A stretch of DNA of 64,000 nucleotides from a bacterium (GTDB lineage Bacteria; JAMCPX01): NCBI GenBank assembly GCA_021787665.1, contig JAJYLN010000003.1:80502-144501 (forward strand), written 5' to 3'. The position numbers were made by a program, and so were the translations under genes. Shown here piece after piece: positions 1 to 64,000 of the stretch (within the stretch, counting starts at the first letter, position 1; each line of letters starts with the position of its first letter). The notes under the pieces are model-generated. The model made no database searches. It worked only from the letters and a program-made list of their open reading frames with translations, and was not told where the DNA came from.

Positions 1-2012
1 AGCTCCTTGCTTACCTTATCGATGGTGACAACCCTGACGATGTCCTTGTACTTCTCGTCGAACAGCGCCATAGCCCCCTCTTTGACCGCGTCCTCCAGGG
101 ACGAGAAGTTGACGACTACCTCGTGGTTCTCCCGTATCCACTGATTGACCTGGGACTCGACCTTCAGGACCTCCTCTGCGGTAACAGCGCGGCCGAGGGT
201 AAAGTCGAACCGCAGCCTTAATGGGCCTACGTACGAGCCGGCCTGCGTTATACCGGGGTCTATTAGGCTGCGCAACGCTGCCTGGAGCAGGTGGGTCGCG
301 GTATGGTGGAGGGCCGTTGCCTGGCGCCCCTCCCTGTTCACGGCGAGCTCCGCGTTCTGGCCCCGAGCAAAGCGCCCCTTCTCCACCTTTCCGATGTGTG
401 CTATGATGCCTTCTACCGGCCTTATGGTGTCCCTGACAGAAAACCTGTTCGGACCTGCGGAAATCGTGCCGGTGTCACCGGCCTGACCACCGGACTCCGC
501 ATAGAACGGCGTCTCCTTGAAGACGAGGATGCCTTCCTCGCCTTCGCCGAGCTCTTCCACGTACTGGCCCTCCCGCATGATCCACTGGACCGGCGTCTTC
601 AGCGATAGTCTCCGGTACCCGATGAACTCCGTCGGGCCGGAGGCCTGCACGATCTGCTCGTACAACGATAGGTCCTTGGTCTCTATGGCTTTCCCGAACT
701 TGCTGGCGCCCCTTGCCTTCTGTCTCTGCTCCTCCATGAGCACCGCGAACCGGTCACTATCAACCGTCATACCGTTTTCTTTCGCGATATCGGAAAGGAT
801 GTCGATGGGGAAGCCGTAGGTGTCATAGAGTTTGAAGGCGAAGGCACCGTCTATGGCCGTACCACCGGACGACCGCATGCCGGCGAGCCTGTCCTCGATA
901 AAGGAAAGACCTCTCTCGAGCGTAACGAGGAACCTGCCTTCCTCCTCCTTGATCGTGGACTGGATGAGCCGCCGCTGCTTGCCGAGATACGCGTAGGTGT
1001 CGCTGTACGGTCCGATGATTGCATCCACTGCTGTATGGAGCCTTGGCTCTTTCATGCCGACCATGAACGCGTACCGCAGCGCACGCCTTAGAATCCTCCT
1101 CAGGACGTAGCCCCGCTGCTCATTGGACGGCAGCACACCGTCGCCGATGAGGAACACGGATGCCCTGAGGTGGTCCGCAATCACCCTGAGCGCGGTGCCG
1201 GAAAAGGAACCGGGGTCATAGCCCACGTGCAGGATGTCTTCCAGCGACCTGAGGATGTCCCTGAAGATGTCGATGTCGTAGTTGCTCGTCACCCCTGCGA
1301 TCACCGCACTGATCCTCTCGAGTCCCATCCCGGTGTCGATGCTCGGCTTCGGCAGCGCGATGAGCGTGCCGTCCTGCTGCCTGTTGTATTGCATGAACAC
1401 GAGGTTCCATATCTCGAGGTACCTGTCGCACGCGCACCCCACCCCGCAGTCCGGGTCCTTGCATTGCACGGCTTCGCCCTGATCGAAGATGATCTCCGAG
1501 CACGGTCCGCAGGGACCGGTATCGCCCATGGACCAGAAGTTATCCTTCGCGTCCATCCTCACGATCCGCGCCGCGGGAATGCCGATGTTCTTGTTCCACA
1601 GGTGGTACGCCTCGTCGTCATCCTTGAAGGTCGTGATCCACAGCCTCTCCGGGGGCAGCTTGAACTCCCGGGTAAGGAGCTCCCATGCGAAGCGTATGGC
1701 GTCCTCCTTGAAGTAGTCGCCGAAGGAAAAATTGCCGAGCATCTCAAAAAAGGTGTGGTGCCTCGCGGTATAACCGACGTTCTCGAGGTCGTTATGCTTC
1801 CCCCCTGCCCTCACGCACTTCTGCGAGGTACAGGCCCTCGCGTAGTCCGCCCGGTCCTCGCCCGTGAAGAACCTCTTGAACTGTACCATGCCTGCGTTGG
1901 TAAACAGCAGGGTGGGGTCGTTCCGGGGAACGAGGGAAGAACTTGGTACAAGCCTGTGTCCCTGCGAGGTGAAGTACCTGAGGAAGGTATCTCTGATCTC
2001 TTTAGTGTTCAC
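1..2012 (-). CDS. alaS: Alanine--tRNA ligase (partial, C-terminus beyond left edge)
   Basis: AlaRS charges tRNA-Ala in the cytoplasm and hydrolyses mischarged Ser or Gly. About 670 of the usual ~870 residues are visible. The N-terminus has the class II signature (LVPRNDPTLLFTNAGM, then GGKHNDLENVGYTARHHTFF), and the editing-domain zinc motif HTATH lies at residues ~569-573 (about 291-305), where E. coli AlaRS has it. I chose the GTG at 2012 because the protein then begins at the family's usual place; no strong ribosome binding site is visible. It starts 3 bp after the pilT stop, so it is the last visible gene of the pgpA-thpR-recA-pilT operon. The final C-Ala domain is off the window. Confidence 0.96.
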   Translation of the reverse strand, partial: MNTKEIRDTFLRYFTSQGHRLVPSSSLVPRNDPTLLFTNAGMVQFKRFFTGEDRADYARACTSQKCVRAGGKHNDLENVGYTARHHTFFEMLGNFSFGDYFKEDAIRFAWELLTREFKLPPERLWITTFKDDDEAYHLWNKNIGIPAARIVRMDAKDNFWSMGDTGPCGPCSEIIFDQGEAVQCKDPDCGVGCACDRYLEIWNLVFMQYNRQQDGTLIALPKPSIDTGMGLERISAVIAGVTSNYDIDIFRDILRSLEDILHVGYDPGSFSGTALRVIADHLRASVFLIGDGVLPSNEQRGYVLRRILRRALRYAFMVGMKEPRLHTAVDAIIGPYSDTYAYLGKQRRLIQSTIKEEEGRFLVTLERGLSFIEDRLAGMRSSGGTAIDGAFAFKLYDTYGFPIDILSDIAKENGMTVDSDRFAVLMEEQRQKARGASKFGKAIETKDLSLYEQIVQASGPTEFIGYRRLSLKTPVQWIMREGQYVEELGEGEEGILVFKETPFYAESGGQAGDTGTISAGPNRFSVRDTIRPVEGIIAHIGKVEKGRFARGQNAELAVNREGRQATALHHTATHLLQAALRSLIDPGITQAGSYVGPLRLRFDFTLGRAVTAEEVLKVESQVNQWIRENHEVVVNFSSLEDAVKEGAMALFDEKYKDIVRVVTIDKVSKE

Positions 2013-2015
2013 CGA

Positions 2016-3167
2016 TCAAAACTTCTCTATCTTGAAGTCTTCTTCCTTGGCAGGGCCTGACTTCTTGTCGAAGTCTTCCCACGTCATGTCCGAGCTCGAG
2101 GTGATGCCCTTTACTCTCAGGGCAAAGTCATCCGGGTTCGTGGACTGCTTCAGAGCTTCCTCGTAGGTAACGAGGCTCTGCCGGAAGAGTTGGAGCAAGG
2201 ACTGGTCGAAGGTCTGCATGCCGTAGGTCGTGAACCCCTTCGCGATAGTGTCGACAATCTCCGTTACCCGCTCCTCATCCGCAACGAGCTCCTTTATCCT
2301 CGCGGTCGCTATCATGACCTCGACCGCCGGCACCCTGCCCTTGTTGTCCGCCTTGGGTACGAGTCTCTGGGATATGACGGCCTTCAGAATGGAGGAGAGC
2401 TGGAGCCGCACTGCCTTCTGCTGGTACGGGGGAAATATGGAGATGATCCTGTTTATCGTCTCCTTCGCATCGAGGGTGTGCAGCGTACTGAACACGAGGT
2501 GACCGGTCTCTGCGGCGGTGATGGCCGTCTCAATAGTCTCGAAGTCCCTCATCTCTCCGACGAGAATGACGTCCGGGTCCTCCCGGAGGGCGCTCCGGAG
2601 CGCCGTGGCAAAGCCCTGCGTATCGACCCCGAGCTCACGCTGGTTCACGATGCTCCTCTTGTCCCTGAGCAGGTACTCGATGGGGTCCTCTATGGTGATG
2701 ATGTGGCAGGTCCTGTTGCCGTTGATATAGTCTATCATCGAGGCAAGGGACGTGGACTTTCCGCTCCCGGTCGTTCCGGTGACCAGCACGAGCCCCCGCT
2801 GCTCCATCGCTATCTTCTCGATGACTTTGGGCAGGTTCAACTGCTCGAACGAGGGCACCCCGAAAGGGATGACCCTGAACACGCTCCCAATCGTGCCCCG
2901 CTGTTGGAACACGTTGACCCTGAATCTGCCGAGCCCCGGCACGCCGTAGGCCATGTCAAGCTCGTACGTGGACTTAAACTTCTCGCGCTGCTGCGGCGTC
3001 ATGATGCCGAAGGTCATCTTACCGAGCTCCTCCGGTGAGAGCCTCGGCGCCTCCTTGTACGGCACCAGCGAGCCGTTTACCCTGAATATGGGCGGCAGCC
3101 CGGCCTTCAGGTGTATATCCGAAGCATTCGCCTTGATCGCGACCTTCAGGATGTCGTTCAGTTCCAT
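2016..3167 (-). CDS. pilT: Type IV pilus twitching ATPase, PilT/PilU family
   Basis: A hexameric cytoplasmic ATPase that powers pilus retraction. The 383 residues hold Walker A GTTGSGKST (131-139), an Asp box around ITIEDPIEY (157-165), Walker B ILVGEMRD (201-208) and a His box TGHLVFSTLHT (221-231). After residue 288, where PilT normally has AIRNLIREGK, this protein reads RIKELVADEERVTE followed by GMQTFDQ, so it may be a PilU-like or functionally divergent paralogue. There is also an extra ~40-residue hydrophilic tail. The ATG directly abuts the recA stop. No pilB or pilC lies in the window. Family assignment is firm; the PilT or PilU role is not. Confidence 0.92.
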   Translation of the reverse strand: MELNDILKVAIKANASDIHLKAGLPPIFRVNGSLVPYKEAPRLSPEELGKMTFGIMTPQQREKFKSTYELDMAYGVPGLGRFRVNVFQQRGTIGSVFRVIPFGVPSFEQLNLPKVIEKIAMEQRGLVLVTGTTGSGKSTSLASMIDYINGNRTCHIITIEDPIEYLLRDKRSIVNQRELGVDTQGFATALRSALREDPDVILVGEMRDFETIETAITAAETGHLVFSTLHTLDAKETINRIISIFPPYQQKAVRLQLSSILKAVISQRLVPKADNKGRVPAVEVMIATARIKELVADEERVTEIVDTIAKGFTTYGMQTFDQSLLQLFRQSLVTYEEALKQSTNPDDFALRVKGITSSSDMTWEDFDKKSGPAKEEDFKIEKF

Positions 3168-4211
3168 CTATGCCTTCTCCTGTTCCTTCTTTTGTTCTTT
3201 CCCGTTTTTTATAAGACCGTAATGCTGCCGAATTTTCTCTTCTATCCTGGCGGATATCTCCGGGTGTTCTCTCAGGAACAGCCTCGTGTTGTCCCTGCCC
3301 TGGCCGATGCGCTCGTTGTTGAAGGTATACCACGCGCCGCTCTTATCTATTGCCTTGATCTCAGCCCCGATGTCAATGATCTCGCCGATCCTCGATATAC
3401 CCTCGCCGTAGTATATATCGAACTCGCTCTCCCGGAAGGGCGGTGCGACCTTGTTCTTGACGATTTTCACCTTGGTCCTGGTGCCGATGATGGAATCGCC
3501 CTCTTTGATATTGCTCACACGCCGTATGTCCACCCGCACCGACGCGTAGAACTTCAGTGCGTTGCCCCCGGTCGTGGTCTCCGGGTTGCCGAAGAACACG
3601 CCGATCTTCATCCGTATCTGGTTGGTGAATATGACGGTCGTCTGCGTCTTGCTGATGTTCGCCGTGAGCTTGCGGAGCGCCTGCGACATCAGCCGTGCCT
3701 GCGCACCCATTTGTGCATCACCCATCTCGCCCTCGAGCTCGGCCCTGGGCACGAGGGCAGCGACGGAGTCTATCACGACGATGTCCATGGCGCCGCTGCG
3801 CACGAGCGTGTCCGTTATCTCGAGCGCCTGCTCACCGGAGTCCGGCTGGGACACGAGCAGCTCGTCGATGTTGACCCCCAGCTTCTTCGCATAATTTACA
3901 TCGAGGGCGTGTTCCGCATCTATGAACGCGGCGATACCGCCCGTTTTCTGCGCCTCGGCGATGATGTGGAGCGTGAGGGTCGTCTTGCCGGAGGACTCCG
4001 GACCGAAGATCTCAACGACCCTGCCCTTGGGGATACCACCCACGCCCAGGGCCACGTCGAGACCGAGCGAGCCGGTCGGTATCACGGGCGTATCCACTAT
4101 CGCCCCGGTCGTACCGAGCTTCATGATGCTGCCCTTGCCGAACTGCTTTTCGATGTTGAGAAGGGCCATGTCGAGAGCCTTCTTCTTACTCTGGGTATCG
4201 ATAATGGTCAT
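3168..4211 (-). CDS. recA: Recombinase RecA
   Basis: RecA forms ATP-dependent filaments on single-stranded DNA, drives strand exchange and triggers LexA cleavage. The 347 residues carry Walker [10 protein letters not shown] (70-78), the VVIDSVAAL core motif and the NQIRMKIGV loop-2 region. The C-terminal tail is a short mixed Lys/Glu/Gln run rather than the strongly acidic tail of E. coli RecA. The start overlaps the thpR stop by 4 bp and the stop abuts pilT, so it is cotranscribed. Linkage to pgpA and thpR is common, although cinA, often found here, is absent. See the palindrome at 5384-5402 for possible operon control. Confidence 0.98.
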
Positions 4212-4822
4212 ACTGCCTCCTTTTTCAGGGCTACCTCATACAGCGGGAGGTATACGGCGCCCTTTGGCCCCAGTATACTTTGGAACAGCACCGCCCTGTC
4301 AACTGGCGAGGTGCCTATGATCTGATCATCCCACATCTCCCTGACTTTTTCAAGCGGACCGGCCCTGCCTGCAGGCACCACGCCCGCAGGGTCACTGAGT
4401 CTGGCAACGGTTATGTGCGCGGAGAACGATCTGTTCTCCCTGTTTATGTCACCTATGGTACCCTCTATCCGTCCGGCGAGCGCCCGGACCTGATCGGCCT
4501 GTCGTACGCCTATCCACAGGACCCTTGGCCCCGTGACGGACGGGAACGCCCCGATGCCACAGAGGTCTATACGAAAGGCCCTCATGTCTTTCAGCGCATC
4601 CAGTGCGCCCTGCGCACGCAGGACATCGTGCTCGTCTATATCGCCGAGGAACTTCAGCGTGAGATGGATGCCGTCCCTGCTGACCCATCTGACGGCTTTC
4701 CATGCGCTGCGTACCGCAGCGTCCTTCTGTCGGGCCCCGGAGGCCCTCAGTGTGTCCATGACCTCGACCACCGCGGACTTGGCCGCGTCTCCAACAGGGA
4801 CTGCGATGAACGCCCTTACCAT
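4208..4822 (-). CDS. thpR: RNA 2',3'-cyclic phosphodiesterase (LigT/ThpR, 2H family)
   Basis: This family hydrolyses 2',3'-cyclic phosphate RNA ends and has in vitro tRNA-ligase-like activity. The 204-residue protein shows both HxT motifs of the 2H phosphoesterase fold: HLT at 53-55 and HIT at 136-138, the spacing expected for ThpR. It lies between pgpA (3 bp gap) and recA (4 bp overlap) and must be translationally coupled in that operon. No clear ribosome binding site precedes the ATG, which also argues for coupling to pgpA translation. The cellular role is not well established for the family. Confidence 0.93.
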
Positions 4823-4825
4823 CGT

Positions 4826-5299
4826 TCAGACCGTCAGGTAAAAGAAGATCAGGATGCGGGCTGCTATGCTCGCATAGACGGCCGCAACCACGTCGTCGAG
4901 CATGACTCCGATCCCGCCGTGCACGTTCTTGTCCACATAGGACGCGGGGAAGGGCTTGAGGATGTCGAAGGCCCTGAAACAGAGAAAGGCGATCAGGAGG
5001 GCGGCCGGCCCCGGGTGTAGGAAGAGCATGACCATGTACATGCCCGCGATCTCGTCTATCACGATCCTGCTGCTGTCCTGCTGACCGAGGATCTTCTCCG
5101 CCACCCCTGCCACGTACGTTCCGACAAAGAGCAGGCCAGCCAGCAACGCCAGCGACTGGTAAACACCCAGCCAGCGCGCGGCACCATAGGCGAGCACAGC
5201 GCCCAGCACGCTTCCGAACGTGCCGGGCGCAAAAGGCACGAAACCCACGAACATACCCGTGGCAAAGAACAGAACAACAGTGTTGTACAGTCTTTTCAT
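4826..5299 (-). CDS. pgpA: Phosphatidylglycerophosphatase A
   Basis: An inner-membrane phosphatase that converts phosphatidylglycerophosphate to phosphatidylglycerol. At 157 residues it has normal PgpA length, with the N-terminal FVPFAPGTFGSVLG signature, the acidic VIDEIAG motif and the conserved GGIGVMLDDVVA segment near the end, plus several hydrophobic helices. An AGGAGAG ribosome binding site precedes the ATG. It is the first gene of the leftward operon and has a promoter-like sequence at 5338-5366. The upstream step of the same pathway, pgsA, lies far away at 46.6 kb. Confidence 0.94.
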   Translation of the reverse strand: MKRLYNTVVLFFATGMFVGFVPFAPGTFGSVLGAVLAYGAARWLGVYQSLALLAGLLFVGTYVAGVAEKILGQQDSSRIVIDEIAGMYMVMLFLHPGPAALLIAFLCFRAFDILKPFPASYVDKNVHGGIGVMLDDVVAAVYASIAARILIFFYLTV

Positions 5300-5337
5300 T
5301 CTCTCCTGGCTCCTAGAGCTTTATACGAATATATTTT

Positions 5338-5366
5338 ATATTAATCCTATCGTGGATCGCTGTCAA
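5338..5366 (-). promoter_or_regulatory. Putative sigma-70 promoter of the pgpA-thpR-recA-pilT-alaS operon
   Basis: On the minus strand a perfect TTGACA (5366-5361) is followed after 17 bases by TAATAT (5343-5338), 39 bp before the pgpA start codon. Spacing is ideal and the -10 box matches four of six consensus positions. Predicted by eye only. Confidence 0.55.
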
Positions 5367-5383
5367 GGGCGATGGGAGAAAGA

Positions 5384-5402
5384 GGGACAGTTGCCCTGTC
5401 TC
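5384..5402. promoter_or_regulatory. Inverted repeat upstream of the recA operon promoter
   Basis: GGGACAG-TTGCC-CTGTCTC has two 7-base arms with one mismatch. It lies 18 bp upstream of the -35 box of the operon that contains recA. It could be a repressor site, with LexA the obvious candidate, but it does not match the E. coli LexA box and could instead be a repeat remnant. Confidence 0.3.
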
Positions 5403-5480
5403 ATATTCGGGACAAACATAGGAAAGAGATCATCACCCTAATCAAGGGACGTATGCCCTCAGGCATACGGTCTTCATAGC

Positions 5481-6458
5481 TCAACCGAGGATGTCCTTGT
5501 AAAACTCTTCTTCCTTTATGGCCTGGATAAGGAGCATGTCCGCAACCATGCGGAAGTCTGGCACCTGCGACTCGCTTATTTCCTTGAGGACGGCGGAGAT
5601 ATCGGTCCACCGGGCCGCGATCTGTCCCATCGCAGCCACCGGCCTCTTACCCGCGAACTCTTGGAGGGCCTCCGTATACATCTTCCTGAACCCGCCCCCG
5701 CCGGTGCCCCTCTTCTCCATCACCTGATACGCGAACCGGGCGAGCCACTTCCAGTCATGCAGCTCTTTCCATTCGACGACCTTCTTGGAGGCGAGTTGCA
5801 TGCCCTTCACGCCGTACCCTTCGAAACCGTCTTGATCCAGCATGCTCTTCGCGTTCTCCCTCGCTGCATCGGCCAGGAGCTTCTTCTTCTGCGGAATTGC
5901 GGCCGGCTCCGCCACCGGCGTAAAATGTGCCTGCGTGCCTTCGGGAAAATCCCCGTGCATAACGCCTTCGAGCAGTGCGTCGAGTGAACACATGGTCAGC
6001 CCCTTCCGCTCGGTATCGGATATGTATGCCGTACCGCCCTCGAGGTCGTACCCCCAGAGAACGACTACGTGTCCGGGGAAATGCGTCTTACTTTTGTAAT
6101 AATCGAGGTAAAAGATGTCCGTCCTCAGGAGCACGGGCGCTCCGCTGTCTATGCTGGTCACCAGGGCGGAGCGCAGATCTTCCTTCGAACCTGCCGTGTG
6201 CCACTGGAATGCCGCTCCTATGTTCCTGAAAAAGACCTCCTCGATGTCCCTAGACCTGAAGTGCATTAACCTCGCCGGGGTCAGGCCCTCGATGTACCAG
6301 AACCCGAGGCCTGCCCCTGCGCAGAAGCACTCGGGCTCTGTCAGCGCGTGACCGTAGAAACGCATGAGGTCGGCAAGTGCCGTTGACGCACAGTGCCTCC
6401 CGGGGACATGGACCCAGTCTTTGATGATGCTCTGACCCATGAAAAAGAGTGTAAACAC
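5481..6458 (-). CDS. BtrH N-terminal domain protein (papain-like fold, DUF4872-type)
   Basis: The 325 residues resemble the BtrH_N/DUF4872 family, related to C39-like cysteine peptidases and to butirosin BtrH, an acyltransferase. Visible landmarks are RHCAS (His22-Cys23), GAGLGFWYIEGLTP (49-62) and a later His in FPGHVVVLWGYD (H130), consistent with a Cys-His catalytic pair. The GTG at 6458 is only one base from GGAGG, whereas the in-frame ATG at 6440 (MGQSIIKDW) is 19 bases away, so the true start is uncertain; 6440 looks more natural. There is no signal peptide and no operon partner: the gene stands alone. Whether it is a peptidase or an acyltransferase cannot be told from sequence. Confidence 0.72.
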   Translation of the reverse strand: MFTLFFMGQSIIKDWVHVPGRHCASTALADLMRFYGHALTEPECFCAGAGLGFWYIEGLTPARLMHFRSRDIEEVFFRNIGAAFQWHTAGSKEDLRSALVTSIDSGAPVLLRTDIFYLDYYKSKTHFPGHVVVLWGYDLEGGTAYISDTERKGLTMCSLDALLEGVMHGDFPEGTQAHFTPVAEPAAIPQKKKLLADAARENAKSMLDQDGFEGYGVKGMQLASKKVVEWKELHDWKWLARFAYQVMEKRGTGGGGFRKMYTEALQEFAGKRPVAAMGQIAARWTDISAVLKEISESQVPDFRMVADMLLIQAIKEEEFYKDILG

Positions 6459-6493
6459 ACCTCCGCCTGATCGTGCAACCGTTTTTTATCATG

Positions 6494-6550
6494 TCGGTGT
6501 TGCAAGGGCCCGCAGTACTGGCCCTACGCCGGCCCGCAATGGCCATGAGG
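6494..6550. repeat. Dispersed hairpin repeat, copy A
   Basis: This ~57 bp segment is about 80% identical by eye to 29122-29178. It can fold: TTGC (6500-6503) pairs with GCAA (6536-6539), and GGGCC (6506-6510) with GGCCC (6531-6535). The loop contains TACTGGCCCTAC, similar in the other copy. It occupies the 316 bp gap between the BtrH_N gene and the response regulator; apart from this and the promoter at 6718 I see nothing else in that gap. See the finding on this repeat. Confidence 0.55.
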
Positions 6551-6717
6551 TAAGGCAGTAGATGCCGGCATGTTTTTTTTGCAGGTGATTCCGACCATGT
6601 GGCCCCCCCTCTATCAAGCGAGAAACTGAAAAGAGTTCCTCTCCAATCATTGCATAGTATTGCTCCAAATGAGCCTTGTAGCACGCCTGAGATAGACATG
6701 AAAAAAGAGAGACAGCC

Positions 6718-6747
6718 TTGACACAGGTTCGAGGTGTGTGCTACTGA
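6718..6747 (+). promoter_or_regulatory. Possible promoter for the response regulator gene
   Basis: A perfect TTGACA (6718-6723) is followed after 18 bases by the poor -10 box TACTGA (6742-6747), 27 bp upstream of the start at 6775. The weak -10 box suggests an activated promoter or a false match. Confidence 0.3.
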
Positions 6748-6774
6748 GATCGCAACCGGTACGAAGGAGGAATT

Positions 6775-7962
6775 ATGGCGAAAAAGATTCTACTCGCTGA
6801 CGATTCGATAACTATCCAGAAGGTTATTTCGATAACCTTCTCGCCCCCGGACTACGAGATTTCCATCGTCGACAACGGTAACGATGCGATAAAGAAGACG
6901 ACCGAGGCGAGACCGGATATCGTCCTGACCGACATCGTCATGCCGGGGAAGAATGGGTACGAGGTATGCGACGCCATAAAGAGCAACGCGGGTCTTCAGG
7001 GTATACCCGTTCTCCTGCTGACGGGCGCTTTTGAGGCATTCGATGAACAGAAGGCCCGGCAATCAGGCGCCGATGCATGGCTCTCGAAGCCGTTCGAGAC
7101 ACAGACGCTGATCGATAAGGTCACCGCCCTGCTCTCGAAGCCGGCGGTCAAAAAGCCTGTGGAGGCGAAGCCCCATGCCGCAAAGCCAGCAGCCCCACCG
7201 CCGCCCCCGGCACCGCCATCGTCAAGACCCGGTATGCCGCCTCCCCCTCCGCCGAGGAAGCCTGCTCCGGCGAGTGCCCCGCTACCGCCTCCCCCTCCGA
7301 AGCCTGCAAAGAGCGCACCTATAGAGGCTGTCGAGGGAATACAGGAGCTCTCTTCGGAAGAGACATTCGGGGTCACCGGAGACACGATCGGTGACGAATC
7401 TGGCTGGGAAACCATACCACTCGGCGAGAGCAAGCCAGCACCTGTTCAGACTGAGGAAAAGTCAGACGAACCCGCGGGAGAAGAGTCTCCGTTAGAGGGT
7501 TTGGAAGGCATGTCCGCTAAGCCGCTCGAAGGACCGTCCCTGTCAAAAGAATCGGAAGAGGAAGAGCTTTCGGTAGGCTTCGGTGACCTCGAGGCGGCCA
7601 TGGAAGAAGAGGCGCCGAAAGAGGAAGTCCAAGCGCCGGAGGAACCGTACCAGAAGACGTACGATACAAGAGACCTGTCCGACGTCGTCGAAGAGGAGGC
7701 CGTGGCCGCTAACGAAGCCGCACCTCCGGCCGGCCTGAGCAAGGAAGAGCTCCTGGAACTGGCATCAAACAAGATAACAGGCTTGCTCCAGTCCATGCTG
7801 CCGGATAAGCTCGACGAGGTCATACGACAGACGGTAGAGATGAAGGTTGACACGATCGTGCGGGAAGTCGCTGAGAAGATCCTATGGGAAGTCGTACCCG
7901 CCCTGACGGAGACAATGATAAAAGAGGAAATACAAAGACTTAAGACGAAGAAGAAGCCGTGA
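6775..7962 (+). CDS. Response regulator with proline-rich linker and helical C-terminus
   Basis: Residues 1-125 form a CheY-like receiver with acidic pocket D9/D10, phosphoacceptor D53 in VLTDIVMPG, T83 and K105 (SKPF). Residues ~128-185 are very rich in Pro and Ala, including several runs of five or more Pro. A long acidic low-complexity segment follows, then ~75 C-terminal residues predicted to be amphipathic helices (LLQSMLPDKLDEVIRQ...). No DNA-binding or enzymatic output domain is seen, so the output is probably by protein contact, as in some motility regulators. A GGAGG ribosome binding site precedes the ATG. No histidine kinase is adjacent. Function beyond phospho-receiver is unknown. 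Confidence 0.85.
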   Translation: MAKKILLADDSITIQKVISITFSPPDYEISIVDNGNDAIKKTTEARPDIVLTDIVMPGKNGYEVCDAIKSNAGLQGIPVLLLTGAFEAFDEQKARQSGADAWLSKPFETQTLIDKVTALLSKPAVKKPVEAKPHAAKPAAPPPPPAPPSSRPGMPPPPPPRKPAPASAPLPPPPPKPAKSAPIEAVEGIQELSSEETFGVTGDTIGDESGWETIPLGESKPAPVQTEEKSDEPAGEESPLEGLEGMSAKPLEGPSLSKESEEEELSVGFGDLEAAMEEEAPKEEVQAPEEPYQKTYDTRDLSDVVEEEAVAANEAAPPAGLSKEELLELASNKITGLLQSMLPDKLDEVIRQTVEMKVDTIVREVAEKILWEVVPALTETMIKEEIQRLKTKKKP

Positions 7963-7994
7963 CCTTTTAGTCAACAGAACCGACTTACACATGC

Positions 7995-8018
7995 AGGGGC
8001 GGTCCGAAAACCGCCCCT
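7995..8018. repeat. Palindromic intergenic repeat, GGGGC...GCCCC type, copy 1
   Basis: AGGGGCGGT and ACCGCCCCT arms flank a 6-base loop, followed by AC. The same frame of arms (GGGC...GCCCCTAC) recurs at 57885-57912. It lies between the response regulator and valS. No T-run follows, so it is a poor terminator; such elements are common dispersed repeats in bacteria. Confidence 0.55.
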
Positions 8019-8092
8019 ACGCATTTGCAAGGTACGTTCCCTGCACAAATGTTTCAGCTTTTAATTCCTCTGTGGTATACAGGATGACCAAC

Positions 8093-10747
8093 ATGGATAC
8101 AGCGGACACGAAAATAGGTGGAGCTTATTCCCACAAAGACGTCGAAGAGCGATGGTACGCATACTGGGAAGAGAACGGCCTTTTCCATGAGGAGCCGGAC
8201 CAAAGGCAGGCTTACTCGATCGTCATTCCCCCGCCCAATATCACCGGCTCCCTTCATATGGGCCATGCGCTGAACAATACCCTCCAGGACATCCTCGTCC
8301 GCTATAAAAAAATGCAGGGCTTCAATGTCGTATGGATACCGGGCACGGACCATGCCGGCATCGCAGCGCAGAACGTCGTCGAGCGACAGCTCGCACAGGA
8401 GGGGCTCAGCAGGTTCAAGATCGGCAGGGAAAAGTTCATCGAGCGGGTCTGGGAATGGAAAAAGAAATCGGGCGATACCATAGTCCATCAGCTCATGAAG
8501 CTGGGCGTTGCCTGCGATTGGGCGCGACAGAGATTCACCATGGATGACGGACTGTCCTTGGCTGTCAGGGAGGTGTTCGTGAGGCTCTACAACGAGGGCC
8601 TCATCTATCGGGGCGAGTACATTATCAACTGGTGCCCTCGGTGCTTTACTGCGCTCTCCGATCTCGAGGTCGAACACAAGGACGAAGAGGGGAAGCTGTA
8701 TTACCTGTTCTACCCAAACCCGGACCGGAAGGGGGGAATTACGGTCGCCACGACCAGACCGGAGACTATGCTCGGAGACACCGCCGTAGCGGTGCATCCC
8801 GAAGACCCGCGGTACAAGGCCGCTATCGGAAAGACCGTCGTTCTACCGTTAGCGGACAGAGAGATACCGATTATCGCGGACCCGGCGGTGAAGGCCGACT
8901 TCGGGACCGGGGCCGTGAAGATAACCCCTGCACACGACTTCAACGACTTCGAGGTTTCGAAGCGGCACTCCCTGGCGCAGATCCAGGTCATCGAGCGTAC
9001 GGGAAAGATGTCTGCCGCAGCAGGTAAATATCAGGGGATGGACAGATACAAGGCTCGCGAGGCCATCGTCGAGAGACTGCAGAAGCTCGGTCTGCTCGTC
9101 AAGATTGAAGACTACCGGCTGCCGGCCGGGAGATGCTACCGGTGCAGCACCGTGACCGAGCCCATGGTGTCCACGCAGTGGTTCGTAAAGACCGCCACCC
9201 TCGCACGGCCCGCGATCGATGCGGTCAGGGACCACCGGACACGGATTATACCGACCGCGTGGGAAAACGCTTATTTTGAGTGGATGGAGAACATCAGGGA
9301 CTGGTGTATATCGAGACAGATATGGTGGGGGCACAGGATCCCTGCATGGTATTGCGACGACTGCAAGGGCATCACCGCTTCCGTGCAACCGCCCGCGAAG
9401 TGCTCGCACTGCAGCAGCACGAACCTACGTCAGGACGAGGACGTGCTCGACACGTGGTTCTCCTCGGCGCTCTGGCCGTTCTCGACCCTCGGATGGCCGG
9501 CAAAGACCGGCGACCTGGAATACTATTATCCGACCAGCACACTCGTGACGGCATTCGACATCATCTTCTTCTGGGTGGCCCGCATGATGATGATGGGGCT
9601 GAAATTCATGGGCGATGTGCCCTTCAGGGATGTCTATATCCACGCGCTCGTGCGGGACGAGCTGGGCAAGAAGATGAGCAAGACCAAGGGCAACGTGATC
9701 GACCCGCTTGTCATCATCGAGAAGTACGGCACGGATGCGTTCAGATTCACGCTCGCCGCCATGGCAGCGCAGGGCAGGGACATACGCCTGTCCGAGCAGC
9801 GGATAACGGGCTACAAGAACTTTATCAACAAGCTCTGGAACAGTACGCGGTTCGTGAACATCAAAAAGACTGAGGCCGGGGTGGGACGGCCGTTCCATCA
9901 GAGCTCCCAGGTCCCTATCAATGCGTGGATCAACAGAAAATTACGGCGCGTGACAGCGGGGGTCATGGACGCGATCGACGGCTACCGTTTCAACGATGCG
10001 GCGACGGCCCTGTACCAGTTCGTCTGGCACGAGTACTGTGATTGGTATATCGAGATGGTCAAGGTCCGCACCGCAGCATCACCGGACAGGACGACGCTGG
10101 ACAACATGCTGTTCGTCCACGACGTCATGACGCGACTGCTCCACCCCTTCATCCCTTTCCTGACGGAAGAGGCCTACCACATCCTCGGCGGTACCGGCTC
10201 GATACTGCGGGAGCGCTACCCTGACGTCGACCACTTGATCCAGCCGGACAGCGCGGCGGATATCGCCGCGGACGAAGTCGACTTGGTCATCGACATCATC
10301 AAGCGCATCAGAAACATACGGGCCGAATGCAATGTACCTGCCGCGGCCGATATCGATATTAGCTTCTCGGGTACCGGCGAGCGCCAGGGACTGGTCCGGA
10401 AATATCATGACTACATCACACGGCTGACCCGGACCAAAGGCATGGATGTTTATCAGGGCGTCCCGGGGATGAAAGGCAGTGCGGTTGAACGGGTGGAAGG
10501 AGTGACCATCTATGTTCATCTCGCCGGCGTGATAGAGCCCTCCACCGAGATTCAAAGACTCGATAAGGAGATGGGCAAGCTGCAGCTCGACCTCGAGAAA
10601 TACAAGTACAAGCTCAGCAACGAGGAGTTCGTACGAAAGGCACCCCAGGAAGTGATCGATGAGGCGAAACAGATACATGCGGAGCTGAAGGAGCGTCACG
10701 AGCAGTTGAACGCAGCAAAGAAAAGGCTGGAAGAGCTCTTGCGATGA
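8093..10747 (+). CDS. valS: Valine--tRNA ligase
   Basis: A cytoplasmic class I synthetase that charges tRNA-Val and edits Thr. With the ATG at 8093, preceded by AGGA 8 bp upstream, the product is 884 residues, the normal ValRS size; longer readings from 7991 translate an intergenic repeat. Visible are PPPNITGSLHMGHAL (HIGH motif), the CP1 editing domain with TTRPETMLGDTAVAVHPED, KKMSKTKGNVIDP (KMSKS motif), the anticodon-binding domain and a C-terminal coiled coil. The stop overlaps the nadC start by 4 bp, so valS and nadC are cotranscribed. Confidence 0.97.
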   Translation: MDTADTKIGGAYSHKDVEERWYAYWEENGLFHEEPDQRQAYSIVIPPPNITGSLHMGHALNNTLQDILVRYKKMQGFNVVWIPGTDHAGIAAQNVVERQLAQEGLSRFKIGREKFIERVWEWKKKSGDTIVHQLMKLGVACDWARQRFTMDDGLSLAVREVFVRLYNEGLIYRGEYIINWCPRCFTALSDLEVEHKDEEGKLYYLFYPNPDRKGGITVATTRPETMLGDTAVAVHPEDPRYKAAIGKTVVLPLADREIPIIADPAVKADFGTGAVKITPAHDFNDFEVSKRHSLAQIQVIERTGKMSAAAGKYQGMDRYKAREAIVERLQKLGLLVKIEDYRLPAGRCYRCSTVTEPMVSTQWFVKTATLARPAIDAVRDHRTRIIPTAWENAYFEWMENIRDWCISRQIWWGHRIPAWYCDDCKGITASVQPPAKCSHCSSTNLRQDEDVLDTWFSSALWPFSTLGWPAKTGDLEYYYPTSTLVTAFDIIFFWVARMMMMGLKFMGDVPFRDVYIHALVRDELGKKMSKTKGNVIDPLVIIEKYGTDAFRFTLAAMAAQGRDIRLSEQRITGYKNFINKLWNSTRFVNIKKTEAGVGRPFHQSSQVPINAWINRKLRRVTAGVMDAIDGYRFNDAATALYQFVWHEYCDWYIEMVKVRTAASPDRTTLDNMLFVHDVMTRLLHPFIPFLTEEAYHILGGTGSILRERYPDVDHLIQPDSAADIAADEVDLVIDIIKRIRNIRAECNVPAAADIDISFSGTGERQGLVRKYHDYITRLTRTKGMDVYQGVPGMKGSAVERVEGVTIYVHLAGVIEPSTEIQRLDKEMGKLQLDLEKYKYKLSNEEFVRKAPQEVIDEAKQIHAELKERHEQLNAAKKRLEELLR

Positions 10748-11589
10748 GCTGCACGGACCGCATCATACCGTGTGCGCTCGATGAAGACATCGGTACCGGG
10801 GACATCACGACCGACGGCATCATCGACGACGCGCTCCTCGCATCGGCAGCCATCATCATGAAGGAGAACGCCGTCGTTTCCGGGATGGAGGTCGTACGGC
10901 GGGTCTTCCTGACCGTGGACCCCGCGATACAGTTCGAACCGCTCGTCAGGGACGGACAAGCCGTCCAGAAAGGCGAGGTCATTGCCAACCTGACCGGGAA
11001 GGCCCGCTCCCTGCTCAAGGGAGAGCGTTGTGCGCTCAATTTTCTGATGAGGCTGTCCGGCATCGCCACCCTCACGCGCGCGTTCACACTGGCTATCGAG
11101 GGCACCGGGGTGGTCCTGCTCGATACACGGAAGACGACGCCCGGGCTGCGTGCGCTGGAGAAGCATGCGGTAAGGACCGGAGGCGGGAAGAACCACAGGT
11201 TCGGCCTGTTCGACGGCGTGCTGATAAAAGACAACCACATCAAGGCGTCGGGCAGCGTCGGTGAAGCCGTGAAGAGGATGAAGCACGTCGTGCCGTACCA
11301 TACGATAGAGGTTGAGGTCCGGACCCTCGGGGAGCTGAACGAAGCGATGCTCGCCGGTGCCGATATCGTCATGCTCGACAACATGCCTGTGGAGACGATG
11401 AAACAGGCCTTAGAACTTGTGAAGGGCAAGGCGCTGACCGAGGTGTCCGGGAACGTGACCCTCGAGAATATCCGGGATATAGCGCGGATCCGTCCGGACT
11501 TCATATCGACCGGGGCCATCACACATTCTGCGAGGGCCATTGATATTTCGATGAAGCTAACTACCATCTATACAAAGGAGACACCATGA
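10744..11589 (+). CDS. nadC: Nicotinate-nucleotide pyrophosphorylase (carboxylating)
   Basis: NadC converts quinolinate and PRPP to nicotinate mononucleotide, CO2 and PPi in de novo NAD synthesis. The 281 residues hold the family signatures ERCALNFLMRLSGIAT, DTRKTTPGLRALEKHAVRTGGG and GVLIKDNHI, with catalytic and phosphate-binding Arg and Lys in place, and the C-terminal STGAITHSARAIDISM. It overlaps valS by 4 bp and the next gene by 4 bp, so all three are translationally coupled. No nadA or nadB is in the window. Confidence 0.96.
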   Translation: MSCTDRIIPCALDEDIGTGDITTDGIIDDALLASAAIIMKENAVVSGMEVVRRVFLTVDPAIQFEPLVRDGQAVQKGEVIANLTGKARSLLKGERCALNFLMRLSGIATLTRAFTLAIEGTGVVLLDTRKTTPGLRALEKHAVRTGGGKNHRFGLFDGVLIKDNHIKASGSVGEAVKRMKHVVPYHTIEVEVRTLGELNEAMLAGADIVMLDNMPVETMKQALELVKGKALTEVSGNVTLENIRDIARIRPDFISTGAITHSARAIDISMKLTTIYTKETP

Positions 11590-13517
11590 AAAGACTATTG
11601 CTGGTTGCACTGATCGCGGTATTGTCCGCGGTCCCTGTCCTGCTGCCGGCGCCGCTGTCCGCTTCAGCCAGCGACCCGCAGCAGGAGGCAGGCGCGATCG
11701 TCGTGCAGGACACAGAGAGGACCAAGGTCTTCAAAGACTTTACCTACACGACCGTTGAGCACGAGCGGGTAACCATATTGAACAAGCGTGGGGTGAATGC
11801 CTACTGCGAGGTCGTACTGCCCTACTCAACCGAATACCAGAGGATAGAGATACTCGATGCAAAGACCCTGACCCCGGACGGAAAAATCCTGAAGCCCGGG
11901 AAGAAGGGCATCAACGACGTCACACCGCCGTTCATCTTCAGTGCGCCCATATACTCGGACGTAAAGTACAGGACGATAACCATGCCTGGCTGTACGCCCG
12001 GTGCTACCATCGACTACACCGTCCGGATAAGGACCATAAAGCCGTACATGAAGGGGAACTTCTTCGATAGCGATTACCTGCAGACGAGCGACCCCATATC
12101 GCAGTCGACGTACGAGGTAAGCTTCCCCAGGGACGTGAAGTTTGCGTACCGGCAGTACAATTTTATCAGCCCGCCGTCCATTATCGAACGGGGAGACAGG
12201 GTCATGTACACCTGGAAACTCAGGGGCATCAAACAGATCATCCCGGAACAGAACATGCCGCCGATGTCCGAGGTCCTAAACCGTGTCAGGATAAGTACCG
12301 TGGGCTCGTGGGACGGGCTCGCACGATGGTACTGGGGCCTGTCCGGCAAGCAGTACGGTAGCAGCAAGGCTATGGACAGAAAGATCACAAAGCTGACAAA
12401 GGGACTGACAACGACAGACGAGAAGATCCGTGCGATATACGACTACGTGTCGATGAATATCCGCTATGTCGGGCTGGAGTTCGGGATTGAAGGATACAAG
12501 CCCCACAAGGCACAAGACGTATTCAAGAACAAGTACGGAGACTGCAAAGACCACGCGACGCTCCTCATAGCGATGCTGAGACACATCGGCGTGACCGCCT
12601 ATCCGGTGCTCGTGGATACAGCCGAAGTCTCGAAGATGGACCCATCCCTGCCATCCCCGGGCCAGTTCGATCACGAGATCGTCGCCATACCGCAGGGCAA
12701 GGGGTTCTGGTTCCTGGACTCGACCTCCGACGTCACGAACTACAAAGACCTCCCGCCGATGGACCAGGGAAGGCAGGTGGTTGTCGTACAGCGGGACACG
12801 GCGAAGATCGTCGAGACGCCGATATTTTCGCCGGCAAAAAACGCTACGGACGATGTCAGGACGGTGACGATAAACAGGGACGGCTCGCTCAGCGTCGCTA
12901 TGAAGCTTACGTACACGGGCGTCTACGGTATGTACATCAAGGCGATGCTGCGGGGAATGAAGCCGATCCAGAGGAAGACCTTCCTCGAGGACACCGCGAG
13001 CGATGTCTGCCCCGGGGCGGTCGTCTACAGGTATACGATATCGAACATCTACGACCTGAACATCCCCGCAGCGGCAAGCCTCGACTTTACCTGTCAGGAC
13101 TATGTGATAAAGGCGGGGAACCTCCTCATCGTCAAGGTCCCGACGATGTCGATGCAGAACCTCGCACAGCTCGTCGCTCGGGATACGAGGACATACCCGC
13201 TCATGATAGGCTACAACTTTGAGAAGAAGAACTCGATCGTCTTCAACATCCCGGACGGCTACAGCATACGGTACATGCCGCAGAACACGTCGTACAAGAA
13301 CCAATTCGGCACATTCACTATTAACTATCAGAGGCTCGAGAGACACCTCGGATACACCGGTGACATCGTGATACAGGCGTATTCCGTCGAACCGAAGGAT
13401 TACCCCCTGATCAAGACGCTGTTCAACACGGCCGTCATCGGCTCGAAGAACCAGGTCGTGGTGTTCGAAAGGCTGAACATCGGAAGGCATATCATCAGGC
13501 GCAGGAGAAGGAGATAA
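11586..13517 (+). CDS. Secreted DUF3857 / transglutaminase-like protein
   Basis: The 643-residue product starts with a Sec signal peptide (MKRLLLVALIAVLSAVPVLL..., cleavage near ASAS). A DUF3857 domain spans about residues 50-220, followed by a transglutaminase-like core with the catalytic Cys in KYGDCKDHATLL (~residue 320), a His in FDHEIVAI and an Asp in WFLDSTSD. The C-terminal ~200 residues resemble the beta-rich region usual in this family. It acts outside the cytoplasmic membrane, perhaps as a protease or crosslinking enzyme; the substrate is unknown. An AAAGGAGACACC ribosome binding site precedes the ATG, which overlaps nadC by 4 bp. The C-terminus ends in an unusual Arg-rich run. Confidence 0.88.
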   Translation: MKRLLLVALIAVLSAVPVLLPAPLSASASDPQQEAGAIVVQDTERTKVFKDFTYTTVEHERVTILNKRGVNAYCEVVLPYSTEYQRIEILDAKTLTPDGKILKPGKKGINDVTPPFIFSAPIYSDVKYRTITMPGCTPGATIDYTVRIRTIKPYMKGNFFDSDYLQTSDPISQSTYEVSFPRDVKFAYRQYNFISPPSIIERGDRVMYTWKLRGIKQIIPEQNMPPMSEVLNRVRISTVGSWDGLARWYWGLSGKQYGSSKAMDRKITKLTKGLTTTDEKIRAIYDYVSMNIRYVGLEFGIEGYKPHKAQDVFKNKYGDCKDHATLLIAMLRHIGVTAYPVLVDTAEVSKMDPSLPSPGQFDHEIVAIPQGKGFWFLDSTSDVTNYKDLPPMDQGRQVVVVQRDTAKIVETPIFSPAKNATDDVRTVTINRDGSLSVAMKLTYTGVYGMYIKAMLRGMKPIQRKTFLEDTASDVCPGAVVYRYTISNIYDLNIPAAASLDFTCQDYVIKAGNLLIVKVPTMSMQNLAQLVARDTRTYPLMIGYNFEKKNSIVFNIPDGYSIRYMPQNTSYKNQFGTFTINYQRLERHLGYTGDIVIQAYSVEPKDYPLIKTLFNTAVIGSKNQVVVFERLNIGRHIIRRRRRR

Positions 13518-13565
13518 GGGCAGCTGGCCCTCCGACACGGGCGTGCCGGCTACCCCTTCGCGTAC

Positions 13566-14471
13566 ATGAGATACATCCTGATAGAGGCATTCACCCTCAT
13601 CGTGCTGGGCATGCTGTCCAGACTGCTGGGCCTCGTCGATGAGAAAGACGACCGCATCATAGCGAAGCTTGTCTTCAACGTCACGCTCCCTTTCCTCGTC
13701 TTCCTCGCGATGTTCAACCAGCACCCTGTCTATGTCTATCTGAAGATCACGATTCTTGTCTGGGTCCTGCTCGGCCTGTTCACCGCAGCGACCTATTACC
13801 TTGCCAAAGGCGTTATAAAAGACCCGAAGAGGCTCGGGGTCTTTGTGATGACCTGCGTCGGCGGGAATACGGCGTTCCTCGGATACGCGGTGATCCAGGG
13901 ATTGGTAGGGAGCAGGGGTATGCCCGCTGCCGTGATCTATGACCAGTTCGGGAACGGGATCTTCATCTACACGGTGCTGCTGCTTCTCATGTCCTATCTC
14001 GGCAACAAGAGCCTCGGGCCGCGGGCGCTGCTTTCCGGCGTACTCACGCCGCCTTTTATCGCCCTTATCGTGGGCCTCCTTTTCCCGGCTTCCGTCCACA
14101 TGCCGGCCTCCATCATGAAGGCGTTTGAACTCGTGGGCGGGGTAACGACCCCCCTTATGATGCTCATTGTCGGCATGAATCTGACACGGTCCCTGGAGCT
14201 GTCGTCCGTTCCCCTCCTCGGCGTCGTATCCGTCGTGAAGCTCGCGATCGTCCCGGCCGCGATGTATCTGCTCGCCGCCGTCGTACGCATGCCTGCGTTC
14301 CCCCTGAAGATAACGGTGCTCCAGGCTGCCATGCCCTCCATGATGACGAGCGTCATCTTCGCACAGATTTACGACCTCGACGAGCCGCTCGCGGCGCAGC
14401 TCGTCGTTGCCACGACCCTGATCAGTTTCTTCACCCTTCCGTTCATCTGGACACTGCTCCGGCACGGGTAG
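13566..14471 (+). CDS. AEC family transporter (auxin efflux carrier-like permease)
   Basis: A 301-residue inner-membrane protein with about ten hydrophobic segments in two five-helix halves, as in the AEC/BASS superfamily. The N-terminal half ends with a CVGGNTAFLGYAVIQGL crossover motif and the C-terminal half has LVGGVTTPLMMLIVGMNL, characteristic of AEC permeases. Some bacterial members carry malate or malonate, but substrate cannot be inferred here. The ATG lacks an obvious ribosome binding site. It is 48 bp after the transglutaminase gene and may be read through from it. Confidence 0.85.
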   Translation: MRYILIEAFTLIVLGMLSRLLGLVDEKDDRIIAKLVFNVTLPFLVFLAMFNQHPVYVYLKITILVWVLLGLFTAATYYLAKGVIKDPKRLGVFVMTCVGGNTAFLGYAVIQGLVGSRGMPAAVIYDQFGNGIFIYTVLLLLMSYLGNKSLGPRALLSGVLTPPFIALIVGLLFPASVHMPASIMKAFELVGGVTTPLMMLIVGMNLTRSLELSSVPLLGVVSVVKLAIVPAAMYLLAAVVRMPAFPLKITVLQAAMPSMMTSVIFAQIYDLDEPLAAQLVVATTLISFFTLPFIWTLLRHG

Positions 14472-14630
14472 TCCGTATACTCCGCTCGGTCACATCGGTG
14501 CCTGACCAACTCACGTCGGACAGCAGCCTTACCTGCACGCTCATACCGGCGCCCCGGGCGAACCCGTGCAAGCGTGCCACACAAAGATTCCCTTTGAAAT
14601 ATCTGTACCGCATGGTAAAAGTAACGATAT

Positions 14631-15731
14631 ATGCAGCCAGACGTGAGCCTATTTCCCCTTGCGGGAGCAGGCCCCTTTCTCGGGAAGAACAGACTAAAGA
14701 TAGGACTGGAGATATCCTCTCTGGCGTTCCCCTTGTCCGGCATACAGGTCTACATCAACGGCATCGTCCATGCTCTGCGCAGCTTAGACACGACAAACCA
14801 CTACATCCTAACCACCAAGGCTAAGCAATACCTCAAGCTCAGGGAATACGGAGCTTCATCGTTCTGGCTCAGAAGTTTCGACGTTTATCATGGACTCGAC
14901 GGCTTTCTGCCCGGGGCGGTCCGTGCGGCGCTGAAGTCAGCTATCGTCCACGACGTTCTATTCCTGAAGAGCGGGGACTACCATACCGCAGAGCAGCGCC
15001 AAAGGCTGCTACGTAAACTATACAGGCTGACCAGACGGGCCGATGTCCTTATCACGCCCTCGCTGGCAACGAAAAAAGACCTCTCCGCTCTATTTCCTGC
15101 TGAGAGAATCTATGTCGTTCCGAACGGCTGCTCTGAGTCGTTCAGACCGATGTCAGCGGCCACGCTTGCAGACTTCAGGCAAGGTCTGGGCGTGGACAGG
15201 TATCTGCTCTTCGTCGGTGTCTTCCAGCGTAGAAAAAACATCGAGAGGCTGCTCGACGCGTTCAAGATCATCAGGGGAACGATCCCCGGCCTGAAGCTCA
15301 TTATGGTGACGAGCTACTTTGGCTACGGAAGCACAGAGGTCATGCAGAAGGTCTCGGAGATGAAGGGAGACATCTTCCTCAAAAGGGGGGTGGGTCAGGA
15401 GGAGCTGGTGTCTCTGTATAACGGCGCGGAGGCCTTTTTGTTCCCGAGCCTTGCCGAAGGGTTCGGTCTGCCGGTACTGGAAGCCATGGCGTGCGGCACT
15501 CCGGTGGTCACATCCAGAATTTCGTCTATGCCTGAGATCGGCGGCGATGCGGTTGTATACTGCGACCCTTACGATACAACCGACATTGCGTCTGTTACGC
15601 TGGACGTGCTGGGCAGCGAAGCGAGGAAACGGGAGCTGAGGCAGCTCGGTCTGTCCCGGGCTGCGGGGTTCACCTGGACAGAGAGCGCACGCGGGGTCAT
15701 GAGCGTTTGGGAGAAAAATCTTTGTCCCTGA
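14631..15731 (+). CDS. Glycosyltransferase family 4 (GT-B fold)
   Basis: A 366-residue GT-B glycosyltransferase, probably for surface polysaccharide. The C-terminal half has the GT4 signature: LLFVGVFQRRKNIERLLDAF, then AFLFPSLAEGFGLPV and LEAMACGTPVV with the conserved E-x7-E donor-phosphate site. The start is uncertain: the ATG at 14631 adds about 22 residues before the first recognisable strand (LKIGLEISS) and lacks a good ribosome binding site. It overlaps the following GT2 gene by ~10 bp, indicating an operon of two sugar transferases. Donor and acceptor are unknown. Confidence 0.88.
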   Translation: MQPDVSLFPLAGAGPFLGKNRLKIGLEISSLAFPLSGIQVYINGIVHALRSLDTTNHYILTTKAKQYLKLREYGASSFWLRSFDVYHGLDGFLPGAVRAALKSAIVHDVLFLKSGDYHTAEQRQRLLRKLYRLTRRADVLITPSLATKKDLSALFPAERIYVVPNGCSESFRPMSAATLADFRQGLGVDRYLLFVGVFQRRKNIERLLDAFKIIRGTIPGLKLIMVTSYFGYGSTEVMQKVSEMKGDIFLKRGVGQEELVSLYNGAEAFLFPSLAEGFGLPVLEAMACGTPVVTSRISSMPEIGGDAVVYCDPYDTTDIASVTLDVLGSEARKRELRQLGLSRAAGFTWTESARGVMSVWEKNLCP

Positions 15732-16606
15732 AGCTCAGCGTCGTCATACCAAGCTTTAACGGAGCCGGGCGGCTGAAGGACTGCATCCCTGTACTTTTCA
15801 GGGCAATGGCACACGCGGGCTTCCAGCAGGAAGTCATCGTCGTCGACGATGCATCCGGCGATCACAGTGTGGAGTTTATACGGGGAACGTATCCGCAGAT
15901 CAGGCTCTTGGTACACGATATCAACAAGGGGTTTATTTCGAGCGTGAACGACGGAGTCCGAGCATGCACCAACGAGCTCGTCGTGCTTTTGAACAACGAT
16001 GTGATCGTTTACGAGGATACCTTTGATACGCTCGAGCAGGACTTTTCCGACAAGAGTGTATTCGCGGTGAGCTTCCAGTCGCTGAACGACGCAGGAACCT
16101 TCAGGGAGGGGCTTAAAAAGGCACCTTTTGTTCTCGGCTTCTACAAGATCAGGCACGGTGCGCAGGACCAGCCGCTCGATCTCTCCCGGGTATACGACAC
16201 CTTTTATGCTGTCGGCGGACACTGCGCTGTGCGGCGATCAGCATTCCTGGAGCTGGGAGGCATGGACCCCCTCTTCGCGCCCTTTTACTGGGAAGATCTG
16301 GACCTCAGCTTCAGAGCACGACGCGCAGGATACAAGGTGCTGTACGACCCGCGCTGCGTCGTGGTCCACCGGGAAATAGGTACGATTAAGACCCACTACG
16401 GGATGCGCTATATCCGGCGTATACGGGAGAGGAACAGGCTGCTCTTCCACTGGAAGGGCCTCAGAAATAGACCGTTCCTTTTTCTCCAGCATATCGTGTT
16501 CGTTTTTTTTAGACTGCTCACCGGCGTATTTCTGCTGGACACCGACTTCTATGCAGGGTTCTTCCTCGCGCTAAAGGCGAGGCTACAGCGCCCGATACAT
16601 CTCTGA
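15722..16606 (+). CDS. Glycosyltransferase family 2 (GT-A fold)
   Basis: A rhamnosyltransferase-like GT2 of about 294 residues. Strand-helix motif LSVVIPSFNGAGRLKDCI begins at residue ~4; VVDDASGD binds the nucleotide, VLLNNDVIV supplies the DxD-like metal site, and PFYWEDLDLSFRARRAGYK carries the catalytic ED motif. A hydrophobic C-terminal segment suggests membrane association. I chose TTG 15722 because GGGAGA lies 9 bp upstream; a TTG at 15707 is also possible. It overlaps the preceding GT4 and its 3' end overlaps the convergent GT gene by 24 bp. Confidence 0.88.
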   Translation: MSLKLSVVIPSFNGAGRLKDCIPVLFRAMAHAGFQQEVIVVDDASGDHSVEFIRGTYPQIRLLVHDINKGFISSVNDGVRACTNELVVLLNNDVIVYEDTFDTLEQDFSDKSVFAVSFQSLNDAGTFREGLKKAPFVLGFYKIRHGAQDQPLDLSRVYDTFYAVGGHCAVRRSAFLELGGMDPLFAPFYWEDLDLSFRARRAGYKVLYDPRCVVVHREIGTIKTHYGMRYIRRIRERNRLLFHWKGLRNRPFLFLQHIVFVFFRLLTGVFLLDTDFYAGFFLALKARLQRPIHL

Positions 16607-17716
16607 AAGTCTGGCACCGGTCACACGAGCGTCGAAACGCATCTCGGCTCTTTCACGGGACATGCGTCTGAGCCTTTCCCTGAGACTGCCGTCGTCCTTC
16701 AGGCTGCGTATCGCATGCGCTATGTCCTTGTACTCACCGGGCCCGACAAGAACGGCCACATCGCCAACCACCTCCGGTATCGAGCCACTCCTGCTCGCTA
16801 TCACGGGCAGTCCGGATGCCATCGCCTCGAGGAGCACCATCCCGTACTGCTCCTTCCATCCCCGCAGCGGTATACTGGGGAGGACGAAGGCATCGGCCCG
16901 GCTATACATCCCCTGCAGATCGGCATAGGAGACAAAGCCGGTAAACTCGACGAGATCCGAGATGCCGAGCTCATTCGCAGTGTTCCTTACTTCTGCCGTG
17001 GATTCGCCGACCATCAGGAGCCGCACATCCTTCACACCATGCATGTTCAGGAGCCGTAGCGCATTGAGCAGCTCGAAGACGCCCTTTTCGTACACCTGCC
17101 TCCCTATGAACAACACCGTGAAAAATGGACGACGCGTATCCTCGCCGGGTTTGAACCTTCTGACGTCGACGCCGTAGGGGACAACACGTACCGGAGCATC
17201 TGTTACCCCTTCTACGGCAAGCACGTCAGCGGCGTCCTGAGTGACGGCGTGGATAAGATCAACGTGCTCGAGGGCCACACGCCGCATGGACGTCCACCGG
17301 GGCTTTTGCCGGTACAGGAAGGGGATGTTCTCCCACACGGTGACCACCAGCCTGTACCCGCACCGATCCTTCAGCATGGCGGCCGTATAGGTAGCCTTCG
17401 ACTTCAGATCCACCGTGTGGACGATGTCGACGCCCTTCAGCACCCGTGCCAGCGTATGGGGGAAGAAGCGCCGCCTCTGCGCCCGGTCGGCGACAATGTA
17501 CTTGAGCGTGGTTGCAAGGTCCACCAGAGACAGCACCCGCTCCCGTGCCTTCGTGACCACGACGGGCATAACGGGAAGGTCCTCCAGGGTAACATCGTTG
17601 TCCTCCGGGGCGATGGGCACGAGTTCGATCCCCGGCAGATCGAGGTAGTTCTGCATCTCCCAGGGGTTGAGGCTGCGCTCCCTGATTATAGAGACTTTAC
17701 GGTTTCCTTCCCGCAT
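16583..17716 (-). CDS. Glycosyltransferase family 4, convergent copy
   Basis: A 377-residue GT-B protein, distinct in sequence from the one at 14631. The C-terminal domain has VLFIGRQVYEKGVFELLNAL, ADAFVLPSIPLRGWKEQYG and MVLLEAMASGLPVIASRSG, including the E-x7-E site. The N-terminal acceptor domain is typical but uninformative about substrate. Its ATG shares one base with the stop of the upstream MBL-fold gene, so the two are coupled. The 3' end overlaps the oppositely oriented GT2 gene by 24 bp. Likely role: lipopolysaccharide or exopolysaccharide assembly. Confidence 0.87.
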   Translation of the reverse strand: MREGNRKVSIIRERSLNPWEMQNYLDLPGIELVPIAPEDNDVTLEDLPVMPVVVTKARERVLSLVDLATTLKYIVADRAQRRRFFPHTLARVLKGVDIVHTVDLKSKATYTAAMLKDRCGYRLVVTVWENIPFLYRQKPRWTSMRRVALEHVDLIHAVTQDAADVLAVEGVTDAPVRVVPYGVDVRRFKPGEDTRRPFFTVLFIGRQVYEKGVFELLNALRLLNMHGVKDVRLLMVGESTAEVRNTANELGISDLVEFTGFVSYADLQGMYSRADAFVLPSIPLRGWKEQYGMVLLEAMASGLPVIASRSGSIPEVVGDVAVLVGPGEYKDIAHAIRSLKDDGSLRERLRRMSRERAEMRFDARVTGARLSEMYRAL

Positions 17717-18741
17717 CAGTCGGCACTGTAGTAGAGCAGCCCGTCCCTCTCGAAGGACCGCACCATATCGTGCTGCTCGAGCAGATCGAGGTGCCCTATC
17801 ACCTCGGACACTGCGAGAAACATGTCCCGCCGGTGCAACTTCCTGAAGAGTTCGCCCATGATGCTGTACGGTGTCGCCGGGGCCTGCCTCAGGATGTTGT
17901 GGATCCTCATCATGCGCTTGTAGTGGAAATTGAACAGGCTCTTGATGTGCGGCTTATGATCATAGATGATCTCGTAGTGCCCGGGGTACACGACCCTGAG
18001 GTCCATTTCATAGAGCTTATAAATGGAGTCTATGTACTCGACGAGGCTCTTCCGACGGCCGCCGGCCGGGTAGAACTCGAGCAGGGGGTTCGGGGAGAGT
18101 CTGGACAGGAGCGTGTCCCCGGAGAGCATGAAATTTTTCTCCCGGTCGTACAGGCATATCGAGCCGGCCGTATGACCCGGCGTGTGGATGACCTCGAGGC
18201 TGCCGCCGTCATAGGGCATGAATGCGCCCGGGGCCATGAACGACACATTCTCCGGTTTCTGGACAAAGCTGTCGAAAAACTGCAGCGCGATCCGCATCAT
18301 TTCGAGCACGCTTTCCGGCAGTCCGTAACGCCGTAGCTGATCCCCGTACAGCGACGCGTCGAACGAATTGTCCATATTGCCGAGCTCTTTCTCGTGAACA
18401 TAGAGCCTGTCTGCCATCCCGCTCTTTACGAGCCTGGCCGCTGCACCGAAGTGGTCAATGTGGCCATGCGTCAGATAGATCGCATCAAGGTGTTCGACAC
18501 CGCATGCGCGCAGGGCATCGAGCAGTACGTCGTAGGAATCCTGTCTGCTGGTGCCGGTGTCGATGAGTACGGACCGGCGCCTGCCCAGGACGTAGACGTT
18601 GACGTGCTGGACCTGCGGGAACGGCAGGGGAAGGACGATCTTCCTGACCAATCCGTTTTCAAACACCGCCGGCTTCTGGATATCCGCCCCGTACGGCTTC
18701 TCACCCTCAGCCGGGGCTTGCTCCGGTGTATGGTCGCTCAT
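17716..18741 (-). CDS. MBL-fold metallo-hydrolase with C-terminal winged helix
   Basis: The 341-residue protein has the zinc-binding THGHIDHFG motif (HxHxDH, residues ~89-94), a second-metal His in VIHTPGHTAGSICLYD and an Asp in LSGDTLL, giving a complete dinuclear site. The last ~70 residues, RRDMFLAVSEVIGHLDLLE onward, look like the winged-helix end found in LACTB2-like and glyoxalase-II-like proteins. Substrate is unknown; thioesters, lactones or RNA are possible. It is 42 bp downstream of the acyl-CoA synthetase, compatible with acyl-thioester chemistry. Confidence 0.88.
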   Translation of the reverse strand: MSDHTPEQAPAEGEKPYGADIQKPAVFENGLVRKIVLPLPFPQVQHVNVYVLGRRRSVLIDTGTSRQDSYDVLLDALRACGVEHLDAIYLTHGHIDHFGAAARLVKSGMADRLYVHEKELGNMDNSFDASLYGDQLRRYGLPESVLEMMRIALQFFDSFVQKPENVSFMAPGAFMPYDGGSLEVIHTPGHTAGSICLYDREKNFMLSGDTLLSRLSPNPLLEFYPAGGRRKSLVEYIDSIYKLYEMDLRVVYPGHYEIIYDHKPHIKSLFNFHYKRMMRIHNILRQAPATPYSIMGELFRKLHRRDMFLAVSEVIGHLDLLEQHDMVRSFERDGLLYYSAD

Positions 18742-18783
18742 CTTGCCAATACGGCTTCCGGGTCCGTGGTCCTCGCCGGCCGC

Positions 18784-20577
18784 TTATTGAGCATAGAGGC
18801 CTTCTATCGCATCCTTGTACTTCTCCATGATGACCCTCCTCTTGACCTTCAGGGTCGGAGTAAGCTCGCCCGTCTCCTGCGTGAACTCGTTGGGCAGCAC
18901 CTTTATCTTCTTTATGGTCTCATACTTTGCGAGCGTTGCATTCACCCCGTCAATAGCGCCCTGAATAAGACCGATGATCGTAGGGCTTTCGACGAGCTCC
19001 CTGCGGTCCTTGTAAGCGATGTTGTTCTGTTTTGCGTAGGACTCGATCGCATCGAACTTGGGGACCACCAGTGCGACACAATAAGGCTTCTTGTCGCCAA
19101 TCATCGCGACTTGCTCGATATACCGGTTCATCTTGAGCATGTTCTCGATAGGCTGCGGCGCGATGTTCTTGCCCCCGGCCGTCACGATAAGGTCCTTCTT
19201 CCGGTCCGTGATATGCAGGTAACCGTCATTGTCCAGAAACCCGATGTCCCCGGTATGGAAGTAACCGTCCTTCTCTATGGCCTCGGCGGTCGCCTCGGGT
19301 TTCTTGAAGTAGCCCTTCATGATCATGGGTCCCCGCGCCAGGATCTCGCCGTCCGGCGCGATCTTTATCTCGCAGCCCGGGATGGGCTTGCCGGCCGTGC
19401 CGAACTTCATCTTGCCCAAGGGATTCACTGTCAAAACCGGCGACGTCTCCGTCAGGCCGTAGCCCTCGATGATCGTCACGTTCGCAGCATAGAAAAACTC
19501 GCCGAGCTCCTTCGAAAGCGGCGCGCCGCCGGAAACGAAGAACAGCAGCCTCCCCCCGAGAATGGCCCGTATCTTGCTGAACACGAGTTTCATCGCGAGC
19601 GCATACCTGAGCTTCAGGAGCAGGGGCAGGGGCTTGCCGTCGAGCTTGTACGGCATCGTCTGCTTACCCGTATTGAGCGCCCAGTAGAATATTTTTTTCT
19701 TCGTGGCAGGGCCGGTCTCAACGCCCTCCAGGATCCTGGCGTACATCTTCTCGTAGACCCGAGGCACCGAGACCATCGCATGGGGCCGTATCTCGGCCAT
19801 GTTGTCCACGATCTTATCTATGCTTTCTGCGTAGGCGATCGTTGCGCCATAGAAAAGCATCGTATAGTAGCCGGCTGTCCGCTCGAAGACGTGGCTCAGC
19901 GGCAGAAACGACAGCGCTACGAAGGTATCGTCGATCGGCACGTAGGAAGCTATGTCCTCGCAGTTCGAGAGGATGTTCCTGTGGGTCAGCATCGCGCCTT
20001 TGGGGTCCCCGGTCGTCCCGGAGGTGTAGATGATCGTGATCAGATCGTCAGGCTGCGTCGTCTGGTAGCGCTGATCGAGTGCGGCCCGGTCTTTCGCGGT
20101 GCTGCCTATCTTCCTGAGCTCGTCCAGTGTCATGACGAAATCCGGTGCAGGGTTTGCATCGATGACGTCCATGATGATGACCTTCTTGAGCTTCGGGACG
20201 CCCGACCGAACCTTCAGTACCTTGTCGAGTTGGATTCTGTTCGACACGAACAGGTACTGCGCCTCGGCGTCGTTGACGATGTATTGGACCTGCTGGGGCG
20301 TGTTCGTCGCATAGATGGGCACGTTCACGCCGCCGGCGCTTATGATTCCGAGATCCACATGCGCCCATGCCGGCCTGTTCTCCGAAAGCAAACAGACGCT
20401 GTCCTTCTGCTTCAGGCCAAGCTCTATCAGGCCGAGCCCCACGTGCTCAGCGGCATCCTTCATCTGGTTCCACGATAGATCCATCCATCTGCCGTCCTTC
20501 TTGTAACGTTGCACGACCCTGTTGCCGTACTTTTTGACCTGGGAAAAAAACATTTCGGGAATATTCTTGTACTTCAT
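18784..20577 (-). CDS. Long-chain fatty-acid--CoA ligase (AMP-forming)
   Basis: An ANL-superfamily enzyme that activates fatty acids with ATP and CoA at the membrane face. The 597 residues show the P-loop IIYTSGTTGDPKGAMLTHRN, the motif YGLTETSPV, the hinge GDIGFLDNDGYLHITDRKKD and TAGGKNIAPQPIE. I place the start at ATG 20577, because AGAGGAGGT lies just upstream; an upstream start at 20610 is unlikely. It begins the leftward run with the MBL hydrolase and GT gene. With EtfAB at 56-58 kb and the thiolase-like gene at 27 kb it suggests fatty-acid or other acyl-CoA oxidation. Confidence 0.93.
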   Translation of the reverse strand: MKYKNIPEMFFSQVKKYGNRVVQRYKKDGRWMDLSWNQMKDAAEHVGLGLIELGLKQKDSVCLLSENRPAWAHVDLGIISAGGVNVPIYATNTPQQVQYIVNDAEAQYLFVSNRIQLDKVLKVRSGVPKLKKVIIMDVIDANPAPDFVMTLDELRKIGSTAKDRAALDQRYQTTQPDDLITIIYTSGTTGDPKGAMLTHRNILSNCEDIASYVPIDDTFVALSFLPLSHVFERTAGYYTMLFYGATIAYAESIDKIVDNMAEIRPHAMVSVPRVYEKMYARILEGVETGPATKKKIFYWALNTGKQTMPYKLDGKPLPLLLKLRYALAMKLVFSKIRAILGGRLLFFVSGGAPLSKELGEFFYAANVTIIEGYGLTETSPVLTVNPLGKMKFGTAGKPIPGCEIKIAPDGEILARGPMIMKGYFKKPEATAEAIEKDGYFHTGDIGFLDNDGYLHITDRKKDLIVTAGGKNIAPQPIENMLKMNRYIEQVAMIGDKKPYCVALVVPKFDAIESYAKQNNIAYKDRRELVESPTIIGLIQGAIDGVNATLAKYETIKKIKVLPNEFTQETGELTPTLKVKRRVIMEKYKDAIEGLYAQ

Positions 20578-20758
20578 GTGTGACCTCCTCTGCTTTCTCT
20601 CTATCCACAAACAGGATGCAAGTCAAACCTTTCGCCCTACGATGAGGTTTCTGAAAATGGCGTTTTTGATGAAGTGCAGCAAGCTACGAAGTGAGGGAAG
20701 CGCTGTTTTCGCGGCTTCCTCTCGCTGTTCACGGGAAAAATCCTTCCTTTATTGGCGC

Positions 20759-21016
20759 CTATCCGTCTATCACCGTCACCGAGAAGGAGTCATTTGCCGG
20801 GTCATAGGACAGCCTGTACTTCTGCTTGCCCGTCTTGTCCTTGAAGGTCGTCGTGTTATCGGTATTACTTTTGGCCTCTTTCATGATGAACTTGAGATAA
20901 AAGAGGTTCTGCTCTTTTATCCGCTTCAATTCTTCCAGCCCTTCGGGGTCGCCGGTCAACTTCATGGTTTCACGTTTCCGGGGGGGCATGGTAACCCACG
21001 CCCCCGCCAGATCCAT
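20759..21016 (-). CDS. Small hypothetical protein
   Basis: An 85-residue soluble protein not recognised by me. It has a charged helix (EGLEELKRIKEQNLFYLKF) followed by a beta-like C-terminus (KYRLSYDPANDSFSVTVIDG). It starts 4 bp after the stop of the OmpA gene, suggesting translational coupling, but no ribosome binding site is clear; internal ATGs at residues 10 and 18 are possible starts. The stretch 20611-20758 after it holds nothing recognisable. Confidence 0.55.
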   Translation of the reverse strand: MDLAGAWVTMPPRKRETMKLTGDPEGLEELKRIKEQNLFYLKFIMKEAKSNTDNTTTFKDKTGKQKYRLSYDPANDSFSVTVIDG

Positions 21017-21020
21017 GCTT

Positions 21021-22994
21021 CTATTCTTTTGTTATGGTGAACTCGACCCTTCTGTTCCTGGCCCTTCCCGCAGCCGTCTTGTTGGATGCAATGGGGTTCA
21101 TCATACCGAAGCCCTTCGCCGTGATCCTGTCAGGGGATATCCCCTGACCGATCAGATATTTCATGACCGAGTCTGCACGGGCCTGAGAGAGCTTGAGGTT
21201 ATACCTTCCTGAGCCCACATTGTCCGTGTAGCCTTCTACCCGCACGTTGATGGTGGGATTGTCATGCAACACCTGGGCGATCTCATCGAGCAGCGAGAAC
21301 GAGTCTTCCAAAATCGTCGCCCTGCCTGTCTCGAAATGAATGGCTTCGGTGATGACGATCTTCTTCTGTCCCTTTTCGAGGATTACCCTGGGTTTCTTCT
21401 GGGCCACGACCGGCACCGGGGGAGGAGGCGGCGGCAAGGCGGCCTGCTTCTGCTCGAGCACAAAGTTGGCGATGGTCCTGATCATGTTCTTGATCTCTAC
21501 GTTGATAGTCTTGCTGACATACCCTTGTGCGGACACCGTGATCTCGTAATTGCCCGGGGGCAGCTTCACGAAGTACGCCCCTGTCCTCGGGTCGGACGCG
21601 GCCGGCGGGAGGGTGGTATTCGCAAATGTTATAACAGCAGCAAGGGGCTTGCCCGCCATGTCCGTTATGGTTCCCGAGAGCGCACCTATCTGCACGAGTT
21701 TCTTCAGCAGAACTTCCTGGCTCGTCGTCTGCCCGGTCAGGATCGTGCCATCGAGCGTGGAGGGCAGGTACCCGTCCTTCGCAAACTGGAGCTTCACCGA
21801 GCCCGCATCCATTTGGCAGCTCACGAAGGCGCCATTGTCGTTTGTTATGATGTCGGAAACATTCTTCCCCGGGAACCGGATAATAACGTCCGGGATCGGC
21901 TGTCGTGACTGTTGATCGAGCACGACGCCCCCGAACCTCCCCTTCTCCAGTGGCGGCGGAGCCTGTATCCGCTGGATAACGACCATCGCGCCCGGCAGTA
22001 TGGTATAGCTTGCACCGAGCACGACATCCCACAACGGGATGGTCCGCACGTTCGTCGTTACGCCAGGGTTACCCGTAACCGGCAGTGTCTCGATCTTCGA
22101 GAGGCCGATATCGCATGCGAGATCAATCGCGATCCCCTTCGCGGGCGTAAACCTAAGCCCCGGGGTGATGAATTCCGGGGACTGGTTGTAGCGCAGGTGT
22201 GGGAGCGATGAGTTCCGTCCCGTGTTTATGATCTGGTTCGTGTAATACTGTACAAACGGCGTAAGATACGGGCCGGGGAATTCGAGGCCGACGGCACCGA
22301 TCACCTGATCGTCGTGGAGTATACCCAGCGCGTACTCTTCTTCGCTTTGAGGCAGGCCGAGGGTATACATGGAAGCAACGGTACCGAACGAGCCCAGCGT
22401 ATAGTTGGGCCCGGGGAGCAGGTACCGGGAGCGATCCCACTTGTAGCCTAAATTAAGATGGAAACGTAAAGGGATGTTCTGCACGGCATCGAGATCGATC
22501 GTCCACAGCAGACGTGCACCGAAGTTTGAAGCGTTCCATTGATAGCCGAGTTGATTGGGCATTGTCATGAGTTTGGCAAAGGCATCTAACCCGATCGCAA
22601 GGCCGGGCGTCGCGAGGTAGCTCATCTTGAACCCGAGCGTCGTGTCCCCGAGCATTTGATACAGGTCGTTCCTGCTCGTCGCGCTGTTCTTTATCGTTTG
22701 CGCGGAGCTCGCCTCGTTCAGGAAAACCTCCAACCAGTTCGTCGCACCGTACGTGACGTTGATGTTCCCTTCGAGCCTCTCGTTGACGTCCCCCACCGTG
22801 TTGAGAAGGTCGGTTGTGCGGAAGTACAACCCGTCCGTACCCATCATTACCCCTGTCGCGGGCAGGCTCTCGGCAGATATGAGCCGTATGATCCCGGTCT
22901 CACCGGTCAGCGAAGGGCCTATCGGCGAAGCGGCGTACAGCCTCGGGCTCAGGAGCAAAAGAAATGCCCCCACACAAACTATCAATCTTTTCAT
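21021..22994 (-). CDS. Outer-membrane OmpA-family protein with carboxypeptidase-regulatory-like repeats
   Basis: A 657-residue exported protein. Signal peptide MKRLIVCVGAFLLLLSPRLYA is followed by a ~330-residue beta-rich region likely to be an outer-membrane barrel. Two carboxypeptidase-regulatory-like (CarboxypepD_reg) domains follow at ~365-440 (RFGGVVLDQQSRQPIPDVII) and ~440-520 (LSGTITDMAGKPLAAVI). After a proline-rich hinge (LPPPPPPVPVV), the C-terminal OmpA domain binds peptidoglycan: VRVEGYTDNVGSGRYNLKLS and ARNRRVEF are canonical. It probably ties the outer membrane to the cell wall. It begins after a 227 bp gap (22995-23221) with no gene. Confidence 0.9.
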   Translation of the reverse strand: MKRLIVCVGAFLLLLSPRLYAASPIGPSLTGETGIIRLISAESLPATGVMMGTDGLYFRTTDLLNTVGDVNERLEGNINVTYGATNWLEVFLNEASSAQTIKNSATSRNDLYQMLGDTTLGFKMSYLATPGLAIGLDAFAKLMTMPNQLGYQWNASNFGARLLWTIDLDAVQNIPLRFHLNLGYKWDRSRYLLPGPNYTLGSFGTVASMYTLGLPQSEEEYALGILHDDQVIGAVGLEFPGPYLTPFVQYYTNQIINTGRNSSLPHLRYNQSPEFITPGLRFTPAKGIAIDLACDIGLSKIETLPVTGNPGVTTNVRTIPLWDVVLGASYTILPGAMVVIQRIQAPPPLEKGRFGGVVLDQQSRQPIPDVIIRFPGKNVSDIITNDNGAFVSCQMDAGSVKLQFAKDGYLPSTLDGTILTGQTTSQEVLLKKLVQIGALSGTITDMAGKPLAAVITFANTTLPPAASDPRTGAYFVKLPPGNYEITVSAQGYVSKTINVEIKNMIRTIANFVLEQKQAALPPPPPPVPVVAQKKPRVILEKGQKKIVITEAIHFETGRATILEDSFSLLDEIAQVLHDNPTINVRVEGYTDNVGSGRYNLKLSQARADSVMKYLIGQGISPDRITAKGFGMMNPIASNKTAAGRARNRRVEFTITKE

Positions 22995-23221
22995 AGTGCC
23001 TCCTCCATTCGAGAAATGACTACACTGAAATGAACATACAGGACAAACGCAATCCCGTCAAGGAAAAGATGGCGGCGTGTGATAGCCGGTTACCAGGGAT
23101 GCGATCAGCAAACCTTCTGCACGAGGCTGGCATTACGGCCCTTCTCAGGTACTCGCTCCCGGCGCTTGTTCCCAGCCTCCACCCACGCGCTGACCTATTC
23201 TGAACAACAGGTGCCAGAGGT

Positions 23222-23470
23222 TCAGCCGGCCCTGTCGGCTTTTTTCCGGATTTTTGTGGAGTATTCTCTGAGTGCGGTATTGATAAGGGTCTGGTATCCG
23301 ATCTTTGTCTCTGTTGCGAGCTTCTTAAAGAGAACTATCATATCATTATCGATTCTTATAGTCGTGGAAACCTTCTTGGGCACATAAAATCTGCCTCTTA
23401 TACCTTTTGAAAGATCATAGTCCTTCTTGAACGTGAGATCTTCCTTCTCTTTAATGGTTACTTTCTTCAT
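23222..23470 (-). CDS. brnA: BrnA-like ribbon-helix-helix antitoxin
   Basis: An 82-residue protein with a C-terminal RHH/CopG-like segment: KVSTTIRIDNDMIVLFKKLA then TKIGYQTLINTALREYS. BrnA antitoxins bind and neutralise BrnT and repress the operon through the RHH domain. The start lies 20 bp inside the end of the preceding toxin gene, the standard BrnT-BrnA order. Codon use is more A/T-rich than neighbouring genes, suggesting horizontal acquisition. Confidence 0.85.
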   Translation of the reverse strand: MKKVTIKEKEDLTFKKDYDLSKGIRGRFYVPKKVSTTIRIDNDMIVLFKKLATETKIGYQTLINTALREYSTKIRKKADRAG

Positions 23471-23744
23471 ATTGTTTGCACTCCCTTGTCGTAGCTTGCC
23501 TTACTATTATTATTTTTATGTGTTCTTCCCCGTCCCCGGTGAGAAAGTAGAGATGACCGACAGCGATAACCTTGCCTTTAGGGGTAGCCCCAAAAGTGAT
23601 CCATCTTTCAGAAAAATAGTCGAATCGCTTATCGAGAATAGAAATATGCAGCGGATCATCGAACACCGTCCTTGCTTCTGCAAGAGATATCGCATGCTTG
23701 TTACGGTTGCTTTTGATCTCGCTCGTATCCCACTCAAACAACAT
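23451..23744 (-). CDS. brnT: BrnT-type ribonuclease toxin
   Basis: A 97-residue RelE-fold RNase toxin. It matches the BrnT pattern: FEWDTSEIKSNRNKHAISLAEA near the N-terminus, FDDPLHISILD, SERWITFGATPKGKVIAVGH and the C-terminal RQATTRECKQYEE that corresponds to the usual SAR-A-T-x-x-E-R-x-x-YE signature. The usual first Arg-Ile-Ile-Ser-Ala motif is modified to IKIIIVRQAT, so activity may be altered. The ATG has no ribosome binding site and lies close to the predicted promoter, so translation may be leaderless. Confidence 0.87.
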   Translation of the reverse strand: MLFEWDTSEIKSNRNKHAISLAEARTVFDDPLHISILDKRFDYFSERWITFGATPKGKVIAVGHLYFLTGDGEEHIKIIIVRQATTRECKQYEESNH

Positions 23745-23770
23745 GATACACCATAAGACATTTGTAGTTA

Positions 23771-23786
23771 CATTGTCAATACAATG
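23771..23786. promoter_or_regulatory. Palindrome over the brnTA promoter
   Basis: CATTGT-CAAT-ACAATG is a perfect inverted repeat. On the minus strand it includes TTGACA (23779-23774), a -35 box; the -10 partner at 23756-23751 (TTATGG) is poor. Placement is that expected for a BrnA operator giving autorepression. Confidence 0.45.
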
Positions 23787-24210
23787 GACAACGATCCATC
23801 GGGAGCGCTGTATCTCTTATGGTTGCTTCCCGACAGTTCCTCCGTACGTAAAGATACCATCATGCTGTGTACATGGGATTGTTGGCAAGCCATGGTATAC
23901 CCGCCTGCTTGACGGCCCCCCCTTTCCCCCGCATGTCGCGCGCCGAATCTCTATCCTTCCGCAGAGATATCCATGTGTCCCGATAGGGCAGATCCATGAC
24001 ACGCCGCTGTTTGTGTTCCTAAGAAACCTTGTATGGAGTCTGTCCTATCCCACAAATAGTTGTTTTGAGTCGTTTGAGTCTTATAAGCCGAGCATCGGGG
24101 CCCTATTCGGCAGGTTATAGTAAAGGATCAAACCATACATTGAGTTTGACCAACTTTGGAAAGCCCTTCATCTGAGAAAGGAAAGGCAATTTCGGCAATT
24201 TCGGCAATAG
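23787..24210. other. Intergenic region between brnTA and mnmG
   Basis: About 420 bp without a credible gene on either strand. It has several short poly-C and AT-rich tracts but no tRNA, riboswitch or DnaA-box cluster that I can recognise. Its right end holds the short tandem repeat listed at 24185. It may be a remnant flanking the acquired toxin-antitoxin pair. Confidence 0.5.
24185..24208. repeat. Short tandem repeat (9-mer)
   Basis: GGCAATTTC is repeated twice head to tail and followed by a partial third unit (GGCAAT). It ends 2 bp before the -35 box of the mnmG promoter. Confidence 0.7.
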
Positions 24211-24239
24211 TTGTTAAAACGCCTGGCATGCTTTATACT
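24211..24239 (+). promoter_or_regulatory. Putative mnmG promoter
   Basis: TTGTTA (24211-24216), a 17-base spacer and TATACT (24234-24239; five of six consensus matches) form a good sigma-70 promoter. The predicted transcript would start near 24246, so the parS site lies inside its leader. Confidence 0.6.
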
Positions 24240-24265
24240 AGAAATCCGAAACGGTACAACGAATA

Positions 24266-24281
24266 TGTTTCACGTGAAACA
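24266..24281. promoter_or_regulatory. parS centromere site
   Basis: TGTTTCACGTGAAACA is a perfect 16-bp palindrome identical to the canonical chromosomal parS bound by ParB/Spo0J. It ends 2 bp before the mnmG start codon and takes the place where a ribosome binding site would be. parS sites cluster around chromosome origins and mnmG (gidA) is classically origin-linked, so this window may lie in the origin-proximal domain. No parA, parB or rsmG is present. Confidence 0.93.
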
Positions 24282-24283
24282 GT

Positions 24284-26179
24284 ATGAAGAACGTCGACTT
24301 TGACGACCTCTATGACATTATCGTGGTGGGTGCGGGCCATGCAGGTATAGAGGCCTCGCTCGCCGGCGCGCACATGGGATGCACGGTACTCTTGCTCACC
24401 GGCAACCTCGACACGATAGGCTATATGTCCTGCAATCCAGCCATCGGCGGACTTGCAAAGGGCCATCTTGTCAGGGAGATAGATGCGCTGGGCGGACAGA
24501 TGGCGAAGACGACCGACTTCGCCGGCATGCACTTCAGGAGACTGAACACGAATAAAGGCCCTGCCGTGCGAGGCAACAGGGCGCAGTGTGACAGGGTCAT
24601 GTACCGTACCGGTATGAAGACGGTCATAGAGCAACAGGAAGGCATAGACCTGAAACAGGCGACCGTGACCGGCCTTATCACAGAGGGAAAGGCCATCAAA
24701 GGGGTCGAGACGTCCTTAGGGCTCAGTTTTTTTGGCAAGACGGTCGTTCTCACGACCGGGACCTTCCTGAACGGGCTTATCCATATAGGGCTTACTCACT
24801 TTCCGGCCGGACGGGCAGGAGAGCCCCCCTCTATCGGCATATCGGACAGCCTGAGACAGCTCGGCTTTACTATAGGGAGGCTGAAGACCGGGACCACCCC
24901 GCGCCTCGATGCAAAAACGATCGATTTCTCTGCCCTCGAGCCCCAGTACAGCGATAACCCTCCGATACCATTTTCTTTCTCCACGGAGAAGATAACAAAT
25001 CCCCTTATCGCCTGTTACATGACCTACACCAATGAGCAGGCCCATGCCTTTATCCTATCCGGGCTGGACCGCTCGCCGCTCTATTCTGGTATTATCAAGG
25101 GGGTGGGTGCGCGCTATTGTCCTTCTATCGAAGATAAAGTTGTGAAATTTAAAGATAAATCAAGGCACCAGATATTCCTCGAGCCTGAAGGCTACAACAC
25201 GAAAGAGGTATACCCCAATGGCCTCGCCACAAGCCTGCCGTACGACATCCAGCTCAAGATGCTACGGGCGATAAAGGGATTGGAAGAAGTCGAGATTATG
25301 AGGCCGGGTTATGCGATAGAGTACGACTTCGTGGAGCCGACCCAGATCTACCCCACGCTCGAGACAAAGCACGTGAACGGTCTGTACCACGCCGGTCAGA
25401 TAAACGGGACTTCCGGCTATGAAGAGGCCGGGGCACAGGGGCTTGTAGCAGGCATAAACGCAGCCCTGCGGGTCAGGAAGGAGCAGCCCCTCATCATAAC
25501 GCGCCAGCAGGCATACATAGGGGTACTGATCGACGACCTCGTAACGAAGGGCACCCAGGAGCCCTACAGGATGTTTACCTCCAGGGCAGAACACAGGCTC
25601 GTCCTGCGGGAGGACAACGCCGACATCCGGCTCTGCGATATCGGCAGGTCCATAGGGCTGCTGAGCAAGAAGGACTATGCGCTCTTTCTCCAGAGGCGCG
25701 ACCAGCGCAATGAGGTGCTGGCCAGGCTGCAATCTTCAAGGGTCAAAGGGGAGCGCGCCCGGGAGGTACTCAGGCAAACAGGTTATGCGGATCTATCCGA
25801 TACGACGACGCTCTATCAGCTCCTCAAGCGGCCAAACATAACCATCAAACATCTCGAGTCCCTGGAGCCTTCCCTCGTGCACGCGGACAGAGCCATAAAG
25901 GACGCGATAGAGGTCGAGGTGAAGTATGACGGCTATATCAAAAGGGAGATAGAGTTCATCCACCGGCTCTCCAGGCTCGAAGATACGAAGATCCCGGAGG
26001 GTTTTTTCTATAATACCATACCCGGGCTATCCACGGAGATAAAGGAGAAGCTCGGAAGGTTCAAGCCGGTAACCCTGGGCCAGGCATCCCGCATCTCCGG
26101 CATAACGCCGGCAGCCATAGCCATCCTCGATGTCTATATAAGAAGATATCGGACGGGCTATTCTGCAAGTACAAAATAG
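24284..26179 (+). CDS. mnmG: tRNA uridine-5-carboxymethylaminomethyl modification enzyme MnmG
   Basis: MnmG (GidA) with MnmE modifies U34 of several tRNAs, using FAD and, usually, 5,10-methylene-THF. The 631 residues have the N-terminal dinucleotide fold DIIVVGAGHAGIEASLAGA, the GGLAKGHLVREIDALGG motif, PPIPFS, GPRYCPSIEDK-like GARYCPSIEDKV, NGTSGYEEAGAQGLVAGINAA and TSRAEHRLVLREDNAD, all typical. The ATG has no ribosome binding site because parS lies directly upstream. rsmG, the usual neighbour, is absent; the 3' end overlaps the convergent DUF35 gene by 22 bp. Confidence 0.97.
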   Translation: MKNVDFDDLYDIIVVGAGHAGIEASLAGAHMGCTVLLLTGNLDTIGYMSCNPAIGGLAKGHLVREIDALGGQMAKTTDFAGMHFRRLNTNKGPAVRGNRAQCDRVMYRTGMKTVIEQQEGIDLKQATVTGLITEGKAIKGVETSLGLSFFGKTVVLTTGTFLNGLIHIGLTHFPAGRAGEPPSIGISDSLRQLGFTIGRLKTGTTPRLDAKTIDFSALEPQYSDNPPIPFSFSTEKITNPLIACYMTYTNEQAHAFILSGLDRSPLYSGIIKGVGARYCPSIEDKVVKFKDKSRHQIFLEPEGYNTKEVYPNGLATSLPYDIQLKMLRAIKGLEEVEIMRPGYAIEYDFVEPTQIYPTLETKHVNGLYHAGQINGTSGYEEAGAQGLVAGINAALRVRKEQPLIITRQQAYIGVLIDDLVTKGTQEPYRMFTSRAEHRLVLREDNADIRLCDIGRSIGLLSKKDYALFLQRRDQRNEVLARLQSSRVKGERAREVLRQTGYADLSDTTTLYQLLKRPNITIKHLESLEPSLVHADRAIKDAIEVEVKYDGYIKREIEFIHRLSRLEDTKIPEGFFYNTIPGLSTEIKEKLGRFKPVTLGQASRISGITPAAIAILDVYIRRYRTGYSASTK

Positions 26180-26694
26180 AGGTCCGTGGGCTTGAACTTG
26201 GAGTTCCTTTTGAACCGAGGCCTGACCTTCTTCCCTATGAGATCGATGGACGCCGACGACGGGGCCACACCGAGCAGCCTCGAGAGCATGAGCGTCTTTG
26301 CGCCGGCAAACTCGACGAGCACGAGCATGAACGGCGTCTCCTTCAGAAATTCCTCACTCCCGAAATAACACACCGTGAACGTATGTATCCTGCCCTCTTT
26401 CGGCAGCTCCATCCACTCGCACTCCCCGCCGCACTGTTGGCAATGCAGCTTGGGCGTGACGTGGATGTACCCGCACGAGGCGCATCTGGTACCCAGCAGG
26501 CGGCCGTTTGCGAGCCCTGCAAAGAACGGCGAGTCCTGCCCGTAACTATGAATGTAGTTTATGCCGTAATGCTGAAGTGTTACGATCGGGCTCATGTCCT
26601 TCAATTGCTTCAGGTCCTTGGGAAAGGGTACCTTGAACAGGACCGTTCCTTCCTCGGTCTCTGGTATTGCTATAGCTTCCTTTTCTTTTTTCAT
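26158..26694 (-). CDS. Zn-ribbon/OB-fold protein (DUF35)
   Basis: A 178-residue protein with a rubredoxin-like zinc ribbon CASCGYIHVTPKLHCQQCGG (four Cys) followed by an OB-fold region containing FTVCYFGSEEFLKETPFML. DUF35 proteins are obligate partners of thiolase-fold enzymes and are thought to hold the acyl-CoA. It lies 10 bp downstream of the thiolase-like gene and has an excellent AAGGAGGGCGCC ribosome binding site. An ~50-residue N-terminal extension precedes the zinc ribbon. Its 3' end overlaps mnmG by 22 bp. Confidence 0.9.
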   Translation of the reverse strand: MKKEKEAIAIPETEEGTVLFKVPFPKDLKQLKDMSPIVTLQHYGINYIHSYGQDSPFFAGLANGRLLGTRCASCGYIHVTPKLHCQQCGGECEWMELPKEGRIHTFTVCYFGSEEFLKETPFMLVLVEFAGAKTLMLSRLLGVAPSSASIDLIGKKVRPRFKRNSKFKPTDLYFVLAE

Positions 26695-26704
26695 GGCGCC
26701 CTCC

Positions 26705-28015
26705 TTAGGCCTTTTCCAGTATAGAGACTGTTACGTAGGTGCCCGTGCCCGCATGACTATGTATCGCACCTCTTCTGGCGTCCCGGACCTGCAGAAGGTC
26801 GTTCCCGAAATGCTTCTTGATCGAGCGCTGTATCTGCCAGAATGCGAACACCGCCTGCATCAGGCCTGTTGCACCCACCGGGTGGCCGCACGCCATCAGG
26901 CCGCCGGAAGGGTTAACCGGGATCGTGCCCTTCTTCTTCAACTTGACGCCGTAATCTATGTTCGGCAGGAACGGGTTACCGGCCTCGACAAACTTGCCCC
27001 CCTCGCCGTACTTGCACAGTCCCATATCCTCGTATGTCTGTATCTCAGATGAGGTAAAGGCATCGTGGAGTTCGACAAAGTCGATGTCCTCGAGGGGGTT
27101 CTTGATCCCAGCCATCTCATAGGCGAGCTTCGTCGCCATCCTGCCGGCCCTGAAAGAATGTATGCCCGGATAATCGAGGTTCCGATAGTCGCCCGCGGAT
27201 TCGTGGGGAAGCAGTATCACCTTCCCATGCGGCCTGTCTGCCATTCTCATGCTGTCGGTGCCCCGACCGATCCCGGAAACCCGCACCGGCCGCAACTTCG
27301 TGCCGGACGCCTTCTCGAGCTTCCGGATACCCTCCTCGCTCGCGAGCAGAGCGACGGCGGCGCCGTCGGACATGACACATACATCGAGTCTCGTGAGTGG
27401 CCACGCGACCATGGGCGATTTCCGGACGTCCTCCACGGTGAGCTGCTCGCGCTTCTGCGCGTAAGGGTTGTGGTATGCATTGATGTGGTTCTTTACCGAT
27501 ACCAAGGCCATCTGCTCGACCTTCGTGCCGAATTCCTTCATGTGCCGCACGACCATCATTGCGTAGTAGCCCGTGTAGAACCCTCCTACCGGATAATCAA
27601 AGTTGACGTCCGATGCGAGCGCTATGAACTCGTTGCCCTTCCATGTGTTGACATGCGACATCGTCTCGAACCCGTAGGCGAGACAAACATCCATGACCCC
27701 GGACGCTACGGACTTGTAAGCCTCCTGAAAGCATATGCCGCCGGTCGCGCCCCCGCCCTCAACCCTGTGCCCGGGCTTCGGGACAAGACCCAAGTAGTCC
27801 TGAACCATGATTCCCGCCATTAACTGCCGCGTAAAATGGTCCGAGAAGTACGATGCCACCACGCCGTCGATGACGTCGACGGCCTCCCGGTGCATCAGCC
27901 CTATGTCTGCAAGCGCATAGTCATATGCCTTCTTGACCATCAGTTGGAAGGTCATTTCCGGGTGTGCCTTCGCAAACTTCGTTATGCCGCCAGATACCAT
28001 ATAAACCGGTCTCAT
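26705..28015 (-). CDS. Thiolase-superfamily protein lacking the nucleophilic Cys
   Basis: The 436 residues belong to the SCP2-type thiolase family: VEGGGATGG (86-94), FVELHDAFTSSEI, GGLMACGHPVGATGLMQ and SHAGTGTYVTV at the end. In family members the nucleophile sits in a VE-x-x-C-A-S/T-G motif; here position 89 is Gly, so classical thiolysis seems unlikely. Such Cys-less homologues with DUF35 partners include retro-aldolases of steroid side-chain degradation (Ltp2). The start ATG 28015 follows AAAGGAGATACA; the ORF continues upstream to 28039. It is cotranscribed with the B12-binding and DUF35 genes. Confidence 0.85.
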   Translation of the reverse strand: MRPVYMVSGGITKFAKAHPEMTFQLMVKKAYDYALADIGLMHREAVDVIDGVVASYFSDHFTRQLMAGIMVQDYLGLVPKPGHRVEGGGATGGICFQEAYKSVASGVMDVCLAYGFETMSHVNTWKGNEFIALASDVNFDYPVGGFYTGYYAMMVVRHMKEFGTKVEQMALVSVKNHINAYHNPYAQKREQLTVEDVRKSPMVAWPLTRLDVCVMSDGAAVALLASEEGIRKLEKASGTKLRPVRVSGIGRGTDSMRMADRPHGKVILLPHESAGDYRNLDYPGIHSFRAGRMATKLAYEMAGIKNPLEDIDFVELHDAFTSSEIQTYEDMGLCKYGEGGKFVEAGNPFLPNIDYGVKLKKKGTIPVNPSGGLMACGHPVGATGLMQAVFAFWQIQRSIKKHFGNDLLQVRDARRGAIHSHAGTGTYVTVSILEKA

Positions 28016-28039
28016 TGTATCTCCTTTCTTCATAGTCAT

Positions 28040-28441
28040 TTATGTCCTTGGCCGAACCTCTTTCTTTATAAACTCGAGTATGGTCCCCAGGCTCGCGCCC
28101 GGCGTAAATACGCCTTTGACGCCGATGCCCTTGAGATAAGCGATGTCCTCTTCCGGGATGATTCCGCCTCCAAAAACGGTGACGCCATCGAGCCCCTTCT
28201 CTCGTAGCAGTTCCACGACCCTCTTAAAGAGCGTATTGTGGGCGCCGGAGAGGATACTCAAGCCTATGGCATCGACGTCTTCCTGGAGCGCCGTCGCCAC
28301 AATCATCTCCGGCGTCTGATGGAGCCCGGTATAGATGACCTCGTAGCCCGCGTCCCTGAGCATCCTCGCAATGATCCTTGCGCCCCGGTCATGGCCATCC
28401 AGTCCCGGCTTCCCTATAAGGATCCTTATTTTCTTCGTCAT
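28040..28441 (-). CDS. Cobalamin-binding small subunit, methylmalonyl-CoA mutase C-terminal type
   Basis: A 133-residue stand-alone B12-binding domain. [19 protein letters not shown] includes the DxHxxG motif whose His is the lower axial cobalt ligand; [12 protein letters not shown] and [11 protein letters not shown] are the other conserved segments. Such proteins pair with a separate catalytic large subunit (as in archaeal-type methylmalonyl-CoA or related mutases), but none lies in the window. The ATG at 28441 has AAGGAG 11 bp upstream; longer readings to 28477 are less likely. It precedes the thiolase-like and DUF35 genes, suggesting a joint role in acyl-CoA rearrangement and cleavage. Confidence 0.9.
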
Positions 28442-28593
28442 ACAGTTTCTGTCTCCTTGAGAGAACCCAACTGTCACCCACTAAAGCATAATTCACCCGC
28501 GCAATGCAACAGAAGTCGGTCCGATTGCATCTGCACCTTGCCCAACCCAAATATGCGACTGAAATTTTCTTGTCCTTACATAAAGGAGGCTCT

Positions 28594-28812
28594 ATGATAC
28601 AGTCAAAGGCTGTGTGGTTGACACCGACGTGGCGTATGTTGTGTACAGTGTTCGGATTAGTTACAGGTCTTTTGTCCTTCCCGAACGCAGTATACGCTGG
28701 CAGGCCAAATCCATGTGAAGTATCTTCATGTTATTCCTGCAATAAACAGAACGGCAATACGTGGACAGTGCCATGGAACAATCAGACTCGGGATAGAGCC
28801 AGACCATCATGA
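28594..28812 (+). CDS. Small secreted cysteine-containing protein
   Basis: A 72-residue ORF with a strong AAAGGAGG ribosome binding site 4 bp before its ATG. Residues 1-36 look like a Sec signal peptide (basic start, hydrophobic TVFGLVTGLLSF, AVYA cleavage site). The mature ~35 residues, GRPNPCEVSSCYSCNKQNGN onward, contain three close Cys. I do not recognise a family. Local base composition is lower in GC than the neighbours. It could be a redox or metal-binding exported peptide, or the 5' part of a decayed longer gene. Confidence 0.5.
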   Translation: MIQSKAVWLTPTWRMLCTVFGLVTGLLSFPNAVYAGRPNPCEVSSCYSCNKQNGNTWTVPWNNQTRDRARPS

Positions 28813-28909
28813 CCCCGGCAGGCGATGTCGAGGAATCGCAGAGGCCAGGAGCTTGAGAGCATAACGGCAGACCGGTAAACGCAGATGCCCTTACGCTGAG
28901 TAGTTAAAG

Positions 28910-29176
28910 GTGGAGGTTGTATTGGTTTTGTTAATAATTACCGGCTGTGGAGCAACCAAGAAATCTCCACCCGTTATTACCCAAATTAGAGAGTCTTGCG
29001 TGCCCCCACTTGGAGGGGATGTGAAATTGCAGGTATTGATAAATGGTGGGGAAGGATATGCACCTGTATTTGTAAAGAGACACACGGGAAAGAACAGGCA
29101 GTTACCCCGCAACCGAATTGGTCGGTGTTGCAAGGGGCCCGCCGTATTGGCCGTACTCGGGTCCCAATGGCCGTGA
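28910..29176 (+). pseudogene. Lipoprotein-like ORF, probably degenerate
   Basis: A GTG-started ORF of 88 residues opens with a hydrophobic stretch ending in a lipobox-like ITGC (residue 13), then GATKKSPPVITQI. The signal lacks a basic n-region, and only GTG 28910 or TTG 28922 (after GGAGG) are available as starts. The end of the ORF runs through dispersed repeat copy B, where the reading frame looks shifted. GC content is low. Probably a lipoprotein remnant or a fragment of foreign DNA rather than an intact gene. Confidence 0.35.
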
Positions 29177-29178
29177 GG
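29122..29178. repeat. Dispersed hairpin repeat, copy B
   Basis: Partner of 6494-6550. GGGGCCC (29134-29140) pairs with GGGTCCC (29159-29165) through one G-U pair, while copy A uses a different pairing at the same place, so the stem is kept although bases differ. The loop holds TATTGGCCGTAC. Both copies end in AATGGCC[A/G]TGAGG. Confidence 0.55.
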
Positions 29179-29368
29179 AACCTTGATAAAGAGTCATACG
29201 GGGAAAAATTGTGACAAGCGTCATTGCAAAGTGTACCGCCATGCCGGCATCATGGTATTGTACTCATCAACGGAAAGAGGGCCTCAACCATACTCCAGGC
29301 GAAATGCGGAGACGAGCAAGGCACGTGCACTGCTTGACATAGAACGTCTCTTGGCATACACAAGATCC

Positions 29369-30811
29369 ATGAAATACATAGATGTCTTGTTATCGGGCCT
29401 GGTCATTGGTGTTCTTATGCAGGGTTGTGCGACCTCGAACAGCACCGGACGAAATGGAACGGGATTGAACACCGTCGGACAGCCGATAACAACTTCTGAC
29501 ACAGCCGGCCCCGGCACCGTGGCGTGCGGGCCGCTGACCGGCACATCCGTAACCACCGCAGCGGACCAGGACCTGTCGGACATCCTCGCACGTAGCTCCG
29601 CCCCGGAAAGCCTCGAGACCATAACGGCAGACACGGACATCCCGATGGTCATGAACGAAAAGGTGCAATACTTTATCAGGTACTTTTCAGACATACAGCA
29701 CGACATATTCGCAAAGTGGCTCGAGAGGTCAGAGCAGTACATACCTCAGATGAAAAAGATCTTGAAGGACAACGGGCTCCCGGTGGACCTCGTATATATG
29801 GCACTCATCGAGAGCGGGTTCAACACCCACGCCATGTCGAGGCGCAGCGCATGCGGTCCATGGCAGTTCATCAGGAGCACTGCACGGCTCTATCATCTCA
29901 AGGTCAACTGGTGGGTAGACGAGAGGAGGAACCCGGAGAAATCCACGCTCGCAGCAGCACGGTACCTCAAGAACCTCTACGACACCTTCGGCTCGTGGTA
30001 CCTCGCCGAGGCCGCCTACAACGCCGGGCCCCTCAAGGTGCTGTGGGCGATGCGAAAACAGAAGACGGACAATTTCTGGAAGCTTGCCGAGCACAGATAC
30101 CTGAAAAGAGAAACCAGGGACTATGTACCGAAGCTCATCGCAGCAGCGATGATAGCGAAGTCTCCTGCGACCTTCGGGTTTACCGGACTGACCTATGAAA
30201 AGCAGATCCAGGACGATACCGTGGTGCTGTCCCACCAGATCGATCTCCATGTAGCTGCAAGACTTGCAGGAACGACATACGCGGTGATAAAAAATCTTAA
30301 CCCGGAGCTCCTCAGATGGGCAACTCCTCCGGTCCCCGCATACGCCCTGAACATACCCGCTGGCACAAAAAAGACCTTTACCGAAGCGCTGGATAACATG
30401 CCGAGGAGAGAACTCTTCAGCTACAAGCGGTACCCTATACGGAGGGGCGATACCCTCTATGTGATCGCGAGGGAATACGGCGTACCGGTCCGCGAGCTCA
30501 GGACGATGAACCACATATGGAACGTACGGGCGATACGGCCGGGTCGCAACATCATCATTCCGGTCAGCCCCTACTCGCACAGGAGGGCGATCTCGTATGC
30601 GAAGAGGACCAGAACGATCAACACTTCCTACACGGGCTACAGCTCCAGATACATCTACTACCGGGTAAAACAGGGTGATACTTTATGGGATATAGCCCAT
30701 AAATTCGACGTCACCATCTCAAGGATACGGTTCAGCAACAGGCTGAGGGGCAGGCTCATCAGACCGAATATGATCCTGAAGATACCCAAGATCGTCGCAC
30801 GGGAAGATTAG
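29369..30811 (+). CDS. mltD: Membrane-bound lytic murein transglycosylase with LysM repeats (MltD-like)
   Basis: This enzyme cleaves the glycan strands of peptidoglycan to anhydro-muropeptides in the periplasm. The ATG at 29369 gives 480 residues with a lipoprotein signal and lipobox LMQGC. The SLT domain has the catalytic Glu in MALIESGFNTHAMS, then SACGPWQFI and AEAAYNAG. Two LysM domains follow: RRGDTLYVIAREYGVPVREL and KQGDTLWDIAHKFDVTIS, both ending in a conserved IIIP or LKIP. The frame continues upstream to 29183, but the lipoprotein signal fixes the start. Next gene is mrp, 14 bp on. Confidence 0.92.
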   Translation: MKYIDVLLSGLVIGVLMQGCATSNSTGRNGTGLNTVGQPITTSDTAGPGTVACGPLTGTSVTTAADQDLSDILARSSAPESLETITADTDIPMVMNEKVQYFIRYFSDIQHDIFAKWLERSEQYIPQMKKILKDNGLPVDLVYMALIESGFNTHAMSRRSACGPWQFIRSTARLYHLKVNWWVDERRNPEKSTLAAARYLKNLYDTFGSWYLAEAAYNAGPLKVLWAMRKQKTDNFWKLAEHRYLKRETRDYVPKLIAAAMIAKSPATFGFTGLTYEKQIQDDTVVLSHQIDLHVAARLAGTTYAVIKNLNPELLRWATPPVPAYALNIPAGTKKTFTEALDNMPRRELFSYKRYPIRRGDTLYVIAREYGVPVRELRTMNHIWNVRAIRPGRNIIIPVSPYSHRRAISYAKRTRTINTSYTGYSSRYIYYRVKQGDTLWDIAHKFDVTISRIRFSNRLRGRLIRPNMILKIPKIVARED

Positions 30812-30825
30812 AAAGGAGACCTTCG

Positions 30826-31905
30826 TTGTCTGACATAGAACTCGAAAGGCAGGTCCTCAATGCCCTCAGTAAGGTCGAGGACCCGGAGCTGAAGAGGGAC
30901 GTCGTGAGCCTCGGCATGATAAGGGACCTCACGATAGAAGACGGCAGGGTGATCTTCAGGTTCGTGCTTACCACCCCTGCGTGCCCGCTCGCAGACAGCC
31001 TCAGCCAGATGGTGAGAAAGGCCGTCGAGTCGATAGACTGGGTAAAGTCCGTGGAGATTAAGCAGGACTTCGCTGTCCCGAAGGCAAAGACCCCGGGCCC
31101 CCAAAAGCCGGCCCCCATCGAAGGCATCAAGAATATCATAGCCGTCGGCAGCGGCAAGGGAGGCGTGGGTAAGTCGACCGTCAGTGTCAATCTTGCCGTT
31201 GCGCTCGCCCAGACCGGTGCCAAGGTTGGACTCATTGACGCAGATATCTACGGCCCGGATGTTCCCATGCTCCTCGGCATAACCAAGGAACAGAGGCTCG
31301 CCATCGTAGAAAATGAGCGGCTCGAGCCGGTCGAGGCACACGGACTAAAGGCAGTCTCGATAGGCCTGATCCTGCCGGACGACACACCGGTGATCTGGAG
31401 AGGTCCGTTGATAAGCCAGATGATAGACCAGTTCCTGACACAGATTCGGTGGGGCGAGATCGACTATATGATCGTGGACCTGCCCCCGGGCACAGGGGAC
31501 ATCCAGCTCACCCTCGTGCAAAAGGCGCCCATCAACGGCGCTCTTATCATATCGACCCCTCAGGACGTATCCCTCCTCGACGCAACAAAGGCATTGAACA
31601 TGTTCCTGAAGGTGGAGGTACCGGTACTCGGCATGATAGAGAACATGAGCTATTTTATCTGCCCCCACTGCGGCAAGCAGACGAACATATTCGGCACGGG
31701 CGGTGTCGAGGAGGCCGCAAACAGGCTGTCCATCGACTTCCTGGGAAGGATTCCCCTCGAGCCAAGGGTGAGGGAAGGAGGCGATACCGGCAAGCCGATA
31801 GCGGCAGAGGAGCATCCTTCCCCCACAGCGCTGGTGTTCAAGGGCATAGCCGCCAGAGTGGCATCAAAGCTGAGCGTACAGAACATGGCGGCCGGAGACC
31901 GGTAA
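30826..31905 (+). CDS. apbC: Mrp/NBP35-family iron-sulfur carrier ATPase
   Basis: A cytoplasmic P-loop protein that carries [4Fe-4S] clusters to apoproteins. The 359 residues comprise an N-terminal MIP18/DUF59 domain (1-~85, VEDPELKRDVVSLGMIRDL, TTPACPL) and a Mrp ATPase domain: deviant Walker A GSGKGGVGKST, IDADIYGPDVPMLLG, VDLPPGTGDIQL and the cluster-binding CPHC. The start is TTG 30826, supported by AAAGGAGAC 6 bp upstream. It lies between mltD and glpA; several neighbours (GlpA, GlpC-like) need Fe-S clusters. Confidence 0.94.
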   Translation: MSDIELERQVLNALSKVEDPELKRDVVSLGMIRDLTIEDGRVIFRFVLTTPACPLADSLSQMVRKAVESIDWVKSVEIKQDFAVPKAKTPGPQKPAPIEGIKNIIAVGSGKGGVGKSTVSVNLAVALAQTGAKVGLIDADIYGPDVPMLLGITKEQRLAIVENERLEPVEAHGLKAVSIGLILPDDTPVIWRGPLISQMIDQFLTQIRWGEIDYMIVDLPPGTGDIQLTLVQKAPINGALIISTPQDVSLLDATKALNMFLKVEVPVLGMIENMSYFICPHCGKQTNIFGTGGVEEAANRLSIDFLGRIPLEPRVREGGDTGKPIAAEEHPSPTALVFKGIAARVASKLSVQNMAAGDR

Positions 31906-31909
31906 TCCC

Positions 31910-33571
31910 GTGGCCACCGATAAGCAGGACGAGACCTATGACGTCGCGGTCATAGGCGGGGGCATCAACGGCACGGGCATAGCACGGGACTGCGCTATGC
32001 GGGGCCTGAAGGTCGTTCTGTTCGAAAAGAATGACCTCTCGGCCGGGGCGACCGGCGCCTGCACCGGTATGATCCATGGCGGCGCGCGGTACCTCCTGAA
32101 CGACATCCACACCACCTATCTCTCGAGCCTTGACTCCGGCTACATCCAGAAAATCGCCCCGCACCTGCTGTTCAGGATACCCTTTGTTACGCCGGTGCTG
32201 AAGCAAGATGCCGTACCGAACATCTATCTCGGACTGCTCGAGACGTTCTTTGAAGCATACGACCGGTTTGCGCCCCTGAAGAACAGTAAGCCGCATACGA
32301 GGCTCACCAGGGACGAGCTCAGGTCGATCGAGCCCGGCATTACTGACGATGCTATAGGTGCGGTCTCCTTCGACGAGTACGGTATCGATACCTTCAGACT
32401 GTGCGTGGAGAACGCGCTGTCTGCGGCAGAGCATGGTGCCTCGATACACAACCATACCGAGGTGCGGCAGCTCCTCATGCAGGACAACACGGTCGGGGGG
32501 GTACAGGTAAGGGACACGCTCACCGGAAAGACCGGGTATGTCCACGCGAGGCTCGTTATGAACGCGGCCGGGCCATGGCTCCCCGGCGTTGCCGGGCTCG
32601 CCGGGACAAAGGTCCGGATACGCCCGGGCAAAGGCATCCATCTTATCATGGACCGGCGCGTTTCGAACATCGGCATCGTCATAAAAGCCATCGACGGCAG
32701 GCAGGTGTTCATGATGCCGCACGATAACACTTTCATCATCGGGACCACGGACGACGACTTCTACGGTGACCTCGACAACCTATGGGCGACCCGCGACGAG
32801 ATCGAATATCTCCTGCAGGCAGCGGAGCGCTACTTCCCGAGCATACGGGACTACCGGATCATGCGCGTGATGATCGGCGTACGGCCCACCCTGTACGCCT
32901 GGGGAAAGAACGAGGACTCGCTGTACCGGGAGCACAGGATATTCGACCACGAGGCCGAGAACGGCGTGAAGGGCTTTCTGACCATAGCGGGCGGGAAGCT
33001 CGCAAGCTACCGGCTCATGTCCGAGGAGGCCACGGACGTTATCTGCATGAAGCTCGGTCACAAGGGCACGTGCAAAACCCACACCGAGCCCCTGCCCGGC
33101 GGTCGCGCACTACCGGACGTCGGGAAGCTCTCACAGCAGTACAGCATGGATCCATACGCCATTTCCCGGATCGCGTACCGACATGGCGCCCTGACTGAGG
33201 AGGTCCTCGGATCGACGGTCCGGGAAGCATCGAACGGCGCCACGGTATGCGAGTGTGAGCCTGTTACCGAGGCTGAAATCCGGCACGCCATCCGCAGCGA
33301 ATGGGCACGCACCTTGCCGGACCTGCGAAGGAGGACCAGACTCGGCACCGGCTCGTGCCAGGGAAGGCGATGTGCGATCAGGGCCGCGTACATCCTCGGA
33401 GAGGAGCTCGGACTTGACTCGGACGGAATCAAGGGGCTCATCGGAACATTTATCAAAGAGCGCTGGAAAGGCAACGCTCCGATCCTTACGGACAAGCAGC
33501 TTGCCGAGGCCGAGCTGAACCTTGCGACGCACGTGCTTTCCGATAGTTTTAACGATCTCATCGAGAAGTGA
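31910..33571 (+). CDS. glpA: Anaerobic glycerol-3-phosphate dehydrogenase, subunit A
   Basis: FAD subunit that oxidises sn-glycerol 3-phosphate to dihydroxyacetone phosphate. The 553 residues have the N-terminal FAD fold AVIGGGINGTGIARDCAMRG, GATGACTGMIHGGARYLL and the C-terminal BFD-type [2Fe-2S] domain (VCECEPVTEAE and GTGSCQGRRC) that separates GlpA from aerobic GlpD. The start is GTG 31910, 4 bp after mrp stops. glpB and a short GlpC-like gene follow at 3 and 2 bp. Electrons should pass to menaquinone. Confidence 0.94.
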   Translation: MATDKQDETYDVAVIGGGINGTGIARDCAMRGLKVVLFEKNDLSAGATGACTGMIHGGARYLLNDIHTTYLSSLDSGYIQKIAPHLLFRIPFVTPVLKQDAVPNIYLGLLETFFEAYDRFAPLKNSKPHTRLTRDELRSIEPGITDDAIGAVSFDEYGIDTFRLCVENALSAAEHGASIHNHTEVRQLLMQDNTVGGVQVRDTLTGKTGYVHARLVMNAAGPWLPGVAGLAGTKVRIRPGKGIHLIMDRRVSNIGIVIKAIDGRQVFMMPHDNTFIIGTTDDDFYGDLDNLWATRDEIEYLLQAAERYFPSIRDYRIMRVMIGVRPTLYAWGKNEDSLYREHRIFDHEAENGVKGFLTIAGGKLASYRLMSEEATDVICMKLGHKGTCKTHTEPLPGGRALPDVGKLSQQYSMDPYAISRIAYRHGALTEEVLGSTVREASNGATVCECEPVTEAEIRHAIRSEWARTLPDLRRRTRLGTGSCQGRRCAIRAAYILGEELGLDSDGIKGLIGTFIKERWKGNAPILTDKQLAEAELNLATHVLSDSFNDLIEK

Positions 33572-33574
33572 TCC

Positions 33575-34912
33575 ATGGACTATGACGTCATCGTTATCGG
33601 CAGCGGTCTTGCGGGAACGCTTGCTGCAATCAATGCGGCCAGGACAAAAAAGGTCGCTGTAGTAAGAAAGGGGTACGGAGCGACCGCGCTATCCTCCGGT
33701 GCGTTCGACATCGCGGGCAGAACCGGTCAAAGGGGCAGGCCGTTCAAGGGCATCTCGACCCTGACCGGGGCCATCGGCAACATCCTTTACAACGAGCCCC
33801 TGCATCCCTACTCGATGCTCTCCACCCTGCTTACGGGAGACCGGTTCAACGAGTTCCCGAGTATGGTCAAGACCATCGGCGATCAGCTCTTCAGCGAGCT
33901 GGAAACGGAGGGGATCCGGTACGAAGGCTCCTGGGAGAGCTACTCGATTATCCCCAACCAGCACGGCACTTTCAAGCTTACCTCCTTCTGTCAATCTTCC
34001 ATGCTATCCGGTAACCTGACGAAACTGATGGGCAGGGCGATAGTGTTCGTGGGCTTTGAACGTACCGACGTACACAACAAAACCAGGGCATCGTTCATCT
34101 CGGCTATGCTCTCAAAATACGGACTCGCGTCTTTCAGGAATATCGGTTGCACGAATATCGATCTCAGGCACTACGGCATACCCTGTAATGAATACGATTA
34201 TATATCTCTCGCCGGTACCATGGACGACACGGAACATGCAAAGAAGGTACTGGCCATCGTGAAACATTCCCTGGACAGCATGGAATATGAGCATGCTTTT
34301 CTGCCGCCTATCATGGGTATTACGAACCACCATGAGGTCCTGAAGATGTTTACCGATAGTTTCGGAGATACCGTCTCCGAGTTTATTTCTCCTCCCTCCT
34401 CAGCCCCGGGTTTGAGACTGCAGTATGCACTCGATAGGTTGCTTGCCCGGCATGGCGTCGCGATCATAGAGGGGGATGCGGCCGGTGAGGGGACCGGAGA
34501 CACGATTAAGACGATACGGGTGTCCTCACGGGACGGCAGGAAGGCGTCTACGTCCGCAGACAGCTTTGTGCTTGCGACAGGCAAATTCATCAGCGGGGGC
34601 ATCGTGAATAAGGGAACATGGCACGAAGCCGTGTTCGGTCTGCCGGTCTTTATAGGTGTGCATCAGACAAAGGACCCGTTCCCTCCTGGCCACCTCACCG
34701 GAGACCCGTTCGACGATCAGATGCTCTTTTCGATGGGCGTAAGGACGGACACCAGCCTGCGGCCGGTCGATGAAGACGGCAGGGTCGTGTACAAGAACCT
34801 CTACGCGGCTGGCTCCGTACTCTCGGGCTACAACTATATCTACGACAAAACAGGCCTCGGTACGGCCATGATGACCGGCGCGAAAGCGGGCATATTCTCT
34901 GTGGCGGGGTAG
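33575..34912 (+). CDS. glpB: Anaerobic glycerol-3-phosphate dehydrogenase, subunit B
   Basis: FMN-containing partner of GlpA. The 445 residues begin with MDYDVIVIGSGLAGTLAAIN, contain KGYGATALSSGAFDIAGR and end with YAAGSVLSGYNYIYDKTGLGT, all as in GlpB. ATG is 3 bp after the glpA stop, so the genes are translationally coupled. With glpA it forms the soluble dehydrogenase dimer; its membrane anchor would normally be GlpC, here only a short ferredoxin-like gene. Confidence 0.92.
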   Translation: MDYDVIVIGSGLAGTLAAINAARTKKVAVVRKGYGATALSSGAFDIAGRTGQRGRPFKGISTLTGAIGNILYNEPLHPYSMLSTLLTGDRFNEFPSMVKTIGDQLFSELETEGIRYEGSWESYSIIPNQHGTFKLTSFCQSSMLSGNLTKLMGRAIVFVGFERTDVHNKTRASFISAMLSKYGLASFRNIGCTNIDLRHYGIPCNEYDYISLAGTMDDTEHAKKVLAIVKHSLDSMEYEHAFLPPIMGITNHHEVLKMFTDSFGDTVSEFISPPSSAPGLRLQYALDRLLARHGVAIIEGDAAGEGTGDTIKTIRVSSRDGRKASTSADSFVLATGKFISGGIVNKGTWHEAVFGLPVFIGVHQTKDPFPPGHLTGDPFDDQMLFSMGVRTDTSLRPVDEDGRVVYKNLYAAGSVLSGYNYIYDKTGLGTAMMTGAKAGIFSVAG

Positions 34913-34914
34913 GC

Positions 34915-35313
34915 ATGGGCAAAAAGGAAATACTTGCACGGCTCAATCTCGCGTACAGGCTTTTCATCCATATCCTGAAAAAGCCCCTTGAACGGATAAG
35001 GGGCCACCGGGGCTACGACGCCTTTATCAGCCAGTACAAGGGACTCGCCCCGGTAAATGCGGAAACGAGGGCCCTGTATCCGTTCCTGTCCGGCTGTATC
35101 GACTGCGGCATCTGCATCGCCGAGTGCAGCAAGCTCCGGCACGACGTACCACCGGTTTATTTTTTCGTCAGCTACTCCAGGCTCTTGCCGGAGCTTTTGT
35201 ATTCTGACAGGCTGCTCAAGGCCTGCATGGACTGCAACGCGTGCCTTGTCCATTGTCCCACCGGCTTAACGATGAAGCAACTGGTGGTACTGTACCGGGG
35301 CATGATCTCCTGA
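34915..35313 (+). CDS. Short [4Fe-4S] protein in the GlpC position (HdrC-like)
   Basis: A 132-residue protein with two complete 4Fe-4S motifs, CIDCGICIAECSKL and CMDCNACLVHCPTG. GlpC proteins are ~400 residues, with these clusters followed by two CCG domains that mediate quinone or membrane interaction; those are absent and the ORF simply stops after the ferredoxin domain. It looks intact, not frameshifted, so it may be an HdrC-like electron carrier that passes electrons to a separate CCG protein. It closes the mltD-mrp-glpAB operon. Confidence 0.85.
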   Translation: MGKKEILARLNLAYRLFIHILKKPLERIRGHRGYDAFISQYKGLAPVNAETRALYPFLSGCIDCGICIAECSKLRHDVPPVYFFVSYSRLLPELLYSDRLLKACMDCNACLVHCPTGLTMKQLVVLYRGMIS

Positions 35314-35337
35314 CGCCCCTCCTATCCGACCTCTGGA

Positions 35338-35370
35338 AATAAAAAGGCTTACCGGGAACGGTAAGCCTTT
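35338..35370 (-). terminator. Terminator after tRNA-Asn (possibly bidirectional)
   Basis: An 11-bp perfect stem, AAAGGCTTACC / GGTAAGCCTTT with a 6-base loop, followed on the minus strand by TTTTTATTT. It lies between two converging transcripts: tRNA-Asn from the right and glp from the left; in the plus direction the T-tail is poor. Confidence 0.8.
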
Positions 35371-35380
35371 CATAATAGTC

Positions 35381-35452
35381 CTCCTCGGGCAGGGCTCGAA
35401 CCTGCAACCCTTCGGTTAACAGCCGAATGCTCTACCATTGAGCTACCGAGGA
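35381..35452 (-). tRNA. tRNA-Asn (GTT)
   Basis: Minus-strand 72-nt cloverleaf. Acceptor TCCTCGG pairs with CCGAGGA, D-stem GCTC/GAGC, anticodon stem TTCGG/CCGAA with loop CTGTTAA (anticodon GTT), T-loop TTCGAGC and discriminator G. The CCA end is not encoded. A terminator follows. Confidence 0.97.
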
Positions 35453-35461
35453 ATAAGATCG

Positions 35462-35515
35462 CTATTTCTTCTTTTTCGTTTTCTTTGATGTACATGGCTT
35501 CGTCTTACAAACCAT
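35462..35515 (-). CDS. Candidate 17-residue lysine-rich peptide
   Basis: A very short ORF between mglA and tRNA-Asn. Its ATG follows AAGGAG with 7 bp spacing. The peptide begins MVCKTKPCTSKK and then is almost all Lys and Thr up to a TAG: 8 Lys and two Cys spaced C-x4-C. No family known to me; without conservation data it could be chance, but the ribosome binding site and strong composition bias justify listing it. It could be a leader or a nucleic-acid-binding peptide. Confidence 0.4.
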   Translation of the reverse strand: MVCKTKPCTSKKTKKKK

Positions 35516-35622
35516 GGTCGTTCTCCTTTTTAAAGTTTACCAGAATGTAGCCGAACTCGCTACAGAATGCAATATCTTTTTAAGGCATCAGAAACGACGG
35601 GATGGGGCAGTACGGACAGAGG

Positions 35623-36219
35623 CTATCGGACAGCGGTGCTTCTCTTCATCTCCACCAGCACGAGCTTTGCAATCGCCTTGAGCGTCTCGAACACCGCGAT
35701 GCCTTTCGTCGCAACGCCCTCGAAGTCCGGTGAGGTCTTAGGGTTCAGTATGGTCTTCATTTCCTGCAGCTCTGCCGCGTTCGGCAGGTCGCGCTTGTTA
35801 TACTGCATGACGAATGGTATCTTCTCGAAATCGTACCCGTTCTCCTTGAGGTTGAGCTTGAGGTTCTCGAGACTCTCTATATTGGCGTCCATCCTCTCGA
35901 TTTGCGAGTCGGCAACGAACACGACCCCGTCGACTCCCCTCAGGATCAGCTTTCTGCTCGCATCGTAGAAAACCTGTCCCGGGACCGTGTAGAGCTGGAA
36001 CCTGGTCTTGAAGCCGCGGATGTCCCCAAGCGCGAGGGGGAGAAAGTCGAAGAACAGCGTTCTCTCGGTCTCGGTCGCAAGGGATATCAGCTTGCCCTTC
36101 GTGTCCGGGCTCATCTTGTCGTAGATATACTGGAGGTTGGTCGTCTTGCCCCCGAGTCCCGGACCGTAATAGACTATCTTACAGTTAATCTCCCTCGAAG
36201 AATAATTGATGAAGGACAT
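35623..36219 (-). CDS. mglA: Ras-like GTPase MglA
   Basis: MglA is a small GTPase that sets cell polarity and directs gliding or type IV pilus motility. The 198 residues contain the P-loop [12 protein letters not shown], the MglA-type switch region [21 protein letters not shown] and NKRD (guanine specificity). It is 12 bp downstream of mglB in the same direction. pilT is also in the window, consistent with a motility role, though the Mgl role outside Myxococcus is known only in part. Confidence 0.93.
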
Positions 36220-36231
36220 CTTACAGGCCCC

Positions 36232-36717
36232 TTAATCCTTGAACAGGTTCTCGATGTCTTCGTCCGTTATTTCAGAGAATGGCGAGGCTGCCTGGGGCTC
36301 TTTTTCCACCTTCTTGATGAGCTTGGAGAAAATAGCGTTGAGCTCATCCCCGGTCTTTTTTACCCTCAGCCTGACGAGCCCGAGGGAAGATCGGTGATCG
36401 AAGATAACGACGAGAATGACCCGCTGGCCTATGATCGATATATGGATATTGTCCTTCTCTCCCTCGTGGAACAATATGGAGAACTCTTTCTCTCCGATGA
36501 GCTTTGCCAAGCCGCCGGTCGCAGCTATATTGCCCGCAGTCAGCGATGCGAGCGAGGTCGTGTCAATGTTCTTGGTCTCTCCGTATGCGGAGATCAACTG
36601 CCCGTTCTTGTCGACCAGGAAGACAATCTTGGCATTGGCTTCCTTGGTGAGCTTCTCCAAGACCTTATTGATCTGGTTAAACTCCTCTTCATACATTATA
36701 AGCGATGGGCCTGCCAT
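36232..36717 (-). CDS. mglB: Roadblock/LC7 protein MglB
   Basis: MglB acts as GTPase-activating protein for MglA. The 161 residues form a roadblock/LC7 domain: NKVLEKLTKEANAKIVFLVD, GQLISAYGETKNIDTTSLAS, then LFHEGEKDNIHISIIG and VILVVIFDHRSSLGLVRLRV, followed by an acidic helix. An AAAGGAG ribosome binding site precedes the ATG. It heads the mglBA pair, 95 bp downstream of the fused POR gene. Confidence 0.92.
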   Translation of the reverse strand: MAGPSLIMYEEEFNQINKVLEKLTKEANAKIVFLVDKNGQLISAYGETKNIDTTSLASLTAGNIAATGGLAKLIGEKEFSILFHEGEKDNIHISIIGQRVILVVIFDHRSSLGLVRLRVKKTGDELNAIFSKLIKKVEKEPQAASPFSEITDEDIENLFKD

Positions 36718-36811
36718 ACCTTTTCTCCTTTAATGACTAACCCTTATACCATGTCAAGCCAAAATTCAACACTTCGTTTGCAAGCCTCCTGACAGGAGGG
36801 TGTCACCGGGG

Positions 36812-39100
36812 CTACAGGTAGGGGCTCTCATGCATGGCCTTGATCCTCAACCATCTCCGGTCGACCTCCTTCTGGAACGCTTCGACTATGTCCTTGTTTT
36901 CAGGCTTCGTGAGGTGCTTCGTCTTGCCCATCAGCTTCAGCCACTCTATGACCGGTACCTTCTTGCCCTTTAACTCCGGGTCGTACGTGATCTTGGTTTT
37001 ACCGTGGTCCACCTCGTACAGCGGGAAGAAGCACGAGTCGACTGCGGTCGCTATGATCCGCTCGCCGATCTGCTCCTCGCTCCTCCAGGAGAGCGGGCAG
37101 AGGGAGAGTGCCTTGATATACACAAAGCCTTCCCGTGAATACTCCTGTGCCTTCCGTGCTTTCTTGATCATATCGCTGTAGTTGCTCTCCGCGACGGTGG
37201 CGACGTACGGCACGTGACACGCGGCCATAATCTGTGCGGTGTCCTTGTGGTGCGTTCTCTTGCCTTTCTGGTACGGTCCCGCGTGGGACGTGGAGGTGTC
37301 ATGACCGAGCGGTGTCGAGAACGAGAGCTGATCTCCCGTGTTCATGTACCCCTCGTTATCGTACTCGAGCAGAATGAGCCGGTGGCCCTTCAGCGCCGTG
37401 CCTATGGCCGGCCCCATCCCGATGTCCATCCCGCCGTCCCCGGAGACCATCACGAAGGTGATCCGCTTGTCCTGCGGGAGTTCACCCCTCTTTATCTTCT
37501 CCTCCATCATCTCGACGAGCCCGGACAACGTGGGAGCACCGTTCTGGAAGAGGTTGTGGATATAGGTTATCCTGTGGGAGCTGTAGGGGTAGCCGGAGGT
37601 AACGACCTCTCCGCAGCCGGTATGGAACAGCACGACGACATCGCCCTCGATGCCCTTGAAGAAGATGTTCAGGTTCGAAAATATGCCGCACCCCGGACAC
37701 GCCCCGTGACCAGGCACCACCCGCTTGGGTACCATCGAGAGGAGTTGAGCGTTCACGCCCTTGACGTCCGTTACCCTGCCGGTCTGCTGGTCTACCTGCG
37801 CGCTTACCTGTCCCGTAACATCGGTCCTGCCCACCGGGGATATCGCCGTTTTCATGCCGTAGCCCGGGGTGCCCGGGTTTATGCCGTGGTATTCGAACAG
37901 CTTCACCTGCTTGCCGTCGCCCGCAGCTATGGCCTCTTCAAGCAGCTTCACCGCGTCCTCTATGAAGAACTCCTTGCCCCCGAGGCCGTAGATCCTGGAG
38001 ATGACTCTTGTCCTGTTGTCAGGGTCGTCTTTCAGGGCAGCCTTGATTTCGAGCGTCATGTTCCCGCCGTTTGCACCGTAGCTGTCCGCCCTGTCCGCCA
38101 CGCACAGCCCCTTCACGTGCCGGAACGTGCTCGCGACCTCCCGGTACGGGAACGGCCGTATGACTCCCGGAGAGACGATGCCTACCTTTTTGCCCTGCTT
38201 CCGCAAATCATCCACCGCGTCCTTCGCGGTGTCGTAGGACGAGTTGAGAATGAAGAGCGCATACTCGGCGTCCTCCATCCGGTAGGTCTCCAGCAGGTGG
38301 TACTCCCTCCCGCTTATGGAGGCGTACTGACTGAACACCTCCGGCAGGCGTGCATACGCAGCGTCCATTGCAAGGGAGAGCTGCTTCTTGTTGTTGATCA
38401 GGTCAGGGTCGTTCATGTACGGCCCGAATGTGATAGGGTGCTCCGGGTCCAGGGCCGTGTACGGGGGCTCGTATTTCCCGATGAATTCCTGGACGAACTG
38501 TTTGTCCGTGAAGAAGCTCACCCTCCTCTTCTGATGGCTCGTGAAGAAGCCATCGTAGGCGACGATGACCGGCAACCGCACGTCCTTCGACTCGCCTATC
38601 TTGACGGCCATGATGTTCATATCGTACACGGCCTGCGGGGAACGGGCAAGCAGGATGATCCATCCGGTGTTGAGTGCCATGTACAGGTCGCTGTGGTCAC
38701 CCTTGATATCGAGCGGCCCGGAGACCGCCCTTGTCACCAGGTTGAGCAGCATCGGGAACCTCGTGCCTGACTGGACCGGGTACTGCTCGAGGGAGAACAG
38801 GAAACCGTTCGCAGACGTCGCATTGAAGACCCTGCCCCCGCCGAGGGTCGCACCGTAGCATATGCCCGCCGCACCGTGCTCCCCATCTCCCGGTATCATC
38901 CGTATATCGTGCTCTCCGAATGCCTTCATTTCGTCGAGGTTTTCTGCCACCTCTGTCGAGGGCGTTATCGGATAGTACCCCATGATATGGAAATTGATGT
39001 GTTTCGCCGCCAGGGCCGCCATCTCGTTACCGCTGAGCAACCCGAACATCTGCGGGAGTGGCTGCCTGCCGGCAGTTTTTGCTGACTGATCGTTACCCAT
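36812..39100 (-). CDS. 2-oxoacid:ferredoxin oxidoreductase, fused alpha-beta subunit
   Basis: A 762-residue fusion. Residues ~1-430 are the alpha (PorA-type) pyrimidine-binding and transketolase-C regions: GYYPITPSTEVAENLDEM, DGEHGAAGICYGATLGGG. Residues ~460-762 are the TPP-binding beta part: HGACPGCGIFSNLN, VSGDGGMDIGMG, YDNEGYMNTG (Mg-TPP motif GDG-x(n)-N), and a Cys-rich environment for a cluster. It catalyses reversible CoA-dependent 2-oxoacid decarboxylation with ferredoxin, most probably on pyruvate, but substrate is not provable. The gamma-delta fusion precedes it by 12 bp. Confidence 0.92.
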   Translation of the reverse strand: MGNDQSAKTAGRQPLPQMFGLLSGNEMAALAAKHINFHIMGYYPITPSTEVAENLDEMKAFGEHDIRMIPGDGEHGAAGICYGATLGGGRVFNATSANGFLFSLEQYPVQSGTRFPMLLNLVTRAVSGPLDIKGDHSDLYMALNTGWIILLARSPQAVYDMNIMAVKIGESKDVRLPVIVAYDGFFTSHQKRRVSFFTDKQFVQEFIGKYEPPYTALDPEHPITFGPYMNDPDLINNKKQLSLAMDAAYARLPEVFSQYASISGREYHLLETYRMEDAEYALFILNSSYDTAKDAVDDLRKQGKKVGIVSPGVIRPFPYREVASTFRHVKGLCVADRADSYGANGGNMTLEIKAALKDDPDNRTRVISRIYGLGGKEFFIEDAVKLLEEAIAAGDGKQVKLFEYHGINPGTPGYGMKTAISPVGRTDVTGQVSAQVDQQTGRVTDVKGVNAQLLSMVPKRVVPGHGACPGCGIFSNLNIFFKGIEGDVVVLFHTGCGEVVTSGYPYSSHRITYIHNLFQNGAPTLSGLVEMMEEKIKRGELPQDKRITFVMVSGDGGMDIGMGPAIGTALKGHRLILLEYDNEGYMNTGDQLSFSTPLGHDTSTSHAGPYQKGKRTHHKDTAQIMAACHVPYVATVAESNYSDMIKKARKAQEYSREGFVYIKALSLCPLSWRSEEQIGERIIATAVDSCFFPLYEVDHGKTKITYDPELKGKKVPVIEWLKLMGKTKHLTKPENKDIVEAFQKEVDRRWLRIKAMHESPYL

Positions 39101-39112
39101 GTCTCCTCCTGT

Positions 39113-40126
39113 CTATTTGAGAGCGAACTCTCTGTGTTTTACGGTTATCGCCCCCACGTCGAAGCTGGCCTCGATATCCTTCTTGAGCGCATCGAACTTG
39201 CATATCTCTACGCACTTCATACAGCCCTTGCAGAACTGATAATCAATGCCGAGCAGGATACGCTTGGGCCTGCCGTGCTTGTCCACGCCGCTCTCCCATA
39301 CGAAGCAGTAGTCCGGGCAGGTGATCTCGCACTCACCGCAGCTCGTGCACTTGTCCTTGATAAAAAGAGGTATGTGCCCCGTCCTTGAAGCACTGAGGTC
39401 CTTCTGGACGCTGTTCCCAGGGTTCAGGATGACCCCGCCGATCGGCGCATTCTCGTACCCGAGGTCCGGTACGCTCCTGCTGAAGGGGACGTACTCGTAC
39501 CTGCCGTCCGGAGCGAAGGTCTTCCCGGTAAACTCGCTGTACCCCCTCTCGAACGCCCTGATATTGGCATCGATGATCTGCGGGTACTTCTTCTTGAAGG
39601 TTTCGGCAATGGCACTCTTGAGGGCGTCCTTGTCGACGAACCCGGAGGCCTTTGCGATAGTGCCGAGCAAGGTGGTGTTGAGCTTGACCTTCTCCTCAAC
39701 CGCTATCCTGATGGCGTCGACGCAGATGACGGTTCCCGCATAAAGCCTGAGCGCATCCCTCATCTGATCGGGTGTCCTCGACGTGTTGACGATGACGATG
39801 CCATCCTTGCCGACCCCCTGCGTGAGCACGTGGGTCGTTATCATCTTCTCGTGGAAGATGACCAGGATGTGCGGCTCCTCGACCGGGCTGTTCGACCTGA
39901 TCTCGAAGTCCGGCTCCGAGAACCGCACGAAAGATTTTACCGGGGTACCCTTCTTCTCCGAGCCGTAGCTCGCGAAGTTGACGCCGTTCAGTCCCATACC
40001 CAGCACACCGGCCTCGGCGAGTATCTTCCCTGCCAGGTTGGCGCCAAGCCCTCCGATGCTCTCCATCCGTATCTCATAGAAGCCGGACTTGTTTTTTGTT
40101 GGTAGCAATTGTTTTGCGGCTGCCAT
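39113..40126 (-). CDS. 2-oxoacid:ferredoxin oxidoreductase, fused gamma-delta subunit
   Basis: A 337-residue fusion. The N-terminal gamma domain has MESIGGLGANLAGKILAEAG; the C-terminal delta domain is an 8Fe ferredoxin with CTSCGECEITCPDYC and CKGCMKCVEICKFDAL. Together with the alpha-beta fusion it makes a two-polypeptide enzyme instead of the usual four. It is 13 bp downstream of recR in the dnaX operon. Fusion order (gamma-delta, alpha-beta) fits members found in anaerobic bacteria. Confidence 0.92.
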   Translation of the reverse strand: MAAAKQLLPTKNKSGFYEIRMESIGGLGANLAGKILAEAGVLGMGLNGVNFASYGSEKKGTPVKSFVRFSEPDFEIRSNSPVEEPHILVIFHEKMITTHVLTQGVGKDGIVIVNTSRTPDQMRDALRLYAGTVICVDAIRIAVEEKVKLNTTLLGTIAKASGFVDKDALKSAIAETFKKKYPQIIDANIRAFERGYSEFTGKTFAPDGRYEYVPFSRSVPDLGYENAPIGGVILNPGNSVQKDLSASRTGHIPLFIKDKCTSCGECEITCPDYCFVWESGVDKHGRPKRILLGIDYQFCKGCMKCVEICKFDALKKDIEASFDVGAITVKHREFALK

Positions 40127-40139
40127 CTATCCTCCAATC

Positions 40140-40754
40140 TTATAGTTCTGTTCTGTTTTCCATTGCTCTGGTGAGCGTGTACTGGTCTACATACTCGAGC
40201 GAGGAGCCCATCGGTATACCGCTCGCCAGCCTCGTGACCTTTATGCCCATCGGCTTTATCAGTCTCTGCAGATATATCGAGGTCGCCTCTCCCTCCGTCG
40301 TCGGACTCAAGGCAATGATTACCTCTCTCATAGATTCCTTTGCCAACCTTTGCAACAACGCCGCAATCGCTATGTCGTCCGGCCCTACATTGTTCAGCAG
40401 ATTTATCACCCCGTGCAACACGTGGTACCTGCCCCTAAAAACACCAGCCTTCTCTATCGTGGTAAGGTCGGCGGGCCTTTCGACGACGCAGAGCGTACCG
40501 TTGTTCCTGTGGGACAAGGTGCATATATCACACGGGTCCTTGTATGTAAAATTCAGGCATAGGGAGCACTTCCTCACCTCCTCAGCCGCCCTCTTGATCG
40601 CGGCTGACAGGGCGAGGATCTCCTCCCGCTTCATCCCGAGGACGTGGTAGGCAAACCGCGTTGCGGTCTTCTCGCCGACACCCGGAAACTTTTTCAGGTT
40701 GGCGACGAGTTCTGCAACCGGGCCTGCGGACCGGTCCTGGGACCCTGACGTCAC
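40140..40754 (-). CDS. recR: Recombination mediator RecR
   Basis: RecR works with RecF and RecO to load RecA on SSB-coated DNA. The 204 residues have an HhH region (FPGVGEKTATRFAYHVL), a C4 zinc finger (CSLCLNFTYKDPCDIC) and a Toprim domain (LCVVERPADLTTIEKAG). It overlaps ybaB by 4 bp. The dnaX-ybaB-recR order is widely conserved. Confidence 0.97.
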   Translation of the reverse strand: MTSGSQDRSAGPVAELVANLKKFPGVGEKTATRFAYHVLGMKREEILALSAAIKRAAEEVRKCSLCLNFTYKDPCDICTLSHRNNGTLCVVERPADLTTIEKAGVFRGRYHVLHGVINLLNNVGPDDIAIAALLQRLAKESMREVIIALSPTTEGEATSIYLQRLIKPMGIKVTRLASGIPMGSSLEYVDQYTLTRAMENRTEL

Positions 40755-41062
40755 AGGGGAAACCCCGGGATGTTCAGACCTCCGGAGACCTTCTTGAAGG
40801 CCTCTGCAGAAAGGTCTTTCGCCCTGCTCAATGCCTCGTTGACGGCAGCGAGGAGCAAATCCTCGAGCATCTGCTTGTCCCCGAGCGAAAAGACCTCGGG
40901 ATCCACCGTGATCTTCGTTATCTCGTTCTTGCCGTTTGCCCTTACAACGACCATAGCACCGCCGCTGGACGCCTCCACCTCTTTCGTTGCGAGTTCTTCC
41001 GTTATCTTGTTCATCTGTTCCTGGACCTTTTTGGCCTGTTTCAATAGACTGTCGAAGTTCAT
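40751..41062 (-). CDS. ybaB: YbaB/EbfC nucleoid-associated protein
   Basis: A 103-residue DNA-binding protein. It has the LLKQAKKVQEQMNKITEELA helix, the ASSGGAMVVVRANGKNEIT sheet and EDLLLAAVNEALSRAKDL near the end. These dimeric proteins coat DNA with modest sequence preference. ATG is 10 bp after dnaX and the stop overlaps recR. Confidence 0.95.
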   Translation of the reverse strand: MNFDSLLKQAKKVQEQMNKITEELATKEVEASSGGAMVVVRANGKNEITKITVDPEVFSLGDKQMLEDLLLAAVNEALSRAKDLSAEAFKKVSGGLNIPGFPL

Positions 41063-41072
41063 GGCTACCCCT

Positions 41073-42650
41073 TTACGTTTTTTTTATAATCTTGGCTCCA
41101 AAGACATCGAGGAGCTTGTTGAGCTTTTGATCGTCCGCCGCTGCTTCTTTCTTGCTGTCCGCTGCAACGCTGCCTTGCAGGGTAACGGCGTACACGCTGC
41201 CGAAGTATTCTCTTACGCACTTTTTTACGAGTTCTCTGTGCTTCTCTATGCTGACGAACTTGTTCCTGTCCACTGCACTATAAAATATATCTATCTTCTT
41301 GTCTTTTTCAATCGTGATGGCTGCCTCGCCGAGCTCTGCCGCGAGCGGCCCGTTCATCTGATAAACATACTCCAGAAACCCCTCCACAGTCGTCCCCTTA
41401 TTGCCCGTCCCGGCCTGGACACCGACCGGCGGGGGCTCGCTGGAAAGCACGATGCTGTTGTTCGCCTTTCCCTCTCCGTGTGCTGCCGGGGCGGGACCGC
41501 CGTCGTGCTCCCCGAGCGTGTTCTTGTACTTTTTCAGATCAGAAAGTATCTGATCGATAGGCAGGACGGGCTTCAGGGACGCGGCCTTGATAAGGACTAT
41601 CTCGAGGGCCATCGCGGGCTGCGTGGACCTTGTTATCAGCTCGCTCCCCTGTGAGACGGTGTTCATCAGGCGGATTATGTCCTCCTGGGTAAAAGACTTG
41701 CCGGCCTTTTTGAGTGCTATGACCTCTGCCTCCGGCAGCTCCACGAGTTCGTCGAGAGACAGGCCCAGAAGATAGATGTCCCGGAGGGCCGAGAGCAACT
41801 CTTCCACGAAGCGCCTGGGGTCATATCCCCGTGCGTCGGCCTCGCGTGCAGCTAACGCAGCTTCAGAGACGTCGTGGCGGGACAGAGCGTTCATTGCATT
41901 CAGAATCACATCCCTCTCAAGCACGCCCAGTGCCTTGTAGATGTCCTCATGCTTGATGTTCTTGCCGCTATAGGAAATCGCCTGCTCGAGGAGACTCTGC
42001 GCGTCCCTGAGACTGCCCTGGGCATATCTGGTTATGATCTCTCTGGACTCCTCGTCTATGGAGATAGCTTCCTTCTCCGCTATGCCCGTCAGGCTCTGCA
42101 TGATCAGAGAGTTGCGGAGCTTGCGGAAATCGAACCGCTGGCAGCGCGACTGTATGGTCAGCGGCACTTTGTGCGGCTCGGTCGTCGCGAATATGAAGAT
42201 CACGTGATCCGGCGGCTCCTCCAGGGTCTTCAGCAGCGCGTTGAAAGCTCCCTGCGAGAGCATGTGCACTTCGTCTATGATGTATATCTTGTACCTGTCC
42301 CGCGACGGCGGGTACTGTACGTTGTTCTTGATCTCTCTGATGTTGTCCACGCCCGTATTCGAGGCACCGTCTATCTCGTAGACGTCCATGCTCCTGCTCT
42401 CGTCTATCTCGAGGCAGCTCGAGCAGCTGTTGCACGGCGTTGGCGTGGACCCTTTCTCGCAGTTCAACGCCTTTGCAAGCAGCCTCGCTGCGGTTGTCTT
42501 GCCGACACCCCGGGGGCCGGTGAAGAGGTAGGCATGCCCTATCCTATCGTCTGCTATAGCATTCGATAGGGTCCTGGTAACATGAGGCTGACCGATCAGA
42601 TCCTCAAATACCTTTGGTCTATATCTCCTTGACAGTACCCTGTAAGCCAT
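41073..42650 (-). CDS. dnaX: DNA polymerase III subunit gamma/tau
   Basis: Clamp-loader ATPase. The 525 residues start with AYRVLSRRYRPKVFEDLIGQ and carry Walker A GPRGVGKTTAARLLAKAL, zinc finger Cys in CNSCSSCLE, Walker B IIDEVHMLS and sensor-1/SRC motif RCQRFDFRKL. The tau extension binding DnaE and DnaB is shorter than in E. coli, and I see no obvious slippery A-run, so a frameshifted gamma form is not expected. SRP RNA lies 10 bp upstream of its start, as in Bacillus. Confidence 0.96.
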   Translation of the reverse strand: MAYRVLSRRYRPKVFEDLIGQPHVTRTLSNAIADDRIGHAYLFTGPRGVGKTTAARLLAKALNCEKGSTPTPCNSCSSCLEIDESRSMDVYEIDGASNTGVDNIREIKNNVQYPPSRDRYKIYIIDEVHMLSQGAFNALLKTLEEPPDHVIFIFATTEPHKVPLTIQSRCQRFDFRKLRNSLIMQSLTGIAEKEAISIDEESREIITRYAQGSLRDAQSLLEQAISYSGKNIKHEDIYKALGVLERDVILNAMNALSRHDVSEAALAAREADARGYDPRRFVEELLSALRDIYLLGLSLDELVELPEAEVIALKKAGKSFTQEDIIRLMNTVSQGSELITRSTQPAMALEIVLIKAASLKPVLPIDQILSDLKKYKNTLGEHDGGPAPAAHGEGKANNSIVLSSEPPPVGVQAGTGNKGTTVEGFLEYVYQMNGPLAAELGEAAITIEKDKKIDIFYSAVDRNKFVSIEKHRELVKKCVREYFGSVYAVTLQGSVAADSKKEAAADDQKLNKLLDVFGAKIIKKT

Positions 42651-42660
42651 ACCTATTAAA

Positions 42661-42760
42661 GGATAGCCAGGTTTTCCGTGACTTGAACAGTGTTGCTACC
42701 GTTGCTTCCTCTCGGATCTGGCGGGTTCACAGCTTATTCAAACACAGGACCCGGCTACCA
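42661..42760 (-). ncRNA. ffs: Signal recognition particle RNA (small bacterial 4.5S type)
   Basis: On the minus strand the apical domain reads GTGAACCCGCCAGATCC then GAGAGGAAGCAACGG, matching the conserved SRP RNA symmetric and asymmetric loops and GNRA-like tip. The outer ends pair: GGTAGCCGGG with CCTGGCTATCC. The ~100-nt length is normal for the small SRP RNA. It binds Ffh and targets nascent membrane proteins. Ends are estimated from pairing. Confidence 0.9.
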
Positions 42761-42836
42761 ACATTGCACTCAATAAGTGACCGAACGCTCCATCGCCGCT
42801 CATGGAAATGACCGTGCAAGAGCATCGGTTTTTAAC

Positions 42837-42863
42837 ATTATATAGTATCATACAGGGCTGTAT
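42837..42863 (-). promoter_or_regulatory. Possible promoter region of SRP RNA-dnaX with palindrome
   Basis: A perfect minus-strand TATAAT lies at 42842-42837. The usual -35 position is poor (AGATAC) but a perfect 14-bp palindrome, ATACAG-GG-CTGTAT at 42850-42863, sits in that interval and could bind a regulator. A ~70-nt leader would precede SRP RNA. Confidence 0.4.
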
Positions 42864-42927
42864 CTATACCATAGCCGGAGCAAGAGTGCAATCGCTACAT
42901 CCGGCCCTCTCCCGAAGCATGCCCCGA

Positions 42928-43683
42928 CTATTTCTTATACTCTTCGGTCAGTGCCTGTTTGAATTCCTCTGCGGTGAATATCCCCTTCTTTATCAGCAAG
43001 GCGATGACGGCCTTGATGAAGGGCAGGAGCTTGGAATACCTGCTGTCCGCTTCTCCTTCCGTACCATCCGCCCCACGAGCAGCGCCAGGCGTCGCCGTCC
43101 GGGGTATGTTGTCGGCCGTGCGAGATGGGCCCCGGGCGTCCCGTGTCTCAAACACGCCCTTCATCTCCCTCCCGGGAGAAAACGCTCCGTCCCGCTCAGT
43201 CATGGGGACGACCGTCGTCTGTCTGGGGAGCTGTTTGCCCTTGTAATAGAAATTGATAAAGTCTGTGATGCTCGAGTCAAGTGCAAGAACCGACTGGATC
43301 TTGTACCCGGAGGTAAACTGTATCGAATCGATCGCCTCCAGATTGGTGGGATCGGACATTGCAAGATGCAACAGAGGCTTGCCCGAAACGATCTTTACCG
43401 CAAGGGGCAGGACATTATACTTCCCTGCCACCTCATACGAGATCAGATCGATCGTCTTCTGTTCTACGACGATTTTATACAGATCTACCATGGGGAGCTC
43501 GAGCTGCTTGCTCAGGAACTTCAGCATATCGAGCTCCCGCAGGAATCCCATCTTCACGAGTATCGTACCGAGCCGGCCGCCGTAGCTCTTCTGGTTCGAG
43601 AGCGAAGCCCTGAGCTGCGATTGGTCGATCATCCCCGCCTCTATCAGGAGTTCGCCAAGCTTTTTGTGTGGTACAGGCGTCAT
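42928..43683 (-). CDS. Stand-alone MshEN-domain protein, copy 1
   Basis: A 251-residue protein consisting of a GspE/PilB N-terminal (MshEN) domain without the ATPase. KKLGELLIEAGMIDQSQL and, after a ~15-residue spacer, GRLGTILVKMGFLRELDMLK with LELP match the two 24-residue halves of the MshEN cyclic-di-GMP-binding motif. A second T2SSE_N-like segment ends near residue 150. After a low-complexity linker the C-terminus is FIKAVIALLIKKGIFTAEEF. It overlaps its paralogue by 4 bp. Possible role: c-di-GMP-responsive adaptor for pili or secretion. Function is inferred. Confidence 0.82.
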   Translation of the reverse strand: MTPVPHKKLGELLIEAGMIDQSQLRASLSNQKSYGGRLGTILVKMGFLRELDMLKFLSKQLELPMVDLYKIVVEQKTIDLISYEVAGKYNVLPLAVKIVSGKPLLHLAMSDPTNLEAIDSIQFTSGYKIQSVLALDSSITDFINFYYKGKQLPRQTTVVPMTERDGAFSPGREMKGVFETRDARGPSRTADNIPRTATPGAARGADGTEGEADSRYSKLLPFIKAVIALLIKKGIFTAEEFKQALTEEYKK

Positions 43684-44486
43684 TTGAGCCGTTGTTTAAT
43701 GTCCGATTCCTTTATGAGCCCTTTCGTCGTTAATATTTCGATCACGATGTTCAGCAACTCCCTGGTCTCTTTGTTCATCAGGAGAGACACCAGCTCCTGC
43801 GAAAGCCCTGTCTTTACCCCCAGCGTGGAATCGAGGATCGCCTTTGCCTCCTCGGGCAGCTCGGAGTCGGAGATGGACATGCCCGTCTCCTGCGCGTCCC
43901 CGGGAACATCGCGGACAATGACCATCTCGTCTCTGGCAGGTGCATCAGTCTGGGGCTTGGCGGGCTCATGAATAGTACCGTTGCTATCGACGGGGATGGA
44001 CGTCTCCGTGGGCCCCTGCTGAGGGACGGGGTTATAGTACTCCTTAATGGCGTTGAGGATGGCCGTTTCCGCTGCGAGCACGGGCTTCACGGTCAACCCT
44101 GTCAGGAACTGTATCTCGTCGATGGCCTCCAGATTGGTAGGGTCCGAAGTGGCAATAAACAGCAGCTTCTTGCCCCCTTCGGTCTTTATGCCGAGTGGCA
44201 GAACATTGTTCTTCGTAGCTATTTCCTCGGGGATAAGCTCGATCGTGGAGGCGGCAATCTTTATCTTACCTATGTCGACATACTGGATCTTGAGCTGCTG
44301 ACTGAGGAACTTCACCAGCTTCTCCTCGGTAATAAACTTTAGGCGCAGAAAATGGCTGCCCAGCCTGCCGCCCCATTTCTGCTGCTCAGCAAGGGCCGAT
44401 CTCAATTGGAACTGATCGATGAGCCCTGCCTCGACGAGCAAGTCTCCCAATCTTTTCTTACCCTCTACCATGGCTTTACTATACAC
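43680..44486 (-). CDS. Stand-alone MshEN-domain protein, copy 2
   Basis: 268 residues, paralogous to the gene downstream. The MshEN halves are KRLGDLLVEAGLIDQFQL and GRLGSHFLRLKFITEEKLV, followed by the same DPTNLEAIDEIQF... segment seen in copy 1 (DPTNLEAIDSIQF). Its second half departs from the binding consensus (SHFLRL for the usual xxLLxxG), so nucleotide binding may be weakened. The C-terminus LLNIVIEILTTKGLIKESDI mirrors copy 1. Start is GTG 44486 or ATG 44471; neither has a clear ribosome binding site. Confidence 0.82.
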   Translation of the reverse strand: MYSKAMVEGKKRLGDLLVEAGLIDQFQLRSALAEQQKWGGRLGSHFLRLKFITEEKLVKFLSQQLKIQYVDIGKIKIAASTIELIPEEIATKNNVLPLGIKTEGGKKLLFIATSDPTNLEAIDEIQFLTGLTVKPVLAAETAILNAIKEYYNPVPQQGPTETSIPVDSNGTIHEPAKPQTDAPARDEMVIVRDVPGDAQETGMSISDSELPEEAKAILDSTLGVKTGLSQELVSLLMNKETRELLNIVIEILTTKGLIKESDIKQRLK

Positions 44487-44523
44487 AATCTATAGAGGAT
44501 TTCAACGATTCTTCTTATATTAC

Positions 44524-44552
44524 TTGACCTTTACCGAGCAGCTAATTAAATT
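44524..44552 (+). promoter_or_regulatory. Putative promoter of grx-groES
   Basis: TTGACC (44524-44529), 17-base spacer, TAAATT (44547-44552), in a strongly AT-rich region 48 bp upstream of the glutaredoxin start. No CIRCE repeat (TTAGCACTC-N9-GAGTGCTAA) is present. Confidence 0.5.
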
Positions 44553-44599
44553 TTTAGGTAATTTTTGATATAGATGCAGTAACGATGAGGAGGTAACGT

Positions 44600-44854
44600 A
44601 TGGCTGAAGAGGTAAGGCAACCGCAGGTGGTGGTGTTCACGACACCGACATGCTCGTGGTGCAAAAAAACAAAACAATACTTGATGGAACACAGGATACG
44701 GTTTAGAGAAGTGGACATATCGAGGGATCAGCAGGCCGCGAAGGACCTCGTGAGGAGGACCAACCAGATGGGCGTACCGGTGACGCTCATCAACAGCAAG
44801 CCTGTTATCGGATTCAACAAGCCCGAGATAGACAGGTTGTTGAACATAAAATAA
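44600..44854 (+). CDS. Glutaredoxin-like protein
   Basis: An 84-residue thioredoxin-fold protein with active site CSWC (in TPTCSWCKKTKQYL), cis-Pro loop GVPVTLI and C-terminal GFNKPEIDRLL. CxxC with these flanks is near NrdH-type glutaredoxins and YruB-like proteins; electron donor is unknown. A GAGGAGGT ribosome binding site precedes the ATG. groES follows after 20 bp. Confidence 0.9.
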   Translation: MAEEVRQPQVVVFTTPTCSWCKKTKQYLMEHRIRFREVDISRDQQAAKDLVRRTNQMGVPVTLINSKPVIGFNKPEIDRLLNIK

Positions 44855-44874
44855 TACAATAAAAGGAGGTACGC

Positions 44875-45147
44875 ATGAAAATACAACCATTGGAAGACAG
44901 GGTTTTGATAAAACCCACGGAAGAAAAGGAGAAGAAGCTTGGCTCCATTATCGTCCCCGAGACGGCCAAGGAGAAGCCCCAGGTAGGGGTCGTGGAGGCC
45001 GTGGGGACCGATGAAGAGCTCCAGAAGAACGTCAAGGTGGGGGATAAAGTCATCTTTGCAAAGTACGGTGGCACAGAGTTCGAGATCGATGGGACGACGT
45101 ACCTGATCGTCCAGAAATCCGATCTCCTCGGCGTCCTGAAAGGCTAA
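44875..45147 (+). CDS. groES: Co-chaperonin GroES (no adjacent groEL)
   Basis: 90-residue Cpn10: IQPLEDRVLIKPTEEKEKK, mobile loop GSIIVPETAKEKPQ, VVEAVG, VKVGDKVIFAKYGGTEFEI. AAAGGAGG precedes the ATG. A strong terminator follows directly and no groEL lies anywhere in the window, so groES is transcribed with the glutaredoxin gene alone. It caps GroEL encoded elsewhere, or is a second copy. The mobile loop has SIIVPET where the usual motif is GIVLP, so GroEL contact is probably retained. Confidence 0.94.
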   Translation: MKIQPLEDRVLIKPTEEKEKKLGSIIVPETAKEKPQVGVVEAVGTDEELQKNVKVGDKVIFAKYGGTEFEIDGTTYLIVQKSDLLGVLKG

Positions 45148-45150
45148 GCT

Positions 45151-45180
45151 AAAAAGTCCCGCTCAGGCGGGACTTTTTAT
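45151..45180 (+). terminator. Rho-independent terminator after groES
   Basis: AAAAAGTCCCGC-TCAG-GCGGGACTTTTT: a perfect 12-bp stem with a tetraloop, ending in TTTTTATT. Its symmetric A/T tracts would also allow it to act leftwards. Confidence 0.93.
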
Positions 45181-45188
45181 TATTCAGG

Positions 45189-46616
45189 GTGAATGAAGTG
45201 AAGGACCGTGCTGGAAAACAGTGTGGGTTCTTCGTCGCTATGGAAAACAGGCATTGCAGAGCTCGCCTTGACACCGCCCTGCCTATCGGACGGACACAGA
45301 GGATACCCAAGCGAAGCCTGGGGCAAGCTGGGTCCGGCAGCCCCTTGAGGGATCAGCAGAAGAATGCGCTGCTCTTGTTTCCGCTGGTCTTCTTGCTGGC
45401 ATGCTCTCTCAGCGCCTTTGCGCAAGGTAGTCCTGCGGGGACACCTTCCTCCGGCGCCCCGCCTGTCATTGCCCGATCCGTCAGTGCACAAGGAGACGCC
45501 ACGATAGCCAACAACGACGAGGCAGCGGCACGAAATGCCGCTCTCGCCGATGCGATGCGCAAGGCCGTCGAGCAGGCCGTTGGCGAGATCGTCCCGTCGC
45601 AGACGGCCCTCGAAGACTATAAGGTGCTGAACGACACTATCTATTCGAACACCTCCCGGTACGTCAGTGACTATACGGTTCTCGGCGAGGCAGCGAACAA
45701 CAACATTTATACGGTGGAGATCAAGGCAACCATATCAACCGCCCACCTGAAAGAGGCACTCAACACCATAGGCCTTCTGGCGGAGCAGAAAAAGATGCCG
45801 CGGGTAGCCGTAATCATACTCGAACACGATTGCGGAGGGAAGCTGTTCTCCTCATCGCTGCTATACGCCCCGACAATACCGAACAACGAAGGCACCCCCG
45901 GGCAGATACAGGTACGGCGCGCTGCCGGCCCACCGTCCATGGCGGAGAGGGAGATAGCCGGGCAGCTGGCGGACAATGGATTCAACGTGATCAAACATGC
46001 GGACATCCTGAGTGCCCTACGCTCTGCCAGGGGGTACACGGTACAGACCCTGAACGACAGTACGGTGCAAACTATAGGCAGGCTGTCGAACATCGCTGTT
46101 ATCTTCTACGGCACCGCGGATGCAAGGCTGGACGGCGAGGTGCCCGGGTCCGAGATGAGGTTCGTCCTTGCGACCGTATCGCTGAGGGCGATCGATACGG
46201 TCGATGGGAGGCTGCTGTTTTCCGGGGAACAGCATGCGGTCTCCATCCATACCGACCTCGCGACCGCAGGGAAAGAGGCACTGAAAAAGGCGGTGGACAG
46301 GGTCGCTGACAAGATGATAGCCCCGGTCCTTGACGCGTGGAAGCAGCAGACAGGCAGCGGTACGCCCATACGTCTGACCGTGGACGACGTCAGCTCGCCG
46401 GCTGTGCTGGGGAGGCTGATGGGTCAGATCATGACCCTCAGTGGAGTCCAGCACGTCTATCAGAGAAGTATCGGGGGCGGAGCGACAGCAATGGATGTGA
46501 ACTTTAAGGGCGATGCCCGGGAACTCACCGCGGCGCTCATCGGCGACCGTGCCATCACAACGCTGTCCGCTATAACGGTAACAACCACGAACACGATCCG
46601 TGCAAGGATAAAATAG
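45189..46616 (+). CDS. Exported protein with FlgT-like N-terminal domain
   Basis: Up to 475 residues. A signal peptide is visible as LLLFPLVFLLACSLSAFAQG around residues 62-80, so the true start is likely inside the ORF (an in-frame TTG near 45345 or ATG 45240); the first ~55 residues look non-coding. The region after the signal, ISAQGDATIANNDEAAARNA-like then DAMRKAVEQAVGEIV..., matches the flagellar assembly protein T N-terminal fold. The rest is a lipoprotein-like periplasmic body of unknown function ending in DVNFKGDARELTAALI. No flagellar genes are near. It is 30 bp before pgsA. Confidence 0.75.
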   Translation: MNEVKDRAGKQCGFFVAMENRHCRARLDTALPIGRTQRIPKRSLGQAGSGSPLRDQQKNALLLFPLVFLLACSLSAFAQGSPAGTPSSGAPPVIARSVSAQGDATIANNDEAAARNAALADAMRKAVEQAVGEIVPSQTALEDYKVLNDTIYSNTSRYVSDYTVLGEAANNNIYTVEIKATISTAHLKEALNTIGLLAEQKKMPRVAVIILEHDCGGKLFSSSLLYAPTIPNNEGTPGQIQVRRAAGPPSMAEREIAGQLADNGFNVIKHADILSALRSARGYTVQTLNDSTVQTIGRLSNIAVIFYGTADARLDGEVPGSEMRFVLATVSLRAIDTVDGRLLFSGEQHAVSIHTDLATAGKEALKKAVDRVADKMIAPVLDAWKQQTGSGTPIRLTVDDVSSPAVLGRLMGQIMTLSGVQHVYQRSIGGGATAMDVNFKGDARELTAALIGDRAITTLSAITVTTTNTIRARIK

Positions 46617-46645
46617 ATGTACGCTTTAGCCTACCCCATTACCCT

Positions 46646-47206
46646 ATGACCATCCCGAACGTTCTATCACTGCTCAGAATACTTTCCTTGCCTTTTCTGT
46701 TTTATCTGATGGGGAACGATTACCCGGTGGCGGCGTTCTGCGTCCTGATAGGGAGCTGGTTCACCGACCTGCTGGATGGCTTCATAGCGAGGACATTCAA
46801 CCAGAGTTCCAAGCTGGGCTCATACCTCGATCCCATAGCCGATAAGGTCGTTACGGCCTCGCTGTTCATCTTTCTGACATACTATGGACGCATCCCCCTG
46901 TGGCTTACCGCGACCGTGGTAGGCAGGGACGTGGTATTGCTCTGCGGACTGCTCGTGGTATTCATGCCCCAGAGATTCCCGGTCACTTCGCCTTCGTACC
47001 TCGGAAAGTTCACGACCTTCTTCCAGGCGCTGACCCTGCTCGTGGTAATGTCCGACAGCGTCCCGGCATTCAAGGGATACCTGACGCGGTTCTATTCCCC
47101 TGCTCTCTACGTGACCCTGGTGCTTACCCTGCTCTCCCTCGTGCAGTATGTCTTCAGGGGCATCGCCATGCTCAGGCACACGCGGACAAACGCCGGCAGC
47201 GTATAA
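46646..47206 (+). CDS. pgsA: CDP-alcohol phosphatidyltransferase, PgsA-like
   Basis: An inner-membrane enzyme, probably converting CDP-diacylglycerol and glycerol 3-phosphate to phosphatidylglycerophosphate. The 186 residues have the CDP-alcohol motif TDLLDGFIART with GSYLDPIADK (D-x2-D-G-x2-A-R-x8-G-x3-D-x3-D) and five to six hydrophobic helices. MTIPNVLSLLRILSLP is a typical PgsA beginning. No good ribosome binding site. pgpA, the next step, is at 4.8 kb. Confidence 0.9.
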   Translation: MTIPNVLSLLRILSLPFLFYLMGNDYPVAAFCVLIGSWFTDLLDGFIARTFNQSSKLGSYLDPIADKVVTASLFIFLTYYGRIPLWLTATVVGRDVVLLCGLLVVFMPQRFPVTSPSYLGKFTTFFQALTLLVVMSDSVPAFKGYLTRFYSPALYVTLVLTLLSLVQYVFRGIAMLRHTRTNAGSV

Positions 47207-47233
47207 CGTATACCCGGGCGATATAGACATATG

Positions 47234-47587
47234 TTATGCCGCATATTTCGTTGTTTCCCTGTTAAACAATGCACGAATCTTTTCTGGATTTTTAGCAAGG
47301 CTACGTAAAGCACCGATGGTCGTGGACTTCATTTCACGAAAACTGAACTATCCAGCATGCCCACGATTGCCAGACTTCACTGCACGACGCATATGCAATC
47401 GGTATCGTGCCCCCGTAGCCGTGATGACGGGTGTCTTCCCTTTGCGTCCCCAAGTAGTTCCCGCATGATAATCGCTCCTTATACCAGATTCGTCACCAAA
47501 CCATATTTCTGCTCTTTCCTGACGCGCTTCTTGTTCTATCTCGGGATATTCTTCATGGAGCCAGCGCTGAACCAGTTCAGGGTCCTG
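47234..47587 (-). pseudogene. IS630-family transposase remnant
   Basis: Minus-strand translation gives QDPELVQRWLHEEYPEI, AEIWFGDESGIRSDYHAGTT and KGKTPVITATGARY, the core of an IS630 DDE transposase (first catalytic Asp in GDES). After RLHM it breaks; an in-frame TAG occurs at 47348 and only the far C-terminus (LRSLAKNPEKIRALF...TTKYAA) follows, so ~80 residues with the later acidic catalytic residues are gone. The N-terminal half is also missing: homology stops abruptly at ~47587. Clearly inactive. Confidence 0.88.
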
Positions 47588-47599
47588 CACGGGTATTCC

Positions 47600-47791
47600 G
47601 TGACACTGCATTACTACATCGATATCTTCGTCGAGATACCCCTGAACCTCGGCGTCCTCTGGCGGTATACGCGATACAGTATAACGACGGCGGTGCTGGG
47701 CATCCCCGCGGCATTGGTTGCAGCATACGCCGGCTTCACCCTCGGACACCAGCGGCTGCTCGATTTGATAAACGAAGTAATCGGCAGATAA
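47600..47791 (+). CDS. Small membrane ORF, possible 3' gene remnant
   Basis: Plus-strand codons from ~47590 have the high-G/C third positions of the host, unlike the IS remnant to the left. From GTG 47600 it would encode ~63 residues: VEIPLNLGVLWRYTRYSITT, a hydrophobic span AVLGIPAALVAAYAGFTLG and a helix HQRLLDLINEVIGR. No family recognised. Either an intact small membrane protein or the surviving 3' end of a gene broken by the IS. The frame extends left to 47357 but over the IS. Confidence 0.4.
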   Translation: MTLHYYIDIFVEIPLNLGVLWRYTRYSITTAVLGIPAALVAAYAGFTLGHQRLLDLINEVIGR

Positions 47792-47812
47792 GGGCAGGAT
47801 GTCATTCACTCG

Positions 47813-48745
47813 CTACATCCATCCGCTCAGCACGGTATCGATGCCGGCCTTCCTGAAGGTCGCTGCTACCTCTTCGAGCTTGCTTTCGGACAGTACGGGG
47901 AGGCCTAAGTACGGCTGGCTGCTCGCGATGGGCTTTATCTTGGACTCTCCCATGGGGTGGTAGGGGAGCAGGTGGATCGTACGGACACCAAGCCTGTTCA
48001 GCACGTCCATCACTGCATTGATGTTCTCCGGCGAATCGCTATAGCCCGGCACGAGCGGCATCCTTATGACGACGTTTGCTCCGGCGGACCTAAGCCTTTC
48101 GAGGTTCTGTATGATGACCCCGTTGCCCCTGCCGGTATATCTCGTGTGCAGGCCGGCGTCGATGGCCTTCAGGTCGTACAGGAACATATCGATCCCGGAC
48201 AGCGCATCCTTCACCACTGCGAAGTTGAAGTAGCCGCATGTCTCCATGACGGTATGGATGTGTGCTGACCTGCACCTTTGCACGAACCCCTTCAGGAACC
48301 TGTGCTGCAGGGTCGGCTCGCCACCGGAGAACGTTACCCCGCCGGACGAGCTCTCGAAGAACGGCCTGTCCTTCAGGACCTCGGCGAATAGCGTCTCTTC
48401 GTCGTAATACGTTCCCACACTTTTCAGGGCGTTCGATGGACATGCCTCCACACACCTGCCGCACCCATTACACGTCTCTCTGTCGATGCGTCCGGGGGAC
48501 CCCGTGAAAATGGCCCTGCGCTCGCAGACGACCGCGCACCGGCCACGGTACATGCAGATAGTCTCGTAGAAGCCGATCTCGCGGTAGGGATGTATGGATT
48601 CCGGGTTCTGGCACCACATGCAGCGCAAAGGGCACCCCTTGAAGAAGACCACCGTCCGGATCCCCGGTCCATCATGGAGAGAGAACCTCTGGATATCGAA
48701 AACGAGCGCGCTGCTCCCTGTTCTATAGACTTCGTCGCGTCTCAC
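47813..48745 (-). CDS. Glycyl radical enzyme activating protein (radical SAM)
   Basis: Uses SAM and a [4Fe-4S] cluster to put a glycyl radical on its partner. The 310 residues contain GPGIRTVVFFKGCPLRCMWC (CxxxCxxC: Cys in GCPLRCMWCQNPE), followed by a ferredoxin-like insert with two Cys motifs (CMYRGRCAVVCERR, CNGCGRCVEACPSN) that is typical of activases for glycyl radical dehydratases or lyases rather than PflA. FSGGEPTLQ and YDLKAID are also visible. It overlaps the enzyme gene by 4 bp. Confidence 0.93.
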   Translation of the reverse strand: MRRDEVYRTGSSALVFDIQRFSLHDGPGIRTVVFFKGCPLRCMWCQNPESIHPYREIGFYETICMYRGRCAVVCERRAIFTGSPGRIDRETCNGCGRCVEACPSNALKSVGTYYDEETLFAEVLKDRPFFESSSGGVTFSGGEPTLQHRFLKGFVQRCRSAHIHTVMETCGYFNFAVVKDALSGIDMFLYDLKAIDAGLHTRYTGRGNGVIIQNLERLRSAGANVVIRMPLVPGYSDSPENINAVMDVLNRLGVRTIHLLPYHPMGESKIKPIASSQPYLGLPVLSESKLEEVAATFRKAGIDTVLSGWM

Positions 48746-51237
48746 ATTCCGCTACTTCCGAATTCGATACGGCTGATGATATCGTCCTGAACGGGTCTGC
48801 CGAGGTCTACGAAGTATGCCGTGTACCCGGACACCCGCACGATGAGGTCCTTGTACTGATCCGGGTGCTTCTGTGCCTCCCTCAGGGTGTCTGACGATAC
48901 GACATTGAACTGTACGTGCATACCCCCGAGCGAGAAGTATGTCCGTACCAGCATGGCGATTTTATAGAGACCTTCTCTCGTGCTCAGCAGATCCGGGGTA
49001 AGTCTCATGTTGAGCGATGAGCCATTGCTGCTCCTGAGGTTATCGAGCTTGCCGACAGACTTCATCGCCGCCGTCGGCCCTTTTGTCTCGGTACCATTGG
49101 CTGGCGACAGGCTGTTCGACACCGGCTCGCCCGCCTTGCGGCCGTCCGGCGTCGCGCCGAGCACGATGCCGTCGAACACGTGGATCCCATACGAGAAGAA
49201 CCCCGGCCTGAACGTGTCGTGACGTGTACCAGTGTGCGACTTGACGAGGTCGCAAAAAGTGCTGTGCAGCCACACCGCGATGTCGTCCGCCCCATCATCG
49301 TCCCTGCCGAACTTCGGGGACTTGTTGCTCATCAAATTCCTGAGCTCGTCGTGTCCCCTGAAGTCCCTCTTCAGTATCCGCAGCAGCTCCTTCATCGTCA
49401 GCTTCTTCTCCTCGAAGACGAGCTTCCTGATAGCGGCGAGGGAGTTCACGGTCGTAGCAAACCCACGCGCCGTTATCGACGCAAAGTTGTACCGTGCGCC
49501 CCCCTGCGTCATGTCCATCGCATGCTCGATGCAGCCGTCGATCGTCATGGACACGAACGGGTCATGGTAGCCTTCACCGTACACCTGGTCCTTCAGGTCA
49601 ATGCCTGTAGCCATCAGGTCGATGTTATAGCCGAGGTGTACCCGGAACGCCTCCTTGAGCTCATCGAACGACCTGAACGACGACGGTGGCCCCGTCTTCG
49701 GCGAGAGCCTGTTCAGGGTGATGCCGAGCTTCCCGTTGAGGAGCGTCAGCTCGAGCACGCCGGCGAGCGAAATATCGTTGCCGGAGGTCGTCGCGAAGGT
49801 GTTGCCATCGGACGTCGGCTCGACGCATCCTATGATCGCATAGTCCCTTGCATCTTCCTGTGTATACCCGTCGTTCACGAGCGACGGGATGATGGCGTCG
49901 TCATTGAACAGGGCCGGACCTGAGGTCGACTGGTACACCCCAATCGCCCGTGTGACAAAGTCCTGCGGCGCACCTTTGTGAATCCGTATGGAGAAGCTGT
50001 TCGTCATCGATTTCAGCCCCGCGATAGCATCGATGAACAGGGAGGAGAGCTCGTTCGTTGCATCGTTGCCGCTCCTGTCCACGCCGCCGACCGTGACCGC
50101 CTGGTTATCAGCCCCGAGCTCGCTTGCGGATGCCTTCAGGACAGATGGGATCACGATGAGGTTGTAGCTGAGCTTGATCAGGAGCTCCTGGATGAGACCG
50201 AACGCCAGGTCAGGCGTGATCGTACCGTTATCGATCGACTGCCGGTAGAAGGGATAGAGGTACTGGTCTGCCCTTCCTATCGCGAACAGGGCGCCTGAGC
50301 CATACGAGATCAGGGCGACTACCTGAACGAGCCACAGGAACTGCATGGCCTCGTAGAAGTCCCGCGGTGCGTGCTCCGGGACCCACGTGCAGTTTGCCCC
50401 GATCCTTTCGAGCTGTGCCTTCCTTCCCGGATCCTGCTCTTTCCCGGCGAGCAGCATCGCATGGCGCGCAAGCCGGTGGGCATAGGTGATCGTGGCATCG
50501 ATGGACCGTGCCATCGCCCTGAGGACCTCCTCACCGGCCTTATCCCTGCCCTTCCCGATGGCCTGCTCTATCTCCGCTTTTACCGCGCCAAGCCCCTTGT
50601 TGATAAGGTTTTTATGCCCTACGACGAGGTGTCCCTGCACATCAAGTATGTTCATGATTATCTGCGGGTTGCTTCTCTCGAGTACCCTGCCGAGGGATAG
50701 GTCCTTCAGGCTCGTGTAGCCCTTGAGCCTCTTCGTGCCTCCGGCAGCTATCGAGAGGAGCGCACCCGGGTTCAGATATGCGTGCTTGAACAGCCTGTGC
50801 TCCTTCCAGAGCCTGTACTTACCATCGTTCACGGTCCTGCCTTCCCAATAGCGAAGTATATCGTTGCGTAGCTCGCGCTCTTCAGCTCTGGATATGACGA
50901 ACGGCCTGAACGGCCTGCGGCGCAACTGGCCCGTGTAGTGCTTGAGGACCGCGCTCATGTCCCCCCGCTCCACCGGCAGTACGACCCCGAGTATCTTGCT
51001 CGAACGGTTGCCGGCGATGAGCTCTTCGTCCATGATGTAGACGCTCATGTTCTCGAGGGTTTTTTTCAGTGCAAGGGAGGCCCTCATGGAAGGGTGGCAC
51101 GATTCGGTTTGTCTGAATACTTCGGTAAAGTACCGTGCCCTTTCAAGGCAGATCTCATAAGGAGCGCCGAGGATCCGGGTCTTAAGACCCTGGACTCTTT
51201 TTGTTTCGGCATCGCGAGTTACTGCTGGTAAAGACAT
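48742..51237 (-). CDS. Glycyl radical enzyme (PFL/dehydratase/lyase superfamily)
   Basis: 831 residues. The glycyl radical site is RVSGYTAYFVDLGRPVQDD near the C-terminus and the thiyl Cys is in IIGCVEPTSDG (GCVEP), with IGRADQYLYPFY and TVGGVDRSGNDATNELS typical of the superfamily. Single Cys in GCVEP rules out true pyruvate formate-lyase (which has CysCys) and groups it with dehydratases, C-N lyases or decarboxylases; substrate cannot be read from sequence. GGGAGA precedes ATG 51237. No microcompartment shell genes or transporters flank it. Oxygen-sensitive, so anaerobic metabolism is implied. Confidence 0.93.
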   Translation of the reverse strand: MSLPAVTRDAETKRVQGLKTRILGAPYEICLERARYFTEVFRQTESCHPSMRASLALKKTLENMSVYIMDEELIAGNRSSKILGVVLPVERGDMSAVLKHYTGQLRRRPFRPFVISRAEERELRNDILRYWEGRTVNDGKYRLWKEHRLFKHAYLNPGALLSIAAGGTKRLKGYTSLKDLSLGRVLERSNPQIIMNILDVQGHLVVGHKNLINKGLGAVKAEIEQAIGKGRDKAGEEVLRAMARSIDATITYAHRLARHAMLLAGKEQDPGRKAQLERIGANCTWVPEHAPRDFYEAMQFLWLVQVVALISYGSGALFAIGRADQYLYPFYRQSIDNGTITPDLAFGLIQELLIKLSYNLIVIPSVLKASASELGADNQAVTVGGVDRSGNDATNELSSLFIDAIAGLKSMTNSFSIRIHKGAPQDFVTRAIGVYQSTSGPALFNDDAIIPSLVNDGYTQEDARDYAIIGCVEPTSDGNTFATTSGNDISLAGVLELTLLNGKLGITLNRLSPKTGPPSSFRSFDELKEAFRVHLGYNIDLMATGIDLKDQVYGEGYHDPFVSMTIDGCIEHAMDMTQGGARYNFASITARGFATTVNSLAAIRKLVFEEKKLTMKELLRILKRDFRGHDELRNLMSNKSPKFGRDDDGADDIAVWLHSTFCDLVKSHTGTRHDTFRPGFFSYGIHVFDGIVLGATPDGRKAGEPVSNSLSPANGTETKGPTAAMKSVGKLDNLRSSNGSSLNMRLTPDLLSTREGLYKIAMLVRTYFSLGGMHVQFNVVSSDTLREAQKHPDQYKDLIVRVSGYTAYFVDLGRPVQDDIISRIEFGSSGM

Positions 51238-51395
51238 CGGCCTGTCTCCCGGTCATGAGACTATTATCCTTCTGTATTCCTGTCAAGTTACAGGCAAGCA
51301 GCACGTTCCTTCTATCTTTTGTTCATAGGGGGCTTTGGTTTGATGCGTGACCTGCGTGTATGGCCAGGCTTCCCTCCCTGTTGCTAACGCGTTTT

Positions 51396-52139
51396 TCAGG
51401 GCTCGAGAGACAGGTCCTTCAGCACTTTAAGGGAGATCGCGAGCATGCTGTCCATAGCTGATTTTATGCGCGGCGTGTCCATAACCTGCTCCGCGTAATT
51501 TATGTTCCCGGTGGCAAGCAGGAGCGCACCGGTCTTCATACCGAGCACGTGTCCGAGCGAAAATACGGCAGCGCACTCCATCTCCATCGCGAGGATGCCC
51601 TTCGACTCCAGTAGCTTCGCGTCCCCCTTCTCGGCAAAGAAGGCGTCGGACGTCATGATCGGTCCGACATGAAATGCCGTGGTATGGCCCCGAGGCTTCC
51701 CCCCAGTGCCGGCACCGGCAAACCGAACGAGCCGTTCCAGGACAGAGAAATCAGGCACCGAAGGGACATCGCCGATACCGTAGGCATCCTTGAAGCCCGT
51801 CATCGAGCCGGCACCCGTCGGTATGACGATATCGCCAGGCTTGATTTGCTTGCTGACTCCACCGCACGTACCGGCCCTTATGATGACCTTCACGCCGAGC
51901 CGGGAGAGTTCCTCGACAACGATGCCGGCCGAAGGGGATCCCATGCCCGAGGTAACGACGGATACCCTCGTACCATGATAAAACCCGGTGTATGCGTCCA
52001 GACCTCGGTATGCATTGATGGGCCTTGACTTCTCCAGAAACTTGTCCGCTATGAAGGCGGACCTCTGCGGGTCGCCGGGCAAAAGAACGAACCTCGCTAT
52101 GTCTGCAGGAGCGATCTTCAAATGATAAAGCCCCTTCAT
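51396..52139 (-). CDS. Nucleoside phosphorylase (PNP/UDP family), uridine phosphorylase-like
   Basis: A 247-residue enzyme that splits nucleosides with phosphate. Motifs: VLLPGDPQRSAFIADKF, GTCGGVSKQIKPGDIV, ILAMEMECAAVFSLG (nucleoside-binding Met-Glu). The ATG at 52139 (MKGLYHLKIAP) has AGAGG 7 bp upstream; the longer frame to 52205 overlaps the DnaJ gene. Uridine, inosine and adenosine remain possible substrates. Confidence 0.88.
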   Translation of the reverse strand: MKGLYHLKIAPADIARFVLLPGDPQRSAFIADKFLEKSRPINAYRGLDAYTGFYHGTRVSVVTSGMGSPSAGIVVEELSRLGVKVIIRAGTCGGVSKQIKPGDIVIPTGAGSMTGFKDAYGIGDVPSVPDFSVLERLVRFAGAGTGGKPRGHTTAFHVGPIMTSDAFFAEKGDAKLLESKGILAMEMECAAVFSLGHVLGMKTGALLLATGNINYAEQVMDTPRIKSAMDSMLAISLKVLKDLSLEP

Positions 52140-52152
52140 GGAACGACCTCTG

Positions 52153-53217
52153 TCAGAAGGCCTTCCGCGTCGTGCCCTTGCCCCGCATGGCCTCCCACTC
52201 CTCAAGAATTTGTCGCTCTCTCGGCGAAAGGTCCTTCGGTATGGCTATATGGATCCTGACATAGAGGTCGCCGAGTCTGCTTGTGGACTCGATCCCCTTG
52301 CCCCTGAGCTTCAACAACTGCTCGTCCTGCGTGCCGGACGGTATCTTCAAGTCTATCGTACCGCCGACTGGTGACGGGATGCTCACGGTCTTGCCGAGGA
52401 CGACTTCATAGGGATATACCGGGAGGTCCAGGTATAAGTCCTCGCCTTTCAACGTAAAACGCTGCGGGGGCTCGATCCTCACGTTGAGATAGAGAGAGCC
52501 CTTCCTGCCGGTCCGGGGATCCATACCCCCCTGTCCGGAGAGCTTTATCCTGGAGCCCTGCTTGATGCCTTTCGGTATCTTCACCTCGATGGTCTTGTTC
52601 CTCTGCGTAGAGCCCGTGCCGCCACACTGGGGGCAGACATTCTGGCCGGTTATGTTCCTTCCCCTGAAGGACGTCGTCTTACCGATGTATCCGGTGCCAC
52701 GGCACAGGCCACAGACTTCAGGAGACGGGATATTGATTATTCTCTTGCCGCCTTCCCGGGCATCCGACAGGGACAGTTCGATGTCGGCTTCCTGATCCAT
52801 GTCGGGCACACGCTCTGCATAGGGGTCAGTATACTCCTTGGCAAAGCCTCCGAGCAGGTCGTCGAGATTTATCCCTGCGCCCCGGCGCCCGCCGAAAAAG
52901 GTCTCGAAGAAATCGGAGAAATTCGTGGTCCCGAACCGGCTCGATCCGGCGCCGGCGTAACTCTGCTGTCCCCACTGTCCCTGGGAAATCCTGTCCCAAT
53001 TGTACCCGAGCTGATCATATTTCGTCTTCTTGTCCGGATCCCCCAGTACCTGATACGCCTCGTTTATCTCCTTGAACTTCTCTTCCGCCCTCTGTTTGTC
53101 CGTGGGGTTCAAGTCCGGGTGGTACTTCCTTGCCAGGGTCTTGTACGCCTTTTTTATCTCTTCCTGGGTCGCGCTCTTTCCAACGCCGAGTATTTTATAG
53201 TAATCCTTGTACTCCAC
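52153..53217 (-). CDS. DnaJ-family co-chaperone with a half zinc finger
   Basis: 354 residues: J domain 1-~70 with YKILGVGKSATQEEIKKAY and the HPD tripeptide (RKYHPDLNPT), a G/F-like linker, then only two CxxCxGxG repeats (CGLCRGTG, CPQCGGTG) instead of four, and DnaJ C-terminal domains (VKIPKGIKQGSRIKLSGQGG). It lies between DnaJ (four repeats) and CbpA (none). The start is GTG 53217 with AGGTGAGAC upstream. It stimulates DnaK; dnaK is not in the window. Confidence 0.9.
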   Translation of the reverse strand: MEYKDYYKILGVGKSATQEEIKKAYKTLARKYHPDLNPTDKQRAEEKFKEINEAYQVLGDPDKKTKYDQLGYNWDRISQGQWGQQSYAGAGSSRFGTTNFSDFFETFFGGRRGAGINLDDLLGGFAKEYTDPYAERVPDMDQEADIELSLSDAREGGKRIINIPSPEVCGLCRGTGYIGKTTSFRGRNITGQNVCPQCGGTGSTQRNKTIEVKIPKGIKQGSRIKLSGQGGMDPRTGRKGSLYLNVRIEPPQRFTLKGEDLYLDLPVYPYEVVLGKTVSIPSPVGGTIDLKIPSGTQDEQLLKLRGKGIESTSRLGDLYVRIHIAIPKDLSPRERQILEEWEAMRGKGTTRKAF

Positions 53218-53262
53218 GTCTCACCTCGTTATCGGTAAAGATAATCTATATCCGGAATAGTA

Positions 53263-54348
53263 TCAAGCAGATGCGTTGTCTCCGGCGGCCACAGCCCTGC
53301 GGGTATCGAGCCACTTCCTGACGAGCGGGTAAACCTCTGTGGGCGCGTTTTTGCCGAACACCATATCTATGTGCCCGTAGTCCGCGGAAAAACCGTTCAC
53401 CACGGAGAGCTCTACGAAAGCCTTGTCCGGAGACCGGACCTTATCGTATACAGGGGAGGTTGCATCAGACGGGACCAGACCGTCTCCCCTTCCGGCGATG
53501 ACCAGTACAGGCGTCGTGATCTTGTCGAGGTTTTCCGTAATATCGAAGCCGTCAGAAAGCGCAATGCTGTGCTTACCGAGCCATCCGCCGAATTGAGAGA
53601 GCAGCTTCGTGGATATCGGCGTGACCGCATTGTACTGGGCAACCCGTATGATCCTGGTATCCACATTGCGGACGTTCATCTGGGTCTTTACGAATGAGGT
53701 GTTCAGCACCCCGGTGAGGGGGGCAAGGGACCGTGCGAACAGATCGGCGTGTACCCTCGTGGTGAGCCTGAGGAGCGGCCGCAGCTTCACCAGTCTGGAG
53801 AGGTCCTTCGAGGCGCTGAAGCGCACCGGCGACCCCATCGTAACTCCCGCACTTACAAAGCGGTCTCCCCCGGTAAGGAGGTACGCATAGAGCAGCATAC
53901 CTCCCATCGAGTGGCCTATCCAGCACAGCGCCTGTTTCTTCGTTCTGTCCAGGACATGCTCGACGGCGGCCGGGATGTCGCTCTTTACAAAGTCGTCGAA
54001 GCCGAAATCCCAGTTCTGATACTCAATAATGCCCTTGACGTTCGCACCCCGCAGGTTCAGTATCCAGCTATCATAGCCATTATCCGCCATGTAGCGTGCG
54101 AGCGAATAGCCCTCCATAAGATCGAAATTGCGCATGTTCGCGCCGAGCCCATGGCAGAAGAGGACCGGCGTAGCATGGGGATCTGCGCCCCTGGGCGTGT
54201 ACCTGAAGAGCGCTATGCGGACCTTGTCACGCGTCTCTATAAAATGGATCTGGTCGGGTCTATCGTTCAGGGCATACATCCTGGCAATGATCCGTGTATA
54301 GACAATACCGGCAAGGACCACGGCGAACATACCGATAATTGCGTGCAT
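53263..54348 (-). CDS. Alpha/beta hydrolase with N-terminal membrane anchor
   Basis: 361 residues. An N-terminal hydrophobic span (AIIGMFAVVLAGIVYTRII) is likely a membrane anchor or uncleaved signal. The hydrolase fold has the FCHGLGANMRNFDL oxyanion loop, nucleophile elbow CWIGHSMGG (GxSxG) and a late Asp in VLVIAGRGDGLV and His in YGHIDMVFG, completing the triad. It resembles bacterial lipase/PHA-synthase-like esterases. ATG 54348 is preferred over an upstream TTG at 54366. Substrate unknown. tRNA-Pro lies just upstream. Confidence 0.85.
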   Translation of the reverse strand: MHAIIGMFAVVLAGIVYTRIIARMYALNDRPDQIHFIETRDKVRIALFRYTPRGADPHATPVLFCHGLGANMRNFDLMEGYSLARYMADNGYDSWILNLRGANVKGIIEYQNWDFGFDDFVKSDIPAAVEHVLDRTKKQALCWIGHSMGGMLLYAYLLTGGDRFVSAGVTMGSPVRFSASKDLSRLVKLRPLLRLTTRVHADLFARSLAPLTGVLNTSFVKTQMNVRNVDTRIIRVAQYNAVTPISTKLLSQFGGWLGKHSIALSDGFDITENLDKITTPVLVIAGRGDGLVPSDATSPVYDKVRSPDKAFVELSVVNGFSADYGHIDMVFGKNAPTEVYPLVRKWLDTRRAVAAGDNASA

Positions 54349-54390
54349 GCCGGTACTGGAGCACAATTTTCGGCAGAAAACAATAAGTAC

Positions 54391-54468
54391 TGGTCGGGGC
54401 GATAGGATTTGAACCTACGACACCTTGGCCCCAAACCAAGTGCTCTATCCAGGCTGAGCTACGCCCCG
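54391..54468 (-). tRNA. tRNA-Pro (TGG)
   Basis: Minus strand. Acceptor CGGGGCG pairs with CGCCCCG, D-arm GCTC/GAGC, anticodon stem CTTGG/CCAAG with loop TTTGGGG (anticodon TGG), T-loop TTCAAAT, discriminator A and an encoded CCA (54393-54391). Contrast tRNA-Asn at 35.4 kb, which lacks the encoded CCA. Confidence 0.97.
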
Positions 54469-54701
54469 CTATCAGCCTCATAGCACACTCAGCCTTTCAT
54501 GCCTACACTATTTATATATTTTAAGGAATAACCCCCGGTAGGGGCAGTATCCCGGATTTGTGACCATTTCAACGGAGGCCAGCCGGTACGGTGTAGGGTC
54601 GGGGCTCCTAGCACGATAGCTCGCATCTGTTATCGAAATCCCGTGGCGTTGTATGCGGGGAAGATTTGCAATAATCAGTCGAAAGGGACTATAGATCCGC
54701 T

Positions 54702-55418
54702 ATGGACAGGAAGCGGAAGGCTCCCCTTATCGGTATCACGCCGGACTCGGATGAGGTGCATGACAAGCGTGCCTATTTTGTCTACCGGTCGTATGCAGAC
54801 GCAGTCGAGAAGTACGGAGGCATCCCCGTACTCCTGACGTACACCTCCGGCGTAAAGGAACTTGCCGACTGGATGGACGGCCTGGTCATCACCGGCGGGA
54901 ACTTCGATATACCCCCGGCAATGTATGGGGAAGAGCCCCTCGCGCGGCTCAGGGAGATGCCGGAAAGGACGGCATTCGAATCAGCCCTCTACCTAGAGTC
55001 CCTGAAAAGGCGGCTCCCGGTCCTCGGGATATGTGGCGGCTGTCAGTTGATAAACGTGGTGGCCGGCGGCAGCCTCTATCAGGACATAGCGCACCAGTCC
55101 CGTCCGAGAGGCGGTCATCCTGTCGATCATGCGAGAGGCACCCACCGGATCGCCGTAGGGCCACACACGACCCTTGCTCAGGTCTTGAAACGCACGAGGG
55201 CCCTCACCAACACGAGCCACCATCAGGCGGTAAAGGATGCCGGCAGGGGGGTCGTGGTCTCGGCACACGCGTCCGACGGTGTCCCGGAGGCAATCGAACT
55301 GAATGAATTTCCGAACGTGCTCGGCGTTCAGTGGCATCCGGAGAGGATGGGTGCAGGGATGTTGTCGATTTACGGGTGGCTCGTTGCCAGGGCACGGGAA
55401 TATACGAACAGGAGGTAA
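54702..55418 (+). CDS. Gamma-glutamyl-gamma-aminobutyrate hydrolase-type amidotransferase (peptidase C26)
   Basis: A 238-residue class I glutamine amidotransferase-like hydrolase. It shows GLVITGGNFDIPPAMYG, the nucleophile Cys in LGICGGCQLINV, and the His in LGVQWHPERM with a Glu following, plus TSHHQAVKDAG; this combination is typical of PuuD-like enzymes acting on gamma-glutamyl compounds. No biosynthetic partner is adjacent. It is preceded by a 230 bp region (54472-54701) without recognisable elements. Confidence 0.86.
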   Translation: MDRKRKAPLIGITPDSDEVHDKRAYFVYRSYADAVEKYGGIPVLLTYTSGVKELADWMDGLVITGGNFDIPPAMYGEEPLARLREMPERTAFESALYLESLKRRLPVLGICGGCQLINVVAGGSLYQDIAHQSRPRGGHPVDHARGTHRIAVGPHTTLAQVLKRTRALTNTSHHQAVKDAGRGVVVSAHASDGVPEAIELNEFPNVLGVQWHPERMGAGMLSIYGWLVARAREYTNRR

Positions 55419-55454
55419 GGGCACTCCCTCACGATCGCCTTGACAAGGACTTTA

Positions 55455-55475
55455 TAATGATTGACAATTCATTCA
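55455..55475. promoter_or_regulatory. Candidate operator of the TetR/etf operon
   Basis: TAATGA-N8-TCATTCA: arms AATGA/TCATT are a perfect inverted repeat, and the right half TCATTCA resembles half-sites of FadR-type TetR regulators of Bacillus (TGAATGA...TCATTCA). It ends 16 bp before the regulator start codon, a fitting place for autorepression. Confidence 0.4.
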
Positions 55476-55491
55476 CTATTACCTTTTCTGT

Positions 55492-56154
55492 ATGAAAAAG
55501 ATTTTTAACCACGGAAAGAACGATAAGCACGAGCAGATAATCCGGGCGGCCATCAAGACCTTCGCGAGGAAGGGCTTTTACAATACCCGGATATCGGACA
55601 TCGCCAAGGAGGCGAACGTGGCCGACGGAACGATCTACCTATACTTCAAGAACAAGGACACGCTGCTGGTGTCCCTGTTCGAGGAGAGCATGGACCGGAT
55701 CATAGGGATGGTAAAAGGGAGGCTCTCGCACATCAGCGATCCCATCGAAAAGCTCTGCGCTTTCATCGAGATGCACTTCGAGCTTATCAGGAAGGACAAG
55801 TTCCTCGCTGAGGTCATTTCCGTTGAGCTGAGACAGAGCAACAAGTTCATAAAAGAGTATAAGAACATTAAGTTCAAGGAGTACCTCAACATCATATCCG
55901 GCATCATACGCGAGGCACAGGAAAAGGGACGTGTTGCCAAACATCTCATGCCCGGCATATTGAAGAGGATAGTGTTCGGTGCGCTCGACGAGCTCACCCT
56001 GATCTGGGTCCTTGCCGGGGATTCGAAATATACAATCGAGAACCTCCGCAGGGACGCCACGGAGGCCCTGATTCATGGCATAGCATTAAAAAATAACCCT
56101 AGAGGAGGTAACAGTGAAGATCCTGGTAACGATAAAAAGAGTAAGCGATCCTGA
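55492..56154 (+). CDS. TetR/AcrR-family regulator (FadR-like)
   Basis: 220 residues. The N-terminal HTH is typical of TetR: IRAAIKTFARKGFYNTRISD then IAKEANVADGTIYLYFKNKD. The C-terminal ligand domain is like those of fatty-acid-responsive regulators. It directly precedes etfB and overlaps it by 41 bp, so it very likely controls etfBA and the iron-sulfur oxidoreductase, perhaps responding to acyl-CoA. No ribosome binding site is seen at ATG 55492. Confidence 0.9.
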   Translation: MKKIFNHGKNDKHEQIIRAAIKTFARKGFYNTRISDIAKEANVADGTIYLYFKNKDTLLVSLFEESMDRIIGMVKGRLSHISDPIEKLCAFIEMHFELIRKDKFLAEVISVELRQSNKFIKEYKNIKFKEYLNIISGIIREAQEKGRVAKHLMPGILKRIVFGALDELTLIWVLAGDSKYTIENLRRDATEALIHGIALKNNPRGGNSEDPGNDKKSKRS

Positions 56155-56866
56155 AGCAAAGCTCAAGATACGGCCGGACGGGACGGGGATTCAGACGGAG
56201 GGGGTAAAGTTCGTCGTGAACCCGTTCGACGAGATCGCCGTGGAAGAGGCGCTGCGCATAAAAGAGAAGCATACCGGCGAGGTCGTGGTGGTATCGATCG
56301 GCGACAAGGTCGTTACCGAGCAGATACGGGCGGCCCTCGCGATGGGCGTGGACCGGGGCATATTCGTGAACTATACCGGCAGCTACGACTCCTATGACGT
56401 CGCGGGCATCCTCGCGAAAGTGGTGGAGCAGGAGCAGCCGGACATCATCATCCTCGGGAAACAGGCCGTTGACGACGATATGGGCCAGGCGGGCTTCATG
56501 CTCGCGGAGATGCTTGGCTACCCGCAGGCTGCCTTTGCCTCCAAGGTAGAGATAAGCGATGACAAGAAGACTGCAAAGGTCACGAGGGAAATCGATGGTG
56601 GGCTGGAGACAAAAGAGGTCGGCCTCCCGTGTATTATCACTGCAGATCTCAGGCTGAACACGCCCCGGTACGCGTCTCTGCCGAACATCATGAAGGCAAA
56701 GCAGAAGCCCGTAAAAGAGGTCACGGTCGATGCGCTGGGCGCCGTGGTCAAGCCGCACGTTACGATCAAAAAGCTTACCGAGCCCCCTAAAAGAAAGGGC
56801 GGTGTCAAGGTTGAATCTGTCCAGGACCTCGTCGGTAAGCTGAAGAACGAAGCAAAGGTGCTATAA
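56114..56866 (+). CDS. etfB: Electron transfer flavoprotein beta subunit
   Basis: Binds AMP or FAD and pairs with EtfA. The 250 residues begin MKILVTIKRVSDPEAKLKI and show FVVNPFDEIAVEEALRIKE, GKQAVDDDMGQAGFML and the signature with VTREIDGG. The GTG at 56114 has AGAGGAGG just upstream, inside the end of the TetR gene. Etf collects electrons from acyl-CoA dehydrogenases. Confidence 0.95.
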   Translation: MKILVTIKRVSDPEAKLKIRPDGTGIQTEGVKFVVNPFDEIAVEEALRIKEKHTGEVVVVSIGDKVVTEQIRAALAMGVDRGIFVNYTGSYDSYDVAGILAKVVEQEQPDIIILGKQAVDDDMGQAGFMLAEMLGYPQAAFASKVEISDDKKTAKVTREIDGGLETKEVGLPCIITADLRLNTPRYASLPNIMKAKQKPVKEVTVDALGAVVKPHVTIKKLTEPPKRKGGVKVESVQDLVGKLKNEAKVL

Positions 56867-56877
56867 AGGAGGCCACC

Positions 56878-57855
56878 ATGGGAAATGTAATAATCATATG
56901 CGAACATAAGAACGGAGAGCTTGTGAAGCAGGGCCTTTCTGCAGTAAAGGCGGGCATCGATGTTGCAAAAGGAACCGGCGGGAAGTCCTGCATATTGGTG
57001 ATGGGCTCCGGCATGGACAGCGTTAAGGAATCCGCATCCCATTACGGGACCGACATGGTGCTGCTCGTCGATGATCCCGCTCTTGCGGGATATACCGCAG
57101 AGGCGTACACGATCGCCGCACACGAGGCTATCAAGTCAATGCAGGCCAGCCTCGTACTCTCGACGACCTCCGCGTTCTCGAAAGAACTCCTGCCGCGACT
57201 GGCCGTACGGCTGAAGGCGGGCATGGTCTCGGACGTCCTGTCGATAAGCACGGACGGCGGCAAGGCCTCAGGATTCTCAAGGGCGATGTGGGCAGGGAGC
57301 ATGGTGTCCGATGTCTCGGTCGACGGGGAGGTCATTATCGCGACTGTACGGGGCACCGCGTTCGAGCACGCACCGAGGGTCGACACGGCCTCCGAGGTCA
57401 AGCAGGTCAGCGTGACGATCAACACACAGGCGCTCAGGGCAAAGCAGCTCGAGGTCCTGGAACACAAGTCTACGAGGCCCCAGCTTGCGGACGCCGGCAT
57501 CATTGTCTCTGGTGGAAGGGGACTGAAGGGGCCGGACGGCTTCAAGATCATAGAGAAGCTCGCAGATCTGCTCGGTGCCGCGGTCGGAGCATCGAGGGCA
57601 GCGGTCGATGCCGGCTGGGTGCCGAACGACCTCCAGGTAGGGCAGACCGGCAAGATAGTCGCCCCGGGGCTGTACATAGCAGTCGGCATATCAGGCGCTA
57701 TACAGCATGTGGCCGGCATGAAGGACTCGAAGACGATCGTCGCTATCAACAAGGATCCGGACGCGCCTATTTTTCAGATAGCTGATTACGGACTCGTTGC
57801 AGACTTTGCCAAGGCAGTACCGGAGCTGGTCGAAGAAATCAAAAAGGTAAAGTAG
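56878..57855 (+). CDS. etfA: Electron transfer flavoprotein alpha subunit
   Basis: 325 residues with the N-terminal domain (VIIICEHKNGELVKQGL) and a C-terminal FAD domain: VSGGRGLKGPDGFKIIEKLA, GASRAAVDAGWVPNDLQVGQ, TGKIVAPGLYIAVGISGAIQ. AAAGGAGGCCACC precedes the ATG, 11 bp after etfB. No extra ferredoxin domain is present, so it is not the CarE/bifurcating form with clusters; bifurcation cannot be judged from sequence. Confidence 0.96.
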   Translation: MGNVIIICEHKNGELVKQGLSAVKAGIDVAKGTGGKSCILVMGSGMDSVKESASHYGTDMVLLVDDPALAGYTAEAYTIAAHEAIKSMQASLVLSTTSAFSKELLPRLAVRLKAGMVSDVLSISTDGGKASGFSRAMWAGSMVSDVSVDGEVIIATVRGTAFEHAPRVDTASEVKQVSVTINTQALRAKQLEVLEHKSTRPQLADAGIIVSGGRGLKGPDGFKIIEKLADLLGAAVGASRAAVDAGWVPNDLQVGQTGKIVAPGLYIAVGISGAIQHVAGMKDSKTIVAINKDPDAPIFQIADYGLVADFAKAVPELVEEIKKVK

Positions 57856-57884
57856 AAACTATCAACGGGATACGGGGTACAGGT

Positions 57885-57912
57885 GTAAGGGCAATTCATG
57901 AATTGCCCCTAC
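57885..57912. repeat. Palindromic intergenic repeat, copy 2
   Basis: GTAAGGGCAATTCATG and its complement AATTGCCCCTAC form a 28-bp near-perfect palindrome between etfA and the iron-sulfur oxidoreductase. Outer arms match copy 1 at 7995-8018 while the centre differs, as expected of a dispersed repeat family. Confidence 0.6.
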
Positions 57913-57927
57913 GGAGCAGGAGGTAAT

Positions 57928-60012
57928 ATGAGCACGACGCTTGCAGTGAACGCGATACTTGTGGCGCTGGCAATGGCGGCCTCGTTCGGCTATTTCTTTT
58001 ATAAGGTCATCACTCTGGCGAGGTTTGTCCTGCTGGGCAAGCCGGAGAACAGGTTCGATCGAATCGGCACGAGACTATGGAGGATGATACGAAACGCAAT
58101 CTTCCAGCTCGCCAACTTCAAGAGACCTAAGGGCGACATCCTCTATGCCGGCATCATGCATTTCATGATCTTCTGGGGGTTTATGATACTGCTCGCCGGC
58201 GAGATAGAGATACTTGCCGGCGGACTGGTGCCTGGCTTTACCTTCAAGTTCCTCGGGTACCCGCTCTACAACATATTCATATTCTCGCAGGACTTTATGG
58301 CCACAGCGGTCCTCATGGCGATAGTGATGTCCCTTGCTCGGAGGTTTGTCGAGCACCCGGCAAAGCTCAACTACCACTTCGGCTCCTATCTGATACTCGG
58401 GCTCATCACCGGCCTCATGTTGACCCTTTTCGCCATGAACGTCAGCAATGGGGTCAACCCGGAAGAGCCCGTGCACGGCGCGGTAAACTGGATGCTGTTC
58501 GCGGGCTCTTACATAAGGCTCTTCCATGTTACCCGACCGATTCCCCACGTCGCTTACGAGGCAATCTGGTGGTCGCATGTCCTTATGCTGCTGTTCTTCC
58601 TTGACTTCATACCGAACTCGAAGCATCTGCACCTGCTCGGCGCGATACCGAACAACTTCTTCGTGAATCTTTCGGGCAAATCTATGCAGCTCCAGTCCAT
58701 ACATTTCGAGGCAGAAGGCGTCGAGACCTTCGGCGTGTCGAAGTTCGAGGAGTTCACCTGGAAACAGTTGCTGGACGGCCCTGCATGCACGGAGTGCGGC
58801 AGGTGCACGGCAGACTGTCCCGCATGGAACACGGGCAAAAGCCTATCCCCGCGGGAGATTATCCTGAACATCAAAGAGAACATGAAGGCGAACGGCCCGA
58901 AGCTCGTGAGACTGAAGCATGATGAGAAGCTCCCGGACGACCAGAGGGTGGCCCTCCTCGCGGACGAGGCAGAGGGGGAGAAGCGGCTGGCCGCGAGGAA
59001 AGAAGACCCCATGGCCCATGGCACCTCGACGTCCCTGTCGCCGCAAGAGCTGTGGGCGTGTACGACCTGCGGCGCATGCCAGCAGATTTGCCCGGTCTAC
59101 AATGAGCACATCCGGGCCATCGTGGACATGAGAAGGTACCTCGTAATGACAGAGAGCAAGATGCCGCAGGAGCTTTCCGCGACCTTCAGGAACAACGATA
59201 CCAACGGCAATCCGTGGGGTCTGGGCTCGGATGCAAGGCTTGACTGGGCCGAGGGCCTCGGGGTCAAGACGATACAGGAGCTGCCGGACGCAGAGATCCT
59301 CTACTGGGTCGGCTGTGCCGGGGCCTACGACGACAGGAACAAGAAGATCGCAACAGCCTTCGTAAAGATCCTGCAGGCTGCCGGCGTCAGGTTCGCCGTA
59401 CTGGGCCAGGAAGAAACGTGCTGCGGCGACTGGGTACGGAGGGCGGGCAACGAATACGCGTTCCAGGCGCTCGCAAAGCAGAACGTTGAGACTTTCAAGA
59501 AATACAATATCAAGCGGATCGTAACAGTATGCCCGCACGGCTATTATACGATCAAGCACGACTACCCGGAGTTCGGCGGTAACTACGAGGTCTTCCATCA
59601 CTCGCAGTTCATTAACCAGCTCATTCATGAAGGCAGAATCAAGCTCACCAAGCCGCTCGCCAAGACGGTCACGTACCATGACTCCTGCTACCTCGGCAGG
59701 CACAATAACATCTATAACGAGCCAAGGAATGCTCTTGCCTCGGTCCCGCAGGTACAGTTGAAGGAAATGAACCGCAGCTTCGATAATAGTTTCTGCTGCG
59801 GCGCCGGCGGCGCGCGGATGTGGCTCGAGGAAAAGGAGGGCGATCGTATCAACCGAGTGAGGACCGCTGAGGCCCTGGCATGCAGCCCGGACGTCATCGC
59901 GACCGCGTGTCCGTTCTGCATGACCATGATCGATGACGGCGTCAAGGACAAGGGCGCCGAGGACAACGTCAAGGTGCTCGACATAGCCGAAGTAGTCCAG
60001 CGGGCAATGTAG
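57928..60012 (+). CDS. Membrane-bound (Fe-S)-binding oxidoreductase, ETF partner
   Basis: 694 residues. Residues ~1-260 carry NarI-like transmembrane helices with His candidates for haem (YAGIMHFMIFWGFMILLAG). Residues ~300-420 have two 4Fe-4S motifs: CTECGRCTADCPAW and CTTCGACQQICPVY. Two CCG domains follow (TCCGDWVRRAGNE, FCCGAGGARMWLEE). This architecture is associated with etfBA and is thought to pass ETF electrons to menaquinone. ATG 57928 has GGAGGTAAT upstream; the ORF extends to 57898 across the palindrome. A terminator follows. Confidence 0.93.
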   Translation: MSTTLAVNAILVALAMAASFGYFFYKVITLARFVLLGKPENRFDRIGTRLWRMIRNAIFQLANFKRPKGDILYAGIMHFMIFWGFMILLAGEIEILAGGLVPGFTFKFLGYPLYNIFIFSQDFMATAVLMAIVMSLARRFVEHPAKLNYHFGSYLILGLITGLMLTLFAMNVSNGVNPEEPVHGAVNWMLFAGSYIRLFHVTRPIPHVAYEAIWWSHVLMLLFFLDFIPNSKHLHLLGAIPNNFFVNLSGKSMQLQSIHFEAEGVETFGVSKFEEFTWKQLLDGPACTECGRCTADCPAWNTGKSLSPREIILNIKENMKANGPKLVRLKHDEKLPDDQRVALLADEAEGEKRLAARKEDPMAHGTSTSLSPQELWACTTCGACQQICPVYNEHIRAIVDMRRYLVMTESKMPQELSATFRNNDTNGNPWGLGSDARLDWAEGLGVKTIQELPDAEILYWVGCAGAYDDRNKKIATAFVKILQAAGVRFAVLGQEETCCGDWVRRAGNEYAFQALAKQNVETFKKYNIKRIVTVCPHGYYTIKHDYPEFGGNYEVFHHSQFINQLIHEGRIKLTKPLAKTVTYHDSCYLGRHNNIYNEPRNALASVPQVQLKEMNRSFDNSFCCGAGGARMWLEEKEGDRINRVRTAEALACSPDVIATACPFCMTMIDDGVKDKGAEDNVKVLDIAEVVQRAM

Positions 60013-60049
60013 ACCCCGTACAACTGCCGCCTTTTCATGCTATCCCTAC

Positions 60050-60079
60050 AGGGGCTGGGTTAAACCAGCCCCTTTCTTT
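60050..60079 (+). terminator. Rho-independent terminator of the etf operon
   Basis: AGGGGCTGG-GTTAAA-CCAGCCCCT stem-loop followed by TTCTTTA, 38 bp after the oxidoreductase stop codon. Perfect 9-bp stem. Confidence 0.82.
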
Positions 60080-60163
60080 AACCCTCAAAACGCACGGCAA
60101 CGGGAAATATCACGCAGGAATTTGCCGTTGCCCGATTCAATAGTTATATTTTAAAATAAAAGA

Positions 60164-61057
60164 ATGGAGATCAAGGCTATGGACCCTATGAACCCGATGA
60201 ACCGTATGCACATGATCAAGTCCAAAATAGATTCCCTGACCGGCGGCAGCATATCTGAGTCGCACCATTACTGGTGCGCGACGTGCAAGAAATTTTTTGT
60301 GCTCGACTCGCCGCAGTGTCCGTACATGTCCGGCATGTGCGTCAACACACCGATCGCGGTCGAAAACCTTGCACCCGAGAGCACGGAAGCGCTCGAGATA
60401 TTTGGTCTGTTCTACCCGAAAATATCCCAGAAGATATTAAGCAGCGTTATCCATGACCGATACCAGGAAACCGGCAGACGGCTGGCGGAGATCTATCTCG
60501 ATTTCCTGAAAGGATGGAAATTCGACATCTCTGAGCAGCCTTTGCAAACCGTCAAAAGTTTCATCATTCTTTTGACGGGCTGCGAGACCGCCCAGCGGAT
60601 CAACGAAAGATCCCTAACGTTCGTTCTGATGGATGCCGGAAAGATCTGGGATAAGGGCACGATCAAAGACATACTCACCGGAGGCCTCGCCTATTTAAAA
60701 GAGGCGCTCATGATTAAACAAGAGCCGGGTTTGGATTTTATCGACATTCTGGGAGAAAAGGAGGTCGGAAAATATTACTGTTCGAAATGCGGCATGCTGT
60801 TCGAGTTCGGCTTGCGCCGCGACCGTGTAACGTGCCCGCTCATGTCCCAGAAATGCATGTTCGATCCCCAGCACATAGACAACACGGACTACACGCCCGA
60901 CAGGCTCCTGAAACAGCTCGAAATCACACCGGCTATTTACCAGCGCTTTATACGGAGCGTTGTTCAAGGGCCGGCTCCATCCGATACTATCGGCCGGATC
61001 CTGAAGGAATGGAAGATCACGGACAGACTGGACGAGTTTATGAAAATACTGGTATAG
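60164..61057 (+). CDS. Hypothetical protein with two Cys clusters
   Basis: A 297-residue protein I do not recognise. It has two related cysteine groups: WCATCKKFFVLDSPQCPYMSGMC-like near residue 38 and YCSKCGMLFEFGL...CPLMSQKC near residue 207, each C-x2-C then C-P-x-M-x(2)-x-C, so an internal duplication of a metal-binding motif is likely. The parts between are helical. The N-terminus is Met-rich (MDPMNPMNRMHM), giving starts at 60164 or 60179; GGAG lies before 60179. No signal peptide. It stands alone after the etf terminator. Confidence 0.7.
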   Translation: MEIKAMDPMNPMNRMHMIKSKIDSLTGGSISESHHYWCATCKKFFVLDSPQCPYMSGMCVNTPIAVENLAPESTEALEIFGLFYPKISQKILSSVIHDRYQETGRRLAEIYLDFLKGWKFDISEQPLQTVKSFIILLTGCETAQRINERSLTFVLMDAGKIWDKGTIKDILTGGLAYLKEALMIKQEPGLDFIDILGEKEVGKYYCSKCGMLFEFGLRRDRVTCPLMSQKCMFDPQHIDNTDYTPDRLLKQLEITPAIYQRFIRSVVQGPAPSDTIGRILKEWKITDRLDEFMKILV

Positions 61058-61197
61058 CAGCGACTGAGGGGATACAAGAGCAATGCTCTGCATAGCTTGC
61101 AGAAAAGCATCTGCGGAGCGCCAGGGGCTGACTACGGGCTCGTCTTAACGAGAGAGGGGCAGGCGTCAAACAGGGCCGCGGTAGAGGGATGTACAGA

Positions 61198-61548
61198 TTA
61201 TGACTTGATAGCGCAGGCCCCGAACCCGTCCCACTCACTCACCGGCCTTTCCGAAGTGATGACGAACAGGCCGCTGGCCCGGCAGGAGATCCTGACCCGG
61301 CCGGCACGTGTGTAGGTCTGTCTGCTCAGGACGAAGGTCACACCTCCGATCTTCTCCACCAGATCGTCTCCCCTGGCCTCATCGAGACGCAGCCCCAGAG
61401 AGACGTCGCAGCACCCGGAAGACATAAGCTCGATGCGGACAGCACTGCGATTTCCCTTACCCACCAATTCTTCCGCGACGGCCTCGCATACGCCAGGATC
61501 AGTCGTTATCGCCGTCTCTTTCCTGTCGGCGTCCTTTCCGACTGTCAT
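61198..61548 (-). CDS. HesB/IscA-like protein with a CC motif
   Basis: A 116-residue protein resembling the A-type iron-sulfur carrier fold: IELMSSGCCDVSLGLRL corresponds to the first Cys region, and the C-terminal half ends in ERPVSEWDGFGACAIKS. It has a vicinal Cys-Cys and one late Cys, unlike the classic C-x(n)-CxC of IscA. GGAAGG precedes ATG 61548. Function unproven. The gap 61058-61197 has no feature I can support. Confidence 0.6.
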   Translation of the reverse strand: MTVGKDADRKETAITTDPGVCEAVAEELVGKGNRSAVRIELMSSGCCDVSLGLRLDEARGDDLVEKIGGVTFVLSRQTYTRAGRVRISCRASGLFVITSERPVSEWDGFGACAIKS

Positions 61549-61605
61549 AAGCGTCCCTTCCGCAAGGGAATGCTGTACAGAATCGACGTATGCGGCATAA
61601 ACGGA

Positions 61606-61944
61606 TCAGTCCAGCTTAATGATCCTGTTCTCAATCATAAAGTAGAATATCTCCCTCGTGTATTCGTCCGGCGTCATCTCGAAGCTGTCGAAGTCGAAGA
61701 GCGTCATCAGCACGTCCTTCAGCTCCTCGATGCCCTCCGGCTTCTCTTTCTGCATGGCCTCCACGATCACCCACTCATCGCTCTCTCTGGGGAACGGGTT
61801 TTTAATACATTGTACGGTAAAGTGGATGTGCTGGAGCTCGCTCTCGTCTATACCCAGATCATCAGCATACTCATCGAGTTCTTCGCCGTCGTAGAGATCG
61901 AAGTCACTTCCCGTACCGTCATCGTACTTCTTCTTATCGTCCAT
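61606..61944 (-). CDS. Small acidic hypothetical protein
   Basis: 112 residues with an unusually acidic N-terminus (MDDKKKYDDGTGSDFDLYDG) and a helical rest including WVIVEAMQKEKPEGIEELKD. AAGGAGG precedes the ATG. It overlaps the mqnA 3' end by 11 bp, so it belongs to the mqnE-mqnA operon. No family recognised. Confidence 0.65.
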   Translation of the reverse strand: MDDKKKYDDGTGSDFDLYDGEELDEYADDLGIDESELQHIHFTVQCIKNPFPRESDEWVIVEAMQKEKPEGIEELKDVLMTLFDFDSFEMTPDEYTREIFYFMIENRIIKLD

Positions 61945-62722
61945 GGGTGAGGACCTCCTTGATATGTTGTGCGTGCCCGGTAAACAGCTCGAGGCTCCGG
62001 TCTATAGCGGGCGTCTGTTTGTAGATAAACAGGTGCCAGTAGTTCTCAATGAAAGCGGCCGGCACGCGCAGTTCCGTGGACCTCTCCTCTGCCATCGCCT
62101 TCTCGCTGCGCCAGAAAACGTCCAGCGAGCCGCTCAGGATACTGCCCAGCCTTTCTTTCTCGCTGTCGGGAAGAGCCTTCCGTGTCGCCCAGACGGCAAA
62201 CACGAACGGGAGCCCGGTCCATTCGTACCACTCCTCCCCCAGGTCGTACACATGTTTGAAGTCTCCAAACCCGTGGTATACATTCACGAGAGCGCTGTTG
62301 CCGATAAACAGGTAGGCATCGACTTCCTTCTCATCGGGCTGGTCGAGATACCGGACAGACCGTACGCCGTACCGCTGCTCGAGGACAATCCTCAGGAGTA
62401 CCCGGGATGTGGATGTCTGCGAGGTGATGCCGACCGTGCGGCCGTTGAGCTCCTCAGCCCTGACCCGGGAAAACAGGGTGACACTGCCCGCCTTCTCCTG
62501 TACCGCGACACACATACCGGCCAGCGGCTCATAGCTGTGTTTCAGGCCCAAATAGTCCATGACTGAAATGGGACCGGCGTCTATCGAGCCCTGCCCCCCG
62601 GCAAGCCTGCCGATCTGCCTCGGGTAGCCCGTGACGAGCTCTATGCCTCCAGGGTCCAGGCCGTGCTCAAGGGTGTAATAGAAGGGATCGACATTGATGT
62701 ACGGCATGCGTGCGAGCTTCAT
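61934..62722 (-). CDS. mqnA: Chorismate dehydratase MqnA
   Basis: First enzyme of the futalosine route to menaquinone: removes water from chorismate to give 3-enolpyruvyl-benzoate. The 262 residues have the MqnA pattern: RMPYINVDPFYYTLEHGL, DAGPISVMDYL, GITSQTSTSRVLLRIVL, YLFIGNSALV, GLPFVFAVWATRK. It is 9 bp downstream of mqnE. Periplasmic-binding-protein-like fold, but no signal peptide, as for MqnA. Confidence 0.92.
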   Translation of the reverse strand: MKLARMPYINVDPFYYTLEHGLDPGGIELVTGYPRQIGRLAGGQGSIDAGPISVMDYLGLKHSYEPLAGMCVAVQEKAGSVTLFSRVRAEELNGRTVGITSQTSTSRVLLRIVLEQRYGVRSVRYLDQPDEKEVDAYLFIGNSALVNVYHGFGDFKHVYDLGEEWYEWTGLPFVFAVWATRKALPDSEKERLGSILSGSLDVFWRSEKAMAEERSTELRVPAAFIENYWHLFIYKQTPAIDRSLELFTGHAQHIKEVLTHGR

Positions 62723-62731
62723 GACTTCCGC

Positions 62732-63862
62732 CTATTCATAAACCTCTATGACCTTATACCTCCCGTCCCTGCGGACCGGGACATATCCCGTCTCTTTTAT
62801 CATGGCTACCATGTGCTCTTTTGTCAAGCCTGCAGGTGTCCTCGCGCCGGCCGCATGCGTGACCTTCTCGCTGCCGATCGTGCCGTCGATATCGTCCGCT
62901 CCGAAATGCAAGGCAATCTGGGTGACGGCCTCTGACATCATGACCCAGTAGGCCTTGATGTGCGGGAAGTTGTCCAGGTACAACCTCGACAGAGCCACGA
63001 CCTTCAGCTTCCTGATACCAGTCGGCGTGCCTACCCTCCCCCGCAACGGCGTGTTCTCCGGATGGAATATAAGAGGCACGAAGGTCAGAAAGCCGGCGGT
63101 CTCATCCTGGAGCGAGCGGAGCTGCCGGAGGTGGCCGATGATGTCATCGTCTGTCTCGATATGCCCGTACAGCATCGTCGCATTCGTCTTGATGCCCAGC
63201 ACATGCGCGGTCCGGTGCGTCTCGAGCCATCTGTCTTTTGATTCTTTTCCCGAAAACAGTTCGCCTCGTATCCCGTCGGACAGGACCTCTGCTCCTCCGC
63301 CAGGCATGGTATCGAGCCCTGCATCGACGAGCTCTTTGAGGACCCTGTCGACGCTCATTTTGTAAAGCCCCGCGAAATATCCTATTTCCGTGGCGGTAAA
63401 TGCCTTTATGGTGACACCAGGAAAGCGTGTTCTGATACCGCGGAGCATCGACGTATAATAGTCGAAACGGAGATCCGGGTGCAGGCCTCCCACGATGTGT
63501 ACCTCGTCGAGACCCTCCCGGTACTGCGAGAGCTCGCCGATGATTTCATCCACGGACATCGTGTACGCGCCCTTCGCACGCCTGCCCTTTGCGTACGCGC
63601 ACACCTTGCAGCGCACGCTGCAGACGTTCGTATAGTTGATCTGCTTATTCACGGTAAAATACACGAGGCGTCCGCTGGACCGCTGCTTGCGGTGCTCAGC
63701 CAGGGCACCTATCAGGTGGATGTTCCCGGACTCGAGGATGCGGTGTGCATCCCTATCATCGATCCGACTACCGGCAAGGACCTTCTCCGCGACTCCTGCA
63801 AGCGTCCGGTCCGTTACCGGAATATGCAGACCCTTTTCAACCGTGCCGTGGATGTCGCTCAT
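62732..63862 (-). CDS. mqnE: Aminofutalosine synthase MqnE (radical SAM)
   Basis: Joins 3-enolpyruvyl-benzoate and SAM to aminofutalosine. The 376 residues contain the radical SAM motif CSVRCKVCAYAK (CxxxCxxC), HIVGGLHPDLRFDYY, and TMPGGGAEVLSD; NKQINYTNVC precedes the cluster, as in MqnE. I start at ATG 63862; upstream in frame the ORF enters the IS200/IS605 end. mqnA follows. mqnB, mqnC and mqnD are not in the window. Confidence 0.92.
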   Translation of the reverse strand: MSDIHGTVEKGLHIPVTDRTLAGVAEKVLAGSRIDDRDAHRILESGNIHLIGALAEHRKQRSSGRLVYFTVNKQINYTNVCSVRCKVCAYAKGRRAKGAYTMSVDEIIGELSQYREGLDEVHIVGGLHPDLRFDYYTSMLRGIRTRFPGVTIKAFTATEIGYFAGLYKMSVDRVLKELVDAGLDTMPGGGAEVLSDGIRGELFSGKESKDRWLETHRTAHVLGIKTNATMLYGHIETDDDIIGHLRQLRSLQDETAGFLTFVPLIFHPENTPLRGRVGTPTGIRKLKVVALSRLYLDNFPHIKAYWVMMSEAVTQIALHFGADDIDGTIGSEKVTHAAGARTPAGLTKEHMVAMIKETGYVPVRRDGRYKVIEVYE

Positions 63863-63883
63863 GGTCCGCCGTACCACTGAATG

Positions 63884-63906
63884 ACTACCGCCTTGAAGGC
63901 GGTAGG
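63884..63906. repeat. IS200/IS605 end hairpin
   Basis: ACTACCGCC-TT-GAAGGCGGTAG forms a perfect stem with a short loop, the subterminal structure recognised by IS200/IS605 transposases. It marks the end of the element, ~22 bp from the mqnE start codon. Confidence 0.75.
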
Positions 63907-64000
63907 TTCGGAGACCCGTCAATTTGAAATTGACTGTCATCGGCAACCTGCTCCCCTTCCTGCTGCTTGATATATTCCTGTATCGCTTCATCGGTGATCG
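63885..64000 (-). mobile_element. tnpA: IS200/IS605-family transposase TnpA, C-terminal end (partial)
   Basis: On the minus strand, reading in from the window edge, the frame encodes ITDEAIQEYIKQQEG then DDSQFQIDGSPNLPP and a TAG at 63885. VTDExIxxYIexQ ... FQID is characteristic of the C-terminus of IS200 TnpA. The catalytic HUH and Tyr lie beyond the window. The stop is within the end hairpin, as is usual for these elements. Confidence 0.78.

Follow-up and report, generated by a model that had tools for sequence, protein, structure and literature searches.

The window analysed here is a 64-kb stretch of a bacterial draft genome. It contains mnmG, also termed gidA, which is preceded by a perfect 16-bp palindrome that matches the parS consensus. 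The elements of the leader and the gene are the following.

24211–24239, plus strand: sigma70-like promoter match, with −35 TTGTTA (24211–24216), a spacer of 17 bp and −10 TATACT (24234–24239); 9/12 consensus positions
24265–24303, plus strand: out-of-frame mini-ORF MFHVKQYEERRL, beginning on parS and overlapping the mnmG start; read from the sequence
24266–24281, palindromic: parS, TGTTTCACGTGAAACA; sole copy in the assembly and kept in 6/6 genomes of the phylum with an mnmG 5ʹ end
24274–24277, plus strand: GTGA within parS, which weakly complements the 16S tail and is alone in doing so upstream of the mnmG ATG; −2.4 kcal/mol with a short tail
24275–24277, plus strand: in-frame TGA within parS, beyond which the mnmG frame does not extend upstream; read from the sequence
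24284–26179, plus strand: mnmG, tRNA U34 carboxymethylaminomethyl-modification enzyme; TIGR00136 E 7e-259, PF01134 E 2e-161

By its profile matches, the ORF from 24284 is MnmG beyond doubt, and its start can lie no earlier than this position because the TGA at 24275–24277 closes the frame. The palindrome is followed by GT and then by the ATG, a spacer of 2 bp, just as the initial annotation had described for a perfect parS in the mnmG leader. Directly upstream of the mnmG promoter, and pointing away from it, is a BrnT/BrnA-type toxin-antitoxin pair (23222–23744, minus strand; PF04365 E 1.2e-16, PF14384 E 1.4e-10). Elsewhere in the window are a bacterial small SRP RNA (42662–42756) and two tRNA genes (35381–35452 and 54394–54468), all on the minus strand.

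Within the window, 24266–24281 is the only match to parS at up to three mismatches. A scan of the entire 2.25-Mb assembly (35 contigs, 92.7% complete) for further copies at up to two mismatches likewise returned this one site before mnmG, leaving a single parS in the assembly. The phylum was sampled through nine genomes of one family, of which six contain the mnmG 5ʹ end. All six have exactly one parS each (at most one mismatch), although the genomes are drafts and further sites could lie in their gaps. The distance from parS to the mnmG ATG is 2 bp in five of them and 3 bp in the sixth (G007), and the distance from the −10 element to parS varies. The remaining three genomes, which are 80–87% complete, contain neither the mnmG 5ʹ end nor parS. 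Because the DNA further upstream differs between relatives and fails to align, while parS is nearly invariant, the site stands out as a true conserved island. The site itself is an ordinary parS; what is unusual, and conserved, is that it always occupies the place normally taken by a ribosome-binding site. No description of a parS at the start of mnmG was found in the open-access literature.

The palindrome varies at one base. Three of the six genomes have TGTTTCATGTGAAACA, in which the central CAC is replaced by CAT, the T falling on the sense strand of mnmG in each case. Among 35 listed one-mismatch sites of other phyla, the change affects the outer base in 17, is T5C in 12, is the central C8T in 5 and is T3C in 1, and in one genome (G220) a perfect parS and a C8T site are 1 kb apart. 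As C8T is thus also among the variants tolerated elsewhere, the CAT form is plausibly a working parS rather than a product of decay. Among the matches listed, enrichment of the central C-to-T class is of weak significance (P = 0.014).

The proteins expected to act on such a site are encoded in the source genome. ParB was identified by profile (TIGR00180, E 1.6e-53) on contig C28, and directly before parB is a 266-aa ORF recognised as ParA by its KGGVGKTT Walker motif. The rsmG gene is on C15 and mnmG on C6, so that mnmG does lie apart from rsmG, parA and parB, as had been annotated. ParB is found in all nine genomes of the phylum, once as a fragment. When the DNA-contacting residues are mapped to Caulobacter numbering by motif, a mapping that is itself inferential, the equivalents of R173 and G201 (GKDR and PGHAR motifs) are kept in 8/8 aligned ParBs. 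These two residues are absolutely conserved in ParB and set parS-specific ParB apart from Noc (PMC7383237). A Noc-type binding site was ruled out because the palindrome is of the parS type, as are the residues with which ParB contacts DNA. The position of the DNA-contacting Caulobacter S172 is occupied by D in all eight aligned proteins (L110–L117), an exchange that might relate to the tolerance of the central CAT.

The site is also close to the presumed origin of replication. On single contigs, dnaA and parS are 5 kb (G007) and 18 kb (G003) apart. Two further distances reach across contig ends and are estimates. In G008, the ORF that follows dnaA, by position dnaN, closes the contig with parS, and dnaA opens the next one, which would give about 29 kb; in the source genome, synteny with contig C1 of G008 joins the end of C6 to the start of C3, which would place parS about 45 kb from dnaA. 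Clusters of DnaA boxes were found upstream of dnaA in G007 only, and no clean sign of an origin could be read from GC skew. The mnmE gene adjoins dnaA in four genomes (G000, G003, G007 and G008). In G007 it shares the strand of mnmG and lies 3.3 kb upstream of it, and in G001 the MnmE C-terminus is encoded about 4 kb upstream of mnmG. These positions fit an ancestral order mnmE–parS–mnmG that was later split.

The element is therefore very probably a genuine, origin-proximal, single-copy chromosomal parS that serves a ParABS system as its centromere from within the mnmG 5ʹ leader. Every feature of a parS that can be examined in the sequences is present, and the assignment is built on the palindrome, the absence of a second copy from the assembly, ParA, the ParB contact residues, the nearness of dnaA and the conservation in six genomes. 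The D at the position of S172, the imperfect palindrome in three of six genomes and the uninformative GC skew weigh against it. The suggestion that the site simply marks the region of the origin has the best support, with a single site, ParA and a parS-type ParB encoded in the genome, distances of 5–45 kb to dnaA (two observed and two estimated) and conservation in 6/6 genomes. Binding, a function in segregation and the use of CTP would follow from membership in the ParB family: ParB would recognise the palindrome, close as a CTP-dependent clamp and spread, and ParA, probably together with SMC, would act on the ParB–parS complex so that new origins are separated. When the ancestral mnmE–parS–mnmG cluster beside dnaA was split, the site probably stayed with mnmG. 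For a whole little-known phylum, the site provides a clear marker of the origin as well as one predicted centromere, and it would be a natural case of a ParABS system run from one parS embedded in a gene leader.

Sites in other phyla bear on how parS came to lie at this place. In 7/377 genomes of other phyla, parS lies 38–68 bp before the MnmG GxGHAG motif, and a control with the reversed pattern gave none in 386 genomes. In four of these seven sites, the preceding bases read as the end of MnmE (FCIGK or FCVGK). At further loci, genes were named by eye from ORFs with recognisable motifs rather than by HMM searches. Gaps of 2, 11 and 20 bp separate parS from mnmG at L184, L183 and L209, respectively. 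A gap of 2 bp recurs before an mnmE-like start at L198 (G107:C305, a CAT-type site in another phylum) and before parA at L197 and L199, which belong to one family. At four loci (L191, L210, L212 and L226), parS is found 1–17 bp before rsmG-like ORFs. Location of parS beside these origin genes is thus recurrent, and the 2-bp abutment extends beyond this phylum. Because parS elsewhere is often upstream of mnmG, usually in the gap between mnmE and mnmG, it may have been kept with mnmG by descent rather than recruited for control. As mnmE–parS–mnmG is seen in more than one phylum, it seems that parS can move together with the gene pair. A MAG of the Desulfuromonadaceae (L005:6575-6590) has two perfect parS copies, one separating mnmE from mnmG and the other inside the mnmG coding sequence. 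At L200, L191 and L210, A plus parS reads MFHVKQ or MFHVEQ and can form an rsmG-like N-terminus; the annotated gene starts may be wrong there.

The position of parS relative to the promoter raises the question of whether ParB also affects mnmG. A promoter described earlier as good does match at 24211–24239; its quality is limited (9/12), although a TATAMT hexamer is found 25–41 bp before parS in 6/6 genomes of the phylum. Transcription would start near 24246, about 20 bp upstream of parS, and across the six genomes parS would lie at about +19 to +35. This geometry agrees with the proposal that bound ParB would sit on the transcription path of mnmG. As a secondary effect of the centromere, ParB at approximately +20 to +35 could hinder RNA polymerase and mildly lower mnmG expression.

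A stronger form of this idea holds that the place of parS was selected so that ParB blocks early elongation on mnmG, linking the level of MnmG, and with it tRNA U34 modification, to origin segregation or copy number. The position at about +20 to +35 from the predicted start in 6/6 genomes and the 2–3-bp gap to the ATG, kept in all of them despite a varying distance to the −10 element, speak for it, as do precedents for ParB control at gidB of M. bovis BCG (PMC2346475) and at parS3/parS4 of P. aeruginosa (PMC7022226, PMC5521831). However, genes beside parS are unchanged in B. subtilis without Spo0J (PMC7022226), and in other phyla parS is near mnmE, rsmG or parA, or farther from mnmG. Since parS elsewhere adjoins varied genes at varied distances, proximity to the origin explains its placement without regulation, and selection for such a block is rather unlikely. 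Coupling of tRNA modification to segregation, as the initial annotation had proposed, is possible through a ParB block on mnmG transcription and would be compatible with the centromere reading. If ParB occupancy alters mnmG expression, origin segregation and tRNA modification would be directly linked.

Translation initiation at mnmG must be accommodated by the same few bases. The earlier statement that no Shine-Dalgarno sequence is possible was right in substance: the only complementarity at a suitable distance from the ATG is the weak GUGA, which can pair with UCAC of the 16S rRNA. In each of the six genomes, the mnmG leader pairs with the anti-Shine-Dalgarno tail at −2.1 to −2.4 kcal/mol, and the lack of a Shine-Dalgarno sequence is thus a conserved property. 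The random median is stronger (−2.9 kcal/mol), and 20 of 26 ortholog-supported starts in the source genome reach −4.5 kcal/mol or better. With a longer 16S tail and a bulge, pairing through GUGA amounts to −5.3 kcal/mol. That parS itself weakly assists mnmG initiation through GUGA is speculation; under the centromere reading, a start without a Shine-Dalgarno sequence would be a tolerated consequence of where parS is placed. Quite improbable is a full merger of the single centromere with the mnmG initiation region, in which one element would be ParB loading site, roadblock and, through GUGA and 16S UCAC, stand-in for the ribosome-binding site, and mnmG output would track ParB occupancy of the origin. 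Were this true, the sites 2 bp before mnmG, mnmE and parA (L184, L198, L197/L199) would point to a general pairing of parS with start codons.

Two further readings attribute the conserved letters to a peptide or an RNA structure rather than to ParB. In the first, ATG TTT CAY GTG AAA CAS would encode a leader peptide (MFHVKH/Q) that brings ribosomes to the mnmG start. An A does precede parS in 6/6 genomes, and both substitutions (CAC/CAT and CAC/CAG) are at third codon positions, and the T is consistently in the mnmG sense strand; the sample of six is small, however, and the central C-to-T change needs no codon explanation because it is a tolerated parS variant elsewhere. Moreover, the tail after MFHVKH/Q and the position of the stop are not conserved, in G007 the overlap is displaced by an insertion of 1 bp, and the mini-ORF is without a Shine-Dalgarno sequence in 5/6 relatives. 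Leader-peptide control is thus very unlikely and was rejected on account of the variable tail and the ribosome-binding site absent in 5/6; the mini-ORF MFHVKQYEERRL is probably a by-product of the parS sequence. In the second, the palindrome would form an RNA hairpin beside the start codon that tunes mnmG translation. The predicted fold has a 6-bp stem and a 4-base loop, and it is in this loop that the one variable base of the 16-mer is found; the stem is invariant and offers no covariation to score. However, the leader does not exceed shuffled sequence in stability (z 0.25), the hairpin alone contributes −3.9 kcal/mol and no Rfam family matches near 24.2 kb. With neither excess stability nor an Rfam match, a structured RNA leader was rejected as very unlikely. 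Finally, a chance palindrome without a role is extremely unlikely, given about 0.0005 exact copies of the 16-mer expected in 2.25 Mb, its preservation in six genomes next to a promoter region that varies, and the empty reversed-pattern control.

Among known systems, the predicted centromere most closely resembles the origin-proximal parS of the B. subtilis type, with which it shares the 16-mer TGTTTCACGTGAAACA, a nearby dnaA, encoded ParA and ParB, and parS-type contact residues. Most species have several parS sites (PMC7022226). The site described here departs from this norm in being single, in lying 2–3 bp before the mnmG ATG, in having parAB elsewhere than adjacent, and in the central CAT found in half of the sites. 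In M. bovis BCG, a parS overlaps the −10 element of the promoter of gidB (rsmG), and control of transcription by ParB was proposed (PMC2346475). That site likewise lies in the 5ʹ region of an origin-proximal gene for RNA modification, whereas the site before mnmG is downstream of the promoter, in the position of the ribosome-binding site. In P. aeruginosa, parS3 and parS4, upstream of PA0011 and PA0013, repress adjacent promoters (PMC7022226; PMC5521831). As intergenic parS sites whose occupancy represses the downstream gene, they offer a model for ParB on mnmG, although in P. aeruginosa several sites are clustered, other genes are involved and repression was measured, whereas at mnmG it is predicted.
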